From positions 1 through 58,868 of the forward strand of contig VGTH01000033.1 in assembly GCA_016874755.1 (NCBI GenBank): a stretch of 58,868 nt of DNA, written 5' to 3'. The notes beneath the pieces are model-generated. The model did not search any database. It saw nothing but the letters and a program-made list of their open reading frames with translations, and was not told where the DNA came from. Origin of the DNA: Deltaproteobacteria bacterium (GTDB lineage Bacteria > Desulfobacterota > Binatia > UBA9968). Within the stretch, counting starts at the first letter, position 1; the number at the start of each line of letters is the position of its first letter. Positions 1 through 58,868 of the stretch are shown one piece after another. Both the position numbers and the translations under genes were made by a program.

Positions 1-444
1 ATTGCAGGAGCGGCGACGGCTGAGTCGATGCCCGACAAAGATATCGTGGACACGGCGGTTTCAGCGGGTTCGTTCAAGACGCTGGTTGCGGCGGCGCAGG
101 CAGCCGGTTTGGTCAGCGTGCTCAAGGGCGAGGGTCCGCTAACGGTTTTTGCCCCGACCGACGAGGCCTTCAAAAAGCTTCCGGCCGGGACGGTCGAAAA
201 TCTGTTGAAGCCGGAAAACAAAGATAAGTTGGTATCGATTCTAACTTATCATGTGGTTCCCGGACGAGTGACCGCGGACAAAGTTGCCGGCCTAAGATCA
301 GCCAAGACCGTGAACGGTCAAGAGCTCAAGGTCAGTAAGAAAGATGGCAAAGTGATGATCGATAATGCCCGGGTAACTTCGACTGACATTTTGGCTAGCA
401 ACGGGGTTATTCATGTGATCGACACGGTGGTGCTGCCAAAGTGA
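1..444 (+). CDS. Fasciclin (FAS1) domain protein, 5' end cut by the window
   Basis: The open frame runs from the window edge to the TGA at 442-444 and holds one FAS1 domain: a VFAPTDEAF motif, the following [10 protein letters not shown] segment, the TYHVVPG motif and a terminal [11 protein letters not shown] strand. FAS1 domains act in cell-surface or extracellular adhesion and matrix formation. The sequence equals the second copy at 7808-8299 from its residue 17 onward, so the missing part is probably the signal peptide and start codon. Its promoter lies outside the window, so whether it shares the sigma-54 control of the second copy cannot be seen. Sure of the domain; the role is unknown. 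Confidence 0.9.
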
Positions 445-457
445 GCGAGTGAGTCCC

Positions 458-485
458 AGCGGGGCCGGCCTGGTCCGGCCCCGCT
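458..485 (+). terminator. Hairpin after fasciclin copy A
   Basis: A perfect 11-bp stem (arms AGCGGGGCCGG and CCGGCCCCGCT, 6-nt loop) lies just downstream of the stop codon. There is no U-run, so this is either a weak or Rho-assisted terminator or an mRNA-stabilising hairpin. It is part of the 518-bp repeat and recurs at 8313-8340. Confidence 0.6.
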
Positions 486-497
486 AATAGGTGGAGA

Positions 498-564
498 ATG
501 CGAAAATACTCGGCATATACAGGATCAGAAAATAGCGACAAAATACTGTGAGGCTTGCGATTAA
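498..564 (+). pseudogene. Broken copy of the small zinc-ribbon gene
   Basis: It begins with the same ATG and first seven codons (MRKYSAY) as the intact gene at 8353. Relative to that gene two bases (CT) are missing right after codon 7, which shifts the frame. Restoring them gives YLQDQKIATKYCEACD followed by TAA, which aligns with YLQEKKTTIICCEACD of the intact copy, so the first CxxC pair can be recovered and is then lost to a stop. The rest of the gene is not recognisable. This supports an ancient duplication of fasciclin plus small gene, with only the upstream part kept identical. Confidence 0.75.
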
Positions 565-583
565 GATCGGAAAGGATTTATGT

Positions 584-937
584 ATGCTGAAATGGGAGTA
601 CTGTATTTTGAGCGGTGTGGAAACATCTTTAAAAAGAAGATTGTCGGTTTCGGTAGCATTTTCTGGGAATGCGCAAGCGAATAGAAATTTTGATGTTGAG
701 CTGGACCGAGATAAAGGGGACGAAATTTTTACGAGCGGATTTCTGGGTGATCGTGGCGGCGAAGGGTGGGAGCTGGTGGCTTTTCACCGCGCGCCGCCGA
801 CGCTTGAGGCGGTATTGAAAAGACCTATGTTTACTAGCGAAAGCGAAACGGAACTTACTTTAGAGTCGAACCAGGCGGATCGCGATTCGGCTCGAAAGAT
901 AGGTTTCGTATCACGTAATGGAGCACTTGAAGACTAA
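584..937 (+). CDS. Small DUF4177-like protein
   Basis: A 117-residue protein starting MLKWEYCIL. I prefer the ATG at 584 over the upstream in-frame start at 548 because the family typically opens with a W-E-Y strand. A later LGDRGGEGWELV segment matches the characteristic L-G-x-E-G-W-E-L-V signature of DUF4177-like small proteins. The region between them is unusually long for that family, and a charged tail follows. No signal peptide or membrane segment is seen. It occupies the place where the intact zinc-ribbon gene stands in the other duplicate. Function unknown. Confidence 0.6.
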   Translation: MLKWEYCILSGVETSLKRRLSVSVAFSGNAQANRNFDVELDRDKGDEIFTSGFLGDRGGEGWELVAFHRAPPTLEAVLKRPMFTSESETELTLESNQADRDSARKIGFVSRNGALED

Positions 938-990
938 GGGATTTTAATTTTTCAAGGAACGCCGCTTGAGTCATCGGATAGTGGTGAATT

Positions 991-2283
991 ATGTTCGGGC
1001 TAAGACATCCTGCGAACCAATGTGATCGAGTAAAACCCCGCCGAGTCGTGGTGACTGGCCTTGGGGTCGTCAGTCCGAACGGCGTCGGCGTTGATAGTTA
1101 CAAAAGATCCTTGGAGCAAGGACTAAGCGGTATCAGTACGATTTCGTCTTTTGATGCGAGCGGGCTTGCGTGCCGGGTGGCCGGCGAGGTGACAGCCGCG
1201 AGAGAAGATACGGAACTGCCGCCGCGTGAGCGTAGGCGCATCGGGCGTGCCGTGCATTTGGCGATTTCGGCGACTCGCGAGGCTTTGAATCAGGCTCGGG
1301 TTTGTCCGTCGGGCATGAGTTTGGCCGAGAGGCAGTCGTGGGGCGTGATCATTGGCAGCGGCGGTGGGGCGGTGGATTTTGCCGAGGAACAGTATCGGCT
1401 CTATTATAGTGATCAGTTTCGCAAGATTAGTGCTTATAATGTCTCGAGTTCGACCATCGGCTCTCTATCCAGCGAGATCTCGATCCATTTTGGTTTTCAT
1501 GGTCCTAGCCATGTCATCTCCACAGGCTGCACGAGTTCCACCGATGCGTTAGGCTATGCGTTTAATCAAATCCGTTTCGGCTTGGCCGATCGTTTAGTCG
1601 CGGGCGGCGCCGATGCGACTATTACGCCGGCGGTTATGCAGGGCTTTTGCATCATGCAAGCTGTGTCGACATCGCGCAATGACAAGCCGTCGCGGGCGTC
1701 TCGGCCGTTCGACCACAGCCGTGACGGATTTATTCTTGGGGAGGGTGCCTGGATTCTGATTCTGGAAGAGCGCGAGCTGGCATTGACGCGGGGTGCGAGA
1801 GTCTACGCTGAGCTGTTGGGATACGGGTCGACATGCGACGCGTATCATCGCGTCCGTCTCGAGCCGAGCGGCGAGGAACCAGCGCGGGCAATGAGCTTGG
1901 CGATCCAAGACGCGCGGCTTGCCAAAGACGAAATAGGTTACGTTGCGTTGCACGGGACTTCTACGGTGCTGAACGATAAAACCGAGACCCGTGCGGCAAA
2001 AGTATGTTTCGGCAAGCGAGCCCACGAGCTGCCGATGAGTTCGGTTAAGTCGATGATCGGACATCCTCAAGGCGCATCGGGATCGGCCGGTGTGGTGGCG
2101 GCGATCTGCGGCATGAACGGCGGCTTTTTGCCGCCAACGATAAATTTGGATAAGTCCGATCCGGAGTGCGATCTCAATTACATTCCTAATCAAAGTATCG
2201 AAAAGTCGATCGACATCGCGCTGTGTAACTGTATCGGTTTCGGCTCGAAAAACTCCGCACTGGTCGTCGCTCGGGGGTGTTGA
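991..2283 (+). CDS. Beta-ketoacyl-ACP synthase, FabF/KAS II-type
   Basis: A full-length thiolase-fold condensing enzyme of 430 residues. The N-terminal strand VVVTGLGVVSPNG is typical. The catalytic triad is visible: nucleophile Cys180 in TGCTSS, His321 in LHGTST and His358 in KSMIGHPQGA, spaced almost as in FabF. It would condense an acyl chain with malonyl-ACP. It stands apart from any fab operon and is followed after 1 bp by a methyltransferase, then an FAD oxidoreductase and an SRPBCC protein, so a dedicated lipid, pigment or polyketide-like product is more likely than bulk fatty-acid synthesis. The first 16 residues could be over-called, since the conserved part begins at about residue 17. 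Confidence 0.88.
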   Translation: MFGLRHPANQCDRVKPRRVVVTGLGVVSPNGVGVDSYKRSLEQGLSGISTISSFDASGLACRVAGEVTAAREDTELPPRERRRIGRAVHLAISATREALNQARVCPSGMSLAERQSWGVIIGSGGGAVDFAEEQYRLYYSDQFRKISAYNVSSSTIGSLSSEISIHFGFHGPSHVISTGCTSSTDALGYAFNQIRFGLADRLVAGGADATITPAVMQGFCIMQAVSTSRNDKPSRASRPFDHSRDGFILGEGAWILILEERELALTRGARVYAELLGYGSTCDAYHRVRLEPSGEEPARAMSLAIQDARLAKDEIGYVALHGTSTVLNDKTETRAAKVCFGKRAHELPMSSVKSMIGHPQGASGSAGVVAAICGMNGGFLPPTINLDKSDPECDLNYIPNQSIEKSIDIALCNCIGFGSKNSALVVARGC

Positions 2284-2284
2284 C

Positions 2285-2989
2285 GTGGAGCGGAGTTACG
2301 ACAAAGAAATGATGGATCTTCCGGACAACCTTCCGGAGATCTTGGCCGAGGACTTGAACAACCTGCGTATCCTCAACCGATACTTGAGCGGCTCGCGCAG
2401 CGTGATGTCGGCGCTTCAGCAAGCTGTGGGGGATGAGCTACCGAAAGAGCTTTCGATACTGGATGTCGGCACCGGTAGCGCCGATATTCCAGCGGCAATA
2501 TTTGCTTGGGCAAAACGGCGCAAGGTCGCGGCGAATATCGTAGCCGTGGAGGCAGACTGGATAACCGCGCGCATCGCGGCTGATCAAACCAGGAAACTCG
2601 GGGCCATCAAGATTATTCGAGCTGATGCCAGGGCACTGCCATTTTCTCCCGGCTCTTTCGATTTCGTAATCGCATCGCAGTTTTTGCATCATTTCTCGGA
2701 GGACCGAATCATCGAGCTTTTGAAGCATTGGGCCACGCTGGGACGGCGTGCGATTGTGATCAGCGATCTGATAAGAAGCCCGATTGCCTATTTTGGAATT
2801 CGACTGCTCACCAAGCTTGCGACGCGCAACGTCATGACGCTGATTGATGCGCCGCTGTCGGTGCGACGTGCATTCACATTTAGCGAATGGCACCGCCTCT
2901 TGTCCCAGGCCGATATCGGGCCGGTGAAAATGTTCTCGGTTTGCCCTTTTCGCATGGCTGCCGTGGTTCAACTGGGAGGGCGGCAATGA
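2285..2989 (+). CDS. Class I SAM-dependent methyltransferase
   Basis: A 234-residue protein with motif I ILDVGTGSADIP (about residues 57-68), an acidic post-I segment and an ARALPFSPGSFDFVIAS segment typical of methyltransferase family 11. The start is GTG one base after the ketosynthase stop; an ATG at 2309 is an alternative. The stop overlaps the next ATG by 4 bp (ATGA), indicating translational coupling. Homologous methyltransferases often sit next to an FAD oxidoreductase in small ketosynthase or type III PKS clusters. It probably O- or C-methylates the product of the ketosynthase. The exact substrate is unknown. Confidence 0.85.
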   Translation: MERSYDKEMMDLPDNLPEILAEDLNNLRILNRYLSGSRSVMSALQQAVGDELPKELSILDVGTGSADIPAAIFAWAKRRKVAANIVAVEADWITARIAADQTRKLGAIKIIRADARALPFSPGSFDFVIASQFLHHFSEDRIIELLKHWATLGRRAIVISDLIRSPIAYFGIRLLTKLATRNVMTLIDAPLSVRRAFTFSEWHRLLSQADIGPVKMFSVCPFRMAAVVQLGGRQ

Positions 2990-4146
2990 AGGAGTTCGAT
3001 GTTGCAATCATTGGCGCCGGACCGGCGGGCAGCGCGACTGCGATCACGCTTGCGCAGAGCGGGTTTGATGTTGTGCTGATCGATCGCGCGTTTTTCCCGC
3101 GCGATAAACTATGCGGCGATTTTGTCAATCCGATTAACTGGCCAGTGCTCCAAGAACTGAATGTTGCCCACGAGTTGCTTTCTTTGCCGCATACCAAGGT
3201 CTCGACGTTTCGCCTGACCACGGCCGGCGGAGCGGAAGCGGTCCGTGCTATGCCGGGGCAAGGCGTGTATCACTTCGGACTGGGTCTTAGACGCTTTCAT
3301 CTTGATCATGTGCTTTTTGAGCGGGCGGCGCGCTCCGGCGTGAGTGTTTATCAAGGGGTCAAGGTGAGCGGCGTAAAGCGCGTTTCGCGTGGCTGGCATT
3401 TGGATCTGAATGAGCACGGTCGCCCATGGGTTGCTCAAGCTAAGCTTCTGGTCGGTGCTGATGGCAGAAACTCTTGGGTGGCACGGCAAATCGGCGTTGC
3501 GTCTAAGCCTGCCAAGTACCCAGCTTCAGTGGGATTTGAAATCCAATTACAAAAAGTCCCGGGGTCGTGTGGCAGTGTCGAGATTCATCAGTACGTCGGC
3601 GGTTATGGGGGAGTGGTGCGGGTCGATCCGAGTACCGTCAATCTTTGCTTTACGGTAAAGCGATCGCTGCTCGGGAAATCGATTTCCTTCGATAATCTGC
3701 GCGAGCGTTTTCTGCGCCACAATCCGTTTCTCAATGTGCTTGTGCGCGCGAGCGAGCCGGTAAGCGATCTGCGTTCAGTGTGGCCGGTTTATTTTCCGGC
3801 GCGACGCTGTTTTGGCGATGGTTTTCTGCTGGTGGGAGACGCGGCTCGGGTAACGGAGCCGCTAACCGGTGAAGGAATTTTCTTCGCACTCAGAGCCGGC
3901 CAGTTGGCCGCAAGAACGATGGCCTCAGCCTTGCGGCAGAACAATTTTACAGAGGTACAGCTCGGTTCGTACGATCGAGCCTGCCGGAGGGAGTTTAGCG
4001 CGCGCCAGCGGCTTAACGCGCTAATACGGAACTGCATCTATCGACCGAGATTACTGTCGTTGGCGGTGCCGCTCTTGAGTCGTCAAACGCAGCTTTTGGA
4101 TTCTTTGATTAGCCAAGTCTGTCTGCCGCGTTTGGCTTGTGATTGA
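2986..4146 (+). CDS. FAD-dependent oxidoreductase, geranylgeranyl-reductase/monooxygenase family
   Basis: 386 residues from the ATG that overlaps the methyltransferase stop. The N-terminus has the dinucleotide-binding motif VAIIGAGPAGSATA. A second FAD motif, LVGDAARVTEPLTGEGI, lies near residue 280. The DKLCGD segment near residue 40 is typical of the group that includes geranylgeranyl reductases and aromatic-ring monooxygenases. It probably oxidises or reduces the ketosynthase-derived intermediate. Together with the two genes before it this forms a tightly coupled unit. It is soluble and has no signal peptide. Confidence 0.85.
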   Translation: MKEFDVAIIGAGPAGSATAITLAQSGFDVVLIDRAFFPRDKLCGDFVNPINWPVLQELNVAHELLSLPHTKVSTFRLTTAGGAEAVRAMPGQGVYHFGLGLRRFHLDHVLFERAARSGVSVYQGVKVSGVKRVSRGWHLDLNEHGRPWVAQAKLLVGADGRNSWVARQIGVASKPAKYPASVGFEIQLQKVPGSCGSVEIHQYVGGYGGVVRVDPSTVNLCFTVKRSLLGKSISFDNLRERFLRHNPFLNVLVRASEPVSDLRSVWPVYFPARRCFGDGFLLVGDAARVTEPLTGEGIFFALRAGQLAARTMASALRQNNFTEVQLGSYDRACRREFSARQRLNALIRNCIYRPRLLSLAVPLLSRQTQLLDSLISQVCLPRLACD

Positions 4147-4183
4147 CAAATCATGTCTAATAATCTTGGGCCTTGCGAGAGTT

Positions 4184-4711
4184 ATGGAACATTTTAGCAA
4201 AACATCTCTCATTGCGGCGCCGGCCCAGCTGGTTTTTGGCTGGCATGAAGCTCCCGAGGTGTTCGAAAAGTTGACTCCACCCTGGGAGCATGTGCGAATT
4301 ATCGAGCGCAGCGCCGAGGGCATTAAACCTGGAACCCAATTGACTCTTGAGATGCGCCTCGGACCACTTAGGCGGCGTTGGATCGCGGTTCATACCGCTT
4401 ACGAGCCCGGACGGATGTTTCGTGATGAGCAGTTATCAGGTCCCTTCAAGATTTGGGTTCACACCCATAGCGTCACACCGAAAGATCGGAATTCCTGTGA
4501 GCTGACCGATGATATCCAATATCAGTTACCATTTGGATGGATCGGTCGGTTGGTTGGCGGTTGGTTGATACGGCGCAAACTCAACCGTCTGTTCGATTAT
4601 CGCCACCGGGTGACCAAACAGGCATGCGAGCATCAGGTTGATTTTCCGATCACAAAGAACCGTTCCGGCAATCTTCACTTGCTTGAAGCGCGCCGCCGAA
4701 TTGGAAATTGA
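4184..4711 (+). CDS. SRPBCC-fold (START-like) ligand-binding protein
   Basis: A 175-residue single-domain protein. The sequence AAPAQLVFGWHEAPEVFEKLTPPW and the later HTHSVTPKDRNS/ELTDDIQYQLPFG pattern match the SRPBCC/polyketide-cyclase-like group related to the one at 8850-9320. The ATG at 4184 was chosen; an upstream GTG at 4139 would overlap the oxidoreductase gene. Members of this fold bind hydrophobic ligands, and some act as cyclases or lipid carriers. As the fourth gene of the ketosynthase set it may bind or cyclise the product. The final 35 residues are a basic tail outside the fold. Confidence 0.75.
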   Translation: MEHFSKTSLIAAPAQLVFGWHEAPEVFEKLTPPWEHVRIIERSAEGIKPGTQLTLEMRLGPLRRRWIAVHTAYEPGRMFRDEQLSGPFKIWVHTHSVTPKDRNSCELTDDIQYQLPFGWIGRLVGGWLIRRKLNRLFDYRHRVTKQACEHQVDFPITKNRSGNLHLLEARRRIGN

Positions 4712-4823
4712 GCACTAATCTAGCGGGATGCTTCGGCTAGGCTAGTGAATTATCTCAAGACTAACGGCATCGCGAGCGGTGGCATCGATTTTCACGCCCG
4801 CTGGCTCAATGGCGTTGGATGTT

Positions 4824-5342
4824 TTAAGAAGGTGTGCCCGCGATCGATCCCGCCATTCTGCGGGTGAAGTCCCAGGCGAAAATTCGCAGCGGGCGAATTT
4901 CGATGGCGATTTCGGCGTCGGCGCGTGCCAGGAGATTCTTGCCGAGCGGTGTTTGCCTGCCACTCAAATAGCGTGCGACCAGTCGTTCAAGCGTCGCTCG
5001 ACCCAGCTCCGGCCTGAGCGCGGCTTCTCCCTGCCCGCGCACACCTCGGTAGGGAGGCAGATCGCTGGCAATCTCGAAAGCGCAACGGCTGTTCTGCCGC
5101 AGATGCGCAATGATTTTTGCGCTTTCCTGAGTTGCGCAATAGATTTTTTCGTTCTCATAGAGAAACCAGAGAGAAACCACCAGCGGCCAGCCCTGGCGGG
5201 TCAAGCAGGCCAGGCGCAGCGGAATGCGGGATTGCTCGAAAAACGATCGGTGCAACTCCAACGCGCCACTCATGTCCACAAGCGAGCCCTCCCACGCATC
5301 TGGCTTCGGCCTGGATTCAATATAGCGGATTGCGCCGCGCAC
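4824..5342 (-). CDS. Pyridoxamine 5'-phosphate oxidase-like FMN split-barrel protein
   Basis: A 172-residue protein, or 149 if started at the internal ATG at 5273 (MSGALELH). The core RIPLRLACLTRQGWPLVVSLWFLYENEKIYCATQ is typical of the PPOX split-barrel fold, followed by KIIAHLRQNSRCAFEI and a PYRGVRGQGEA strand. Such proteins bind FMN, F420 or heme and catalyse small-molecule redox reactions. It is transcribed against the preceding genes and stands alone. Its start abuts the remnant at 5352, so its promoter region may have been created by that decay. The exact cofactor cannot be told. Confidence 0.75.
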   Translation of the reverse strand: MRGAIRYIESRPKPDAWEGSLVDMSGALELHRSFFEQSRIPLRLACLTRQGWPLVVSLWFLYENEKIYCATQESAKIIAHLRQNSRCAFEIASDLPPYRGVRGQGEAALRPELGRATLERLVARYLSGRQTPLGKNLLARADAEIAIEIRPLRIFAWDFTRRMAGSIAGTPS

Positions 5343-5351
5343 GCAAACTCA

Positions 5352-5705
5352 GAGTACCAGGATTTGTTACGGCGACTTCTGGCAATTCAGGCGGACTGCG
5401 AAATCGGCGGTCCGCATCTCCACCTGTTGCAGCTATCATCCTTTCGCAACAATTACGCCCGGGAAACTCAAGGAAGAACTCGGCCACGTGGGACATGGAT
5501 TGAATATGACATTGGAGTTGCTGGCGCAGAGAGACGACTCGAGAATAGCGCTTCAGGAGGCGCTAGAACGGTGGTATCCGAAGGCGCTAAATATGTTCGG
5601 TCGTTACGATCGGCGAGGTATATCTACTGGGGACTAAAGCGGCGCAGTAATGAGCAAACTCGGATCGAGTTTATTGGATTGTTCGGGCCCATCGGGCGCG
5701 CTAAC
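5352..5705 (+). pseudogene. Remnant of a PaaA-like diiron oxygenase gene
   Basis: The translated pieces match the intact gene at 55681-56397 in colinear order. First comes EYQDLLRRLLAIQADCEIGG, like its EYKDLMAHVLCIQADCEIGG. In another frame there is a stretch containing KEELGHVGHGLNMTLEL and WYPKALNMFGR, like EELGHIEYGYNKTLEL and WYVRALDMFGR. In the first frame again comes YIYWGLKRRSNEQ, like YRHWGLKRRSNEQ. Roughly 90 residues between the first two blocks are deleted and at least two frameshifts separate the blocks. This is a decayed paralogue, not a coding gene. Confidence 0.8.
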
Positions 5706-5818
5706 TTGACTCGCTGCACCCGTTAGGTTTTGATAGGGTGGTTAATGCAAAGGGATGATCGCTGTCACGAGCTTGCGATGTAGGCATTCCTGTTTAAGCG
5801 AATCGACGGCGAGAATGT

Positions 5819-7606
5819 GTGGCCCAATCGGCAGCTAAATTGACCGCGGAAGGATTAGAGACAGTGAACTTGGACCGGGTGCTCAACTCCGGGCAACTGT
5901 TGAAATTGCTCCAGACCGCTGTCGCGCAAGCGAAAGAAGCGGTGCTGATTACCTCCGCCCAGCTCGAACTACCTGGCCCCGAGATTTTGTTCGTCAATCC
6001 CGCGTTTTGCGAGATGACAGGCTACAGTCAAGCAGAGATTATTGGCAAGACGCCGCGCATTCTTCAGGGGCCAAGATCTGATCGTGCCATGCTTCAGCGC
6101 TTGCGAGAGGCTCTCGCTGAGGGCGAAACGTTCTCGGGCGAAACTGTCAATTATCGCAAAGATCGTAGTGAATATTACGTCGAGTGGGATATCAGTCCGG
6201 TTCGCGCGGAGGACGGGCGAGTTGTTTATTTTCTTTCGATTCAGAGAAACATCACTGCCCGTAAAGCGGCCGAACAGCAGCTTCAAGACGCCTTTACTCA
6301 GATCGAGAAAAGCCGCGCCGATCTCCTCGCGATCCTAGATGAGCTTAACATCGGCACGGCCATGGCCGACGAGCAGGGGCGGATTGTGTTTCTTAACCGC
6401 GTCGCCAAGGGCATTTTCGCGCGGCGAGAAAGCTCAAACCGGCCTTGGCGCGAGCTGTTCAATTTCTCGCACGAAGATACTGCGTTGCTGGATGGCGTGG
6501 TCCGAAGAAGCCCTACGGAGCGCGTCAAGATTTCGGTGCATGTCGATCGTGCCGATGGCCACCGGTTCTCCTTGGAAGTGGATGTCAAAGATGATCCCCG
6601 CGACCGACGCGGCAAGATTTTCTTTTTTTATGACGTCACCGTGGTGGATGACCTGCGCCGGCTGCTTGGCGAACGGGTGCAGTTTCACGATCTGATTGGC
6701 AAGAGCGAGGCCATGCAGACCGTGTACAAGCGCATCCGCGACATAGCTCGCGTTGACGCAACTGTCCTCATTGAAGGGGAGACGGGCACCGGCAAAGAAC
6801 TGGTCGCACGCGCGATTCATTTTTCTAGTCAACGTAAGGACAAACCTTTTGTTGCGGTAAACTGCGCTGGCCTCACCGAATCGCTCTTGAGCAGCCAGCT
6901 CTTCGGTCATAAACGAGGCGCGTTTACGGGCGCCATCGATGATCAGCGCGGTCTGTTTGAAGCCGCCAACGGCGGAACCTTGCTGCTGGACGAAATCGGC
7001 GATATCCCGATGCCTGTGCAGAATCAGCTGTTGCGCGTTCTACAGGAGCGCGAGATTGTGCGGCTTGGCGAGACCTTGCCGCGCAAGATTGACGTGCGCA
7101 TTTTGGCAGCGACGCACCGCAATTTAAGCGAGGAGGTTGCCGCAGGCAGGTTTCGCTCTGATTTGTTTTACCGCATCCGGGTGGCGCGCCTTGGTTTGCC
7201 GCCGCTAAGACAGCGACGTGAGGATATTCCCGCGCTGGCGGCGTCCTTTCTTGGGCAGTTTTCCGCTGCCAGCGGCAAGCGCGTCAGCGAGATGAGCCAA
7301 GAGGCGCTCCGTTTTTTGATGGACTATGATTGGCCTGGTAATGTGCGCGAGCTACGGAGCGCCATAGAGTTTACCTTGATTCACTGTGCCGGAACGGTGA
7401 TTCAAGCCGACGATTTGCCGCCGGAAGTATTTCCCATGGCGGACGTCATCCCTGGTGACCCACTGATGGACGAGAGATCGCGATTTCTCCAAGCGCTCGA
7501 TCGTTCCCGCGGCAATCGTGCCCAAGCTGCACGCTTGTTAGGCATCAGTCGCGCAACTCTTTACCGCCGTTTGGCCGACCTCAAGATCGATCCCGAGAGT
7601 CACTAG
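5819..7606 (+). CDS. Sigma-54-dependent transcriptional activator with two PAS domains
   Basis: 595 residues from a GTG start. Domain order: a PAS domain (about 30-150) with NPAFCEMTGY and GKTPRILQGPRSD; a second PAS (about 165-285); an AAA+ domain with Walker A GETGTGKEL (about 320), the sigma-54-contacting GAFTGA loop (about 366) and Walker B LLLDEIGDIP; and a C-terminal Fis-type helix-turn-helix (RGNRAQAARLLGISRATLYR). The first PAS resembles LOV domains, but the flavin-reactive cysteine position (NCRFLQG in LOV) reads TPRILQG, so a LOV photocycle is not expected. Intact GAFTGA and Walker motifs mean it can open sigma-54 promoters. The nearest such promoter is at 7746, driving the fasciclin gene just downstream. 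Confidence 0.95.
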   Translation: MAQSAAKLTAEGLETVNLDRVLNSGQLLKLLQTAVAQAKEAVLITSAQLELPGPEILFVNPAFCEMTGYSQAEIIGKTPRILQGPRSDRAMLQRLREALAEGETFSGETVNYRKDRSEYYVEWDISPVRAEDGRVVYFLSIQRNITARKAAEQQLQDAFTQIEKSRADLLAILDELNIGTAMADEQGRIVFLNRVAKGIFARRESSNRPWRELFNFSHEDTALLDGVVRRSPTERVKISVHVDRADGHRFSLEVDVKDDPRDRRGKIFFFYDVTVVDDLRRLLGERVQFHDLIGKSEAMQTVYKRIRDIARVDATVLIEGETGTGKELVARAIHFSSQRKDKPFVAVNCAGLTESLLSSQLFGHKRGAFTGAIDDQRGLFEAANGGTLLLDEIGDIPMPVQNQLLRVLQEREIVRLGETLPRKIDVRILAATHRNLSEEVAAGRFRSDLFYRIRVARLGLPPLRQRREDIPALAASFLGQFSAASGKRVSEMSQEALRFLMDYDWPGNVRELRSAIEFTLIHCAGTVIQADDLPPEVFPMADVIPGDPLMDERSRFLQALDRSRGNRAQAARLLGISRATLYRRLADLKIDPESH

Positions 7607-7643
7607 TTTAGTTTTCTCTGCTGATACAGCCTTGAGACGGGGC

Positions 7644-7663
7644 TGAGACACGTGGTTGTCTCA
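7644..7663. promoter_or_regulatory. Inverted repeat, likely upstream activating site for the sigma-54 activator
   Basis: A perfect dyad TGAGACA-N6-TGTCTCA sits about 83 bp upstream of the sigma-54 promoter and just after the activator gene. An extra half-site TTGAGAC is at 7632-7638. The size, symmetry and distance fit a Fis-type enhancer-binding site. It could be a hairpin terminator of the activator gene, but no T-run follows. Confidence 0.6.
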
Positions 7664-7745
7664 AGCGCCCTGCTGAGATCTTCCTTCGGCATTTCGCTCG
7701 GCGAAAAACTCTAATCAAATCGGCACCCAATCCAGTTCCTGCGAC

Positions 7746-7762
7746 TTGGCATTCGAGTTGCG
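7746..7762 (+). promoter_or_regulatory. Sigma-54 (-24/-12) promoter of the fasciclin gene
   Basis: The sequence TTGGCATTCGAGTTGCG carries the invariant GG (7748-7749) and GC (7760-7761) with exactly 10 bp between them, matching the TGGCAY-N5-TTGC consensus. The predicted transcript start is near 7773, leaving a short leader with an AAGGAG ribosome site at 7794-7799 before the ATG at 7808. Confidence 0.8.
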
Positions 7763-7807
7763 CTAGTAATGTGCGTGCGCAAAATAAAAAAATAAGGAGC
7801 AGAGAAC

Positions 7808-8299
7808 ATGAATTCGTTAAAGAAGGGATTGCTTGGTTTTGCACTGAGCTTAAGTATTGCAGGAGCGGCGACGGCTGAGTCGATGCCCGACAAAGATATC
7901 GTGGACACGGCGGTTTCAGCGGGTTCGTTCAAGACGCTGGTTGCGGCGGCGCAGGCAGCCGGTTTGGTCAGCGTGCTCAAGGGCGAGGGTCCGCTAACGG
8001 TTTTTGCCCCGACCGACGAGGCCTTCAAAAAGCTTCCGGCCGGGACGGTCGAAAATCTGTTGAAGCCGGAAAACAAAGATAAGTTGGTATCGATTCTAAC
8101 TTATCATGTGGTTCCCGGACGAGTGACCGCGGACAAAGTTGCCGGCCTAAGATCAGCCAAGACCGTGAACGGTCAAGAGCTCAAGGTCAGTAAGAAAGAT
8201 GGCAAAGTGATGATCGATAATGCCCGGGTAACTTCGACTGACATTTTGGCTAGCAACGGGGTTATTCATGTGATCGACACGGTGGTGCTGCCAAAGTGA
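7808..8299 (+). CDS. Secreted fasciclin (FAS1) domain protein
   Basis: 163 residues. The start ATG is preceded by AAGGAG. The N-terminus has a lysine pair and a hydrophobic stretch ending in AGAATAES, a classical Sec signal peptide with a likely cut after ATA. The mature part is a single FAS1 domain with VFAPTDEAF and TYHVVPG motifs, normal in length. Such proteins are exported and take part in adhesion or matrix organisation. From 7856 on the gene is identical to the copy at the window start. The sigma-54 promoter and adjacent activator suggest tightly signal-dependent expression, unusual for this family. Confidence 0.95.
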
Positions 8300-8373
8300 G
8301 CGAGTGAGTCCCAGCGGGGCCGGCCTGGTCCGGCCCCGCTAATAGGTGGAGAATGCGAAAATACTCGGCATAT
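7856..8373. repeat. Direct repeat copy B (fasciclin gene region)
   Basis: Identical to 1-518. It covers the fasciclin gene from codon 17, its downstream hairpin and the first codons of the next gene. After 8373 the copies differ by indels and substitutions but remain alignable for about 45 bases. Confidence 0.95.
8313..8340 (+). terminator. Hairpin after fasciclin copy B
   Basis: A perfect 11-bp stem with a 6-nt loop lies 13 bases after the stop codon and has no U-run. It lies only 12 bases before the next small gene, so it may partly terminate or tune the ratio between the two products. Confidence 0.6.
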
Positions 8374-8565
8374 CTACAGGAAAAGAAAACGACAATAATA
8401 TGCTGCGAAGCCTGCGATCAAAATAACGTGAGTCAAGTTACCATCGGCATAGAAGTCGAAACAAATGGCTACTCGATCGTTAAGCTATGTGAGAATTGCG
8501 GCGCCATTGATGGTGACCTGATGCAATTTTGCCGCGAGTTTGTTTTAGGCTGCAGTGATAACTAA
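8353..8565 (+). CDS. Small four-cysteine zinc-ribbon protein
   Basis: A 70-residue protein with two CxxC knuckles, CEAC (about residues 19-22) and CENC (about 47-50), spaced as in a zinc ribbon or treble clef. The start ATG follows AGGTGGAG. It lies 53 bp behind the fasciclin stop and is likely co-transcribed under the sigma-54 promoter. A frameshifted copy stands behind the other fasciclin gene at 498. No known family is recognised. A role in metal binding or protein contact is plausible. Confidence 0.65.
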   Translation: MRKYSAYLQEKKTTIICCEACDQNNVSQVTIGIEVETNGYSIVKLCENCGAIDGDLMQFCREFVLGCSDN

Positions 8566-8603
8566 TGGCAGGGATATCAAACTAATCGACGATTGGAGGC
8601 GGG

Positions 8604-8819
8604 ATGAAAACGCTCATATTCGTGGTCGGAATGATAATGATGACGGCGGCAGTTCACCTACACAGAAAGTCCACCCGTAAGCGTGTGATAACAGAACCGC
8701 AGAACTCAATGGCGTTTTGGAATCCTTTTTTCGCCAAACGCCGTCGTCGATCAAGTTACTGCGAGCATAAACGGACCTTAGTCTATGACCCGATCAGCCG
8801 TGATGCTAAATCATCCTAA
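8604..8819 (+). CDS. Small single-pass membrane protein, unknown
   Basis: 71 residues with a good ribosome site (GGAGGCGGG). The N-terminus MKTLIFVVGMIMMTAAVHLH forms one hydrophobic segment, followed by a strongly basic region (RKSTRKR, KRRRRSS). This predicts an inner-membrane anchor with a cytoplasmic or periplasmic basic tail. It is the third gene of a run fasciclin, zinc ribbon, membrane peptide. No homologue is recognised, and a chance frame cannot be excluded. Confidence 0.45.
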   Translation: MKTLIFVVGMIMMTAAVHLHRKSTRKRVITEPQNSMAFWNPFFAKRRRRSSYCEHKRTLVYDPISRDAKSS

Positions 8820-8849
8820 GCTCTGTTTGAAAAAATAAAGTGTTGCGTC

Positions 8850-9320
8850 TCACGATCTGATTCCACGAGAATTTTGCGAATCGAAAAGGTCTTTTAGCAC
8901 TTGATGGCGGTAGTCAAAAATGCGCTCTAAATCAGGAGCGACGAGTAAGAGGTTAACTAAAGTGCCGCCGGGCACCGCGTATTCGACGTTGTCGCCCACT
9001 AAAGTGCCGCCATGGTCGTGATCAAACGTATGATCGTGGACCCACAAAGAGTACGGTCCTCTGGTTTGCCGGTCGACGAATCGCAGGGGCGGCTGCCATA
9101 AGCTGATCTCACTTTGCCAAAAAATAGGGATGCCGCGCAGGCGCAGACGATAGTCAAGCAGTGTTCCGGTTTGAATCGTCGTTGATGGGGGTGATAGGAC
9201 TTTAAATCTCAACCACGGCGGGGTGACGCGGTCGAGGTTATGCGGGTTGGAAAAAAAATTGAAGATTTTCTCGCGCGGTTGAGGCAGCCATAGGCTTCTC
9301 TTGAGTGAAAAGGTTTTCAT
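8850..9320 (-). CDS. SRPBCC-fold protein of the light-regulon type
   Basis: 156 residues with the typical pattern LPQPREKIFNFFSNPHNLDRVTPPWL at the N-terminus and TFDHDHGGTLVGDNVEYAVPGG further on. The family is found alone or joined to TIGR01777 epimerases (YfcH-like). Here a TIGR01777 protein is encoded divergently nearby at 10411. The start lies 27 bp behind the DUF523/DUF1722 gene, so the two form an operon. Ligand unknown. In several bacteria this trio belongs to LitR/CarH-controlled light-inducible sets, which fits the B12-binding regulator at 11375. Confidence 0.8.
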   Translation of the reverse strand: MKTFSLKRSLWLPQPREKIFNFFSNPHNLDRVTPPWLRFKVLSPPSTTIQTGTLLDYRLRLRGIPIFWQSEISLWQPPLRFVDRQTRGPYSLWVHDHTFDHDHGGTLVGDNVEYAVPGGTLVNLLLVAPDLERIFDYRHQVLKDLFDSQNSRGIRS

Positions 9321-9347
9321 TGATCGCGGCCAGCGGATTTGGCTCGA

Positions 9348-10310
9348 TCACACGTGATTTCGCAGCATCAGTTCTTTCGGATTCGGTTCGAGATAGACCT
9401 GCGTTTTCAGGTAGGCAATCTGATATTTGTTGGTGTAGTGGCGCAGGAGGGTTGTGGGTGCGATCAGCGGCACCAGTTGGCGGCGAAAGTCGCGAATCAG
9501 TTCGACCATTTCTTGGCGCTCATCGGCTGAAAGCTGCTTGGAAACGTAACCAAGCATGTGCTCCAAGACGTTGGTGTGCTTCTGGGTGGTGGCAGGTTTG
9601 GCCAGAGCGTGCATATAAAGTTCGCCGTATTCAAAATAGATGTCGGCTAGGGGCTTGGTTTTGGCCGCGCCAACGATGCGGCCGAGTTGACGGTAATGAG
9701 TCTCACTGTGGGCGAGCAAAAGAAATTTATGTGCGGTGTGAAACTCGACCAACCCTTGTCGAGATTGGGGTTGCGACGAAAAATCCTGCCAACGCCGGTA
9801 GGCAAAGACTCTTTCGATGAAATTCTCCCGGAGCTTGAGGTCGTTGAGGCGACCTTCCTCTTCGACAGGCAGCAGCGGCAGATGTTGCATCAGCGCCGCA
9901 GCGAACAAGCCGCGTCCGTCCCGTTTTGGCGCGCCTTTAGCACTAAAAACTTTGACCCTTTCCATGCCGCAACTCGGCGAGTTTTTCTTGAGCACGTAGC
10001 CCGAGAGATGGAGATCGATGAGCTGCTGGACACGCTGCCGGGCGAATTTGTTCATAATTTCGGTCCAGTCGGTGCCGGACTTTTCGGCGATCATTTTGGG
10101 GTTCGTGGCGTCGCCCACCAGCCGCACGGTTTCGCGGGGAACACCCATGCCGGTCTCCATTTCGGGACAGACGGCAACCCATTCGACAAACCGGCCCAAA
10201 ACGCCGGTAAGAAATTCGTCGCGTTTGTGTCCGCCGTCGAAGCGAACCTTGGCGCCGAGAAGGCATGAGCTGATGCCGACCTTTGGTTTAGTGGCCCCAA
10301 CTTTGTTCAT
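9348..10310 (-). CDS. DUF523 and DUF1722 (YbgA-like) fusion protein
   Basis: 320 residues if started at the ATG at 10310 (MNKVGATKPKVGISSC), which I prefer because the longer start at 10352 would lie upstream of the predicted -10 box. The N-terminal DUF523 half has the conserved cysteines in ISSCLLGAKVRFDGGHKRD, CPE and KKNSPSCGMERVK. The C-terminal DUF1722 half (about 200-315) has FHTAHKFLLLAHS and YHYxxLG-like segments. In E. coli ybgA is next to the photolyase gene phrB, and related genes occur in light-induced regulons. Biochemical role is unknown. Confidence 0.88.
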   Translation of the reverse strand: MNKVGATKPKVGISSCLLGAKVRFDGGHKRDEFLTGVLGRFVEWVAVCPEMETGMGVPRETVRLVGDATNPKMIAEKSGTDWTEIMNKFARQRVQQLIDLHLSGYVLKKNSPSCGMERVKVFSAKGAPKRDGRGLFAAALMQHLPLLPVEEEGRLNDLKLRENFIERVFAYRRWQDFSSQPQSRQGLVEFHTAHKFLLLAHSETHYRQLGRIVGAAKTKPLADIYFEYGELYMHALAKPATTQKHTNVLEHMLGYVSKQLSADERQEMVELIRDFRRQLVPLIAPTTLLRHYTNKYQIAYLKTQVYLEPNPKELMLRNHV

Positions 10311-10340
10311 AGCTATGTTGATTACATGTGACAGGTGCTT

Positions 10341-10369
10341 TATACAAGTCAATATTATTTAACATGCAA
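10341..10369 (-). promoter_or_regulatory. Sigma-70-like promoter of the DUF523/DUF1722-SRPBCC operon
   Basis: On the minus strand TTGCAT and TGTATA are separated by exactly 17 bp. The -10 box is embedded in TTGACTTGTATAAAG, which resembles the TGTATA/TGTACA-type boxes of B12-dependent light regulators. That resemblance is inference. Confidence 0.5.
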
Positions 10370-10387
10370 TGTCGCTATAGCGGACAT
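10369..10387. promoter_or_regulatory. Palindrome in the divergent light-regulon intergenic region
   Basis: Outer arms ATGTC and GACAT flank the perfect 8-bp palindrome GCTATAGC, giving a near-symmetric 19-bp site. It lies between the divergent DUF523 and TIGR01777 genes and abuts the predicted -35 box of the former. It is a reasonable operator candidate for the XRE-type regulator encoded downstream. Confidence 0.45.
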
Positions 10388-10410
10388 AGACGGAAAGCCG
10401 CGACACTGAA

Positions 10411-11319
10411 ATGAAGCTCGTCATAACCGGCGCCAGCGGTTTTATTGGATCGGCTCTAGTGCAGCAACTGTGGAAGGATTTCCATTCGCTGGTGCTGTTG
10501 AGCCGCAACCCGCGGCGCCAAGAAGAAGGCAGTAGCACCAAGACTTATCTAAGCTGGCAGCCCGGCCAAAGCGGTGCATGGGAGCAATCCGTTGACGGCG
10601 CCGACGGCGTAATCAATCTAGCGGGGGAGCCGATTGCGGGTAAACGTTGGAGCGTCAAGCAGAAGCAGAAGCTGCGATCGAGTCGCATCGAGACCACCCA
10701 AGCGTTGGTTTCAGCCATAGCGAAAGCCAAAGTCAAACCAAAGTTTTTTCTCAGCGCCTCCGCCGTCGGTTATTACGGCGATCGGGGCGACGAGCTGCTG
10801 ACCGAAGAGTCGCCGCCGAGCAATGATTTTCTCGGACGACTTTGTGCCGATTGGGAAGCGGAAGCAAAAAAAGCTGAGCTCTATGACATTAGAGTGGTGC
10901 AGCTGCGGACCGGCATCGTGCTTGGCAAGGACAAAGGTGCGCTCAAGAAGATGGCGCCGCCCTTCAAAATGTTTTTCGGCGGGCCCCTGGGTTCGGGACA
11001 GCAGTGGATGCCGTGGATTCATATCGACGATGAGGTGGGTCTGATCAAATTCTTGATGGAACATGAGTCGGCCCGCGGCGCGTTTAATCTGACCGCCCCC
11101 AATCCGGTCACCATGGCAGAGTTTGCCGCCGCGCTTGGCAAGGCGCTCAACCGTCCGGCCTGGGCTTCGGTGCCTTCTTGGGTGCTGGCCCTGATGCTTG
11201 GCGAGATGGCAGACATGCTTTTAGGCGGACAGCGCGCCGTGCCGAAAGCCGCTCTGGGTCTCGGCTACCGCTTCAAGTATCCGAGAATCGCCGTAGCGTT
11301 GGACTCGTTAAATTTATGA
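10411..11319 (+). CDS. TIGR01777-family NAD-dependent epimerase/dehydratase-like protein
   Basis: 302 residues. It opens with the Rossmann motif MKLVITGASGFIGSALV, followed by INLAGEPIAGKRW, SASAVGYYGDRG (SDR catalytic Tyr region), LRTGIVLGKDKGAL and the C-terminal PSWVLALMLGEMAD segment, all hallmarks of the YfcH/TIGR01777 group. The reaction is not established for the family. It is the first gene of a run leading into the B12-binding regulator and the carotenoid genes. The ribosome site is weak. Confidence 0.9.
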   Translation: MKLVITGASGFIGSALVQQLWKDFHSLVLLSRNPRRQEEGSSTKTYLSWQPGQSGAWEQSVDGADGVINLAGEPIAGKRWSVKQKQKLRSSRIETTQALVSAIAKAKVKPKFFLSASAVGYYGDRGDELLTEESPPSNDFLGRLCADWEAEAKKAELYDIRVVQLRTGIVLGKDKGALKKMAPPFKMFFGGPLGSGQQWMPWIHIDDEVGLIKFLMEHESARGAFNLTAPNPVTMAEFAAALGKALNRPAWASVPSWVLALMLGEMADMLLGGQRAVPKAALGLGYRFKYPRIAVALDSLNL

Positions 11320-11374
11320 ACTTGCTCAGTGACAGCGCCAGGCGCGCAGTTCAATCTGTATTCTAGAGTTTCCG

Positions 11375-12313
11375 TTGGAAGCCTCAGGACTCACCAAGAA
11401 GTTTTCGCAGCGGCCGAAAAGTCTCGGCTGTTTGTCGAATGCGTATCATATGGCGCTCGTCAACGGCGACGCCGATGCGGCGGGCGCAGTGATCGACGAA
11501 CTGGTTGCCGGAAGATATACGCTCGCGGATATATACATGTCTTTGATCGGGCCGGCCCTGCAGGGCCTTGGCGAGGCTTGGTGTGTCGGCGATATCGGTG
11601 TCGGTCAGGAAAAGCTCACGACCCAGATCGTGCTGGCGCAAATGGAACGGCTGCGCGCGAAGTTTGTCGCGCCGTCGCACCGCTCTTCTTTTCGCGTCAT
11701 GGTTTCTTGCGTCGAAGGGGAAATGCACTTTATCGGCGCGCGCATGTTTGCCGACCTTTGCCTGGCGCGTGGCTGGTGGGTCGACTTTCTCGGTCCCGAT
11801 GCTCCGAACTCGGCGATCGTCGACATGGTAAGACGGCGCTATCCCCAACTACTGGCCCTTTCGCTGACGATGGACCACGGCCTCGCCCATGCAAGAAAAC
11901 TCGCGGTCGAACTGGAGGATGTGGCGGCGCCGCCAAAGCTGCTTCTGGGGGGGCAGGCGGTGGCGGCTATTGTTGCGCGATCCTTAGGGAGCGGCGACAT
12001 CCGTGTTGTCAGCGACCTTTATGCTGGGGTGGAATTTGTCGCGGATTGCCAGCGCAGCGAGCGGCCCAAGACGATTTTGCGCGAGTACTTGACCACGCTT
12101 GGCAAGAAGGTGAGGCGGCTGCGCACCGACAAGGGCTGGACCCAGGAGCAACTGGCCGAGGCCGCCAAGGTGACCCGAGTTTGCATCGTCGCCGTGGAAG
12201 GCGGCAAACAAAATCTTTCCATGGATATCGTCGTCCGGCTCGCCAATGCTTTGGCGATCACCCCGGAAAGTCTGTTGACCGGTGATCATGAACAGGTGAA
12301 CACTTCCGGTTGA
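11375..12313 (+). CDS. Cobalamin-binding, CarH-like regulator with C-terminal XRE helix-turn-helix
   Basis: 312 residues from a TTG start. Residues about 20-100 form a B12-binding four-helix cap: Trp69 followed after nine residues by Glu79-Lys80. In CarH the matching motif is W-x9-E-H, so the second capping His is replaced by Lys. Residues about 105-225 form the Rossmann B12 domain with GEMHFIG (His118 as lower axial ligand) and FLGPDAP. Residues about 246-302 are an XRE/Cro-type helix-turn-helix (RRLRTDKGWTQEQLAEAAKV). Known CarH/LitR photoreceptors carry an N-terminal MerR-type DNA-binding domain, so the order and the DNA-binding class both differ here. It sits directly before the carotenoid genes and probably represses them in the dark. 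Confidence 0.85.
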   Translation: MEASGLTKKFSQRPKSLGCLSNAYHMALVNGDADAAGAVIDELVAGRYTLADIYMSLIGPALQGLGEAWCVGDIGVGQEKLTTQIVLAQMERLRAKFVAPSHRSSFRVMVSCVEGEMHFIGARMFADLCLARGWWVDFLGPDAPNSAIVDMVRRRYPQLLALSLTMDHGLAHARKLAVELEDVAAPPKLLLGGQAVAAIVARSLGSGDIRVVSDLYAGVEFVADCQRSERPKTILREYLTTLGKKVRRLRTDKGWTQEQLAEAAKVTRVCIVAVEGGKQNLSMDIVVRLANALAITPESLLTGDHEQVNTSG

Positions 12314-12326
12314 AAGGCGGGGATGT

Positions 12327-13445
12327 GTGAAAAATCCGTATTTTGCAAATGACAGCGCGGTGCTGGAACAACCACTGGCTCATCGTCCCGAGTGGCCGCG
12401 CCGTGAGGTTGTGGCGAGCCATCGGCCGAGCGGAAGCCTGCCCTTTCTGGACAACCTCGGTGAGCTGCTCGGCGTGAACGATGTTGCTGCGCTACAGGAC
12501 ATTTTGGATCGTGCATTGTTCGGCCCGGTGGCGGAGGCGACGGCCCATCCCGGCAAGCGCATCCGCGCGCAGCTGGTGAGCTTGTGCTACCAACTGGTCA
12601 ATACTGCCTCACCTTCGGTTGCACAGGACGCGGCCTATTGCCGGCGCGCAGCCGAAGTGGTGGAGGTGATTCACCTTGGTTCCTTGATCGTCGACGATAT
12701 TGAAGACGGCAGCCTGGTGCGGCGCGGCCATCCGGCGCTGCATGTGCGGCACGGTGTGCCGCTCGCGCTCAATGCCGGCAACTGGCTCTACTTTTGGTCC
12801 GCCGACCTGATTCGGCGCTTGGATCTACCGGAAAGCGCAAAATTGCTGGTTTACGAACTGTACCATCGGACTATGTCGCGCGCCCACCTGGGCCAAGCGG
12901 CCGACCTTGGCTGTCGCGCCAATACCTTGGCGCAGTCGGCGGTGGCGCCGGCCTGCCTCGGCACCGTCGAATTGAAGACCGGCGCGTTGATGGGTTTTGC
13001 TGCGGCATTGGGTGGCGCAGCGGCAGCGGCGCCGGTGCGGATGGTGCGGCTGTTGGACGAATTTGGCAAACGTCTTGGCGTTGCGCTGCAGATGTTTGAC
13101 GATATGGGAAACGTCATCGGCCGCTGTGAACCGGCCAAAAGATGCGAAGACCTGTTAATGAAAAGACTTTGTTGGGTGTGGGCCTGCGCGGCCACGCTCA
13201 GTCCGGCAAAAGAGTATCAGGCCTTCGTCGCCGCGGTGCAGGCTCTGCCTGAGTCAGCCGCGCTAAATGACTGGATGACCCGCTATGAGTTGATTCCCTA
13301 CGTGCGCCAGAGCGCCCGCGGCCATCTCGATGCGGCGTTCCGTTTTTTGGAAGCAGGCTTGAAAGACGCGCCGCAAGCATGGTCGAAGCCGGCCTTGGAG
13401 CAGCTGCGTCACTTGGGTGAGGAGATCGCGGTGGCCTATGACTAA
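12327..13445 (+). CDS. Polyprenyl synthetase (GGPP synthase-like) with altered second Asp-rich motif
   Basis: 372 residues, GTG start behind AGGCGGGG. The isoprenyl synthase fold is clear: GKRIRAQL (about 76-83), first Asp-rich motif DDIED (123-127) and R132/R133. The second Asp-rich motif, normally DDxxD, reads DDMGN (258-262). The following region (KRCEDLLMKRLCWVWACA) differs from the usual GK(x)T/LP segment. The position in front of crtI and crtB suggests it makes C20 or longer diphosphate for carotenoids. The change may reduce activity or make it a regulatory or partner subunit, since a canonical synthase is encoded at 16876. The gene overlaps crtI by 8 bp. Confidence 0.85.
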   Translation: MKNPYFANDSAVLEQPLAHRPEWPRREVVASHRPSGSLPFLDNLGELLGVNDVAALQDILDRALFGPVAEATAHPGKRIRAQLVSLCYQLVNTASPSVAQDAAYCRRAAEVVEVIHLGSLIVDDIEDGSLVRRGHPALHVRHGVPLALNAGNWLYFWSADLIRRLDLPESAKLLVYELYHRTMSRAHLGQAADLGCRANTLAQSAVAPACLGTVELKTGALMGFAAALGGAAAAAPVRMVRLLDEFGKRLGVALQMFDDMGNVIGRCEPAKRCEDLLMKRLCWVWACAATLSPAKEYQAFVAAVQALPESAALNDWMTRYELIPYVRQSARGHLDAAFRFLEAGLKDAPQAWSKPALEQLRHLGEEIAVAYD

Positions 13446-14970
13446 GCCGCGCGCAGCGATCGTCGGCAGTGGCTTCGGCGGTTTAGCGGCAGCGATCCGC
13501 TTGCAGGCTGCCGGCATGGAAACCGTGATTTTTGAGAAACGTGATCTGGCCGGCGGGCGCGCTTACGTTTATCGCGATCAGGGGTTCACTTTCGATGCCG
13601 GCCCGACGGTGATTACCGCGCCCGGTTGTTTGCGTGAACTGTTCACGATTGCCGGTCGCGAGCTCGACGATTACGTCGAGCTCCTGCCGGTCAAACCGTT
13701 TTATCGTTTGTTCTGGGAAGATGGTTACCGTTTCGACTACTCGGACGATGGCGAAGCGATCGAAAAGCAAATCATCGCTAAAGCACCAGGCGATCTGCCG
13801 GGCTACAAGAAGTTTCTTGCCTACTCCGAAGAGGTCTTCCGCGAGGGCTACGAAAAACTGGCCCATGTGCCGTTTTTAAATTGGCGCAGCATGATCGCCG
13901 TGGCGCCGCAGTTGATTCGCTTGGAAGCGTATCGGTCGGTTTACAGTGCGGTGGCTAAACATATTCAAGATCCCCATCTGCGCCAGCTGTTTAGCTTTCA
14001 CTCTCTGCTCGTCGGCGGCAATCCGTTTACCACCACCTCGATCTACACATTGATTCACTGCCTGGAACGGAAGTGGGGCGTTTACTTTCCCAAAGGTGGC
14101 ACCGGCGCCTTGGTGCAGTCGCTGGTCAAGCTCTACGATGAAATGGGCGGCAAGATTCACTACCAGAGTGAAGTGGCCGAGATTCTCACCGAGAATGAGA
14201 AAGTGATCGGGCTGCGCACCCAAGACGGCGCGCGCGAGCAGTTCGACGTGGTTGTCAGCAATGCCGATGTGGTTCACACCTACGATCGACTGCTCAAGCA
14301 CGCACCCGAGATCGGCGCCATGCGGCACAAGCTCAAGCGCATGGCGCACAGCATGTCGTTGTTTTTGATCTACTTCGGTGTGCGGCAAAACTATCCGGAT
14401 CTTTTGCATCACAATATTATTTTCGGGCCGCGTTATCGCGAGTTGTTGGAAGATGTTTTCTTGGGCGGCCGGCTGGCCAGTGATTTTTCGCTTTATCTGC
14501 ATGCGCCGTCAAAAAGCGATCCGGGGTTGGCGCCACCGGGCTGCGAGACCTATTACGTGCTGTCGCCGGTGCCGCATCTTGGCAAGCTAGCGATCGACTG
14601 GAGGATCGAAGGTCCGCGCTACGCCGAGCGCATTCTCAAATATCTCGAAGAGCGCTACATGCCCGGACTGCGCGACGCGATCGTCACACAGCGTATTTTC
14701 ACGCCGAAAGATTTTGAAACCGAGTTGAACGCCTTCAACGGCTCGGCATTTTCGCTCGAGCCGCGTTTGACCCAGAGCGCCTATTTTCGCGTGCACAACC
14801 GCGATCGCATCATTAAGGGGCTTTACTTTGTCGGTGCCGGCACCCACCCAGGGGCGGGGATTCCCGGCGTGGTCAATTCAGGCAAAGCGACGGCGGGTTT
14901 GATTTTGCAGGATTACAAATCGCCGCTTACGCGCGCGCGCCAAAAAGTGGCCGAACCTTCCTATGCCTGA
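13438..14970 (+). CDS. crtI: Phytoene desaturase CrtI
   Basis: 510 residues from the ATG that overlaps the preceding stop. N-terminal FAD-binding motif AIVGSGFGGLAAAIRL, then FEKRDLAGGRAYVYRDQGFTFDAGP, and the C-terminal bacterial-type desaturase signature LYFVGAGTHPGAGIPGVVNS. Length and motifs fit the four-step desaturases that turn phytoene into lycopene at the membrane. It overlaps crtB by 8 bp, showing tight coupling. A 3,4-desaturase (CrtD-like) role is less likely because it is the only desaturase next to crtB. Confidence 0.95.
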   Translation: MTKPRAAIVGSGFGGLAAAIRLQAAGMETVIFEKRDLAGGRAYVYRDQGFTFDAGPTVITAPGCLRELFTIAGRELDDYVELLPVKPFYRLFWEDGYRFDYSDDGEAIEKQIIAKAPGDLPGYKKFLAYSEEVFREGYEKLAHVPFLNWRSMIAVAPQLIRLEAYRSVYSAVAKHIQDPHLRQLFSFHSLLVGGNPFTTTSIYTLIHCLERKWGVYFPKGGTGALVQSLVKLYDEMGGKIHYQSEVAEILTENEKVIGLRTQDGAREQFDVVVSNADVVHTYDRLLKHAPEIGAMRHKLKRMAHSMSLFLIYFGVRQNYPDLLHHNIIFGPRYRELLEDVFLGGRLASDFSLYLHAPSKSDPGLAPPGCETYYVLSPVPHLGKLAIDWRIEGPRYAERILKYLEERYMPGLRDAIVTQRIFTPKDFETELNAFNGSAFSLEPRLTQSAYFRVHNRDRIIKGLYFVGAGTHPGAGIPGVVNSGKATAGLILQDYKSPLTRARQKVAEPSYA

Positions 14971-15916
14971 AGGGCTGCCAAACGAGGTCCGAGCCGCACT
15001 CGACGAGTGCCGCTGGATGATCGCCAAAGGGTCGAAGAGTTTTTCTCTTGCGGCCAAGCTTTTCGAGCCGGAAAACCGCCATGCGGCGTTCTTTCTCTAT
15101 GGCTGGTGCCGCTACTGTGATGATCAAGTGGACGAGGCCGGCCAGCAAGCCGATCGAGCTCAAATGGAGCGCCGAGTGGCGGAGCTGAAGCGCGCCACGC
15201 TTGCTGCGTTTACCAACGAGGCGCAGGATCAAGCCGTGTTTGTTGCAATGCAGTATATCGTGCGACGCTACGCCATTCCGTCCCACTACGCGCTGGAATT
15301 GATCGAAGGCATGGCGATGGATGTGCGCCAGACACGCTATCGAACGCTCGACGAACTGCTGCTCTACTGCTATCGCGTTGCCGGCACCGTCGGCCTGATG
15401 ATGTCCCATGTGATGGGCCTGCGCGACCAGACCGCGCTCAAGCATGCCGCGGACTTGGGCATCGCCATGCAGCTCACCAACATCGCTCGCGATATCATCG
15501 AAGACGCAGCGCTCGGCCGGATCTACCTGCCGCAGGAGTGGCTCGACCAGGCAGGTGTCGCTGCTGAAGAAATTGCCGAGGCGAAGAACCGTGCAAAACT
15601 AGCTCAGCTGACGCAGCGTTTGCTACAGCGAGCCGATGATTACTACCGCTCCGGTGACGCCGGTCTGTGGCATTTGTCGTTTCGCTCCGCCTGCGCGGTG
15701 TCAGCCGCGCGCCAGGTTTACTCTGAGATTGGCTCGTTGCTGCTGAGAAGGGGCGCGCACGCCTGGGACCAGCGCACCTATGTGACGGGCGTGCGTAAAA
15801 TCCGGGTTGTCCTGCGCGGTGTGGGCAAACTGCTGAGTTCATTGCCGGCGCGATGCGCCCGCCCCTGGTCGCCCGTGCCGATCGATCATGTGTTGACCTT
15901 TGCGCAAGTCCGCTAA
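14963..15916 (+). CDS. crtB: Phytoene synthase CrtB
   Basis: 317 residues. The two Asp-rich motifs of squalene/phytoene synthases are present: YCDDQVDEA (about 51-59) and NIARDIIEDAALGRIYLP (about 173-190). The enzyme joins two geranylgeranyl diphosphates to phytoene, the first committed carotenoid step. It starts inside the end of crtI and is followed by cruF after 19 bp. Confidence 0.95.
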   Translation: MPEGLPNEVRAALDECRWMIAKGSKSFSLAAKLFEPENRHAAFFLYGWCRYCDDQVDEAGQQADRAQMERRVAELKRATLAAFTNEAQDQAVFVAMQYIVRRYAIPSHYALELIEGMAMDVRQTRYRTLDELLLYCYRVAGTVGLMMSHVMGLRDQTALKHAADLGIAMQLTNIARDIIEDAALGRIYLPQEWLDQAGVAAEEIAEAKNRAKLAQLTQRLLQRADDYYRSGDAGLWHLSFRSACAVSAARQVYSEIGSLLLRRGAHAWDQRTYVTGVRKIRVVLRGVGKLLSSLPARCARPWSPVPIDHVLTFAQVR

Positions 15917-15935
15917 TGTGTATGGAGAAAACACG

Positions 15936-16778
15936 ATGCATTTGATCCCGTGGATTTTGCTCGCCGTGCAAGCCGCTATTGTTGTCGCGAGTCTGTTGGG
16001 CTACGGCATCTTTACCGCGCGGCCGGACCTACTCATGCAGGTCGATCCGCAAGCGCGCTTTTTCACTTGGGCGTTTTCCGGCTTTGCCATCGGCAATATG
16101 CTGTTCGGCGGACTGGCGGTGGTTGCCGATGCGCTTATGCGCAACCGACTAAGAGCGCTGGTCGCGTTCATCGCCATTTATGCCGTGAGTCTCGCCAGCG
16201 AACTGATGGGAACCGGATGGGGCATCCCGTTTGGCCCGTACTCTTACACCCACCTGCTGGGGCCTAAATGGTTTGGCCTGGTGCCGTATCTGATTCCTCT
16301 CAGTTGGTTCACCCTGGCCTGGGTTTGCTGGGTGATCGCGCGCCAGCGCGCCATGGGTATGAAATGCGTCCTCCTGGCAACCTGGCTACTCGTGGCCTGG
16401 GACCTGTTGCTCGATCCGGCGATGAGCAAGGTGACGAGCTATTGGGTCTGGGGTGAAGCGGGAAGCTACTATGGGATGCCATGGAGCAATCTGTTCGGTT
16501 GGGCAGTCACTGGCTTGGTGCTGTTTGTCATCCTGCACCGAGTTGAGCCTGAGCCGCGCAGCACGGTAAGCTTCGCCGGGTGGGTCTACTTTGTCAATTT
16601 TGCCTTGCCGCTTGGATTTTGTGCTCTCAATCAATATTGGCTGGCAGTGGCGGCCGGCATCGGCAGTGTGGTTTTGGCTTTGGTCGCTTTCCGAAAGACT
16701 CAATCGGCGCCGGAGTCTTTAAGTGCCTTGAACCCTAAATTTCCAGCGGAGGCGGGCGCGTCGCGCCATCTTTCATGA
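15936..16778 (+). CDS. cruF: CruF-type carotenoid 1',2'-hydratase (carotenoid biosynthesis membrane protein)
   Basis: 280 residues from the ATG behind GGAGA; an upstream in-frame start at 15900 lies inside crtB. A polytopic membrane protein with about seven hydrophobic segments. The family signature is strong: GTGWGIPFGPYSYT, LGPKWFGLVPYLIPLSWF and WDLLLDPAMS followed by GMPWSNLFGW. CruF adds water to the terminal psi-end double bond of acyclic or monocyclic carotenoids. With only CrtI, CrtB and CruF the predicted pigment is a hydroxylated acyclic carotenoid, possibly modified further by enzymes outside the window. Confidence 0.9.
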   Translation: MHLIPWILLAVQAAIVVASLLGYGIFTARPDLLMQVDPQARFFTWAFSGFAIGNMLFGGLAVVADALMRNRLRALVAFIAIYAVSLASELMGTGWGIPFGPYSYTHLLGPKWFGLVPYLIPLSWFTLAWVCWVIARQRAMGMKCVLLATWLLVAWDLLLDPAMSKVTSYWVWGEAGSYYGMPWSNLFGWAVTGLVLFVILHRVEPEPRSTVSFAGWVYFVNFALPLGFCALNQYWLAVAAGIGSVVLALVAFRKTQSAPESLSALNPKFPAEAGASRHLS

Positions 16779-16807
16779 ATCTCTGCACCAAATCTGCATC
16801 GGCGAAT

Positions 16808-16837
16808 TTGAAGAATTGAGCCGCTCGATGTTACACT
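16808..16837 (+). promoter_or_regulatory. Sigma-70-like promoter before the second prenyl synthase
   Basis: TTGAAG and TACACT with an 18-bp spacer lie 38 bp upstream of the TTG start at 16876. This implies that the prenyl synthase, dxs and tlyA can be transcribed independently of the crt genes. Confidence 0.5.
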
Positions 16838-16875
16838 GAGCGCACTTTAGCTTGGTGATGAAACGACGGTGATAC

Positions 16876-17850
16876 TTGAATTCTAGTGTGGCAGCGAAAC
16901 GTTTGCACGGCGTGGCCAAATTTGATCTGGAGCACTACTTGCGCTCACGCCGTGAGGCGGTGGACCGCGCCCTCGATAGCTACCTTGGCCGCTACTCCGA
17001 ACACTCCCATACGATTTGGCGGGCGATGCGTTACGGCCTGTTTCCCGGCGGCAAACGCGTGCGGCCGATCTTGGTGCTTGCGGCCGGCGAAGCGTTCGGC
17101 GGCAAACGCCGAGCTCTCATGCCGTTTGCGTGCGCGGTCGAGATGATCCATGGCTACTCCTTGATCCATGACGATCTGCCGGCGCTCGACAACGACGATC
17201 TGCGCCGCGGCGAGCCGACCAATCATAAAGTTTTTGGCGAAGGAATTGCGCTGTTGGCAGGCGATGGATTGTTGACCGAAGCGTTTCGGGTGATCTCCGG
17301 ACCGGAGGTCGCCAAGCAGCTGGCGCCGGATCTGATTCTGCGGCTGATTCATGAACTCTCCTGTGCCATTGGCATCTCCGGATTGGTGGGCGGTCAAGCC
17401 TTCGATATCGAAGCCGACCGCCGCGAAGTGGATATTGGCGTTGTCGAATACATCCATGTGCGCAAGACCGGCGCGCTCATTCGCGCATCCATTCGTCTGG
17501 GCGCCCAGGTTGCCGGCGCCGGCGAGGCCGACCTGCGGCGCATGTCGCGCTTTGGCGAAACGCTCGGCTTGGCGTTTCAAATCGCCGATGACATCTTGGA
17601 CATTTTAGGCGAGACCGCGCCGGGTGAGGGCGGCGAGTCAGGCCATAACGAGTGGAACAAGGCGACCTATCCCTCGGTGGTCGGTGTCGGGCAAGCGCAA
17701 ACACGACTGAAGCAGTTGCTCGATCAATGCCTGGCTGGGCTTGCGCCCTTTGGCAGGGCGGCCGATCCGCTGCGCGAATTGACCGTGCAGATTGCCCAAC
17801 GCGCGCTCCAACAAAATGGTAAAGCTCGATCAGAGGAGATGAAAATCTGA
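16876..17850 (+). CDS. ispA: Farnesyl/geranylgeranyl diphosphate synthase
   Basis: 324 residues from a TTG start; the first 12 residues are uncertain. It carries FPGGKRVRP, a first Asp-rich motif DDLPALDND (bacterial DDx4D type), GEPTNHKVFGEG and a canonical second motif IADDILDILGE. The two extra residues in the first motif place it among bacterial FPP/GGPP synthases (IspA or CrtE). It lies one base before dxs, joining precursor entry and chain elongation in one transcript. It can supply the C15 or C20 diphosphate for CrtB, complementing the unusual synthase at 12327. Confidence 0.92.
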   Translation: MNSSVAAKRLHGVAKFDLEHYLRSRREAVDRALDSYLGRYSEHSHTIWRAMRYGLFPGGKRVRPILVLAAGEAFGGKRRALMPFACAVEMIHGYSLIHDDLPALDNDDLRRGEPTNHKVFGEGIALLAGDGLLTEAFRVISGPEVAKQLAPDLILRLIHELSCAIGISGLVGGQAFDIEADRREVDIGVVEYIHVRKTGALIRASIRLGAQVAGAGEADLRRMSRFGETLGLAFQIADDILDILGETAPGEGGESGHNEWNKATYPSVVGVGQAQTRLKQLLDQCLAGLAPFGRAADPLRELTVQIAQRALQQNGKARSEEMKI

Positions 17851-17851
17851 C

Positions 17852-19771
17852 ATGACAAGATTGCTAGATAGAGTGGATGCCCCCAAAGACATTCGCCGGC
17901 TGCCGGTCGAGCAGCTGCCTCAGTTGGCCCAGGAGGTGCGCGACGAGGTGGTTTCCGTGGTGTCGGAGGTGGGCGGTCATTTGGCTTCGACCCTGGGCGC
18001 GGTGGAGCTGACGCTGGCGCTCCATTACGTTTTCGACACGCCGAAGGATCGCATTGTCTGGGACACCGGCCATCAAGCCTATGCGCACAAACTTATTTGC
18101 GGCCGGCGCGCGCGGTTATCGACCATCCGCCAATTGGGCGGACTCAGCGGATTTCTGAGCCGTGAAGAAAGCGAATACGACGTCTTCGGCGCAGGCCATG
18201 CGGGCACTTCAATCTCGGCGGCGCTGGGCATGGTTGAGGCCAGCAACTTGGCCGGCACGTCGCGCAAAGTCGTGGCGGTCATCAGTGACGGCGGCTTGAG
18301 CGCAGGATTGACGTTTGAGGGGCTCAACGCGGCGAGCCACCTCGATAAAGATTTGATCGTGGTCTTGAACGACAATGAGCATTTTATCGATCCACGCGTC
18401 GGCGCCGTGTCGTCGTTCTTGAGTAAACAGTTTACCACGGACTTGGGCGTGCGGTTGCAAAAGCACTTTTCAAACCTGTTGCTGAATTTGCCGCAGGGGG
18501 AAAATTTGAAACTTGCCGCGCGCAAAGTGCGCGATTCCTTTCTTGGCTTTGTCACGCCGGGATTCTTGTTCGAGAGCTTGGGCTTTCAATATGTCGGTCC
18601 CATCGACGGCCATAATATTGCCGAGATGGTGACAACCCTCGAAAACGTCAAGAAGATCGAGGGGCCAACCCTCGTCCATGTGCTGACGAAAAAAGGCAAA
18701 GGGTATCCGCCGGCCGAGAAGGACCCGATCAAGTATCACGGCGTGGTGCCGTTCCATGTTTTGACCGGTAAATGGAAAAAAGAAAAAGGGCCGATTCCCA
18801 GCTACACCGATGTTTTTGCCCAGGCCTTGATCAAAGTCGCCAAGGAAAATCCCAAAGTAGTCGGCATCACCGCAGCGATGGGCAGCGGCACCGGCATCGA
18901 CAAGCTGTCGCGGGAACTGCCGGGGCGTTCTTATGACGTTGGCATCGCCGAGCAGCACGCGGTGACGTTTGCCGCCGGCATGGCGACCGAAGGTTACATT
19001 CCCGTCGTGGCGATCTATTCGACATTTTTGCAACGCGGCTACGACGAGATTTTGCACGACGTTTGCCTGCAAAATTTGCACGTGGTGTTCGCCCTCGACC
19101 GTGGCGGTCTGGTGGGCGCCGATGGGCCGACCCATCATGGCGTGTTCGATTTTGCTTACATGCGCTCGATTCCCAATCTCGTCATCATGGCGCCCAAGGA
19201 TGAGAACGAGCTGCAGCATATGTTGAAGACCGCCATCGATTACGATGGTCCGATTTCGCTGCGCTACCCGCGCGGCGATGGCTGGGGCCTCAAAATGGAC
19301 GAGAAACCGCGACCCTTGCCGATCGGCAAAGGGGAGCTTTTGCGCGGCGGCAAAGACATTGCGATCGTTGGCATCGGCCATACGGTGTTGCCGGCGCTGC
19401 GGGCGGCCAACGATCTGGCGCCGCTCGGCATCGACGCCGCGGTGGTGAACGCCCGCTTTGTCAAGCCGCTCGATAAAGAACTGCTGCGCGATGTCCTTGG
19501 CCGCGTCACCAACGTCATCACCGTGGAAGATCACACCGTGGTCGGCGGTTTTGGCAGTGCGCTGCTCGAGTTTTTCGCCGAGGAGGGGCTGAGCCACTTG
19601 GCGGTGCGCCGCCTCGGCGTGCCGGACCGCTTCGTCGCCCATGGCACGCAGGACGAGCTGCGCAAAATTTGCGGCTTTGACCAGGAGGCGATTACTCAAG
19701 CGGCGCTGCAAATGGTGCGCGCCGACAGAAAGCGAAGCAGGGAGGATGGCAAAGAGGGAGCGGCTCGATAA
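17852..19771 (+). CDS. dxs: 1-Deoxy-D-xylulose-5-phosphate synthase
   Basis: 639 residues. It condenses pyruvate and glyceraldehyde 3-phosphate with thiamine diphosphate in the first MEP-pathway step. Visible features are WDTGHQAYAHKLICGRR, GAGHAGTSISAALGM, GPIDGH, the pyrimidine-domain AEQHAVTFAAGMA and the C-terminal transketolase domain. The usual GDGA(I/L)TGG metal-TPP segment reads SDGGLSAGL, and NDNEMSI reads NDNEHFI; the metal-binding Asp and Asn are kept. Its end overlaps tlyA by 26 bp. The location suggests boosted isoprenoid supply for carotenoids. Confidence 0.95.
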   Translation: MTRLLDRVDAPKDIRRLPVEQLPQLAQEVRDEVVSVVSEVGGHLASTLGAVELTLALHYVFDTPKDRIVWDTGHQAYAHKLICGRRARLSTIRQLGGLSGFLSREESEYDVFGAGHAGTSISAALGMVEASNLAGTSRKVVAVISDGGLSAGLTFEGLNAASHLDKDLIVVLNDNEHFIDPRVGAVSSFLSKQFTTDLGVRLQKHFSNLLLNLPQGENLKLAARKVRDSFLGFVTPGFLFESLGFQYVGPIDGHNIAEMVTTLENVKKIEGPTLVHVLTKKGKGYPPAEKDPIKYHGVVPFHVLTGKWKKEKGPIPSYTDVFAQALIKVAKENPKVVGITAAMGSGTGIDKLSRELPGRSYDVGIAEQHAVTFAAGMATEGYIPVVAIYSTFLQRGYDEILHDVCLQNLHVVFALDRGGLVGADGPTHHGVFDFAYMRSIPNLVIMAPKDENELQHMLKTAIDYDGPISLRYPRGDGWGLKMDEKPRPLPIGKGELLRGGKDIAIVGIGHTVLPALRAANDLAPLGIDAAVVNARFVKPLDKELLRDVLGRVTNVITVEDHTVVGGFGSALLEFFAEEGLSHLAVRRLGVPDRFVAHGTQDELRKICGFDQEAITQAALQMVRADRKRSREDGKEGAAR

Positions 19772-20486
19772 GCTGTTGGTGGATCGCGCCCTTGTGGCGA
19801 GCCGCGAGGAGGGGCGCGGCCGAATTTTGGCTGGAGAGGTGCTGGTCGATGATCAACCGGTGACCAAAGCCGGCAGCCAAATCAGCCTGGACGCAACGGT
19901 TCGCTTAAAGCCCCGCGCTTCGTCCTACGTGAGCCGGGGCGGCGACAAAATCGAAAAAGCGCTGCGTGAGTTTGCCCTCGACGTCGTCGGCAAAACCGTT
20001 TTGGATGTCGGCGCCTCCACAGGTGGGTTCACCGATTGCCTACTGTCTCATGGAGCGGCCCAAGTCTTCGCGGTCGACGTCGGCTATGGTCAGCTAGCCT
20101 GGAAGATCCGCAGCGATCCCCGGGTCAGAGTCTTCGAGAAAACCAACATCCGTTATCTCGATTTGGAGCGGTTGCCCAGCGCCGCCGACATTGCCACCAT
20201 CGATGTCTCTTTTATCTCGCTCAAGCTAGTCCTGCCGCAGGTCAAAAAGCTCCTGGCAGCCGGCGCGCAAGTGATCGCCCTGATCAAGCCGCAATTCGAA
20301 GTGGGTAAAGGCAAAGTCGGCAAGGGGGGAGTGGTGCGCGCGGCGGCGGAGCACGAGCGGGTGATCGAAGAGATCAGAGAGGCCGCGCAAGCAGCAGGCT
20401 TTCAGGTCCGCGGGCTGGTCGAATCGCCCTTATTGGGGCCCAAAGGCAACCGGGAATTTTTGCTTCAGCTGGTGCTTGTCGGATGA
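19746..20486 (+). CDS. tlyA: TlyA-family rRNA 2'-O-methyltransferase
   Basis: 246 residues from the ATG behind GGGAGG, inside the end of dxs. An N-terminal S4 RNA-binding domain (ERLDKLLVDRALVASREEGR) is followed by an FtsJ-like methyltransferase domain with motif I VLDVGASTGGFTDCLL. TlyA methylates ribose in 16S and 23S rRNA in actinobacteria; older annotations call it hemolysin A. The dxs-tlyA order is common in bacteria, so linkage to isoprenoids is positional only. Confidence 0.92.
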   Translation: MAKRERLDKLLVDRALVASREEGRGRILAGEVLVDDQPVTKAGSQISLDATVRLKPRASSYVSRGGDKIEKALREFALDVVGKTVLDVGASTGGFTDCLLSHGAAQVFAVDVGYGQLAWKIRSDPRVRVFEKTNIRYLDLERLPSAADIATIDVSFISLKLVLPQVKKLLAAGAQVIALIKPQFEVGKGKVGKGGVVRAAAEHERVIEEIREAAQAAGFQVRGLVESPLLGPKGNREFLLQLVLVG

Positions 20487-20489
20487 TCC

Positions 20490-20514
20490 CCGCCGAGGGC
20501 ACAGCGGCTTTTTT
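20490..20514 (+). terminator. Probable Rho-independent terminator after tlyA
   Basis: A short GC stem (GCCG and CGGC, 9-nt loop) is followed directly by TTTTTT, four bases after the tlyA stop. The stem is short, so efficiency is uncertain. Confidence 0.5.
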
Positions 20515-20573
20515 AGATGCCTTCCAGGGAGCTGTCAAAGCTTGCCAACTATTTTATTTTGCTGGCGATTTGC

Positions 20574-20601
20574 TTGACTTGGCGGAAAGATTCGCTACAA
20601 T
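20574..20601 (+). promoter_or_regulatory. Sigma-70 promoter of rpsU and the macromolecular-synthesis operon
   Basis: TTGACT and TACAAT with a 16-bp spacer, an excellent match to consensus, lie 42 bp before the rpsU start. This is the best vegetative promoter seen in the window. Confidence 0.8.
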
Positions 20602-20643
20602 CCCTGCGATCAGGCGAACGGGTGGACTGGGGGTGATTCAACT

Positions 20644-20838
20644 ATGACGGGTGTGAGAGTCCGAGAGAACGAATCCATCGAGAGCGCCATCCGGCGCTTC
20701 AAAAAGCTCTGCGAGAAAGCCGGCATCTTGGCTGAATTGCGCAAACGCGAGCACTACGAAAAGCCCAGTGTGAAACGAAAGAAAAAAGCCATTGCCGCCA
20801 AGAAGCGAGCCATGCGGCGTGTGCGTCACTCTTTTTAG
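20644..20838 (+). CDS. rpsU: Ribosomal protein bS21
   Basis: 64 residues, basic, with the S21 pattern [18 protein letters not shown] followed by the [16 protein letters not shown] tail. It is a small-subunit protein involved in early mRNA pairing. It starts the operon rpsU-yqeY-cvpA-dnaG-rpoD, the classic macromolecular-synthesis arrangement extended by two genes. Confidence 0.95.
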
Positions 20839-20856
20839 ACCCAAGCTCGATGTGTG

Positions 20857-20884
20857 GTCGGCCGCGGCGTCCGTCGTGGCCGAC
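20857..20884 (+). other. Hairpin between rpsU and yqeY
   Basis: Arms GTCGGCC and GGCCGAC form a perfect 7-bp stem with a 14-nt loop directly before the next start codon. In other bacteria the rpsU distal region contains an attenuator or processing site. No T-run is present here, so processing or attenuation is only inferred. Confidence 0.35.
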
Positions 20885-20892
20885 ACTTTCCA

Positions 20893-21339
20893 ATGCCATT
20901 AAAAACCCAGATTCAAGATTCGGTTAAAGCGGCGATGAAGAGCGGCGATGCGCTGACGCTCTCGACGCTGCGGCTGCTCCTGGCAGCGTTGCATAACGAA
21001 GAGATCCGCCTGCGGCGCGACCTGAGCGACGAGGAAGTTCAGAAAACCATCACCACCTTGTCGAAGCAGCGCAGCGAAGCGATCGAGCTCTATCGCAAAG
21101 GCAATCGCGCTGAGCTGGCGCAAAAAGAAGCGGATGAGCTGAAAATCTTGCAGCGGTTTTTGCCGCAGCAGTTAAGTGACGATGAAGTGCGCGCGGTGAT
21201 CAAGGCCAGCATCGAGGAAGTCGGCGCACAGGGCATGCAAGATCTCGGCAAAGTCATGAAGCTGGTCATGCCCAAAGTCAGTGGTCGCAGCGACGGCAAG
21301 AAGGTTAACGAGTTGGCTAAAGCTCTGCTCGAGGGCTAG
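20893..21339 (+). CDS. yqeY: GatB/YqeY domain protein
   Basis: 148 residues from the ATG at 20893. The sequence shows the YqeY pattern: KSGDALTLSTLRLLLAALHNEEI, a helical middle, ADELKILQRFLPQQLSDDEV and DLGKVMKLVMPKVSGRSDGKKVNELAKALL. This matches the tail domain of GatB and is proposed to bind tRNA. It is regularly encoded between rpsU and dnaG in many bacteria. No ribosome site stronger than background is seen. Confidence 0.9.
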   Translation: MPLKTQIQDSVKAAMKSGDALTLSTLRLLLAALHNEEIRLRRDLSDEEVQKTITTLSKQRSEAIELYRKGNRAELAQKEADELKILQRFLPQQLSDDEVRAVIKASIEEVGAQGMQDLGKVMKLVMPKVSGRSDGKKVNELAKALLEG

Positions 21340-21486
21340 CAGAGTCTTTCGGTTGCCAGCGTCTGATTTCTCTCAACGTAGCAAGTTTCAGCGTTTTACT
21401 CCTAGGCAAACGGAGCGCGCGCTCGCGATCGCCGTTCTCGCGATCTAGCAGTGCGCGCAAGATGGCTCGACCCAAAGTAGTTGCCG

Positions 21487-22005
21487 GTGGCGAACTGGAT
21501 TGATTTGACGGTTCTCGCTGTGCTGAGTCTATTTGGACTCAGGGGGTTTTTTCGAGGACTGTTTCGCGAAGTGTTTTCGCTGGCCGGTTTGCTGGCGGGC
21601 TTCGTGGTCGCAAGCCGCTACAGTGACGCGGCGGCCGCCTGGGGCGCGCAATACTGGCAGCTGACGCCGTTTTTTTTCAAGGGAATCGCTTTCGTTGCGC
21701 TGTTTTTCATGGTTTATTTTTGTTTCAGCCTGGCAGGCTGGCTGCTCCATCGTTCGGAAAAACTCTTGTTCCTGAAAACCATCAATCGCATTGGCGGTGT
21801 CGCTGTGGGCGTCGGCAAAGGCACGGCGCTTGTCGGTCTCTTGGCTCTGTTTCTCTCTTCGGCTTCCTGGCTGCCCGACACGACGCGCCAAAGCCTGGAA
21901 GAGGCGGTGCTGGTGGCACCGCTGTCGCAATGGGCGGAAGGACTTTGGCGCCTCGGCAAAAGCCGTTTGCTTAACTCCCCGGCCAATGCCGGCGGCGCGC
22001 TTTAG
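21487..22005 (+). CDS. CvpA family membrane protein
   Basis: 172 residues from the GTG at 21487 (a TTG at 21481 is equally possible). Four hydrophobic segments, including WIDLTVLAVLSLFGLRGFFRG and FKGIAFVALFFMVYFCFSLAGWLL, match the CvpA family (colicin V production/division-septum-associated). The RGFFRGLFREVFSLAGLL segment is a family hallmark. It lies 27 bp before dnaG. Biochemical role remains unclear in the family. Confidence 0.85.
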   Translation: MANWIDLTVLAVLSLFGLRGFFRGLFREVFSLAGLLAGFVVASRYSDAAAAWGAQYWQLTPFFFKGIAFVALFFMVYFCFSLAGWLLHRSEKLLFLKTINRIGGVAVGVGKGTALVGLLALFLSSASWLPDTTRQSLEEAVLVAPLSQWAEGLWRLGKSRLLNSPANAGGAL

Positions 22006-22032
22006 CAGGCAACGCCAGGGCCGATCGAAGCC

Positions 22033-23820
22033 ATGATCAAGCAAGAGCAGATCGCGCAGATTCGCAACCGAGCTTCCATCGTCGAAGTGATCTCAGACTA
22101 CGTTACCCTCAAAAAGACCGGCCGCAATCACATGGGCTTATGCCCATTTCACGGTGAGAAAACCCCATCGTTTACAGTCAACGAAGAGAAGGGGATCTTT
22201 CATTGTTTTGGCTGTCAGGCCGGCGGCAGCGTGTTTAATTTTCTCATGCAGTACGATCACCTGAGCTTTCCCGAGGCGGTGGAGCGGGTCGCCAAGCGCT
22301 ACGGCATCGAGATCGAGCGCGACCAGCGGGGCGGTCAATACGGCGACCAGGGTGCGCGCGAACTGCTCTATCGCCTCAACGAACGCGCCGCCGTCAACTA
22401 CCAGCGCATGCTCACCGCCCATCCCGAAGGCAAGCGCGCGCGCGAGTACCTCAAACAACGCGGCTTGGATGAAGCGACGGTGAAAAACTTCATGATCGGC
22501 TTTGCGCCGCCGTACGGTTCCGGCCTGATCGAGGTGATCAAACAGGAAAAGTTTTCCGTTCAGGACGCGCTCAAGCTTGGCCTGATCGGCCAGAAAGCGC
22601 CGCAGCAGTATCACGAGAAATTTTTCGCGCGGGTGATGTTCCCAATTCTGAACCCCGGCGGCAAGGTGGTGGCGTTCGGTGGCCGGGTACTGGACCAAGC
22701 CCTGCCCAAGTATTTGAACTCGAGCGAGACGCCGCTGTTTCACAAAAGCGGCACGCTCTACGGTTTGTTTCACGCCAAAGACGGCATTCGCAAATCGGAC
22801 CGCGTTGTGGTCGTTGAAGGCTACCTCGACGTGATCGCGCTCTTTCAGCATGGCATCGACTACGCTGTGGCGACGCTCGGCACGGCACTGACGGTTGATC
22901 ACGTGCGACTGTTATCGCGCTACACGAAAAATATCATCGCATTGTTCGATGGCGATGTCGCCGGCCAGAAAGCAGCGTCGCGCAGCTTCGAGGTTTTCGT
23001 CGAAGCGGGTTTGCTGGGCCGGGCGGCGTTCTTGCCGCCGAGTGAAGATCCCGATACCTTTGTGCGAAAACAAGGAAAAGCTGCATTGGAAGCCATTCTG
23101 GAAAAGGCGGTGCCGCTGCCCGATTATTTTTTTGAATGGCTCGACAAACGCTTCGGTCGGACGCTCGAAGGCAAAAAGCAGACAGCCGAAGAAGTGAATC
23201 GCGTGCTCACGAAAGTGCGAACTCAAGTCGAAGTTGATTTGCTCGTCCGTAGAGCCGCGGATCTCGGCATTGACGAAAGAGTGTTGCGACGCCCCGTGGC
23301 GAGCCAACCGCAAGTTCGTAACGCGGCGGGAATCGCTCCGGTTCCGGTTCTTCGTGATGATTTCGCCGAGCGTTCGCTGGTAGCGTTGATGCTGGTGTAC
23401 CCGCAACGGATTGTCCCAGAGGTCGAGACTAACGGCGAAGTGCGTCAAGCCCTGAGCGCCAAGTGGGCTCAGGTAGTTGACGTTATTATCGCCGAATGGC
23501 AAGAACATTCTAAGGTCGATGTAGTTCGCGTTGGCCAACGGCTGGCCGCTGAGAGGGCGGCGGAGTTGACTGGGCTCGCTCTGGAGGGGGAGCGGGTCGA
23601 GGAAGCAGAGAGCGGCCGGATGGCAAGCGACTGCCTGATTCATCTGCGTCGCCAACATTTGCGAAGTCTCGAACGGACCTTGCGCATGGCGATCCGTGCT
23701 GCGGAAGAGCGCAAGGATGAGAACGCCAAGCGTGAAAGGATACTAGAATGGCAAGACATCGTACGAAAAGAACGCCAGCTAGAACGCCGAAGGCTCGATC
23801 CGAAGAACATGACGAGTTAG
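22033..23820 (+). CDS. dnaG: DNA primase
   Basis: 595 residues. The N-terminal CHC2 zinc finger is intact ([11 protein letters not shown] then [10 protein letters not shown]). The catalytic core includes a Toprim motif [11 protein letters not shown] and a downstream [12 protein letters not shown] acidic segment. The C-terminal helicase-binding region is variable. It synthesises RNA primers at the replication fork. The 3' end overlaps rpoD by 73 bp. Confidence 0.97.
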
Positions 23821-25622
23821 AGCAAGAGGAGCCGGCGCCGCAGCGCGGCGCTAAAGCGGGCGGCAAAAAAGACCTTAAAGAGGTCAAGAAACTGATCGAC
23901 CTCGGCAAGGAAAAGGGCTACCTCACCTACGACGATGTCAATGACATGCTGCCGGCGGAGGTGGTGTCGCCCGACCAGATCGACGATGTCATGTCGATCT
24001 TTGGCGAAATGGACATCGAGGTTGTCGATTCCAACGCCCGCGTGACCCTCGGCGGTGGCGGCGATGAGGTGTCGGAAGACGAAGAAGACGAGAAGGAGAT
24101 TGAATCGGACGTCGACGGCGACGTCGTCGGCAAGACCGGCGACCCGGTGCGCATGTACTTGCGCGAGATGGGCACGGTGTCGTTGCTCAGCCGCGAGGGC
24201 GAGGTGGAGATCGCCAAGAAGATCGAGCACGGCGAGAACCAGGTGATTCACGAAGTTCTCACCAGCCCGATGGCGCTCAGCTATATTTTAGAATTGGGCG
24301 AGAAGCTGGCCAATCACGAAATTCGCGTGCGCGAAATCATCAAGGAAGAAGGCGAGGAGGACGCTGAAAACTTTACCGACGAAGAAGTCCACGAGAAGCG
24401 CTTGCTCGATCAGATCGGCAAGATTCGGCGCGTCGTCGGCGAGCGCGACAAGCTGCGCCACCAACTCGATGGCAAGAGGGTCTCCAGCCAGCGCCACGAG
24501 GCATTGACCTCGGCGCAAAACAAACTGCAGGAAAAAATCATCGCCGGCTTAAAAGCACTGCAGCTCAACCACAAACAGGCCGAGGCGATCGCCGATGGCT
24601 TGAAGAAGGCCATGGAGCGCATGCAGTCCTATGAGCGGCGCGTCAAAGACTTCGAGCAGCGCGCCGGCCGCCCGGCGGGAGAAATTCTCCGCTCGGTGGC
24701 GAGCCTCAACGGCAAGCGCAAAGACTGGCAGCGGCTCAGCCACTCCATGCATATGGGCCACGATGCCATCGTGCAGATGGCCGAAGATATTCGTAACGCC
24801 CGCCGCGAGGTGCGCCAGATCGAGCGCGACATCGAAATGCCCGCAGAAGAAATCAAGCGGCGGGTTTGGTCGATCCTCGAAGGCGAAACCAAAGCCAATC
24901 TCGCCAAGAAAGAATTGATCGAAGCGAACTTGCGCCTGGTGGTCAGCATCGCCAAGAAATACACCAACCGCGGTTTGCAATTTCTCGATCTGATCCAAGA
25001 GGGTAACATCGGCTTGATGAAAGCCGTCGACAAGTTCGAGTACCAGCGCGGTTATAAGTTCTCCACCTATGCGACCTGGTGGATCCGTCAGGCGATCACG
25101 CGCGCGATCGCCGACCAGGCGCGCACGATTCGCATCCCGGTGCACATGATCGAGACCATCAACAAGCTGATCCGCACCTCGCGCTACCTCGTCCAGGAAA
25201 TCGGCCGTGAGCCGACCCCCGAAGAGCTCGCCAGCAAGATGGAGATCCCGCTCGACAAAGTGCGCAAGGTTTTGAAGATCGCCAAGGAACCGATTTCACT
25301 GGAGACCCCAGTAGGCGAAGAAGAGGACAGTCACTTAGGCGATTTCATCGAAGACAAACGCATCATCACGCCGTCGGATGCCGTGGTGAATATCAACCTG
25401 CAGGAGCAAACACGTAAAGTGCTGGCGACGTTGACACCGCGCGAAGAGCAAGTGTTGCGCATGCGCTTCGGCATCGGCGAACGCTCCGACCACACGCTTG
25501 AAGAGGTCGGCCAAAAGTTTACCGTCACCCGCGAGCGCATCCGACAAATAGAAGCCAAGGCCCTGCGCAAGCTGCGCCACCCTAGCCGCAGCAAACGGCT
25601 GAAGAGTTTCATGGAAACCTAG
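23748..25622 (+). CDS. rpoD: RNA polymerase primary sigma factor
   Basis: 624 residues. Region 1.1 ([30 protein letters not shown]) is present, as are region 1.2 ([22 protein letters not shown]), a long non-conserved insert, region 2 ([38 protein letters not shown], then [11 protein letters not shown]) and regions 3 and 4 with the helix-turn-helix [27 protein letters not shown]. The ATG at 23748 lies within dnaG and no later in-frame start precedes region 1.1. This identifies the housekeeping sigma factor. Confidence 0.97.
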
Positions 25623-25740
25623 CAGGGAGAATCCGCAACTCGAAATCACCAACGCGCCAAACACGCCGACATGTTTCGGCATCAGGCGATTTAAGGAACC
25701 CTAAACTCTAAACCCGAACCCGCAACGTTTTCCCTCCTTG

Positions 25741-25817
25741 GGGCCCATAGCTCAGTTGGTTAGAGCCACCGGCTCATAACCGGTTGGTCCCTGGTTCGAG
25801 TCCAGGTGGGCCCACCA
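25741..25817 (+). tRNA. tRNA with CAT anticodon (Met or Ile2)
   Basis: A complete 77-nt cloverleaf: acceptor GGGCCCA pairing with TGGGCCC, D-arm GCTC/GAGC, anticodon stem ACCGG/CCGGT with loop CTCATAA, T-stem CCTGG/CCAGG and encoded CCA. CAT is read as elongator Met, or as Ile if lysidine-modified; the sequence alone does not decide. Its 3' end serves as the attachment site of the following island. Confidence 0.95.
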
Positions 25818-26085
25818 ACTTTTTCTTCACTTAACTTATTGAAATCATTCAGTTCTGCCTTAGGGGTGCCTGCTCGCCCCCGCAGCGTTCCGGGAAGCGT
25901 TCCGGTTTTGCCCCCCAACAGCCGCGAAAGCTGCTCTTCGGCGTTACCGCCGATGAATTTGCCGTAGTGCTTTTCGATCATCGCCACTGAAGTGCCGCAA
26001 TATTCCGCAAGCCATTCGATGTTGACGCCATTGCTTAACCCGGCAGAGATGAAGGTGTGACGAGTAGAGTAGGGCTTGCGCTCGA
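25760..26085 (-). pseudogene. Tyrosine integrase, C-terminal remnant
   Basis: The translation contains KPYSTRHTFISAGLSNGVN and IEWLAEYCGTSVAMIEKHYGKF, the box II part of tyrosine recombinases with the RHTF arginine-histidine and the tyrosine in HYGKF. Upstream catalytic parts are gone and replaced by AbiEii sequence in the same frame. The frame ends inside the tRNA, giving the WTRTRDQPVMSRWL-type tail that is typical of integrases reading through their own tRNA attachment site. Not functional. Confidence 0.85.
25794..25822. other. attL: 29-bp direct repeat in the tRNA 3' end
   Basis: The segment covering the tRNA T-loop to CCA plus five bases (AACTT, T) is repeated exactly at 33401-33429. 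This is the standard mark of integrase-mediated insertion in a tRNA gene that leaves the tRNA intact. Confidence 0.9.
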
Positions 26086-26463
26086 TGTCGCATGACCCTT
26101 GAAACCAACGAGAGGATACGGAGAAGGGGACGCGAGTGATTCCGTACACCGTGAAATGTTCACGTGAGTTGATCTCTACCTTCAGCTGTGGCTTACCCAG
26201 CCACGGATCAAGCACAGCGCGCAGCGCATTCATCAGCCGCCCAGCCGGCTCAGCCGCGACTTGGACGAGATCAATATCCGCCGAATACCGGGCTGGTGGC
26301 TTTACGTGAAGTTTGTAAATCGCCGTTCCGCCCGGAAAGCCAGGGATGCTCCGAGAAGTGGGTGCCCGAAGATCTCAACCAGAGCCCGGCTGAGTTCAAC
26401 CTGAAAATCTTGCACCCAAGGCACCTGTGCCCGCCATTCGGTGATGTAGTCGCGCGGGATCAC
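26086..26463 (-). pseudogene. AbiEii/AbiGii-type nucleotidyltransferase toxin, remnant
   Basis: From a possible GTG at 26463 the frame reads IPRDYITEWRAQVPWVQDFQ and ALVEIFGHPLLGASLAFR. After a frameshift it continues GGTAIYKLHVKPPARYSADI, DLVQVAAEPAG and LDPWLGKP. This contains the nucleotidyltransferase core GG-T and RYS-DIDLV of AbiEii toxins. About 20 residues seem deleted before VEINSREHFTVYG and SSRWFQGSCDI, after which integrase sequence takes over. AbiEii toxins act with AbiEi antitoxins in abortive phage defence. No antitoxin gene is visible next to it. Confidence 0.75.
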
Positions 26464-26586
26464 AGCTCGGGCACCACCTCGGTATTGAGCCGGCCGAGTC
26501 AACCGCTACGCCAGGCACAAACCGAATTGACATCTCTTGCGGTCCCGCGCTATGGCTCTGGGTCATAGAAAAGCGCGTTTAAAATT

Positions 26587-26736
26587 CCTATACGGATGGG
26601 CGGGCTGTTGTTTGCAACGGTGTTGACCTTAACCTTTCTGCCGGCGTTATATGCAGCGTGGTTTCGCGTCAAGGATGACGGCGCAAGGATGAAGGATGAA
26701 TTAGCGGGCGCATCGGAAAGCCATGTTAAAATATGA
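26587..26736 (+). pseudogene. RND efflux transporter, C-terminal remnant
   Basis: The frame reads MGGLLFATVLTLTFLPALYA then AWFRVKDD, the conserved last transmembrane helix of AcrB/CzcA-type pumps (compare GGLLFATLLTLFFLPALY). Upstream coding sequence is absent. The stop TGA overlaps the ATG of the hydrolase gene at 26733 as ATGA, which suggests that the hydrolase once followed the pump in an operon. Confidence 0.7.
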
Positions 26737-27620
26737 CTAAAATCAAATGCTTACAGAACGCCATCATTTTTGCGCTGGGGCTGGCCTGCAACGGGTTCGC
26801 AGCTACGCCGGAGACGGTGAAGTTCGCGAGCCGCGACGGCAAGACCGAACTTGTCGGTTACTTGTTTAAGCCTGCGGGCGCGGGGCCGCATCCGGCGGTG
26901 GTGATGTTGCATGGACGCGGCGGGCCCTATTCGGCGCTGAGGCCCGGCGTGGCGGACGCGACCAATCTCACTGCGCGACACCGTTTATGGGGCAACTTCT
27001 GGGCCGAGCGCGGTTATGTGGCGCTGCACGTCGACAGCTTCGGCCCGCGCGGTTACCCGCGGGGTTTTCCCAAACACTCGTACAGCAGTCGTCCGCCCGA
27101 AGTCAACGAACAGTCGGTGCGGCCGCTCGATGCTTATGGCGCGCTCGATTATTTGCGCACCCGCAACGATGTGATTGCCGATCGCGTCGGCGTGCACGGC
27201 TGGTCGAACGGCGGCATGACCTTGCTTGCGGCGCTGGCCCCGAATCCGCCACGCGTGGCACCCGACCAGGCCGATCGCGCGCGGCTTGCCGCGCCCACGC
27301 CGCAACGCGAATTTCGCGCCGCGATCAGCCAGTATCCGGGATGCCGCATTCAGCGCGATCAGGCCGACTACAAGCCCTATGCGCCGATGTTGATGCTGGT
27401 GGCCTCCGATGACGATGAGGTCTCGCCTCAGGTGTGCGCGACCTTGGCGGAGCACATCAAAACGCGCGGCGCGGATATTGAATTTTTCATGTATCCCGGC
27501 GCGCACCATTCGTACGACGATCCGGGCAAAGCCAAACAAAGCCACGCGCCGAATAAAGCGGCGCTGGAAGATACGTTGAAACGCGCGGAAGCGTTTTTTG
27601 TCAAACACTTGCGGCCGTAG
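26733..27620 (+). CDS. Exported dienelactone hydrolase-family protein
   Basis: 295 residues with a signal peptide (IIFALGLACNGFA). An alpha/beta hydrolase fold is visible: AVVMLHGRGGPYSAL for the oxyanion region, GVHGWSNGGMTLL for the nucleophile (Ser in G-W-S-N-G), ASDDDEVSPQ for the acid and PGAHHSYDD for the histidine. Periplasmic esterases of this group cleave lactones or esters. It is apparently intact inside a decayed island. The stop is followed within about 20 bp by an IS91-like remnant. Confidence 0.85.
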   Translation: MTKIKCLQNAIIFALGLACNGFAATPETVKFASRDGKTELVGYLFKPAGAGPHPAVVMLHGRGGPYSALRPGVADATNLTARHRLWGNFWAERGYVALHVDSFGPRGYPRGFPKHSYSSRPPEVNEQSVRPLDAYGALDYLRTRNDVIADRVGVHGWSNGGMTLLAALAPNPPRVAPDQADRARLAAPTPQREFRAAISQYPGCRIQRDQADYKPYAPMLMLVASDDDEVSPQVCATLAEHIKTRGADIEFFMYPGAHHSYDDPGKAKQSHAPNKAALEDTLKRAEAFFVKHLRP

Positions 27621-27639
27621 CCGGGCGATCGGTGATTGC

Positions 27640-27913
27640 CTCGGCGCATCCGCTGCCATTGAAGATCCGCCGGTGATTGACAAGATCCTCACCCATCTCG
27701 GTCTACCGACCCGTGCCCCGCCGCGCGCGCCGGCTCATCGATTCGATCTTTTCCAGAGCATCTGGGCAGTCAGAACAGCTTACCAACGCAAGCCCACGGC
27801 GACGCTCGCTCTGAGCTCGATCGAACGGCGCCGTAAGCAACCATTCGTGCGCTTACCTAGCGCTCTCTGGCCGAGCGGACCAATAGAAAAGCAAGGTTTT
27901 TCATCGCGTAGAA
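27640..27913 (+). mobile_element. IS91-like element remnant (left, forward)
   Basis: The frame AAIEDPPVIDKILTHLGLPT then RAPPRAPA matches the C-terminal end typical of IS91-family (Y2) transposases. The 3' side ends in TTTTTCATCGCGTAGAA at 27897-27913. The same unit occurs in reverse orientation at 29821-30080, so the two form a large inverted repeat around the CoA ligase gene. Only the 3' part of the transposase remains. Family assignment is from recall of the C-terminal motif and is moderately certain. Confidence 0.6.
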
Positions 27914-29583
27914 AACGGATTGACAATTCTGCCGGTTCGCCGCAGCGAGTCGCCGCCGAGGGCAAAGAAGTTTTCCGCGCGGTTGACTCGTTGCACTCCC
28001 AGCACCTCGGCGTAGATGCTCGCTAACTGCGATTCGATATCTCCTTCCGGACCGCTCGGTGCCGGCTCCAAGAAGACGTTCGCTAACTTCTCCGCTAGCC
28101 CGATGCGCTGCAACTTGCCAGTCGCGCCTATGGGCAGCTCGTCAAGCGTCACAATCCGGCTCGGGATCTTGTATGCTGCCAACCGCTGCGCCACGAACTG
28201 CCGCAGACTCGACTCCGTTAGTTGGCAACCAGGTCGCAAAACCACCGCAGCTGCGACATCTTCGCCGAGCGTCGCGTGCGCTACGGCGAAGGCCACGGCT
28301 TGCGATACTTCAGGATGATCGAGCAACGCTTCGTCGATTTCCTGCGGCGAGATTTTTTCACCGCCTTTGTTGATCCTCTCTTTCAATCGACCCGTGATAA
28401 AAAGGTGGCCGTCTTGGTCCTGATATCCTTCATCGCCGGTGCGAAACCAGCCCGCTGAGAACGCGTTAGCGTTGGCCGCGGGATTGTTTCCGTAGCCGGC
28501 CATGACATTGGCGCCACGGACAACGATTTCGCCACGCTCGCCGGCCGTCAGCAGACCGCCCGCTTCATCCATGATAGCAATCTCGGATCCAGCTGCTCTG
28601 CCCACCGACCCCGGTTTGCGCTCGACAGGAGGCAGAGGGTTGCTCGCCATTTGATGCGCCGCTTCGGTCATACCGTAGGCTTCAATCACCGGAGCAGCGA
28701 AGGTCGCTTCTAACTTTGTCAGCAGGCGCGCCGGCAGGGCCGCTGAAGAGGACCGAATGAACCGCAGTGAGTGATTAGCAATAATCTCTTGATGATCCGC
28801 GGCGTGCGCCGCGATCGCCTGATGCATGGTTGGCACTGCCGTGTACCAGGTCGGTTGCAGCTCCTTCAACCATTGCCAAAACAAACCGACCTCAAACAGC
28901 GGTGGCAGCGCAACACTCGCTCCCGCGGTCAACGAAGCCAGCAACGCCCCGACTAATCCATGAACATGATACAGCGGCATGCTGTTAAGACAGCGGTCTC
29001 GCTGGCTTAACTGCAACGTCGCTGCGATGTTACCTGCCGAAGCGAGGAGATTGCCGTGACTCAACGGCACACGCTTGGGTGCCGCAGTCGTGCCCGATAT
29101 GTACAACCTAAGCGCAATGTCCGCCGGTCGAGCGTCGGGAGATACTTGCTGCGCATCTCTTTCGTAACCCGTGCCGCCGCGAGGAGCGCTCAGTTCATCG
29201 CACCATTCAACAACCGGAATACCGCGCCTGCTCGCCACCTTTGCGGCAAGTGAACCACTGTCATCGACAATCAAAGCACTGGCCTCGAGATCGGAGAAAA
29301 AGTAGTCTAATTCGGCATCGGTGTAAGCCGGATTGAGCGGCGCCGCCGCCGCAACTGACATCGAAGCCAACAGGGCGACCGCCAGCGCCGGCCCATTGGG
29401 CAAGACAACGGCTACGCTGTCTTGCCTGCCAACACGGTTGGCGGTGAGAAACACTGCCAATTTGTTGACGTGCTCACTAAGCTGACAATATGTGGTCGGG
29501 CCTTTCCCGGCAGCCGCGAAGGCAATACCGTCCCCGGTGAAAGTAGCTCTTTCTTGCAACAGCTGGTGGATTGTCGACACCAT
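27901..29583 (-). CDS. AMP-dependent CoA ligase (oxalyl-CoA synthetase-like) with truncated carrier domain
   Basis: 560 residues from the ATG at 29583, which has AAGGG upstream; a TTG at 29592 is possible. Adenylate-forming motifs are present: YISGTTAAPKRVPLSHGNL, EAYGMTEAAH, WFRTGDEGY, GRLKERINKGGEK and the catalytic lysine in IGATGKLQR. The pattern resembles AAE3/Pcs60 oxalate-CoA ligases. A carrier domain follows with NFFALGGDSL, the phosphopantetheine serine site, but it stops eight residues later. The last residues (FSTR) and the stop codon are made by the end of the IS91-like remnant. The ligase part looks intact; the carrier half is lost, so any downstream thiolation or condensation modules were cut away. 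Confidence 0.85.
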   Translation of the reverse strand: MVSTIHQLLQERATFTGDGIAFAAAGKGPTTYCQLSEHVNKLAVFLTANRVGRQDSVAVVLPNGPALAVALLASMSVAAAAPLNPAYTDAELDYFFSDLEASALIVDDSGSLAAKVASRRGIPVVEWCDELSAPRGGTGYERDAQQVSPDARPADIALRLYISGTTAAPKRVPLSHGNLLASAGNIAATLQLSQRDRCLNSMPLYHVHGLVGALLASLTAGASVALPPLFEVGLFWQWLKELQPTWYTAVPTMHQAIAAHAADHQEIIANHSLRFIRSSSAALPARLLTKLEATFAAPVIEAYGMTEAAHQMASNPLPPVERKPGSVGRAAGSEIAIMDEAGGLLTAGERGEIVVRGANVMAGYGNNPAANANAFSAGWFRTGDEGYQDQDGHLFITGRLKERINKGGEKISPQEIDEALLDHPEVSQAVAFAVAHATLGEDVAAAVVLRPGCQLTESSLRQFVAQRLAAYKIPSRIVTLDELPIGATGKLQRIGLAEKLANVFLEPAPSGPEGDIESQLASIYAEVLGVQRVNRAENFFALGGDSLRRTGRIVNPFSTR

Positions 29584-29820
29584 GTGGAACAACCCTTAAC
29601 AAGAATACCACGGTGTTCTGTAAGACAGTGGATTTCTTGGCATCAGTATCCGTTTCTTCAATCCGAGTTTTGCGATCCTTCCGAACTCGACAGCAAACCT
29701 TGTGCCTACTCTTCGCTCATGATTTCTCTTCAAATCGCGCCGAAATCTGGATAGGATTTTTAAACCACCTTTTCTATGGCGGAGCTATAGCGGAGAACCG
29801 GCAGAATCGTCAATCAGTGT

Positions 29821-30080
29821 TCTACGCGATGAAAAAACCCACTGTTCTATCGTCGGCTCACCCGGCGAGCGGTCGGTAAGCGCGCGAAAGGTTGCTTACG
29901 GCGCTGCTCTGTCGAACTCGGAGCGAGCGGCGCCATCGGCTTGCAGTGGCAGGCGGTTTTCGGGTGTCAGATTTCCTGGAATGAATCGACTCGACGAGCC
30001 GGGGCGCGGGTCGGCAGGCCCAGATGGCTGAGGATCTTGTCGATGACCGGCGGGTCTTCAATGGCGGCGATGATCTTCAA
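29821..30080 (-). mobile_element. IS91-like element remnant (right, reverse)
   Basis: On the minus strand it reads AAIEDPPVIDKILSHLGLPT then RAPARRVDSF, an aligned tract with GGTTGCTTACGGCGC, and a terminus TTTTTTCATCGCGTAGAA. It is an inverted partner of 27640-27913, with both 3' ends pointing inward. Several substitutions and a small deletion separate the two copies, so the insertions are not recent. Confidence 0.6.
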
Positions 30081-30137
30081 GGGGCTGCCGCAGTTGGTCC
30101 AGCGGCGCAAAACTCAACTCCGGCAGCGACGCCGATG

Positions 30138-30386
30138 CGGCCATGAAGTGGGGCCCAAAGCTATTCAAGGACTACCGGCTCTACGTCGCCGCCGAGGCGG
30201 ACGATGACCTGGCTTATCGCTTGACTCACATCGGCGAAGACAACATATCATGGGCTCGGATTACAGCCACCAGGGTCAATCCAAAGAAGATGGAATGGTG
30301 GGTGTGATCGGCGCAAGAAAAGCATAGCGCCGGCGGTGATCGAAAAAATTCTCTGCGACAACCCGCGTCGCTTCTACGGACTGTAG
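30138..30386 (+). pseudogene. Amidohydrolase (PF04909-like), C-terminal remnant
   Basis: Three frame pieces reconstruct a known end: DYRLYVAAEADDDLAYRLTH and IGEDNI, then MGSDYSHQGQSKEDGMVGVI, then SIAPAVIEKILCDNPRRFYG followed by L and TAG. The GSDYSH segment holds the metal-binding aspartate of this family. At least two frameshifts make it non-functional. It borders the right IS91-like remnant, suggesting truncation by that insertion. Confidence 0.7.
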
Positions 30387-30543
30387 CGAGGGAACTGGCT
30401 TGCACTTCGGTGGGTTGGGCGCGCACGCGGCTACGGGAGAAAAGTCGGCGCAAGACAGTACGCTGAGCCGAGCGTTGGTGGAGATTGAAGAGCAGATGTC
30501 AAAAGTAAAGTTTTGACACCGAACACTCATTGTCCCATCGGCC

Positions 30544-32541
30544 ATGGATCGACAACAACATCGCACCCTAGAGCTGCCGCCAGAGCAGGCCGCGATTCGC
30601 GCAAACTGTTTTCATCCTATCGGAACGGCCAGCGATTTTGGCCGAGACCATGTTGAGCAGTCGTTGGCCCAAAGATTCGAGCGTATGGCGCGGCTCCATC
30701 CACTGCGGCTTGCGGCGAAAACCGACCAGCGAAGCCTAACCTATGAAGAGCTTAACGTGAACGCTAATCGCATTGCGTGGGCTATTCTCGATCGCTGCAG
30801 CGGCGATGCGGAGCCGGTGGTTATCTTGTTTGACCATGATTGCGACATGCTCGCGGCGATCTTGGGGGTATTGAAGGCCGGAAATATCTACGTTCCCCTG
30901 GACAGCTCCTATCCGGAGGCGCGTCTTGGCTTCATGCTGGAGGATAGTCACGCTCGCTTGATTGTCACGAACCAAGCCAATCTCGCTCAGGCTCACAGCC
31001 TTACCAAAGATGCGCGCATGGTAATGAACGTCGATGAGTTAGCAGGGAGTCTGCCGGATAGAAACCCCGGATGCATGGTCGGGCCGGATGCGTCGGCGCT
31101 GATCATGTACACTTCCGGCTCCACGGGTCAGCCAAAAGGAGTCGTGCAGAACCATCGGAACTTACTGCACCGGATATTCGCGTACACACGCGACGTGCAT
31201 ATCTGCGCGCAAGACCGGCTCTCGCTTCTTAGTTATTGCAGCTCCAATATGTCGCTGAGAGATATCTTTGGCGCCTTGCTCAACGGTGCCTGTCTCTGTC
31301 CCTTCGACGTTGGTCACCAAGGCGTAGGGCGGCTCGCACAGTGGCTCCTTCGACAGGGGATCACGATCTACTTTTCGACCCCGTCGGTTTTCCAACAGTT
31401 ACCGGATGTCCTGAGCGGCAATGAGGCCTTTCCGAACTTGCGGGTTATCCATCTAGGAGGTGAGGCTGTTGGGCGGAAAAATCTGGAGATATTCCAGAAG
31501 TACTTCACCCGGCAATGCATCATGCTGAACTCTCTTGGCTCGGCGGAATGCGGCACGGTGCGAGAACATTTTTTCGACCGCCACAGCGTCATCACGGACA
31601 ACACTCTGCCCGTCGGCTATGCAGTCGATGACAAAGAGATTCTCCTCCTGGACGAAGGAGGGAAGTATCTGGAGTCCGACCAAGTGGGTCAGATCGCCGT
31701 GCGCAGCCGATATCTATTTCCGGGGTACTGGAGAAGGCCCGATCTCACCCAAGCTGTGTTTTTGCCCAATCCTGGCGGCGGTCAAGAACGAATATATCTG
31801 ACCGGCGATTGCGGTCGCTTGCGGGCCGATGGGTGCCTGGTCTACGGCGGACGCAAGGATTTCATGGTGAAGGTAAGAGGCCATAGGGTGGAAATCCAGG
31901 AGATCGAATCTCTGCTGGCGAGCCTCCCCATGATCAAAGACGCGGCTGTTCTGGCGCGTGAGGAAGATGGCGAAACCAGCCATCTCACGGCTTACATCGT
32001 TCCGCTTGGTGGCGCGCCGCTGCAAGCGACAGAGCTGAGAAAGCTGCTGGGCGAGCAGCTTCCTTCATATATGGTTCCCACGGCTTTTGTAGTCGTCGAC
32101 TTTCTGCCGCTCAGCCCCAGCGGGAAGGTGGACCGGCAAGCGCTGGCCTTGCGGCACGAAAAAAAGCGGATTCTCACCGCGGATTTCGTCGCGCCGAAGA
32201 CCCCACTGAAGCAGATGCTTTCACGTATCTGGGCCGAAGTGCTGGGCCTAGATCGCGTCGGCATCAACGACAACTTCTACGAGCTCGGCGGCCACTCGCT
32301 CGCCGCGATGCAGATCATCAATCAGATTGACAAACAGCTCCAGATCGAAGTGCCGTTGCAATCCCTGCTCGGTGCGCCGACAATCGCCCAAATGGCAGGG
32401 ATCATGAATGAAAATACCGCCAGAAAAATTGCCGCGTCGCAGTCGGAAAGGACCTTGGCGGAGTTGGAGTCCCTGCCTGATGAAACCGCAGAGCGGCTTA
32501 TCGCTGGGTCCCATATAGACAGGCCGGAGCCGAAAAATTAG
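30544..32541 (+). CDS. Stand-alone NRPS-type adenylation and carrier protein
   Basis: 665 residues, A-PCP only. Adenylation motifs: YTSGSTGQPKGV (A3, about 189-200), IYLTGDCGRLRADG (A7), GRKDFMVKVRGHRVE (A8) and PSGKVDRQAL (A10, catalytic Lys). The A4 region, usually FDxS with the amino-group-binding Asp, reads SSNMSLRD (about 233-240), and the A5 segment reads NSLGSAECGT instead of NxYGPTE. The carrier has FYELGGHSL with Ser585. The missing A4 aspartate suggests a substrate without a normal alpha-amino group. No condensation or thioesterase domain is nearby. The upstream spacer 30387-30543 shows no clear promoter. Confidence 0.9.
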   Translation: MDRQQHRTLELPPEQAAIRANCFHPIGTASDFGRDHVEQSLAQRFERMARLHPLRLAAKTDQRSLTYEELNVNANRIAWAILDRCSGDAEPVVILFDHDCDMLAAILGVLKAGNIYVPLDSSYPEARLGFMLEDSHARLIVTNQANLAQAHSLTKDARMVMNVDELAGSLPDRNPGCMVGPDASALIMYTSGSTGQPKGVVQNHRNLLHRIFAYTRDVHICAQDRLSLLSYCSSNMSLRDIFGALLNGACLCPFDVGHQGVGRLAQWLLRQGITIYFSTPSVFQQLPDVLSGNEAFPNLRVIHLGGEAVGRKNLEIFQKYFTRQCIMLNSLGSAECGTVREHFFDRHSVITDNTLPVGYAVDDKEILLLDEGGKYLESDQVGQIAVRSRYLFPGYWRRPDLTQAVFLPNPGGGQERIYLTGDCGRLRADGCLVYGGRKDFMVKVRGHRVEIQEIESLLASLPMIKDAAVLAREEDGETSHLTAYIVPLGGAPLQATELRKLLGEQLPSYMVPTAFVVVDFLPLSPSGKVDRQALALRHEKKRILTADFVAPKTPLKQMLSRIWAEVLGLDRVGINDNFYELGGHSLAAMQIINQIDKQLQIEVPLQSLLGAPTIAQMAGIMNENTARKIAASQSERTLAELESLPDETAERLIAGSHIDRPEPKN

Positions 32542-32822
32542 TTGTCGACCCGTCCCGGGGGTCGCATTTGATCCCGTTGCATCCGTCGCCACAGTGAATC
32601 AAAGCCAAAAGGGGTCGCGTCTACGTATAGCTCATAACGGAAACTGGCGGTCCTGGGAAAGCCCGAACGTACGCTCACGTGGCCGGTACCTGGATCGGAC
32701 GCAGCATGCTTGCCGTGTTCAGGTGTGTTCCGCTTCTGGTCCAGGCAAGTTTCTGACCGCTGTATTGCTTGCGTGCGCCAACGGTAAATGACAGCCACGC
32801 TCCGTTGCTAGCGATCTAAGGC

Positions 32823-33183
32823 ATGGTAAGTGAGCGACCGCGTAACGCGATCCGAAATTACGACGTGAAATTTGCATTCGAGTGCCCGATGAACTGGAAA
32901 GATCTTGATCGTACGGGCGAAAATCGGGTCCGGCACTGTCGAGTTTGCGCGCAGCGAGTATTTCTCTGCCGTACTGTCAGCGAAGCGCTGGGCATGCAAA
33001 GGTTGGCCATTGTGTGGCGCTACCAGGGCAAGATGGTAGCGCGGCTCGCTTTACAATGCTATTGGGTCGGCCGGCGCCGCTAACCCCTGAACAAAAGGTG
33101 TTGGTAAAGGCGCAAAAAGCCGATCAAGCTGTAACAAAAAAGATTCGCGCCGCGACCGAGCGCCAACCGCAATCGAGCCCGTA
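32823..33183 (+). pseudogene. Small CxxC-type protein gene with one frameshift
   Basis: The first frame gives FAFECPMNWKDLDRTGE, VRHCRVCAQRVFLCRTVSEA. The next frame continues GHAKVGHCVALPGQDGSAAR, TMLLGRPAPLTPEQK to a stop at 33183. Together they match a widespread uncharacterised family with C-P-x-x-W and C-x-x-C motifs and a GHCVA tail. One G seems to be missing in the GGG run near 32991. A sequencing error could also explain this, in which case the gene would be intact. Confidence 0.6.
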
Positions 33184-33519
33184 ACAACTTATTGAGAAGC
33201 TTATGGGAGCTCCCGCTCCGCAATCCTTGTAGCGATGGATTTGCCAAAAGCGTTCCGGGAAACGTTCCGGTTTCTTGGGGATTTGCGGGGTAAAACGTGG
33301 GATTTTGCGGGATCGCGCTGATCGCAAAAAAGTCCACATTCATTCTATTTCTCAACAACTTCAGCGGTTTTCGTCGCCTCCGTCGTTTTCGCTCGAAGAA
33401 GTTCGAGTCCAGGTGGGCCCACCAACTTTCCTCGCTGCACTTTTTGGATCCCTTTCGAGTTCGATTGTCAAAAGATCGGTGCTATCGGCAACGGCCGTCA
33501 GAAGATGTAAACTGTCTTT
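33184..33519. other. Right end of the island, no intact gene
   Basis: This stretch holds a tandem GCGTTCCGG motif (33249-33273) also present near attL, the attR repeat, and about 90 bp of flanking DNA before the SDR gene. Reverse-strand frames through it are short and not convincing. Confidence 0.5.
33401..33429. other. attR: 29-bp copy of the tRNA 3' end
   Basis: An exact copy of 25794-25822, starting at the T-loop GTTCGAG and ending five to six bases past CCA. No tRNA 5' part precedes it, so this is the duplicated half-site left by integration. Confidence 0.9.
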
Positions 33520-34281
33520 ATGGCGGCCGACCTCGCAAGAAAGTCAGCACCGAGCAGCCCGGTTATTTTGGTCACCGACGGCGGCTCTGGCATCGGCTTC
33601 GGTATTGCGCGCAAGTTTGCCGCCATGGGGTACGATGTCGCGATCGCCAGTGCTGACCGGGAACGCTGCAAACGAGTGCTCGTGAGCCTCGAGAAATACG
33701 AGTGCCGGCGGGCGCTGATCGCTGCCGATCTGCGCAACGAAAAACAAGTACAAACGCTGCTGCGCCGGACGATCGACCAGTTCGGTCGGCTCGATGTGCT
33801 CTGTAACAATGCCGACATTCGAAAGCTCGGGGCGATGGACAGAGTCTCAACATCCCTGTGGGACGAGGCGATGGCGGTCAATGTGCGCGGTGCCTACCTT
33901 TGTATGAAGTATGCGTTGCCCCATCTCAAGTTTAGCAAAGGCGCCATTGTCAACATCGCTTCCATTGCCGGTCTGGTCGGTTACGCCGAAGGGAGCGCTT
34001 ACTGCTCATCGAAGGCGGCGTTGATCATGTTGAGTAAAACCACGGCGCGCGAACTGGCCCCTTATGGCATTCGCGTCAATTGCATTTGCCCCGGCGCCAC
34101 TCACTCGCCGATGATAGCGGCGGACAAGATCAAAGAGCCGTTGCAAGAAATCCCGCTTGGCCGTGTCGTTGAACCGAACGACGTCGCGGAGTTGGCGTTG
34201 TTTCTCGCTTCCGATAAAGCGAGCCACATCACCGGTGGGGTTTACGTCATCGATGGCGGTGTTACGGCGGGAAGGGTGTAA
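33520..34281 (+). CDS. Short-chain dehydrogenase/reductase
   Basis: 253 residues, classical SDR size. The cofactor motif reads VTDGGSGIGFGIA (variant of TGxxxGIG), with NNADIRKLG for the NNAG strand, catalytic Ser in NIASIAG, the YCSSK active-site motif, and CPGATHSPM. It oxidises or reduces a hydroxyl/keto group with NAD(P). It is the first chromosomal gene after the island and faces a convergent BNR gene. The substrate is unknown. Confidence 0.92.
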   Translation: MAADLARKSAPSSPVILVTDGGSGIGFGIARKFAAMGYDVAIASADRERCKRVLVSLEKYECRRALIAADLRNEKQVQTLLRRTIDQFGRLDVLCNNADIRKLGAMDRVSTSLWDEAMAVNVRGAYLCMKYALPHLKFSKGAIVNIASIAGLVGYAEGSAYCSSKAALIMLSKTTARELAPYGIRVNCICPGATHSPMIAADKIKEPLQEIPLGRVVEPNDVAELALFLASDKASHITGGVYVIDGGVTAGRV

Positions 34282-34387
34282 CCAAATCCGCCTCATCACT
34301 GTTGCCTCGCCGGATGCCAGTGAGCTTGTGCTAATACGAAAAAGCTTTACGCCCGGCCCTGCAGGCACGAGCGTAAGGCGGAAATGC

Positions 34388-35461
34388 TTACGCGGCCTGC
34401 ACCAGCGGGCGGTAGTGGCCGCCTTTGGAGACCGGGGCGAGACCTTTGACGATTACTTTCCAGCTTTCGCCCAGGTCTTCGCTGCAGATCACTTCGCCGG
34501 CGGTGGTGGCGGCGTAGATCGAAGTTGCGCTACCTGCCTCTTCGAGGCAGAAGGCTTCAATGCTCGCCTGCAAGCGATCGGGCAGGCCGTTCTTCAAAAT
34601 CTCCCAGGTTTTGCCGCCGTCTTGGCTGCGCGAAATTCTCGCGCCGGCGAAATGGGTAGTGCGCCAGGTGCCGGGGGCATCGTGAGCGGCGGTCATGAAC
34701 ATCAGCTTCGGATCGCTCGGGCGGAAAACGAAACCGTCGGGGTAGCCGCCGATGTCATCTTCTCTTCGTGTCCACTGTTCCCAGCGCGCACCGCGCTCTG
34801 GACCGGTGTACAGACCACGGCCGGTGACGGCGTAGAGAAAATTCGCATTGGTCGGGTGGATCATCAACCGATGCACGTCTTCGTAGAGGCTCGGGAACTC
34901 TTCCCAGTTCTCGCCGGCGTCGGTGCTGCGTAGGAGACCCCCGACTTCGATGGAGGCATAGATGGTCGTTGGATTGTTCGGATCGAAATTGATGTGCTTC
35001 ACATGGCCGATGTGCGGCGGGGCCGGGAAGCTCCATTTCGACACGCTCGGCACCGAGCGCAGGTTGGGCAGCTCTTTCCAGTTCACGCCGAGGTCTTCGC
35101 TGACGAATAGATGGGCTGGCTCCGTGCCGGCGAAGACCCGCACTTTGCCGTTCATCCGTTTGGCATTCACCGAGTAGACGTTATTTTGCGTCATGCCGTT
35201 GTTGCGGGCTTCCCAGGTTTTGCCTTCGTCGGCGCTGACCAAGATGCCGCCTTGGAACACACCAGCGAAAATCAAACCGCTCTCCGGTTCTTTCATGATG
35301 GAACTGATGTGCTTGTCCGTCACCGCGCGATGAGCAATGCGCCACTCCGCTCCGCTGCGCTCGATGGTCGCCAAGCCTTGGGCCGTGCCGACGAGAATTT
35401 GGTTGGAAAGGGTGGGAGAAGAATAAATGGTCGTTCCGCCGTGGGATAGTCCGATTGCCAT
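34388..35461 (-). CDS. BNR/sialidase-like beta-propeller protein
   Basis: 357 residues. Repeated Asp-box/BNR units such as SADEGKTWEA, SEDLGVNWKE, STDAGENWEE, SQDGGKTWEI and SEDLGESWKV mark a multi-bladed propeller. No signal peptide is visible, and the catalytic arginine triad of true sialidases is not evident, so a binding or lyase-like role is as likely as glycosidase. It follows a solute-binding protein and a GntR regulator on the same strand, suggesting one operon. Confidence 0.85.
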   Translation of the reverse strand: MAIGLSHGGTTIYSSPTLSNQILVGTAQGLATIERSGAEWRIAHRAVTDKHISSIMKEPESGLIFAGVFQGGILVSADEGKTWEARNNGMTQNNVYSVNAKRMNGKVRVFAGTEPAHLFVSEDLGVNWKELPNLRSVPSVSKWSFPAPPHIGHVKHINFDPNNPTTIYASIEVGGLLRSTDAGENWEEFPSLYEDVHRLMIHPTNANFLYAVTGRGLYTGPERGARWEQWTRREDDIGGYPDGFVFRPSDPKLMFMTAAHDAPGTWRTTHFAGARISRSQDGGKTWEILKNGLPDRLQASIEAFCLEEAGSATSIYAATTAGEVICSEDLGESWKVIVKGLAPVSKGGHYRPLVQAA

Positions 35462-35591
35462 GAGTTTATCCTCCGTTTCTCTATTTCGTTACTGGTGCTC
35501 GCCGACCCCTTTCGGGCAGAAGAATCGCGAGCACTAGTTACGATCTCGGGTTGATTGTTGACCTCAAGTTGAATGCCTGTCAAGCCACGCT

Positions 35592-36629
35592 TCAGCGAAT
35601 TTGCCGCCCTAATGGGTCGATCTGCGCGAAAACGCCGGTCTCTTTCAGCACACCGTCGAGAAAGCGGGTGTCGGTCCATTCGTTGACGTCGATGCGCGGC
35701 ACTTTTTCAAAGCTCGCGGTTTGGTAGTAAAACTCCGCGGTCTTTCTGTAGATGTCTAAATTCAGCAGGCCGTTCACCGCCCAGGAGCTTTTGAAGGTTG
35801 TCCATAGATTCATTGCATCGCCGCGGTCGAGCTTGGTGCGCCGCTTGGTGATGGCGTTGACCCACGATTCCTGGTTGTCGGCGAAGTGGCGCGCGGTTTT
35901 GACGATGGCCGCCGTGAAACGGCGTAGCTGTTCGGGTTTTTCTTCGATCACTTTGGCCGTCGCGGCGTTGACTTTTTCCACTACGGTCGCGTTCTCGAAA
36001 AAAGTATTGTGATCGACCAGCACTCTCACACCCGACTCGCGCTGAATCGTGACCCAAGTGCCCACCGACATGGAAGTCGCATCGATCCGGCCGGCAACCA
36101 ACGCTTGCGCGCGGGTCGATGGCACGCCCATGGCGATCACGGTGAGGCTGGCCGGGTTCACGCCCATGGCTTTGAGGGTTAACATCGATTGGGTGTGATC
36201 GACGCTGCCCAAGCGCGCCACGCCGAAGGTCTTGCCGGCCAAACCTTGCAGCGACTTGATCTCGTCGCGCGCGGCAATCAAGAAATAGAGCCGCGCGTCA
36301 GGAGAATGAATCGCGCGCATCGGCGCGCCTTTGGTCGCGCTGAGTCGTATGACTTCAGACGTCGAGACGTTACCGACATCGATATCGCCCGAGATCATCG
36401 CCGCAATCGCCAGCGGCGTGCCCTGAAACTCAATTAGCTCGATATCGAGACCTTCACGCTGATAGAAGCCCAAGTCCTTCGCAAGCCAAAGGACGGAATT
36501 GGGCAGCGGCGGGACCGGTGACGACCCCAGACCGACGCGCAGCTTGAGCGGTGCTTTCGCCTCGCCGGCGCTGAGCGGCGCTGCGTGTAACCCAAACCAT
36601 AGTGCACTTAAGAGGAGCCATACTTTCAT
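35592..36629 (-). CDS. ABC transporter substrate-binding protein (NMT1/SsuA-like)
   Basis: 345 residues with a signal peptide (VWLLLSALWFGLHAAPLSAG). The two-lobed periplasmic fold of the NMT1/SsuA group shows in NSVLWLAKDLGFYQREGLDIELIEF-type and ISGDIDVGNVSTSEV segments. Such proteins bind small organic substrates, such as aromatics, sulfonates or pyrimidine-like compounds, for an ABC importer. The start lies 23 bp behind the GntR regulator gene. No permease or ATPase is encoded nearby. Confidence 0.88.
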   Translation of the reverse strand: MKVWLLLSALWFGLHAAPLSAGEAKAPLKLRVGLGSSPVPPLPNSVLWLAKDLGFYQREGLDIELIEFQGTPLAIAAMISGDIDVGNVSTSEVIRLSATKGAPMRAIHSPDARLYFLIAARDEIKSLQGLAGKTFGVARLGSVDHTQSMLTLKAMGVNPASLTVIAMGVPSTRAQALVAGRIDATSMSVGTWVTIQRESGVRVLVDHNTFFENATVVEKVNAATAKVIEEKPEQLRRFTAAIVKTARHFADNQESWVNAITKRRTKLDRGDAMNLWTTFKSSWAVNGLLNLDIYRKTAEFYYQTASFEKVPRIDVNEWTDTRFLDGVLKETGVFAQIDPLGRQIR

Positions 36630-36652
36630 AACGAGATACCTTCTTGACCATT

Positions 36653-37426
36653 CTAGCGCGCCGCGCGCTTGGCTGGTGAAATTTTGTTGTTGTTCATCGG
36701 CGAGTCCTGGAGCAGCGGGTGCAGCGCGGTTTTGTCATTTCCAGGAGACAGTCGATTCAACAAGTCCTTTTCCATCATATCGAGATGCTGGAACATCGCA
36801 CCTCTTGCTTCCGGCACGTCATGCTGTTCGATCGCTTGCAGGATTTGTTCATGCCAGCGCCGCGCCATCTCGTGGCGCCGCTCGCGCACCGCTTTGACTT
36901 CGGTGTCGTCAAACAGCTTCCAGAAAAACGGCAGGCGAAAGAAGATTTGGCCGCCGGAGTCGTAAATCTGCGCCAGTGCCGGATTGTGCGCCGCTTGCAC
37001 AAGGGCGCCGTGGAATGCGCGATGAGGGCCCCGTGGCGTGAGGGAAGGGTCGAGGGCACGGCGCAGCGCTTTGATCTCCTTTGGCGTTGCCCGCGCGGCG
37101 GCCCAACCGGCAATTTGCACCTCGATGAGTTTACGAACTTCGTAGAGCTGCTTGATGTTCACTTGGGCCGCCAGGCCGGCAAGGTCGAGTCCCGGTTGTA
37201 AGATATTCTGAGAATCGGCGATGATCGTGCCGCGCCCTTTGCGGCCGATGACGCCGCGTGCGACCAGGGTCTTCAATGCTTCGCGGATGGTGGTGCGCCC
37301 GACGCCGAAAGAGACGCACAGGCTGCGCTCGGCAGGCAGGCGGTCGCCCGGGCGCAGTTTGCCCTTGGTGATTTGCTGCTGCAGGTCATTGGCGATCTTG
37401 TCGACGCGGCTGGTGTAAGCAATCAT
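36653..37426 (-). CDS. GntR-family (FadR/FCD) transcriptional regulator
   Basis: 257 residues from the ATG at 37426. A longer frame to 37504 exists but would run through both operators. The N-terminal winged helix (KLRPGDRLPAERSLCVSFGV then GRTTIREALKTL) is followed by an FCD ligand domain with metal-binding histidines in HRAFHGALV and a later WHEQILQAIEQHD. FCD regulators sense organic acids. Its start codon is overlapped by the palindrome TTGGTC-T-GACCAA, so autoregulation is likely, and it faces the divergent gene at 37534. Confidence 0.92.
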   Translation of the reverse strand: MIAYTSRVDKIANDLQQQITKGKLRPGDRLPAERSLCVSFGVGRTTIREALKTLVARGVIGRKGRGTIIADSQNILQPGLDLAGLAAQVNIKQLYEVRKLIEVQIAGWAAARATPKEIKALRRALDPSLTPRGPHRAFHGALVQAAHNPALAQIYDSGGQIFFRLPFFWKLFDDTEVKAVRERRHEMARRWHEQILQAIEQHDVPEARGAMFQHLDMMEKDLLNRLSPGNDKTALHPLLQDSPMNNNKISPAKRAAR

Positions 37427-37438
37427 TGGTCTGACCAA
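37426..37438. promoter_or_regulatory. GntR operator O1
   Basis: A perfect palindrome TTGGTC-T-GACCAA that begins at the first base of the regulator's start codon. The TGGTC/GACCA half-sites are typical of FadR-subfamily operators. Confidence 0.7.
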
Positions 37439-37491
37439 ATGTGTTCCTTGACAGTCTAGATGCTGCTGCGTTATAGCAAACCATGGGTTGT

Positions 37492-37504
37492 TTGGCCAGA
37501 CCAA
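37492..37504. promoter_or_regulatory. GntR operator O2
   Basis: TTGGCCAGACCAA differs from O1 at two positions and keeps the outer TTGG/CCAA. It lies 53 bp from O1 and 29 bp before the divergent gene at 37534, in the right place to control it. Confidence 0.6.
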
Positions 37505-37533
37505 TCGAGGCCAAACGAAAGGAAAACAAAAAA

Positions 37534-38502
37534 GTGAGTTCCAACGAAAAAATCGTCGTCTTCGGCCCGGCCTTGCCGATGAATCTGACGCCCATGTGGG
37601 TGGCGCACGACAAAGGCTTTTTCAAAGAAGAAGGTTTGGACGTCGACTTGCGCCCGGTGCAGGGCATACCCGATAGCCAACACCCGCGCCACGGCTGGCG
37701 CAAAAACGGCGAGATTGTTTTTCAGTCGCCCGGCGGCTCGCCGCCGTTTCGCTCGGTGTTGGAGAACCGCGATCACATCGACGGTGAGGTTAACGTGGTC
37801 TCGATCGCCAATCGCACCGCGCATGTGTTTGTCGCCAAGCCCTACGTCAAAGATGTTCAGGATTTGAAGGGCAGAAAGATCGCCGGCGACTTAAAGGGCG
37901 GTTCGAGCATGGATGCAAAGATGGTGATGCGCCACTTCGGTGTCGATCCGGAAAAAGACGTGACCTGGATCGATAGCCGCGGCAAACCGCCCAACACCGA
38001 GCGTTATCGCTTAGAATTGTTTGATCGCGGTGACGTGGACGCGGTCTGCTGCGATCCACCGCACTGGAATATCGCGGTGCAGATGGGCGGCCACGCGCTG
38101 AGCTCGTGCCGCGATTTTTTTGAAATTCCCGAGGCGGGGTTTTCGACTTCGCCGGCGGTCATCGCGGAAAAGCCATTCGTGGTCAAAGGCATGGTGCGCG
38201 CGCTGTTGCGCGGCGTCATGGTGGCGAAATACAGCAAGCAGGAAGCGCTGGATTCGATTTTGCGCCACAACCATTTCATCAATCGCGAATTGGCCAATCT
38301 GGCGTACGATGAGGTAAACAAGGAGTGGGGACCGGTGCTCAACCTGGATGCTTACCAGCGCAAGGTCGATTTTTACACCAAAGAATGGAATCTGCCGGTG
38401 AAGCCGGTGAGCGACTACTACAATTTCAAATATTTGAAAGAAGTGCTCGACGAGTTGGGCATGATCAATACCTGGGACCCGCGAATGGATTTTAAGAAAT
38501 AA
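37534..38502 (+). CDS. Substrate-binding-like protein without signal peptide
   Basis: 322 residues from the GTG at 37534, preceded by GAAAGGA. It has the NMT1/THI5-like fold (VWVAHDKGFFKEEGLDVDL-type start, DLKGRKIAGDLKGG, DRGDVDAVCCDPPHW). No signal peptide or lipobox is seen, and an upstream extension to 37483 adds none. Soluble homologues of this fold can be enzymes, for example THI5 or dihydroxyphthalate decarboxylase-like proteins, so it may be catalytic. It is controlled from the divergent GntR intergenic region and followed by a Rieske oxygenase gene. Confidence 0.75.
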   Translation: MSSNEKIVVFGPALPMNLTPMWVAHDKGFFKEEGLDVDLRPVQGIPDSQHPRHGWRKNGEIVFQSPGGSPPFRSVLENRDHIDGEVNVVSIANRTAHVFVAKPYVKDVQDLKGRKIAGDLKGGSSMDAKMVMRHFGVDPEKDVTWIDSRGKPPNTERYRLELFDRGDVDAVCCDPPHWNIAVQMGGHALSSCRDFFEIPEAGFSTSPAVIAEKPFVVKGMVRALLRGVMVAKYSKQEALDSILRHNHFINRELANLAYDEVNKEWGPVLNLDAYQRKVDFYTKEWNLPVKPVSDYYNFKYLKEVLDELGMINTWDPRMDFKK

Positions 38503-38557
38503 GCAGCCGGCAGTAGGCAAGTAGGGGCGACCGGCTGGTCACCCTGCGAATCGGTTG

Positions 38558-39904
38558 ATGAAATCTGAGAGCGCATACGGAGCTGGTCGGGACCAGCTCC
38601 ATCATTTTACCAAGCAGGAAAACGATGCGTTGACGCGCGTTGGTCCTGGCACGGTGATGGGGAATTTCTTTAGGCAATATTGGCTGCCTGTGACGCCGTC
38701 AGTGGATGTGCAAGCGCCAGGCGGACGGCCTTTGCGGGTGAAGCTGCTCGGTGAAGATTTGGTTTTGTTCCGTGCTAAAAATAACCAACTTGGTTTGATC
38801 GGTTCTTTCTGTCCGCATCGTCTGGCGCCGCTGTTTTATGGTCGCGTTGAAGACGAGGGACTGCGCTGCGCTTACCACGGCTGGAAGTTTGCGCCGGACG
38901 GTAAGTGCATGGAGATGCCGAACGTGCCGGCCGAGTCTTCGTTCTGCGACGATATCCATCATGCCGGGTATCCTTGCGTGGAACATGGCGGCGTAATTTG
39001 GGCCTACCTGGGGCGCGGCGGCTCGCAGCCCGAGCTGCCCGATTTGGAATTTCTCCGGGTCGGCGATGACGACCGGCAGTATCGCTTGTTCTACCAAGAA
39101 TGCAATTATCTCCAGGTGCTCGAAGGCGGCATCGATCCCACCCATGTCATGTGGCTCCACTCACCCTACGATCTTGGTGATGAAGAGCTGACGGCGACGC
39201 AGCAACCGGATCAGCACCGCGTGGCGCAGCGCTCCGGTGCACGCACGCCGTTGGACGTGGCCATCGCCGACACCCCCGGCGGTTTCACCTACGGCGCCAA
39301 GCGGCCGGCGGGCGATGGCAAGAGCCTGTGGCGCATCAATCAGTTCATCATGCCTTTTTACACCATGCCGCCGGGTGGCGATCAGAAGCAGGCGCGGGCC
39401 TACATTCCCGTCGACGATGAGAGCTGCGTCAAGTGGCAGATCAAATGGTTTCCGAGCAAAGAGATTAAACAAGCGTCCAAGGAAACGCTGCGCGGCGGTT
39501 TCGCCGAGGAGGCGTATGATGCGCCGACCAATGCGGTGCCGTTCGGTCATATCCGAACGAAAGCGAAAAAAGCCAACGATTATTTGATGAACTGGGAGCT
39601 GCACCAGACGCGCCGTTTCGGCATCGCCGGGGTCAATTTGCAGGACGTTGCGGTCACTGAGAACGAAGGGCCAACGGCGATCCTCGATCGCACCAGGGAG
39701 AATCTTTGCGCCGGCGATATGACCGTGATTAAAGCGCGCCAAATGTTGTTGGACGCAGCGCAGGCTTGGCGCGAGCGCGGCGCCAATCCTCCGGGCGCCA
39801 AAGATCGCAGCGTCTACCGCGTGCGCGGCTGCGCCGTTGTCATTCCCGATGGTATCGATTGGGTCGAAGGCGCGCGCGCGACGGTTACTGTGCCGCCGGA
39901 ATGA
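38558..39904 (+). CDS. Rieske non-heme iron oxygenase, phthalate-dioxygenase family
   Basis: 448 residues. The Rieske cluster motif is intact: CPHRLAPLFYG and CAYHGW (C-x-H, C-x-x-H). The mononuclear iron site is seen in NYLQVLEGGIDPTHVMWLH with the two histidines. The family hydroxylates aromatic carboxylates such as phthalate or vanillate with a separate reductase. No reductase gene is visible in the window. It lies 55 bp behind the gene at 37534 and is probably co-transcribed. The substrate cannot be told from sequence. Confidence 0.92.
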   Translation: MKSESAYGAGRDQLHHFTKQENDALTRVGPGTVMGNFFRQYWLPVTPSVDVQAPGGRPLRVKLLGEDLVLFRAKNNQLGLIGSFCPHRLAPLFYGRVEDEGLRCAYHGWKFAPDGKCMEMPNVPAESSFCDDIHHAGYPCVEHGGVIWAYLGRGGSQPELPDLEFLRVGDDDRQYRLFYQECNYLQVLEGGIDPTHVMWLHSPYDLGDEELTATQQPDQHRVAQRSGARTPLDVAIADTPGGFTYGAKRPAGDGKSLWRINQFIMPFYTMPPGGDQKQARAYIPVDDESCVKWQIKWFPSKEIKQASKETLRGGFAEEAYDAPTNAVPFGHIRTKAKKANDYLMNWELHQTRRFGIAGVNLQDVAVTENEGPTAILDRTRENLCAGDMTVIKARQMLLDAAQAWRERGANPPGAKDRSVYRVRGCAVVIPDGIDWVEGARATVTVPPE

Positions 39905-39991
39905 GTCTGTGCAACCATCGCCCCTGACGGTTTGCCACCTGACAATTCTCAGCATCCTGTGATAAGTTGCATTCGCTTAACGGAGGGTTTT

Positions 39992-41017
39992 TTGAAACGA
40001 ATTGCCTGCGCGATATTGCTGGTTTGTGTTTGGACCGTTTCGGCGTTAGCCCAAGCTAACTTCTACGAAGACAAGACGATCCGCTTGGTGCTGGGTTTTT
40101 CCGCCGGCGGCATCAGCGATCTGTGGGGCCGCGCTTTGGCGCGCGCAATGACGCCGCACATTCCAGGCAAGCCGCAGATTATTTTGCACAACATGCCGGG
40201 GGCTGGCTCGCTTACGGCGGCCAATTACGTTTACAACGTGGCGAAGCCAGATGGCCTGACGATGGCCTTCTTCACGCCGGGATTGTTTTTCAATCAGTTG
40301 ATCGGCGCCAAAGAAGTTCAGTTCGACTGGTCGAAGTTTGTCTGGATCGGCTCGCCGGAGCAGACCCAGCGGATCATTTATATCCGCAGCGATGCACCGT
40401 TTCGAACCGTCGCAGATTTGAAAACCTCAGAGGGTCCAAAGTGCGGCGCTACGGCGCTGGGCACGGTGGGACATTACTTTCCGAGGCTTGTTGAAGAAGT
40501 GTTAGGCGTTAAGTTCAATCTGGTCTTGGGTTACCCCGGTGCGGCGGAGATTGACCTCGCGATTCAGAAAAACGAAGTCCAGTGCCGCGCCGGAAGCTTG
40601 GAAGGCTACTTCGGCAGTGAGCCGAGCAAGAGCTGGGCAAAGACGGGGTTTACGAGGGTTTTGATCCATGGCGGCGTCAAGCGCGACCCACGTATCAGCG
40701 ACGTACCAACGTTGTCTGAGCTGATGGATAAGCGCAAAGCGCCGGAGGGCACGCGCCGCCTGGCGAGTGTGCTGTTGTCGCCGGATCAAATCGGCCGGCC
40801 GCTGGCGACCACGCCGGGCACGCCGCCGGAGCGAGTGAAAGTACTGCGCGATGCGTTCAAGAGAGCGCTCGCCGATCCGGAATTTGTCAGCGAGGCGAAA
40901 ACGCGCGGCTGGGAGTTGGAGCCGGTTACGGGCGAAGAGCTGGAAGCGATCGGCAAAAAAGTCGTCGTGCAGCCAGCGGATGTAGTCGAGCGGATGAAGA
41001 AAATACTAGGGCACTAG
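39992..41017 (+). CDS. Tripartite tricarboxylate transporter receptor (TctC/Bug family)
   Basis: 341 residues from a TTG at 39992 behind GGAGGG; the longer frame to 39932 lacks a ribosome site. A signal peptide (CAILLVCVWTVSALA) is followed by the Bug pattern IRLVLGFSAGGISDLWGRA, NMPGAGSLTAANYVY and YPGAAEIDLAI. These periplasmic receptors capture carboxylates. The TctA/TctB membrane partners are absent from the window. It lies between the two Rieske oxygenases. Confidence 0.88.
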   Translation: MKRIACAILLVCVWTVSALAQANFYEDKTIRLVLGFSAGGISDLWGRALARAMTPHIPGKPQIILHNMPGAGSLTAANYVYNVAKPDGLTMAFFTPGLFFNQLIGAKEVQFDWSKFVWIGSPEQTQRIIYIRSDAPFRTVADLKTSEGPKCGATALGTVGHYFPRLVEEVLGVKFNLVLGYPGAAEIDLAIQKNEVQCRAGSLEGYFGSEPSKSWAKTGFTRVLIHGGVKRDPRISDVPTLSELMDKRKAPEGTRRLASVLLSPDQIGRPLATTPGTPPERVKVLRDAFKRALADPEFVSEAKTRGWELEPVTGEELEAIGKKVVVQPADVVERMKKILGH

Positions 41018-41023
41018 GGAGTC

Positions 41024-41162
41024 TTAACCACAGAGAGCAAATCGAGCGGGCGGGTTTGAAACCCGCCCCTACAAAGATTCTGTTTGCGCCCTTCGACATC
41101 GCTCACGACAAGCGTTTTGCGGTTCAATCTCCGATCCTATTATTTGTGCTTCTTTGTGGTTA
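41024..41162. repeat. Composite intergenic inverted repeat
   Basis: Outer arms TTAACCACAGAGAGCAA (41024-41040) and TTGTGCTTCTTTGTGGTTAA (41143-41162) enclose a strong hairpin at 41048-41068 with arms GGGCGGGTTT and AAACCCGCCC. These are recognisable as dispersed palindromic families found in many uncultured bacterial genomes. The inner hairpin may also stop transcription from the TctC gene. Confidence 0.65.
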
Positions 41163-41181
41163 ATTCTCAGGAGGAATTCTC

Positions 41182-42405
41182 ATGTACAAAACAACCAAGG
41201 AAGAAAATGAAATCTTAACTCGCACCGGCAAGGGCACGCCGATGGGCGAGTTCCTGCGGCGTTATTGGTGGCCCATCGGTATTTCCAAGCATCTGAAAAC
41301 TAAGCCGACTTTCATTCGTGTCTTCGGCGAAGACTTGGTGCTGTTTCGCGACGGCACTGGCAAGGCGGGCGTGATCAGCGCCTACTGCGCGCATCGGCGC
41401 GCCAACTTGTGCCTCGGCGACGTCGAGCGTGACGGCGTGCGCTGCCGCTACCACGGTTGGTTGTACAACACGCAGGGTCAATGTGTGCAGATTCCCGGCG
41501 AGCCGCCTAACAGCGAGCTGAAGAAGGAATCGATTCGCCTTTCGGCCTATGCGGTCGAAGAGCTGGGCGGTTTGATCTTCGCCTATTTCGGCCCTCAGCC
41601 GGTGCCGCTGGTGCCGCGCTACAATTTCCTTGTCGGCGACGGCGAAGTTTATCTGACCATTCAAGGCATCCAGAATTGCAACTGGCTGCAGTGCGTCGAG
41701 AATGGCATGGATCCGGTGCATCCGAGCTTCACCCACGGTGGTGCCTGGCCAGACATTATGAGCACGGAGCCGGAGTTGGGCTTTCACGAAACCGACTGGG
41801 GCATGGTTTATAAAGCCTATCGCAAGACCAAAGAGCCCGGCGTTTTGAACTATCGCGAGCATCATTTGCTGATGCCAGGTGTTAGCTGTGGCGGCAGCGG
41901 CGGGCGCTATCTCGCCGGCAAGCAAACCGGCACACCGGTGTCGGCGGCGCGCTGGAGTGTGCCCATCGACGACACGCACACGCTCTTGATGCGGGTGCGC
42001 TTTAAGCCTGGCGACAATGCGGGCAAGTATGAAGGCGATCCGTTCAGCAAACGCTGGAAGCCGCCGCAGCAGTTCATCGTGCCTTACAAAGAATATCTGG
42101 ATTCCGACGAGCCTGAGTTGGGCTATCCGATACCGCCGCTGCATTTTATCGAAGACGGCATGGTCGTCGACAGCATGCCGGCGATCGCCGATCGCGAGAA
42201 CGAAAATCTCGGCCCAGCCATCGACGACGGCATTATCAAATTGCGCCAGATGTATCTGCGCGAGATCGAGAAAGTAAAACGCGGCGAAGACCCGCGCTGT
42301 GTCGTGCGCGACCCGACCAAGAACCAGATGATTGTGATACCAGCTTACGAGAAGTGGGTACCGGAGAGCGAGCGGAATTTGTCCAAGACCGCGGCGGTCG
42401 GATGA
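41182..42405 (+). CDS. Second Rieske non-heme iron oxygenase, phthalate-dioxygenase family
   Basis: 407 residues with a strong AGGAGG ribosome site. Rieske ligands are in YCAHRRANLCLG and CRYHGW. The catalytic iron site is in NWLQCVENGMDPVHPSFTH. It is only distantly similar to the enzyme at 38558, so the two probably act on different substrates or steps. It is followed by a cupin and an alpha/beta hydrolase on the same strand. Confidence 0.92.
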   Translation: MYKTTKEENEILTRTGKGTPMGEFLRRYWWPIGISKHLKTKPTFIRVFGEDLVLFRDGTGKAGVISAYCAHRRANLCLGDVERDGVRCRYHGWLYNTQGQCVQIPGEPPNSELKKESIRLSAYAVEELGGLIFAYFGPQPVPLVPRYNFLVGDGEVYLTIQGIQNCNWLQCVENGMDPVHPSFTHGGAWPDIMSTEPELGFHETDWGMVYKAYRKTKEPGVLNYREHHLLMPGVSCGGSGGRYLAGKQTGTPVSAARWSVPIDDTHTLLMRVRFKPGDNAGKYEGDPFSKRWKPPQQFIVPYKEYLDSDEPELGYPIPPLHFIEDGMVVDSMPAIADRENENLGPAIDDGIIKLRQMYLREIEKVKRGEDPRCVVRDPTKNQMIVIPAYEKWVPESERNLSKTAAVG

Positions 42406-42443
42406 GGATGGGCGCAAAAGGCACAAAACTCGGAGAGGGAAAA

Positions 42444-42535
42444 TTCACCACGAAGGTCACGAAGAGCACGAAGGTAAGAGAAGAATATCCTAAATGTTTT
42501 TTCCGACTTCGTGTCCTTCGTACCTTCGTGGTGAG
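42444..42535. repeat. Long imperfect inverted repeat, CACGAAGG family
   Basis: The left arm TTCACCACGAAGGTCACGAA continues with GAGCACGAAGG. The right arm CTTCGTGTCCTTCGTACCTT continues with CGTGGTGA. Both are built from a CACGAAG unit and can fold into a stem of about 28 bp with a 32-nt AT-rich loop. A related repeat is at 50225-50310. Confidence 0.75.
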
Positions 42536-42553
42536 TCTTTTGAGGGAAGCGAA

Positions 42554-42874
42554 ATGGCAATCTACGCAACCAACGAAAACGACGTTCAAAAAGTGAAAAG
42601 CGGCCGCGGCTTCACCCAATGGCTGTATGTCTCTCCTGGCGGCAACGGTCCGGAGATGATGATTCGCAACTGGGGGCCTGACACTGATATTCCTGTGCAC
42701 AGCCATCCCTATCACGAGATGTTCTACGTGCTCGAAGGTGAGATCGAGATTGGCGGCACGGTCTACAAAGAGGGTGCCTGCATCTACATTGAAAAAGACA
42801 CGCCCTACGGACCGACGCGGGCGCCCAAGGGCGGCAAAGTGCTGCGCTACGCTGAAGCGGGTCAAGGCAAATAG
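42554..42874 (+). CDS. Small cupin-domain protein
   Basis: 106 residues from the ATG at 42554. The cupin motif 1 is clear: IPVHSHPYHEMFYVLEGEIE with two histidines and a glutamate for metal binding. Single-domain cupins of this size act as metal-dependent dioxygenases, isomerases or binding proteins. It lies between the second Rieske oxygenase and a hydrolase, separated from the latter by one base. Confidence 0.85.
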   Translation: MAIYATNENDVQKVKSGRGFTQWLYVSPGGNGPEMMIRNWGPDTDIPVHSHPYHEMFYVLEGEIEIGGTVYKEGACIYIEKDTPYGPTRAPKGGKVLRYAEAGQGK

Positions 42875-42875
42875 C

Positions 42876-43679
42876 ATGGAAGAGCATTACATCGACGCCG
42901 ACGGCATAAAGACGTTTTACGTGAAAGCCGGCAGCGGCTTTCCGCTGGTCATGTTTCACGGTGCCGCGCCGGGCGCATCGGCGCAGGTCAATTGGCAGTT
43001 GAATATCGAACCGCTGGCGGCGGCGGGCTTTACGGTCTACGCCTACGACCAAGCCGGCTACGGCCGGAGCGACAACCCCGCGGATTTGTCGATCGAATAT
43101 CGCGTCACGCATGCCAGGGCGTTCGTCAATGCCTTGCAACTCGATCGCTATCACGTGATCGGCAACTCAGTGGGTGGTTACATTGCCGCGCGATTGGCGT
43201 TGGAAGACGAACGTGTCGTCAAGTTTGTTACGACGACCAGCGGTACGTTGGCACCGAGAGGATCCGAGGAATCGGCAGCGCTGGGGCAGAAACATTCCGA
43301 GGAGCTGCGCGAGTATGTGCCAGGCCTGGACAACATGCGCAAGCTCACGCTGAGCACTTTGTGCAAAAAGGAGCTGGTAACCGAAGCGTTGGTCCAGGCC
43401 CGCTACGAAATGAGCATCGGCAAGAACCAAGAAGCCGCAGAACGCCGCCGCGGTGTCAGACCGCCGCGGCCAGTTTTTGATGAGTTGCGCCAGTTCAAGA
43501 AGAAATCATTGCTCCTGTGGGGTGCCCAAGATCGCGGCGTTTCGGTGGAGCGCGGTATCTTACTTTTCCAGTTGATGCCGAACTGCGAGTTTCATCTCTT
43601 CGACCAGTGCGCCCACTGGGTGCAATGGGATCAGGCCGAGCGGTTTAACCGCTTGGTCGTGGACTTCCTGAAGGGCTAG
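42876..43679 (+). CDS. Alpha/beta hydrolase, meta-cleavage-product-hydrolase-like
   Basis: 267 residues. Features are MFHGAAPGASAQVNW (oxyanion loop), VIGNSVGGYIAARLAL (nucleophile Ser in G-N-S-V-G-G), LLWGAQDRG (acid) and FDQCAHWVQWDQ (histidine). The GNSxGG elbow is typical of C-C bond hydrolases such as BphD, MhpC and HsaD that open aromatic ring-cleavage products. Its location behind two Rieske oxygenases and a cupin supports a role in aromatic breakdown. An extradiol ring-cleavage dioxygenase is not seen, unless the cupin serves. Confidence 0.88.
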   Translation: MEEHYIDADGIKTFYVKAGSGFPLVMFHGAAPGASAQVNWQLNIEPLAAAGFTVYAYDQAGYGRSDNPADLSIEYRVTHARAFVNALQLDRYHVIGNSVGGYIAARLALEDERVVKFVTTTSGTLAPRGSEESAALGQKHSEELREYVPGLDNMRKLTLSTLCKKELVTEALVQARYEMSIGKNQEAAERRRGVRPPRPVFDELRQFKKKSLLLWGAQDRGVSVERGILLFQLMPNCEFHLFDQCAHWVQWDQAERFNRLVVDFLKG

Positions 43680-43921
43680 TGTCAACGGTTTTTCCGGCGG
43701 ATGTAAACTAGGTTTACTTGATTCTCCCGGTTTTCTGTTCCCCGTATCCTTTCAGATACGCGACTGATCTGGTATCGCGCATCCGTTGAGCGTGATTCCC
43801 GCTGTTTTTCCTCAAATATTTCATTGCTCGTAACTTTGGCTGCTTACTGCACGCGCTGGCATGGCGGCTGCTATTGCCATCGTTAGGATTTTGGCAGCAG
43901 CGAGCGGAAAGGAGAGCCATC

Positions 43922-44098
43922 ATGAAAGCAATAGCGATCAGAAACTTGTCCACACTGTGGGGCGGTGGGCGACCCGAGCGAGGCCCCGGCGATGCGGCGC
44001 TGTGGCTGCACATTGAGCCGGCGCAGAGCAAAACGCTGCAATTCGAAATGCAGCGCATTCGCGGAGAGACGCTGCGCCGAATCGGCATCGTGCCATGA
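43922..44098 (+). CDS. Small hypothetical protein
   Basis: 58 residues from an ATG with a GGAAAGGAG ribosome site. The sequence has WGGGRPERGPGDAALWLHIE and a basic C-terminus. No signal peptide, membrane segment or known motif is recognised. The good ribosome site favours a real gene, but there is no other support. The 240 bp before it contain no gene that I can support. Confidence 0.35.
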   Translation: MKAIAIRNLSTLWGGGRPERGPGDAALWLHIEPAQSKTLQFEMQRIRGETLRRIGIVP

Positions 44099-44252
44099 GT
44101 TTACCGATTGTCGCAGCGTATCAGCGATAATCTTTTTGGGCGGCGATCAAGGTGAGAGACCTCCCAGCGGAGAGTCTGGCGAACGCCGCGTCGAATACCT
44201 CACCTGGTGAGCGGCGACGGCGCGCGCCGATGGCGCGGGATCTGCCGATCGT

Positions 44253-44435
44253 TCAGGCAGCGGCCGCGGTCTCTAGAGTCCGTTCGTACTTGCGGATGAT
44301 TGCCCGTTCCGGGATCAACTGGAGCTCGCACTCGCTGAGCTTCCAGCCGGTTTTTGCACAGGCTTCACGCTCGGAGTTGGCTTCTTCGATGGATACTTCC
44401 TGGGTTCCGACCAGCCAAATTTTATAAGTCGCCAT
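44253..44435 (-). CDS. Small hypothetical protein
   Basis: 60 residues from the ATG at 44435 behind GGAAGGAG. It opens MATYKIWLVGTQEVSIEEAN and has a tandem of charged residues and two cysteines. The compact beta-alpha pattern suggests a folded small domain. No family is recognised. It is transcribed towards the short gene at 43922. Confidence 0.5.
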   Translation of the reverse strand: MATYKIWLVGTQEVSIEEANSEREACAKTGWKLSECELQLIPERAIIRKYERTLETAAAA

Positions 44436-44587
44436 AGCCTTGCTCCTTCCGTCGAGAGGCACTTCGTGCCGCGTTCACTTCTTAGACGAAGGGACATGCA
44501 ATTTCGATGCACTAAACGAAGGCGCGCGCTTGGCGGTCAAATCCTTGACGTGCCGACCGGGTTTGCCTAAAAGGTTAGGGTCGGATC

Positions 44588-44986
44588 ATGATCATTCCCA
44601 CACCCTTACCGGCCGCCGGCTTGGCTGTCCCGCTGCGAGCGGCGTTTCAGGTGTTCAAACGCTGGCCCCTCATCGGGGTGGCGTCCAATAACCTGAACCC
44701 AAGCCTGGTACTTCACGGCGATGGCGTCGAGTACAATCTGGTCAAACACAGGCGCCGCAGCTATGCTGACGTCGAGATGGTCGACGCGCGTCAATGGGTT
44801 GGCGGGCATGATATTATCTTTCATTGGCGCGGGGCGTTTTTCGCCTCGCGAATGAATTTGGCGCAGGCAGATTGGCTGCCCCAGCTCCTGGGATTTTTCT
44901 CGGACAAAGGCTGCCTCCTGTCAACTCCCGCGCGTGAGATCCTGGCTGGCGCGCAGGCGGTCAGCAAGAGCGCAAACGGTCGTTAA
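44588..44986 (+). CDS. Hypothetical protein, about 130 residues
   Basis: 132 residues beginning with hydrophobic MIIPTPLPAAGLAVPLRAAF. The centre (NPSLVLHGDGVEYNLVKHRR) resembles the strand order of small PH-like membrane-associated domains, but this is only an impression. It precedes a solute-binding protein gene by 10 bp, with the AAGGAG site of that gene overlapping its end, so the two are likely co-transcribed. Confidence 0.45.
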   Translation: MIIPTPLPAAGLAVPLRAAFQVFKRWPLIGVASNNLNPSLVLHGDGVEYNLVKHRRRSYADVEMVDARQWVGGHDIIFHWRGAFFASRMNLAQADWLPQLLGFFSDKGCLLSTPAREILAGAQAVSKSANGR

Positions 44987-44996
44987 GGAGTTTTCT

Positions 44997-45998
44997 ATGG
45001 CCAAATATCAATGGCTCGGGTGCTGGGTAGTCTGGCTGGCTCTGATGAGTGCGTCGGATGGTCTCGCACAGGACAAGAAGCTGGACCGGATTCGTATTGG
45101 CGGCGGCTCCACCTCGGCGACGCAGATGTCGATGTGGTTTGCCAAGGACGCCGGTCTTTACGAGAGGAACGGTTTGAGCGTCGAAGCGATTAGCATTCCG
45201 GGAAGCAGTCTAGCGCTGCAAGCGATGCTCTCAGGCGAGCTGCCGATTATCCAGCTTGGCGGGGCGGCGTCGCTCCAGGCGAATTTTTCCGGCGCCGATA
45301 CGGTGATCATTGCGACCATCGTCAAGAAATTTCTCTTTTGGATTTACTCCACGCCAGGTATCGCGCGCATGGAGGACTTGAAAGGCAAGGTGTTCGGCAC
45401 GACGCGATTTGGGTCGCTGTCCGACCTGGCATCACGATTTGCCCTGCGTCTCTACGGCATTGACCCCGAGCGCGATATCACCATGGTTCAAACTTCCAGT
45501 CCGGCGGACACTGTGGTGGCTATCTCCACGGGCCGCATTCACGCCGCGGCACTAAGCCCGCCGGCGACTCTGCAGGCAAAAAAGAGCAAGCTCAAAGAGC
45601 TGCTCGACATGTCCAAGCTCGACGCCGAGTATCACATCAACGGTGTCGTAACAACGCGCCGTTATCTAAGAACCAACGAAGATATAGTGCGCCGCTTCAT
45701 GCGTGCCTACATCGAAGGCGCCGTGCGCGGCCAGCGCGACAAAAACTTCGCGACGCGCTCCATGGGCAAGATCTTCCGCACCGACGACCGTGAGCTGCTC
45801 GACGAAAGCTACGACATGATCGTCAAGAATAACTTTGTCATCCCCCCGCATCCGTCCGTGCCGGGCGTCGCCAGCTTATTGAAAGGATTGGAGCCGTCGA
45901 ATCCCAAAGCGAAGACTTCGAAACCGGAGGAGCACGCCGACGGAAAGATTGTGCGGGAATTGGAGCAGAGCGGGTTTATCAAAGGGTTGCAACAATAG
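44997..45998 (+). CDS. ABC transporter substrate-binding protein (NMT1/SsuA-like)
   Basis: 333 residues from the ATG behind AAGGAG. The signal peptide WVVWLALMSASDGLA is followed by the NMT1 pattern SMWFAKDAGLYERNGLSVEA, SGELPIIQLGGAAS and DLKGKVFGTTRFGS. The C-terminus IVRELEQSGFIKGLQQ shares an ELxxSGFxxxL motif with the binding proteins at 54463 and 56923, so they are paralogues. No ABC membrane or ATPase subunit is next to it. Confidence 0.9.
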   Translation: MAKYQWLGCWVVWLALMSASDGLAQDKKLDRIRIGGGSTSATQMSMWFAKDAGLYERNGLSVEAISIPGSSLALQAMLSGELPIIQLGGAASLQANFSGADTVIIATIVKKFLFWIYSTPGIARMEDLKGKVFGTTRFGSLSDLASRFALRLYGIDPERDITMVQTSSPADTVVAISTGRIHAAALSPPATLQAKKSKLKELLDMSKLDAEYHINGVVTTRRYLRTNEDIVRRFMRAYIEGAVRGQRDKNFATRSMGKIFRTDDRELLDESYDMIVKNNFVIPPHPSVPGVASLLKGLEPSNPKAKTSKPEEHADGKIVRELEQSGFIKGLQQ

Positions 45999-46166
45999 AA
46001 AGATTCCCCATGGCGTTGACGATTAAAGATGCGTAGCGCCGAGTATTTGTAACGCCCGTGGGTGTCGGTGCTAAACCGCCGATTGATATCTAAATGACCC
46101 GGCGTCACGGCAGCAGAGAAAAAGATGTTCGGTGGAGCCCTGACCTCGGGTAATTTTCGGCGAAAT

Positions 46167-47207
46167 CTAAAGTCGATAGAAGCGCTTCGCGTTATCGTAG
46201 ATCGTTTTCTTCTTCGTTATTGGGCTTAGATCTTTCCTGGAAAAGTGTTCCTTGACCAGCTTTTTCATGTCGGTGCGTGTCGCTTCGTGGGGGAAGTCGG
46301 AGGCCCACAAGAGGCAGTCGTCGCCCAGCAGCTCGACGTCGCGTTTTGTCGTGGTCTCTTCGCCGCATTGAAAGTAGAGCTGTTTGCGCGCGAGGAGTTC
46401 GCTCGGCAGAATCGGCCGTTCTTTGGGTGACACGCGTTCTAGCCGTTCTTCGATTTTGCTAATTAGAAACGGCGTCCAACCGCAGCCGGCTTCGAGAAAT
46501 CCCAGGCGTAAGTTTTTCAGCTTGTTCATGACACCGGAGAACATGATGTTGGTGAACTGGCGCATTTGTGGGATCACGTGAGTCAACGTCGCGGCTTCGT
46601 TGGGTACGAGATAGCGGTCGTTATCTCGCAGCGAGTTGCAGGAGTGAATCGATAAGGCGCAGCCGAGCTTGTCGGCCTCCTGGAATACAGGCCAGAATTG
46701 TTTGTGGCCGAGCGGCAGCGACAACCCCTCGGCGGGCACGATGCCGCCGACAGTGCCGTATGTTTTCACGGCGCGGCGGAGTTCTTTCACTGCGGCCTGC
46801 GGGTCCTGCATCGGCAAGAGCGCCATGCCGCGAAAGCGCTTGTCGTGTTTGAGAAAGCGATCGTGCAAGTAATCGTTGTAGGCGCGGCATAGCTCGACGG
46901 CGTAGGGCGGGTTGCCGATCTGGCCGATGTGCATGAAACGAGTGGGGTAAAGAACCGTTAGCTCGAAGCCGCCTTCATCCAATTTGCTGACCCACTCCTG
47001 CCAATCGGGCACGCGGAAGTCCGACGGGCGAAAATCATTGGCGGGAATCGAGCGGTGCCAGCCGTGGTGCGGTGTCAACGGAAAATAGAGCATGGCGTCG
47101 CGCCGGTTGCGGTAGCCCGGCGACATGTATTCGATGATTTCCTCGTCGGTCTCGCGGATGTGGCCGTCGGCGTCGATGATGCGCGGCTTGGGTTTGCTGG
47201 TTTTCAT
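46167..47207 (-). CDS. Amidohydrolase (PF04909; aminocarboxymuconate-semialdehyde-decarboxylase-like)
   Basis: 346 residues from the ATG at 47207 behind GAGGAG. A metal-dependent TIM-barrel protein: IIDADGHIRE for the first metal site, CALSIHSC and GFLEAGCGWTPF in the middle, LLWASDFPHEAT for the aspartate, and the family's NAKRFYRL tail. Relatives decarboxylate or hydrolyse aromatic and ring-opened carboxylic acids. This fits the surrounding catabolic genes. A remnant of a similar gene lies at 30138. Confidence 0.9.
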   Translation of the reverse strand: MKTSKPKPRIIDADGHIRETDEEIIEYMSPGYRNRRDAMLYFPLTPHHGWHRSIPANDFRPSDFRVPDWQEWVSKLDEGGFELTVLYPTRFMHIGQIGNPPYAVELCRAYNDYLHDRFLKHDKRFRGMALLPMQDPQAAVKELRRAVKTYGTVGGIVPAEGLSLPLGHKQFWPVFQEADKLGCALSIHSCNSLRDNDRYLVPNEAATLTHVIPQMRQFTNIMFSGVMNKLKNLRLGFLEAGCGWTPFLISKIEERLERVSPKERPILPSELLARKQLYFQCGEETTTKRDVELLGDDCLLWASDFPHEATRTDMKKLVKEHFSRKDLSPITKKKTIYDNAKRFYRL

Positions 47208-47241
47208 TGTTTGCTCCTCGTCAATGCGCACGAAACATCGG

Positions 47242-47270
47242 AGCCCTTCGACTGAGCTCAGGGCGAACGG
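47242..47270. repeat. Dispersed palindrome CCCTTCGACTGAGCTCAGGG
   Basis: GCCCTTCG, a GAGCTC centre and GGGCGAAC match a very widespread intergenic palindromic repeat seen in many environmental bacterial genomes. A related but degraded unit is within 41091-41115. Confidence 0.65.
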
Positions 47271-47306
47271 AATCGACCGCTGCCACATATGCTAACGGGG
47301 CCAGAT

Positions 47307-47852
47307 TCAGCGACTTTGTCCCAATACCCTGTTGACGAATTGCCGGGCAAAGAACTTATCTGAACCGCCGAGTTTTTTAGCTTCGGTCTCAATCTTGGCG
47401 GCGGCGATTAGCGAATCGATGATGGCGATCGAGTATTGGTTGGAAAATGGTTGATCACCTGGCGCACGGTGGCCGGGTCGCCCAAGGAGCTTTTCTTCGT
47501 GACCACTGTCGCGACTTTTTCTTGATTGACGCTGAGAAAGTCCAATCCACCCTTGATGCCGCGGAGCATGGGAACAATGTTGTCGCCGTCCGACTCGGCT
47601 TATGATCGGTGAATGGTCGACGAACTCTCTCGCATCACGGCGCGCCGCCTCTGGATTCTCCAACGCGAGATTGTCCAGGATCAGTCGTATGCATTCCACC
47701 GTAGCCAGCGGATAGTCAGGGTAGAGCACGCTGTAGAAATTGTTTTCGATGGCTGCCAACTGGGGATCGGAAATTTTCATGTACTTGGCGATCATGCGCT
47801 CGCTGTCGCTGCGATGCCGCTTCATGAACGCGATGCCTTCGGTGACCGGCAA
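47307..47852 (-). pseudogene. Decayed substrate-binding protein fragments
   Basis: The minus strand reads IAFMKRHRSDSERMIAKYMK, ISDPQLAAIENN and ECIRLILDNLALENPEAARR, all typical of the C-terminal lobe of NMT1-like binding proteins. Another frame then gives VPMLRGIKGGLDFLSVNQEK and SSLGDPATVRQVINHF, and the first frame resumes IIDSLIAAAKIETEAKKLGG and FFARQFVNRVLGQ. At least two frameshifts occur, and the pieces look like two binding-protein C-termini in tandem. Not functional. Confidence 0.7.
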
Positions 47853-47854
47853 GC

Positions 47855-48006
47855 CAGATCATTTTGCCGTCTTCGGTGATCACCGCCGGGGAAAAAGCGC
47901 GTTCGTTTTGCCGCGGCGTGCGCTCAAAGTATTGAGCGGCGTTAACGGATAAGGCTGAGAATAGGCACGCTCCCGCGATAGCTGCGGCAAGCAATAGTTT
48001 TTTCAT
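47855..48006 (-). pseudogene. Exported RidA-like protein, N-terminal remnant
   Basis: From the ATG at 48006 the frame reads a signal peptide (KKLLLAAAIAGACLFSALSV) and then AQYFERTPRQNERAFSPAVI and TEDGKMIWLAG, matching the start of secreted RidA-family proteins. After WLAG the sequence breaks and continues out of frame into solute-binding-protein coding remains. It is a deletion-made chimera without function. Confidence 0.65.
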
Positions 48007-48057
48007 AAGAGTTTCCTGATATTTCAATACTCTAATACGCCATCACTCCAATCGGCA

Positions 48058-49071
48058 TCACAGGTCCAGCGTGCTTTCCGCGAACAGTTCTTCGATTTTC
48101 ATCTTCTTCGTCGTCAGTTTTTGCTCGAAAGAAAACTCGATCAACGTCTCCAGCAGCTTGCGATTGGCTTTGATGCCGTACGGATACGGGTCACGGCCGA
48201 AGATTTCTTGGGTCTGGTGTAGATATTCTTTGCCAAAGAAGAGCGCTGACGGGATGCTCTCTTCCAATCTGGCGTTGAAGTGTTCTTTAGCTTTGACGAA
48301 GCCGCTATAGAGATTGAATGCGACCCAGGGATATTTACGGTAGATATCGCCGCGGATGGTGTAAGCGTGATTGACGGGTAGAAAACCCCACTTGTTGAAG
48401 AAGCGTTTGCCCTCGGCAATCCTATCAATAAAAAGCATCTTCACTTTGCTCCAGTCGCCCTCCGCGCCGGTGATCTTGTGCGAGCGGCCGAGCTGGCTGG
48501 GGGAGTTTTTCCATGGGCTGTTGATCGCCGCGACGTCCAGCTCGTGGTGCACCAGCATCGATGCCAAGCTTTTCTCAGGGGGCACACGATGAAACGCAAT
48601 GTTCTTCGGTGGCGTGAATCCGGTGACGCCGCCGTGGCTCATCTCCTCGGTGCGCTCCATGTACCAATCAAGCTTGTGCTGCGACACGCCGAAATCATGT
48701 TCGAGAATGCCGCGCTGCCAGAGCGCAGCGGTTTGCTGATACTCGCTGACACCGATCCGTTTGCCCACGATATCTTGCGGTTTGGTGATGCCGGAGTCGG
48801 TATGAACGGAAAGCTCGGTGTGAAACAGCCGGCGGCTGGGAAACACCGGCAGGGCAATCATGTCGAGGCCGCGCTCGCGGCCGATCAAGTAAGACGACAT
48901 CGACATCTCGCCGACGGGGAATTCTAGATCGCGCAACTGGCGCAGGAAAGTCTCGGACGGATGCGAATAGGTCGGTTCGAACTCGATGCCTTCGGCCTTG
49001 ACGATGCCGCGCATCAACGGCTCGACGCGTTCGTTGTAGGCGGAGATGATGCCGAGTTTGAGAGTTGCCAT
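48058..49071 (-). CDS. 4,5-Dihydroxyphthalate decarboxylase-family protein, paralogue 1
   Basis: 337 residues, no signal peptide. It matches the Pht5-type family: an N-terminal LKLGIISAYNERVEPLMRG, SETFLRQLRDLEFPVGEMS, IALPVFPSRRLFH, GKRIGVSEYQQTAALWQRGI and an ELDVAAINSPW motif. The fold is that of periplasmic binding proteins adapted to cytoplasmic decarboxylation of dihydroxyaromatic acids. The paralogue at 49184 is next to it on the same strand. True substrate is unknown. Confidence 0.82.
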   Translation of the reverse strand: MATLKLGIISAYNERVEPLMRGIVKAEGIEFEPTYSHPSETFLRQLRDLEFPVGEMSMSSYLIGRERGLDMIALPVFPSRRLFHTELSVHTDSGITKPQDIVGKRIGVSEYQQTAALWQRGILEHDFGVSQHKLDWYMERTEEMSHGGVTGFTPPKNIAFHRVPPEKSLASMLVHHELDVAAINSPWKNSPSQLGRSHKITGAEGDWSKVKMLFIDRIAEGKRFFNKWGFLPVNHAYTIRGDIYRKYPWVAFNLYSGFVKAKEHFNARLEESIPSALFFGKEYLHQTQEIFGRDPYPYGIKANRKLLETLIEFSFEQKLTTKKMKIEELFAESTLDL

Positions 49072-49098
49072 TGTGGGGGTTCTCTTTCGGACATGGCT

Positions 49099-49170
49099 CG
49101 CGCAGAGGCGCAGAGCGCGCAGGGCTCGGAAAATTTTCTTTCTCTGCGAACTCCGCGTCTCTGCGCGAAA
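49099..49170. repeat. Inverted repeat, CGCAGAG family
   Basis: The arms CGCGCAGAGGCGCAGAG and CTCCGCGTCTCTGCGCG enclose an AT-rich loop between the two decarboxylase-like genes. It may act as a terminator of the upstream paralogue or as a dispersed repeat. Confidence 0.65.
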
Positions 49171-49183
49171 TATTCTTAAGTCT

Positions 49184-50191
49184 TCAAGTGTCCAACGTGC
49201 TTTCGGCGAATAGTTCTTCGATTTTCATCTTGCGCGGCGTCAACCCTTGCTCGCAAGAAAATCCGGTAATCATGTCGAGCATGGCACGGTTGGCCTTGAT
49301 GCCGAATGGGAACGGGTCTTCACCAATTAGCTCGCGGGTTTTGGCGGTATATTCCTGACCGAACATGAGTGCGGTTGGAATCTGCTCGGTGAGTTTTTGA
49401 TTGGCTAGAGCCTTGGCGCGCACGAATCCGTCATACAATTTCGCGGCGAGCCACGGATGTTGGCGGTGGATGTCGCCGCGGATAATGTAGGCGTGATTCA
49501 CCGGCAGAAAGCCGTGCTTGCGGTAGAAGCGCGCGCCCTCGGCCATGCGGTCGGGAAACAGCGGACGAATCTTGCTCAAATCGTCGCCGCCGATGCGGCT
49601 TGAACGGTCTAATGTATTGGCTTGCCGCACCCACGGACTAGAAACATGCGCCACGTCCAATTCGTGCGCCATCAGCGTCGACTTGAGGCTTTTGCTTCGA
49701 TCGATACGGCTAAAGGAAATTCCTTCCGGCGGTTTGAAGCCGGTGGCGCCGCCGTGGCTCATCTCTTCGCTGCGCTCCATGTACCAGTGAATTTTGTACT
49801 GCGATACGCCGAAGTCGTGTTCGAGAATGCCACGAATCCACAGCGCCGCTGTTTGCTGGTATTCGGCTACGCCGAGCTTTTTACCGCCGAGATCCTCCGG
49901 CTTCGTGATACCCGAGTCGAGGTGATACGAGAGTTCGGTTTGAAATAGCCGCCGACTGGGAAACGCCGGCAGCGCGATCATATCGGCGCCCTGCGAGCGG
50001 GCGATTAGAAAAGACGACATCGACATCTCAGCGACTTCGAACTCGCCGAATTTCAATTGTCGCCAAAACGTCTCCGCCGGATGCGAGTACGTAGGGATCA
50101 GCTCGACGCCATCGACCTTGATGGTGCCGTTCATGAACGGCTCGACGCGCTCGTTGTAGGCGGAGATGAAACCTAGTGTAAGTTGGTCCAT
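49184..50191 (-). CDS. 4,5-Dihydroxyphthalate decarboxylase-family protein, paralogue 2
   Basis: 335 residues, no signal peptide, similar along its length to the neighbour at 48058: LTLGFISAYNERVEPFMNG, AETFWRQLKFGEFEVAEMS, IALPAFPSRRLFQ, GKKLGVAEYQQTAALWIRGI and ELDVAHVSSPW. The conserved C-terminal KMKIEELFAESTLD is shared. The pair likely arose by tandem duplication, and the divergence suggests different substrates or a heteromeric complex. Confidence 0.82.
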   Translation of the reverse strand: MDQLTLGFISAYNERVEPFMNGTIKVDGVELIPTYSHPAETFWRQLKFGEFEVAEMSMSSFLIARSQGADMIALPAFPSRRLFQTELSYHLDSGITKPEDLGGKKLGVAEYQQTAALWIRGILEHDFGVSQYKIHWYMERSEEMSHGGATGFKPPEGISFSRIDRSKSLKSTLMAHELDVAHVSSPWVRQANTLDRSSRIGGDDLSKIRPLFPDRMAEGARFYRKHGFLPVNHAYIIRGDIHRQHPWLAAKLYDGFVRAKALANQKLTEQIPTALMFGQEYTAKTRELIGEDPFPFGIKANRAMLDMITGFSCEQGLTPRKMKIEELFAESTLDT

Positions 50192-50224
50192 TTTTGCCTG
50201 TCGCTCGATGTGAGAAATGCTTTT

Positions 50225-50310
50225 TCACCACGAAGCACACGAAGGAGACGAAGTTCGGAAACTATTTTCTTCTCTTGCCTCCGTGAACTTCGTGCCCTTC
50301 GTGGTGAATC
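50225..50310. repeat. Long imperfect inverted repeat, CACGAAGG family
   Basis: Left arm TTCACCACGAAGCACACGAA continues as GGAGACGAAGTTC. Right arm GAACTTCGTGCCCTTCGTGG continues as TGAATC. It belongs to the same family as 42444-42535 and again lies in an intergenic space. Confidence 0.75.
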
Positions 50311-50325
50311 TTTTCCCTTGGATTA

Positions 50326-51012
50326 TTACTTATCATAGCCGGGGATCGACCAGATCTCGTAGAGCAGTTCCATGCGCCGGAACATGTGTTTGCGGGTTTG
50401 CTCTTGCAGATCCGGTGAGTGGAGGTATTTGGTGGCGATTTCCTCGGCCAGGCTGCTGTGATCTTCGTCGGCTTCCGCGTGCACGGTGAAGAAACGGACA
50501 TCGTCGGGTTTCATTTTATAGTTCTTGAGCAAGCCATGGCCAATCGCCGCAGCAGCCGGGCCAAAGGTGCCCTCGGCGCCAATCTGGATCGACATAACGA
50601 CAAACCAGGGCAGCGTGTGGATGATCAGCTCGACATAGTAAAGATGCGCCGCCGTCGACGGCCGCAGCTCAGCATTTTCTAGTTCCTTCTGACTGACGCC
50701 GATCGAGTTAGCGAAGCGGATGGCCAATTCGTTATGGCCGGCGCTTCCCGTGTCCATGCCGCGAGTCTCTTCCTCGACCACGCCCCAGAGCTTCTGCGCG
50801 ATTTCCGGATCGGTGCAGGCGAGATATCTCAGCATGGCGATGCGCGGCACAGCGGCGCGAAACTGATAATCCTGAATCGTCCAGGCGCGAATGTCGTCCA
50901 GCGACGCCGTGCCGTTGCCGACGGCCTTCAGAAACGGATGATTAATGCGAATCTTGGGAAACGTCTGAATGTCTTTCTTGATCTGCGCAACCCATTCTTT
51001 GGATGTGGCCAT
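50326..51012 (-). CDS. TenA/PqqC-like iron-containing redox protein
   Basis: 228 residues, all-helical heme-oxygenase-like fold. Recognisable parts are HPFLKAVGNGTASLDDIRAW near the N-terminus, VVEEETRGMDTGSAGHNELA and FFTVHAEADEDHSSLAEEIA with the E-x-x-D-x-x-H pattern. Members include PqqC, CADD-type diiron oxygenases and TenA. The acidic and histidine residues suggest a metal centre. It shares the strand with the decarboxylase-like pair and the two aldolase-type genes, so a role in the same pathway is likely. Confidence 0.82.
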   Translation of the reverse strand: MATSKEWVAQIKKDIQTFPKIRINHPFLKAVGNGTASLDDIRAWTIQDYQFRAAVPRIAMLRYLACTDPEIAQKLWGVVEEETRGMDTGSAGHNELAIRFANSIGVSQKELENAELRPSTAAHLYYVELIIHTLPWFVVMSIQIGAEGTFGPAAAAIGHGLLKNYKMKPDDVRFFTVHAEADEDHSSLAEEIATKYLHSPDLQEQTRKHMFRRMELLYEIWSIPGYDK

Positions 51013-51080
51013 GAGAAAACCTCCCGAACGAATTAATTACTGGAGTGGGTGGGTAGGCCCCCAGCAACTCCAACACTCGA

Positions 51081-51803
51081 CTACTCCAAGCCGTTTTTTC
51101 TCAGTCTATCGACAAAATATTCCCAGCCGCGCAGCGGGAAACGCTGGTCGGCGTTGTAAACTTCTAGTTCTTCCGCGCTCAGATATTTCGGTTGGCCGTG
51201 CAGCAGCGCCAGGTGATTCCATTCGCCGAGCATGGCCAATCTGGTGGTGCGCTCGATCATCTGCTCGATGCTTTCGCCGACCACCGCGTCGCCGTGCGCA
51301 CGCATGAGGACCGCCGGTCCGTTGCCTAATGCTTTGGCTAGATCATTGCCGCGCTCGATGGTGCGCACGAGCCCCACCCCTTCATAGACCGGCGGCCCGT
51401 CGGCGGAAAGAAATTTACCGTAATGGTGCAGCGGTTTCAGCTTGATCGGCAGCACACTAAAGATCGTGCTCCATTTCGAATGGGTGTGGGCGACGCTGAC
51501 GATCTCCGGCCGCGCTTTGAGAATGCACGCATGAATCGGCCATTCGTTGGGCGGCGTGGTTGCGCCGTCGAGATGGTTGCCGGCAAAGTCCTGCATGATC
51601 AGCCGAGAGCGCGTGACTGAGCCCGGGCTGATATTAGCGATGGTAATGAACGCGTCGTAGTTGGGCACGCGCGCGCAGACGTGACCATAGCCATCGGTAA
51701 CGCCTTCGTTGTCGAGAATATGGCAAGAGGTGATGAGCTTGTCGGTTAATTCTTTTAGCTCTGAAGAATCGAGTGTTGGCACATTTTTGCGACTGGCTGC
51801 CAT
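51081..51803 (-). CDS. Class II aldolase/adducin-family protein, paralogue 1
   Basis: 240 residues. The zinc site is seen in SVAHTHSKWSTIFS (His-x-His), with a third ligand in the MRAHGDAVVG strand, and the N-terminal DGYGHVCARVPNYDAFIT is typical. This fold covers fuculose- and ribulose-phosphate aldolases and also aromatic decarboxylases such as 3,4-dihydroxyphthalate decarboxylase. Given the Rieske oxygenases and Pht5-like genes around it, decarboxylation of an aromatic acid is the preferred guess. Confidence 0.88.
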   Translation of the reverse strand: MAASRKNVPTLDSSELKELTDKLITSCHILDNEGVTDGYGHVCARVPNYDAFITIANISPGSVTRSRLIMQDFAGNHLDGATTPPNEWPIHACILKARPEIVSVAHTHSKWSTIFSVLPIKLKPLHHYGKFLSADGPPVYEGVGLVRTIERGNDLAKALGNGPAVLMRAHGDAVVGESIEQMIERTTRLAMLGEWNHLALLHGQPKYLSAEELEVYNADQRFPLRGWEYFVDRLRKNGLE

Positions 51804-51836
51804 ATTGGCGAATCTACTTTGGCGAAGTTGAACCTG

Positions 51837-52553
51837 TCAAACGCGACGATCGCCCAGCCGGCTCAAAAAATATTCCCAGGGGCGCGCCGGAAAGGATCGG
51901 TCGCCGGCGAAAGTCGCAAGCTCGCCTTCGGTCAAATAATCCGGCCCGCCGTGCACCGCTGCCATATGGGCAAGCTCACCCAAAAAGGCCAGCTGCACAG
52001 TGCGCAGCACCGCCTGCTCGACGCTGGCGCCGACCACTGCGTCGCCGTGGGCGCGCAGCAACGTCGACGCGCCGTCTTGCAGAGACTGCGCCAGTGCTTG
52101 GCCGCGGTCGACTGAGGTGACCAAACCAGCGTGCGGATAAATCGGCGCGCCACTTACCGGAAGAAACCGGCCGTACATGTGCGCCGGCCGCAGGCTTCTT
52201 TTGAGCACGCTGAACAGCGCGCTCCATTTAGAGTGGGTGTGGCAAACACTGTTCACATCGGGACGCGCCTTTAGAATACAGGCATGAATCGGCCATTCGT
52301 AGGGCGCCGGTTGCGCACCGCCGAGAAAGTTGCCATCGAAATCCAACAACACGAGCTTGTCGAGCGAGGCGCAGCCCGGGCTCACCTGAGCGATGGTGAT
52401 GAAGGCATCGTGCCCGGGTATCCGCATGCTGACATGACCGAAGCCATCGGTGATTCCTTCACGATCGAGGATGAGGCAAGCATTGACGACTTTAGCTTTG
52501 ATTTCTTTGAGCTCGGGGGAGTTGAAATAAGGACCTCGGTAAACGGTAGTCAT
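51837..52553 (-). CDS. Class II aldolase/adducin-family protein, paralogue 2
   Basis: 238 residues, paralogous to the gene at 51081 along its length. It shows DGFGHVSMRIPGHDAFITIA, SVCHTHSKWSALFSVL with the metal-binding His-x-His, and LLRAHGDAVVGASVEQAV. The terminal PARPWEYFLSRL also recurs. The gap between the two genes is 33 bp. As with the other pairs here, duplication followed by specialisation is likely. Confidence 0.88.
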   Translation of the reverse strand: MTTVYRGPYFNSPELKEIKAKVVNACLILDREGITDGFGHVSMRIPGHDAFITIAQVSPGCASLDKLVLLDFDGNFLGGAQPAPYEWPIHACILKARPDVNSVCHTHSKWSALFSVLKRSLRPAHMYGRFLPVSGAPIYPHAGLVTSVDRGQALAQSLQDGASTLLRAHGDAVVGASVEQAVLRTVQLAFLGELAHMAAVHGGPDYLTEGELATFAGDRSFPARPWEYFLSRLGDRRV

Positions 52554-52674
52554 TCTCGCTCCTGACTTGTGACACAGAGTAGAACGGTTCTAAACGCGGT
52601 GGCATCGAGAGTCAAGGCAAAAGCCGAGCTGAGTTCCGCTTTGGCGGCGAATCGGGCATAATTTGTGATCAGCG

Positions 52675-53241
52675 ATGGCTAACCGGCGAATCACTTTGCG
52701 GCTCCATCCGTTTGCGCGGCCAAGTGTCGGGGTGGAGGGGGTCCACGCAGGCATCGCCCGCAAACAAAACCAATTGATATTTCGCTATCGGCTCGATGGT
52801 AACCTGGCGCTGTTGCGACTGCCGAAACTCGCCGCACCAGTTCACGCCGATGGTCTTTGGCAACATACTTGTTTCGAGGCATTTGTGGGCGTCAGGGGCA
52901 GCGCGGCTTACTATGAATTTAACTTCTCGCCATCGCGGCAGTGGGCTGTTTACGAGTTTCGCAGTTATCGCGACGGCGTCCCGCTGCGCGCGTCCGACTG
53001 GGCGCCGGAACTCTCAGTGCGCTATGCTGGCAACTGCTTGGAGCTTGAAGCCGTTGTTCCGCTCGAGCCGCTAGCGTGGATAACAGCGGGCGCGCGGCTA
53101 CACGTTGGCTTAACTGCAGTGATCGAAGGCGGCGATGGGGAGCTCTCCTATTGGGCGCTCAAGCACCCCGCTGATAAGCCAGATTTTCATCACCCGGAGT
53201 CTTTTTTGTTGCAGCTCGCACTTGGCAATGAGAGCGCTTAG
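52675..53241 (+). CDS. DOMON-like domain protein
   Basis: 188 residues without a signal peptide. The segments ADGLWQHTCFEAFVGVRGS, YYEFNFSPSRQWAVYEFRSY and SYWALKHPADKPDFHHPESF are characteristic of the bacterial DOMON-like family, related to carbohydrate-binding family 9. Ligand may be a sugar or heme. It lies 8 bp before namZ, so both are probably co-transcribed. Confidence 0.85.
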   Translation: MANRRITLRLHPFARPSVGVEGVHAGIARKQNQLIFRYRLDGNLALLRLPKLAAPVHADGLWQHTCFEAFVGVRGSAAYYEFNFSPSRQWAVYEFRSYRDGVPLRASDWAPELSVRYAGNCLELEAVVPLEPLAWITAGARLHVGLTAVIEGGDGELSYWALKHPADKPDFHHPESFLLQLALGNESA

Positions 53242-53249
53242 AATCGACG

Positions 53250-54458
53250 ATGATGAAATTTGGCATCGATCGATTTCTCGAGGAACCGGCACTGCGCAAG
53301 CGGCTTGCCGGCAGGCGCGTTGCGTTGCTTGCCCATCCGGCATCGGTGACGCGCGATCTGGTGCATTCACTCGATGCGCTGGTGGCCATTCCCGAGGTCA
53401 AATTGACTGCTGCCTTTGGCCCGCAGCATGGCCTGCGCGGCGACAAGCAGGACAACATGATCGAGTCGCCGGACTATGTCGATCCGGTGCACGGCATTCC
53501 CGTGTTCAGTTTGTACGGCGAAGTGCGCCGGCCGACGACGGCGATGATGGATTGTTTCGATGTTTTACTCGTCGATCTCCAGGATGTGGGCTGCCGCATC
53601 TACACCTTCATTACCACGTTACGATACGTGCTTGAGGCGGCGGCGCAGCACAAGAAAACGGTGTGGGTGCTCGATCGGCCGAATCCGGTGGGCCGGCCAG
53701 TGGAAGGCTTATTGCTCCGCTCGGGTTGGGAGAGTTTTGTCGGTGCCGGACCGCTACCGATGCGGCATGGTTTGACGTTAGGGGAACTGGGCACTTGGTT
53801 CGCGAAGACGTTGCAGCTCGACGTTGATTACCAGGTCATCGCAATGGAAGGGTGGCAACCCGACACCGGCCCGGGCTATGGCTGGCCGTTGTGTGAGCGT
53901 AGCTGGGTCAACCCGAGCCCGAACGCGGCCAATCTGTCGATGGCGCGCTGCTACGCCGGCACAGTGATGCTCGAAGGCACGACGCTGTCGGAGGGGCGTG
54001 GCACGACGCGGCCGCTTGAACTGTTTGGTGCGCCGGACATCGAACCGAGGAAATTGCTCGCCAAGATGGAATCCCTCGCGCCAGAGTGGCTGCGCGGCTG
54101 CAGCCTGCGCGAATGCTGGTTTGAGCCGACGTTTCATAAACATGCAGGGAAGCTCTGTGCTGGTGTGCAAATCCACGTCGACGATCTGGGCTACGATCAT
54201 CAAGCGTTCAAGCCTTGGCGCTTGATGGCGCTGGCACTCAAAGCGCTGAAGCTATTGCGACCGGACTATGAGCTATGGCGCGACTTTCCCTACGAATACG
54301 AACGCGAACGGTTAGCGATCGATTTGATCAACGGTAGCGAGTTGTTGCGGCGGTGGGTGAATGATGGTGGAGCTTCGCCAGCGGATCTAGAGAAAATCGC
54401 CACGAAAGATGAACATCAGTGGCTCGAAGAAAGACGTGCATTGCTCTCCTATTCTTGA
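53250..54458 (+). CDS. namZ: DUF1343 exo-beta-N-acetylmuramidase NamZ-like
   Basis: 402 residues. The DUF1343 pattern is clear: RVALLAHPASVTRD, AAFGPQHGLRGDKQDNM, PVFSLYGEVRRPT, LLVDLQDVGCRIYTFITT, WVLDRPNPVGR and EGTTLSEGRGTTRPLELFGA. NamZ removes terminal N-acetylmuramic acid from peptidoglycan fragments during cell-wall recycling. No signal peptide is visible, so it may act in the cytoplasm, unlike exported homologues. Confidence 0.9.
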   Translation: MMKFGIDRFLEEPALRKRLAGRRVALLAHPASVTRDLVHSLDALVAIPEVKLTAAFGPQHGLRGDKQDNMIESPDYVDPVHGIPVFSLYGEVRRPTTAMMDCFDVLLVDLQDVGCRIYTFITTLRYVLEAAAQHKKTVWVLDRPNPVGRPVEGLLLRSGWESFVGAGPLPMRHGLTLGELGTWFAKTLQLDVDYQVIAMEGWQPDTGPGYGWPLCERSWVNPSPNAANLSMARCYAGTVMLEGTTLSEGRGTTRPLELFGAPDIEPRKLLAKMESLAPEWLRGCSLRECWFEPTFHKHAGKLCAGVQIHVDDLGYDHQAFKPWRLMALALKALKLLRPDYELWRDFPYEYERERLAIDLINGSELLRRWVNDGGASPADLEKIATKDEHQWLEERRALLSYS

Positions 54459-54462
54459 ATAT

Positions 54463-55458
54463 TTATTTCAGCCCCAGACTCTTTACGAACCCACTCTCGT
54501 CCAGTTCTTTTACGATACTGTCGTCGAGAATCTCTTCCGCCTTAACGTCCTTTACTTTCGGATTGTCGCGCGCGGTGAATTCAATCAGTGTTTTCCAGCC
54601 GCGGTTGACGGGGTAGGGGACTTTGCTGCGGATTTTCAGGATGTAGACATCGTAGGCGATTTCTAGGAGCTCGTCGTCGTTCACGCCGGTATAGGCCGCG
54701 AGGATTTTCTTAGACTGTGCTTTGTTGTCAAGGTTCCATTTGATCGCTTCGAGATAAGCTTTCATGAAGTTGACGACCACCGGTCGTTTTGTTTGCAGAT
54801 ACTTCTTTGTGGTGGCTATGCCGTTAAACGGAAAGTCTTCGCCGAGCTTGGAAACGTCGATCAGCGTGTTGAATCCCTCGCGTTGAAGCATCTTGCCAAA
54901 GGAATTGCCCAATCCCATGGCCGCCGCGACCACCTGCTTCTGCTGCAGCGCGGTATAGGTTTCGCGCAGGCCGCCCGTGTAGAGAATCCGCACGTCTTTG
55001 TCTGGGACTAGCCCATGATGGGTGAGCCCGAAGCGCGCCCAGTAATCCGTGTTGGCGCCGCGTCGAGTTACTCCCACGGCTTTGCCTTTCAAATCGGCGA
55101 TGGTTTTGATCTCGGGGCGCGAGATCACTTGTGCCGCCATGCTGTTGATCGTCGTGGCGATGAAGGCCATATCGATGCCCGCTGCCTTGCCGAAGAGCGC
55201 GGCCGAGCCGCCAATCTGGCCGATATGAATGTCGCCGGCGATCATGACCTGAACGATGCGTGTGCTGCCGCCAAGGTAGACCGTGCTGACGTCGAGGCCG
55301 TATTTTTCAAATAGATTGGCCCTGGCAGCGCTGACGAGTGTCCATTCCGCCGGGCTGATTGACGAATAGCCGGCGACGAGCTTTTCGGCGGTGAAAGCGG
55401 GTGCCGCGGCTGTCCCCAGGAAAGCGGCCAGGACAAAAATCACGGTGAGCATCTTCAT
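54463..55458 (-). CDS. ABC transporter substrate-binding protein (NMT1/SsuA-like)
   Basis: 331 residues from the ATG at 55458 behind GAGGTG; a longer frame to 55515 lacks a signal peptide start. Signal peptide VIFVLAAFLGTAAAPAFTA, then SPAEWTLVSAARANLFEKYG, AGDIHIGQIGGSAALFG and DLKGKAVGVTRRGANTDYW. The C-terminus IVKELDESGFVKSLGLK carries the ELxxSGFxxxL motif shared with 44997 and 56923. Transcribed divergently from the PaaA-like gene at 55681. No ABC partner genes. Confidence 0.9.
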   Translation of the reverse strand: MKMLTVIFVLAAFLGTAAAPAFTAEKLVAGYSSISPAEWTLVSAARANLFEKYGLDVSTVYLGGSTRIVQVMIAGDIHIGQIGGSAALFGKAAGIDMAFIATTINSMAAQVISRPEIKTIADLKGKAVGVTRRGANTDYWARFGLTHHGLVPDKDVRILYTGGLRETYTALQQKQVVAAAMGLGNSFGKMLQREGFNTLIDVSKLGEDFPFNGIATTKKYLQTKRPVVVNFMKAYLEAIKWNLDNKAQSKKILAAYTGVNDDELLEIAYDVYILKIRSKVPYPVNRGWKTLIEFTARDNPKVKDVKAEEILDDSIVKELDESGFVKSLGLK

Positions 55459-55680
55459 TGGCACCTCACGTAACGAGACCGCTCCTATCAAAGCTACGGC
55501 GCACCGGTCAAGCAATTTTCTTATCCTTAGGAATCAAGCGAGCCAGTTCTCCGAAGGCTGAGAAAGAATTGGTGTGACGGCGCTTATCCTCCTGGGAGCG
55601 AAAGCGTTACCCTGCTGGCATTTCTCTTGCTCTAATCAACCCTTAGATTCGCTCTTAAGCACGACCGAAGGAGGGTAAGC

Positions 55681-56397
55681 ATGTTCACAGACAAGATAGA
55701 GTTAAAAGACTACGACGAGATGGACCAAGAATATAAAGATCTTATGGCGCATGTGCTGTGCATTCAAGCCGACTGCGAAATCGGCGGGCCGCACCTCTAC
55801 GTTGAAAAGATGTTACCGGCGGCGCCGACCAAACTCGATCAACTGATCGTCGCGCGCACCGCCGGGGAAGAGATCGATCACTACCGCAAGGTGGCAAAAG
55901 TTGCTGGCGACATTGGCATCGATGTTTCGTTTGTTTTAAGTCAACCCAACGAAAAGCGTTTCGTCGATACTTTCCGTGGTTTGATTACGACCTGGGAAGA
56001 CAACGCTGTCTTCGGTTTCTTGATCGACCGCGTCGGCCGTTATCAGCTCGAAGAGTTCTACGATTGCAGCTATTTGCCGCTGCAGCGCATTTTGCCCGAT
56101 ATCGTGACCGAAGAGTTGGGCCATATCGAGTACGGTTACAACAAAACGCTGGAGCTCGTGCAGTCCGGCGATGAGGGCAAAGCCAAAGCCCAGCGTGCGG
56201 TCGATTTCTGGTATGTGCGCGCGCTGGATATGTTTGGTCGCACCGGTTCGAAGCGCTCTGAGCGCTATCGTCACTGGGGCTTGAAGCGCCGCTCCAACGA
56301 GCAAGCGCGGCAGGATTATATGAATGAGGTCGGGCCGATCCTCACTGGCATGGGGCTGAAAGTTCCCGATCCGAATAAAGGCCGCCGCTACATGTAA
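55681..56397 (+). CDS. PaaA-like ferritin-fold diiron oxygenase subunit
   Basis: 238 residues behind a GAAGGAGG ribosome site. A helical bundle with diiron motifs: CIQADCEIGGPHLYVE, TAGEEIDHYRKV (E-x-x-H) and VTEELGHIEYGYN (E-x-x-H). This is typical of the catalytic subunits of ring-epoxidising multicomponent oxygenases (PaaA, BoxB group). The other Paa subunits are absent. It is followed after 12 bp by a 63-residue gene, which may be a partner. A decayed paralogue lies at 5352. Confidence 0.85.
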   Translation: MFTDKIELKDYDEMDQEYKDLMAHVLCIQADCEIGGPHLYVEKMLPAAPTKLDQLIVARTAGEEIDHYRKVAKVAGDIGIDVSFVLSQPNEKRFVDTFRGLITTWEDNAVFGFLIDRVGRYQLEEFYDCSYLPLQRILPDIVTEELGHIEYGYNKTLELVQSGDEGKAKAQRAVDFWYVRALDMFGRTGSKRSERYRHWGLKRRSNEQARQDYMNEVGPILTGMGLKVPDPNKGRRYM

Positions 56398-56409
56398 GGA
56401 GGAGAAACT

Positions 56410-56601
56410 ATGCCAACGCCAGTCGCCAATCTAGATAAATTGGACCAGCATCTTACCGAAGTGGTGCGCGCGCTGTACGGCGCGGTCAAAACCGGGATAT
56501 CGCACACCGATGATCCCAAAGTCGTCGACGGGTCGATCAAAGATTGCAAGGAGATCCTCGACGAAATCATGGCCGGCAGAGTCAAAGAATGGATCAACTG
56601 A
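56410..56601 (+). CDS. Small hypothetical protein coupled to the PaaA-like gene
   Basis: 63 residues with an AGGAGGAG ribosome site. A mostly helical sequence (NLDKLDQHLTEVVRALYGAV then SIKDCKEILDEIMAGRVKEW) with one cysteine. No family recognised. The short distance to the diiron gene suggests one operon and perhaps a small effector or stabilising subunit, as multicomponent oxygenases often have, but that is inference. Confidence 0.6.
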   Translation: MPTPVANLDKLDQHLTEVVRALYGAVKTGISHTDDPKVVDGSIKDCKEILDEIMAGRVKEWIN

Positions 56602-56643
56602 AATCGGAAAAAAGAAGGGGTTGGTTAGCAGTGAGGCGGTAGT

Positions 56644-56904
56644 CTAAATCAAGTTCCACAAATCTTTGATCTTGCGCACCAGCGTGCGCTCGCATTCGGC
56701 TTCGCGGCCGTCAGTGTAGACCTGAGTTTGCGACAGACGGAAGATCAACACGCGGGCGCCTTTGGTCAAGCGCAGGATGAAAGTATGAGAATCCTCCTCG
56801 AACTCGACCTGGGTGTCAACCTCCGGATCGGTCCGCCGGGCGATCTCTGTCGCCCAAGCGGAAAGATCCGGCACGGCGGCGTCGCCGCGTTGCGGGCTTA
56901 ACAT
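56644..56904 (-). CDS. Hypothetical protein, 86 residues
   Basis: The sequence has an alternating strand pattern (VDTQVEFEEDSHTFILRLTK, RVLIFRLSQTQVYT) and a helical, charged end (ECERTLVRKIKDLWNLI). No signal peptide and no known motif. It lies 18 bp upstream of the end of the following binding-protein gene on the same strand, so it may be the last gene of that transcript. Confidence 0.5.
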   Translation of the reverse strand: MLSPQRGDAAVPDLSAWATEIARRTDPEVDTQVEFEEDSHTFILRLTKGARVLIFRLSQTQVYTDGREAECERTLVRKIKDLWNLI

Positions 56905-56922
56905 ATTACCCGGCGCTGTGGC

Positions 56923-57924
56923 TTACTTTCTCTTGTACAGCCCATCGATGAAGCCGCTCTGGTCGAGTTCGCGAATGAAAGTATTGTCGACGAACTGCTC
57001 CGGCTTGGCGTTCTTGGCGCGTGGGTCGCGTTCGGCGATGTCCTCGATCACAGTCTTAAGCCCTTCGATGCTCGGGTATTGTTTTTTCGGATAGAGCGCT
57101 TCGCTCATGACATTCTCGTAACTCTTTTCGAGGGTCTCGCGGTCGAGGCTACTGCCCATGTAGCGCGATAACGCTTTGATCGTGATTTCCTTGTCGTTCC
57201 ACATGCGCGCCACCGCTTCCACATGAGCGCGGACATACCGGCGCACGGTATCGGGCTGTTCCTTGATGAAACGTTTGGTCGTCGCGACACCGGTATGCTG
57301 AAAGACCACGCCAATCTTCGCGACGTCGACGAGTGTGGCGAGGCCTTTTTTCTCCGCGGTAAAGCTAGACGGCGGATTGATCACCGCCGCGGTGACTCTG
57401 CCGGTCATCAGGGCGCCCAACCGCTCAGGGCCGCTGCCGACCTGCATGAGGGTTACGTCTTTGCCCACGGTGAGTCCGACTTTGCGCAGCGCCAGGCGCG
57501 CGATGGTATCGGTTGCCGAGCCAAAACGGCTGATGGCTAGAGTGCCGCCTTTCAGCTGTTCAAGGCTCTTTACCCCCGGTTTACCCATCAGCACATAGTT
57601 CAAGCCGGTGATACCGGCGGCAACAAACACCGCGTCCGAGCCCGCCATGACGCTGTTGACTAGGCCAGGGCCCGAGACTTGGGTGATCGGCACATCGCCC
57701 GAGACCAGCGCCAATATGGCGGTGGTGCCTCCGGTGAAGAAGATGACCTGGGCATCCAGGCCATTCTTGGTAAACACGCCGGCTTCTTTGGCGACCCAAG
57801 CCGGCAGTTGGTCGGCGCTGGCAGCGCTGTAGCCGACGTTGAGTCGGGTGAGTTGGGCGTTGGTGGCGGACGACCAAAACAGAGTCATCAACAGCACGGC
57901 CAGCGTTGCGAAAGTTTTCAACAT
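56923..57924 (-). CDS. ABC transporter substrate-binding protein (NMT1/SsuA-like)
   Basis: 333 residues from the ATG at 57924 behind GAGGAG. Signal peptide FATLAVLLMTLFWSSATNAQ, then LPAWVAKEAGVFTKNGLDAQ, SGDVPITQVSGPGLVN and QLKGGTLAISRFGSATDT. The end FIRELDQSGFIDGLYKRK has the shared ELxxSGFxxxL motif. A third member of the paralogous set with 44997 and 54463. No permease or ATPase genes accompany it. Confidence 0.9.
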   Translation of the reverse strand: MLKTFATLAVLLMTLFWSSATNAQLTRLNVGYSAASADQLPAWVAKEAGVFTKNGLDAQVIFFTGGTTAILALVSGDVPITQVSGPGLVNSVMAGSDAVFVAAGITGLNYVLMGKPGVKSLEQLKGGTLAISRFGSATDTIARLALRKVGLTVGKDVTLMQVGSGPERLGALMTGRVTAAVINPPSSFTAEKKGLATLVDVAKIGVVFQHTGVATTKRFIKEQPDTVRRYVRAHVEAVARMWNDKEITIKALSRYMGSSLDRETLEKSYENVMSEALYPKKQYPSIEGLKTVIEDIAERDPRAKNAKPEQFVDNTFIRELDQSGFIDGLYKRK

Positions 57925-57983
57925 CACATTTCTCTCCTCTAGACAAAGCTCGATTGTGGGGAAGACTAACAAGGCCGAGGGGT

Positions 57984-58019
57984 CGAAACAAGAAAGCCCC
58001 CGTTGGGACGAGGGCTTTC
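57984..58019 (-). terminator. Rho-independent terminator of the cytochrome c' gene
   Basis: On the minus strand a perfect 8-bp stem (arms GAAAGCCC at 58019-58012 and GGGCTTTC at 57999-57992, 12-nt loop) is followed by TTGTTT. It lies 24 bp after the stop of the gene at 58043. Confidence 0.8.
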
Positions 58020-58042
58020 GATTGTGGGTGGCAATGAACAGA

Positions 58043-58492
58043 CTACTCGCCGTACTTCTCGGCGCGGAACGGTTTGTGACAGGCGCCGCAGGTGTCGCCC
58101 AGAGCTTTGAGCTTGGCGCTAACCGCGCTCTCGTCGCCGGCCTTTGCGGCCGAGATCAACTCACCGGCCGCCTTGCTCAGGTTCTTGGCGGCCTTGCCGA
58201 AGTCGTCAGACTTCTCCCAAATCTCCGGTTTTGCCTTGGTCTTGCCGGTGGTGCTACCGGCAGGGAAGAGGCTGACTATCTTGTCGGCGGTTCCCATGAC
58301 ATCTTTGGCTTTGGCTTCCACAGTCGCGTAGTTTTTTTCTTCCACGGCGGCTTTGATGGCTTTGTTGGCCGCGCTGAGGTCCTTCATGGCCTGCTGTCTT
58401 TTCTCGTTGATATTGGCTTGGGCGTGGACGTGCGACGTTGCCGCAAGGGCAATGACGCCGAAGAGCGCTCCCGCTAGAATTTTTCCGACCAT
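58043..58492 (-). CDS. Cytochrome c' (class II cytochrome c)
   Basis: 149 residues with signal peptide (LAGALFGVIALAATSHVHA) and a C-terminal heme-binding motif CGACHKPFR, the normal place in cytochrome c'. A four-helix bundle is expected. Such proteins bind NO and protect against nitrosative stress in the periplasm. It has its own terminator and a good GAGAT ribosome site. The residues before the heme motif (GDESAVSAKLKALGDT) fit the family. Confidence 0.9.
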   Translation of the reverse strand: MVGKILAGALFGVIALAATSHVHAQANINEKRQQAMKDLSAANKAIKAAVEEKNYATVEAKAKDVMGTADKIVSLFPAGSTTGKTKAKPEIWEKSDDFGKAAKNLSKAAGELISAAKAGDESAVSAKLKALGDTCGACHKPFRAEKYGE

Positions 58493-58527
58493 TCGATTTT
58501 ATCTCCTTTCAAACCTTTGAGAGAACG

Positions 58528-58764
58528 TTAACTACCGCGATTTACTTTTTTTACGGCATTGAGAAGATGTTCCGTCGAAAGCAGGTCCTTTTCCGTGTTG
58601 GTCGGGCGGATATCGTAGTATTGGATCACACCTTCTTTGTCGACGATGATGTACGAACGCTTGGCGACTCGCCGCGCCTCATCCCAGACGCCATAGGCTT
58701 GCATGATTTTGCCATCGCGGTCGCTGAGTAGCGGATAAACGATTTTCGCAAAATCCCCGAGCTA
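58528..58764 (-). pseudogene. Peroxiredoxin (AhpC/TSA-like), C-terminal part only
   Basis: The minus strand reads LGDFAKIVYPLLSDRDGKIM, then QAYGVWDEARRVAKRSYIIV and DKEGVIQYYDI, ending LLNAVKKVN-RGS and TAA at 58528. This is the second half of a 1-Cys or 2-Cys peroxiredoxin. In frame, TAG and TGA codons stand immediately upstream at 58765-58775, and similarity stops there. The N-terminal half with the catalytic cysteine is missing, replaced by unrelated sequence with a large hairpin. Most likely interrupted by an insertion; the other half may lie beyond the window. Confidence 0.7.
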
Positions 58765-58796
58765 TGATCAAAGCGTGTGGAAATAGGAAATAGGTA

Positions 58797-58862
58797 GGCG
58801 TACCCTTTCGCGAATCTAAAAACGAAAGGCTGCCTGTTGGCGCAGACAGGAAAGGATACGCC
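58797..58862. other. Cruciform-like nested hairpin at the window end
   Basis: Outer arms GGCGTACCCTTTC and GAAAGGATACGCC pair with one mismatch. Inside are CCTTTCG/CGAAAGG and CCTG/CAGG hairpins. An ATG follows at 58864. It lies just beyond the break of the peroxiredoxin gene and may be the terminal structure of an inserted element (IS200/IS605-like or REP-associated). Type cannot be decided with the window ending here. Confidence 0.4.
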
Positions 58863-58868
58863 GATGAG

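Follow-up and report, generated by a model that had tools for sequence, protein, structure and literature searches.

A predicted cobalamin-binding protein with a C-terminal XRE domain upstream of carotenoid genes in Binatia, a candidate counterpart of CarH

Regulators that link cobalamin to carotenoid formation include CarH and class I LitR, known from T. thermophilus and M. xanthus, which carry an N-terminal MerR domain in front of a B12-binding cap and Rossmann domain. MerR proteins account for 35 of the 37 proteobacterial transcription factors with B12 domains in the P2TF database (PMC3532121, in part), and the CarH tetramer reads 11-bp direct repeats (PMC8156234, in part). Other arrangements do exist. 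A SignatureFinder survey from 2024 mentions, in generic terms, helix-turn-helix (HTH) domains at either end of B12 sensors (PMC11796333, in part); the main text of that paper does not contain the term “XRE”, and its sections covered here give neither an operon nor an operator for HTH-fused cobalamin-binding domains (CBDs). Nor did the part of the open PubMed Central literature that we searched name a B12-XRE fusion. In the photocobilins (SasPcob, 8J2W/8J2X, and AbDPcob, 8J2Y) the partner of the B12 domain is a biliverdin-binding domain, with an additional diguanylate cyclase in AbDPcob. CtMerR (8JBS/8JBT) is again an N-terminal MerR protein. For the Binatota, the genome paper lists pigments (PMC8262859, in part), and “CarH” does not occur in its main text.

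Here we describe a regulator gene from a member of the Binatia, located on a contig of 58,868 nucleotides that was analysed as a whole (hereafter the window). The open reading frame (11375–12313, forward strand) starts with TTG and encodes 312 amino acids, although its exact start is uncertain, with alternative in-frame starts possible at residue 20 (TTG) and residue 26 (ATG). The initial annotation, made from the sequence alone, proposed a CarH-like B12 protein with an XRE domain at its C-terminus, and all three of the domains on which that proposal relied score above their Pfam cut-offs. The four-helix cap (residues 22–93; 11438–11653, forward) matches B12-binding_2 with 35.4 bits (cut-off 23), the Rossmann domain (residues 107–211; 11693–12007, forward) matches B12-binding with 57.7 bits (cut-off 32.1), and the HTH (residues 242–303; 12098–12283, forward) matches HTH_31, HTH_3, and HTH_19 with 40.3, 37.5, and 36.0 bits (cut-offs 27, 23, and 30.2, respectively), which places it in the XRE/Cro-C1 family. 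Both the class of DNA-binding domain and the domain order thus differ from those of MerR-type CarH, as had been stated; Pfam reports no MerR domain in this protein. Its best NCBIfam match is nevertheless CarH (NF052513), through the sensor part only and with 67.7 bits against an equivalog cut-off of 400. The C-terminal domain resembles the C-proteins C.AhdI (1Y7Y, 67.2 bits) and C.BclI (2B5A, 59.9 bits) in a profile search, which are small free-standing proteins without a B12 domain. We lean toward the reading that the protein is an adenosylcobalamin (AdoCbl)-dependent repressor of carotenoid and photoprotection genes that is released by light.

Structure prediction, proposed earlier as a check, gave an AlphaFold2 model (11-row alignment) with a mean pLDDT of 84.2 and a pTM of 0.67, in which four helices are followed by the Rossmann domain and by a helix (residues 232–252) that is continuous with the HTH; the C-terminal domain is helical. 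A fold search with this model (VIA-align) placed the photocobilins at the top (Z 26.5, 206 residues aligned, 1.8 Å), followed by methionine synthase, other corrinoid proteins, and CtMerR (Z 22.9–22.5). The photocobilins and CtMerR also form the top four of a sequence profile search, in which CarH ranks below three other corrinoid proteins. The matches listed in the fold search span at most residues 5–240, and the assignment of the C-terminal HTH rests on the sequence profiles. The photocobilins thus have the solved B12 domain closest in fold to that of the regulator, and in SasPcob this domain likewise comes first; the partner domain of the regulator, however, is an HTH, and no biliverdin-binding globin-like domain was found by Pfam, so that it does not belong to the photocobilins. 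Against a light-released, CarH-like protein it may be said that in fold similarity B12 enzymes unrelated to light equal CtMerR and surpass T. thermophilus CarH (TtCarH, Z 20.1). The same fold is moreover found in the SCHIC domain of AppA (Z 20.3) and in AerR (Z 18.4), and it would suit a repressor that binds a cobalamin but works without light, responding to the amount of this cofactor, to its upper ligand, or to oxygen and adjusting carotenoid formation accordingly. We regard such a light-independent repressor as unlikely, though as a serious alternative, and return to it below.

In the cobalamin pocket, the classic motif [ED]xHxxG-x41-SxT-x26-GG is complete at residues 116–193, as is the form typical for CarH/LitR, [ED]xHx2[GP]x41Sx[TV]x22-27GG. 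Alignment with TtCarH equates Trp131 with W69, His132 with C70, Glu141 with E79, His142 with K80, and His177 with H118. The earlier assignment of W69-x9-E79 and H118 is therefore correct, and the reported change of the capping E-H pair to E-K (E79-K80) is real and invariant in all four family orthologues. A second replacement that had escaped notice, Cys70 directly behind the Trp, is invariant in the same four proteins. The Wx9EH motif reads W69-x9-E79-K80 in the regulator and ends in EK in all four family members, whereas all seven other B12-XRE homologues possess EH; the residue following the Trp is His in six of these and Ala in one. GxxWx9E was found in 53 of the 74 B12 domains gathered, of which 47 continue with EH, four with EK, and two with ER, the Cys after the Trp being confined to the four with EK. 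W69, E79, H118, G66, P144, S163, and the glycine pair 192–193 are invariant in all 11 B12-XRE proteins (the regulator and its ten homologues). It also counts against the favoured reading that Arg176, which forms a salt bridge in the TtCarH dimer (PMC8221060, in part), aligns with Met117 of the regulator, while the partner Asp is retained.

The published light signature requires EH (PMC11796333, in part). GxxW (residues 66–69), GxxH (115–118), and GxxxP (140–144) are present in the regulator, but with EK in place of EH the set is incomplete and the SignatureFinder filter (GxxW, EH, GxxH, GxxxP) would drop the Binatia branch. Since the counterparts of both His132 and His142 are replaced, a light response of this branch is something that we infer. 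His132 is the ligand of the light state in TtCarH, and the H132A variant is mostly still tetrameric in light (PMC10442372, in part). This His is not universal, since CtMerR has an Arg at this position and is yet counted as light-responsive (PMC11796333, in part). In this respect CtMerR resembles the regulator. The Cys/Lys pair thus calls for care in predicting a light response but does not disprove it. The two altered pocket residues would also fit a B12-independent regulator comparable to CarA of Myxococcus, which keeps the B12 motif but has lost part of Wx9EH (PMC9304148, in part), and in which the B12 fold would be a scaffold for another signal. This seems quite improbable, because CarA lost the Trp while Trp, Glu, and the lower His are kept in 11 out of 11 proteins here, and because the C/K pair is fixed across four proteins, three of them sharing no more than 46–52% identity with the first, which looks like constraint and not like decay. 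The invariance of the adenosyl-capping Trp and Glu likewise speaks against the light-independent repressor, for which the two replacements in the Binatia branch (EK in place of EH, and Cys in place of His132) count as support.

A database search for the same architecture, also proposed earlier, yielded ten full-length homologues from several phyla: three from the same family of Binatia and seven from the Chloroflexota, Armatimonadota, and Myxococcota. Together with the regulator, all exceed the Pfam cut-offs for B12-binding_2, B12-binding, and a C-terminal HTH_3. The seven distant ones derive from Dehalococcoidia (L022, L023, and L025), other Chloroflexota (L027 and the SAR202 locus L030), Fimbriimonadales (L024), and a metagenome-assembled genome labelled “Deltaproteobacteria” that a tree tool filed under the Myxococcota (L026). 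Within the class, a survey of 148 genomes with a four-row profile (E 1e-15) gave matches in 18, with full-length B12-XRE genes in four, all from the family of the window; in a fifth genome of this family (G019) the copy is decayed, and in the remaining 13 the match is confined to the B12 part. In a sample of the phylum, 26 out of 247 genomes match at E 1e-20 and the XRE part is reached only by the window's own match. Scanning of contigs resulted in 15 loci, i.e., three family orthologues, one decayed second copy (G014), the seven distant full-length homologues, and four with a match in the B12 part alone. The CarH profile (E 1e-15) has further matches in 17 of the 148 genomes of the class, none of them in the family of the window and none above the cut-off. 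A MerR-B12 protein of the CarH type was not found in the genome of the window, where only a 162-amino acid frame matches the MerR part; a PduO-type cobalamin adenosyltransferase is present in this genome.

The initial annotation suggested that the regulator is an independently evolved light switch. In a tree of 69 B12 domains, limited to sequences gathered in this analysis, the 11 XRE-fused domains form one group (support 97/88) and the 17 from proteins labelled MerR another (99/93), with CtMerR, also a MerR protein, outside the latter on a long branch. All 11 thus share both B12 domains, the C-terminal HTH_3, and a single CBD group. Since the DNA-binding parts differ in both family and position, the fusion event appears to be a separate one, and this comparison of sequences supports the view that the B12-XRE fusion arose separately from the MerR fusion. 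The claim does not extend to the B12 domain itself: holding XRE- and MerR-fused domains together made the tree 8.0 log units worse (AU test, p 0.215), so that a joint clade is not rejected and an independent origin of the B12 domain is not maintained. Whether the architecture is already described was likewise answered in two parts, since B12 sensors with a C-terminal HTH are known generically from the survey cited above, while XRE is not named in its main text. The XRE-fused, carotenoid-linked form is therefore a variant of that theme. With respect to mobile elements, no match was obtained in the phage collection, the 29 matching loci on viral contigs, for which the search patterns came from the HTH side of the query, match only residues 211–306 on that same side, and no plasmid covers 80% of the query among the matches listed (20 of 57 plasmid records). 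Elsewhere in the class, a genome (G047) contains a MEDS-B12 gene followed, with a 4-base overlap, by a separate XRE gene (L018, 3511–5321), a two-gene counterpart of the fusion.

The position of the gene bears on its function. As noted initially, it lies immediately upstream of carotenoid genes and close to companions known from light regulons. On the forward strand it is followed by a crtE-like polyprenyl diphosphate synthase (12327–13445; profile matches), the phytoene desaturase CrtI (13417–14970; TIGR02734, 668 bits, cut-off 238.1), the phytoene synthase CrtB (14963–15916; Pfam SQS_PSY, with 313 bits for the CrtB model, below its cut-off of 480), and a CruF-like carotenoid hydratase (15900–16778; Pfam Caroten_synth, 149.9 bits, the CruF models being below their cut-offs). 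This linkage to carotenoid genes is shared with CarH/LitR, as are the cap and Rossmann domain, the Trp/Glu pair, the lower His, and the light-regulon surroundings. Upstream are a TIGR01777 SDR (Epimerase and DUF1731, profile matches; 10411–11319, forward) and, on the reverse strand, a divergent RudS-type gene (9348–10352; 2-thiour_desulf 140.5 bits, DUF1722 138.7 bits) and an SRPBCC-like protein (8850–9320; weak Pfam Polyketide_cyc match, 20.1 bits, below the cut-off of 23.4). RudS is a TudS-DUF1722 fusion that acts as a tRNA 4-thiouridine desulfidase, and rudS genes are reported to belong frequently to light-responsive operons, among them some under LitR control and clusters for carotenoids (PMC11417400, in part). 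In all four intact loci of the family the regulator immediately precedes crtE-crtI-crtB, and cruF follows downstream; a divergent RudS gene is present in the window, G004, and G014 (C211), and in the stretch of G020 examined RudS was not found, the divergent gene being an SRPBCC gene.

At least one light-type companion recurs in four out of the seven loci of other phyla. SRPBCC genes occur in L025 (58% identity, at ca. 4 kb, beyond a transporter gene), L026 (36%), and L030 (46%), a TIGR01777 SDR gene in L024 (42%), and L030 holds a counterpart (36%) of the long SDR that T. thermophilus encodes near carH. L026 also has a DUF1365 gene and an amine-oxidase-type gene. Crt genes were found in none of the seven stretches examined. 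The photoprotection genes (rudS and crt) beside the regulator in the family and these recurring companions argue against the light-independent repressor, for which in turn it may be said that cobT is located directly downstream of the Dehalococcoidia B12-XRE gene in L022 (8057–9286), a branch that may respond to cobalamin supply. A cobalamin riboswitch at the Rfam gathering score was found neither in the window nor in L022–L027 (L030 was outside this search), which bears little either way.

The lack of crt genes at the seven distant loci would also be expected if the regulator were a passenger of the carotenoid locus with its target elsewhere. This is very improbable in view of the distribution within the family, where crtE and crtB are each present in the same six out of 25 genomes and the regulator, which occurs only beside crt genes, in five of these six (one copy decayed) and in none of the other 19 (Fisher p 1.1e-4, or 1.2e-3 with intact copies only, kinship being ignored). 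In the sixth crt-bearing genome (G023), without the regulator, the contig begins inside crtE. The decayed copy, in G019 (L017, ca. 8650–9200), was recognized by eye as a broken regulator upstream of open crtE-I-B-cruF; it shows a frame change, the middle of the Rossmann domain and the Trp motif are lost, and an XRE remnant lies in other frames, damage that may also stem from an assembly fault. G014 carries a second locus (L016, C200) with open SRPBCC and SDR genes and broken copies of rudS, regulator, and crtB, which may represent a second strain in the bin.

Also against a passenger, the best genome-wide match to a candidate operator in G020 (no mismatches) and G014 (one mismatch) is the promoter of the regulator's own locus, an argument that is partly circular since the pattern derives from these sites. 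In the window, this imperfect dyad, AAGTCAATATTATTTAACAT (10346–10365), overlies a putative −10 box in the region that separates rudS from the SDR gene, and it overlaps a σ70-like promoter match (GTGACA-17-AATATT; 10328–10356, forward; one found versus 0.7 expected in shuffles). Sites resembling AAGTCAA-N6-TTGACTT occur in the promoter before the SDR-regulator-crt genes (in G014 regulator-crt) of the four intact loci, 21–45 bases before the next start codon, with a −35-like ACA at equal distance in all four and −10-box-like centres (TATTAT, TATATA, TATATT, or TATACT). The common 20-mer has 93 summed pair identities, compared with 64.1 ± 2.1 (maximum 70) in 60 first-order Markov shuffles. Promoter function as such may account for part of this conservation. 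An operator is indicated by the inverted symmetry, which is clear in two of the four intact loci, with 7/7 arm positions paired in G020, 6/7 in G014, 5/7 in the window, and 4/7 in G004. At three mismatches the window contains one match to the dyad, where 1.68 are expected by chance. A regulon beyond the locus was rejected, as sites with up to two mismatches are at the level of the reversed control in four genomes (G000, 11 versus 6; G004, 3 versus 10, its locus site having three mismatches and thus not being among them; G014, 12 versus 9; G020, 8 versus 14). In three of the seven distant loci (L024, L025, and L027) the 200 bases before the start contain fully matched 7+7 dyads with a spacer of at most 12; they were not used as evidence, ca. 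0.16 being expected per region from simple arithmetic that does not amount to a control.

Building on the architecture, the B12 motif, the conserved site, the gene linkage, and the co-occurrence, which are read directly from the sequences, the light-released repressor that we favour can be pictured as follows, with AdoCbl binding, light response, the direction of control, and the placement of the XRE pair on the dyad as predicted elements. In the dark, AdoCbl would be sandwiched by the four-helix cap and the Rossmann domain, with His118 beneath the cobalt and Trp69 and Glu79 against the adenosyl group, and would hold two XRE domains in a pose that grips the 20-bp dyad. As the dyad covers the putative −10 box from which the SDR, regulator, and crt genes would be transcribed, and adjoins the divergent rudS, this would block expression. 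Light would cleave the Co–C bond, the cap would move and the grip would loosen, upon which carotenoids, RudS, and the regulator itself would be made. The regulator would then resemble CarH in its action. It does not, however, belong to CarH/LitR, since it has neither the MerR domain nor the EH pair, and its candidate site is a dyad and not a direct repeat. If this is right, light sensing through B12 has been coupled to no fewer than two families of DNA-binding domain, attached at opposite ends of the sensor, and recognition has shifted from direct repeats to a palindrome; the cap-Rossmann unit would be a portable light gate that offers a compact optogenetic repressor, and the uncultured Binatia would gain a candidate carotenoid regulator. 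The natural exchanges of His for Cys and His for Lys would test the need for bis-His ligation and for the EH pair in light switching. It is conceivable, though improbable, that the B12-XRE proteins are a B12 photoreceptor class of their own, distinct in output through two C-terminal XRE domains bound to a palindrome across the −10 box, and that in their Binatia branch a cysteine has taken the place of the light-state histidine of CarH, so that the lit state is a His-Co-thiolate and not a bis-His cobalamin and may combine light with redox sensing.

Several further genes adjoin these loci. In the window, a sigma-54 activator with a PAS domain (5819–7606) matches the YtvA blue-light family with 107.8 bits, below the cut-off of 250; by eye it contains a stretch that we take to be LOV-like, GKTPRILQ, without the flavin-binding cysteine. 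Genes for a ketoacyl synthase, a methyltransferase, an FAD oxidoreductase, and polyketide-cyclase-like proteins are located at 991–4711 of the window, and in G004 a ketoacyl synthase, a methyltransferase, and an FAD oxidoreductase lie between crtB and cruF (L013, 9607–12810); this arrangement suggests that the genes at 991–4711 and the crt genes contribute to one product, for instance a modified carotenoid. T. thermophilus has a glycosyltransferase/acyltransferase pair near carH. No match to its acyltransferase was obtained, and its glycosyltransferase matches weakly (25–27% in L014 and L015, 41% in L017). Glycosyltransferase and acyltransferase genes adjoin the crt locus in L014 (5241–7176) and L015 (8960–11007), where a carotenoid glycoside ester is a possible product.
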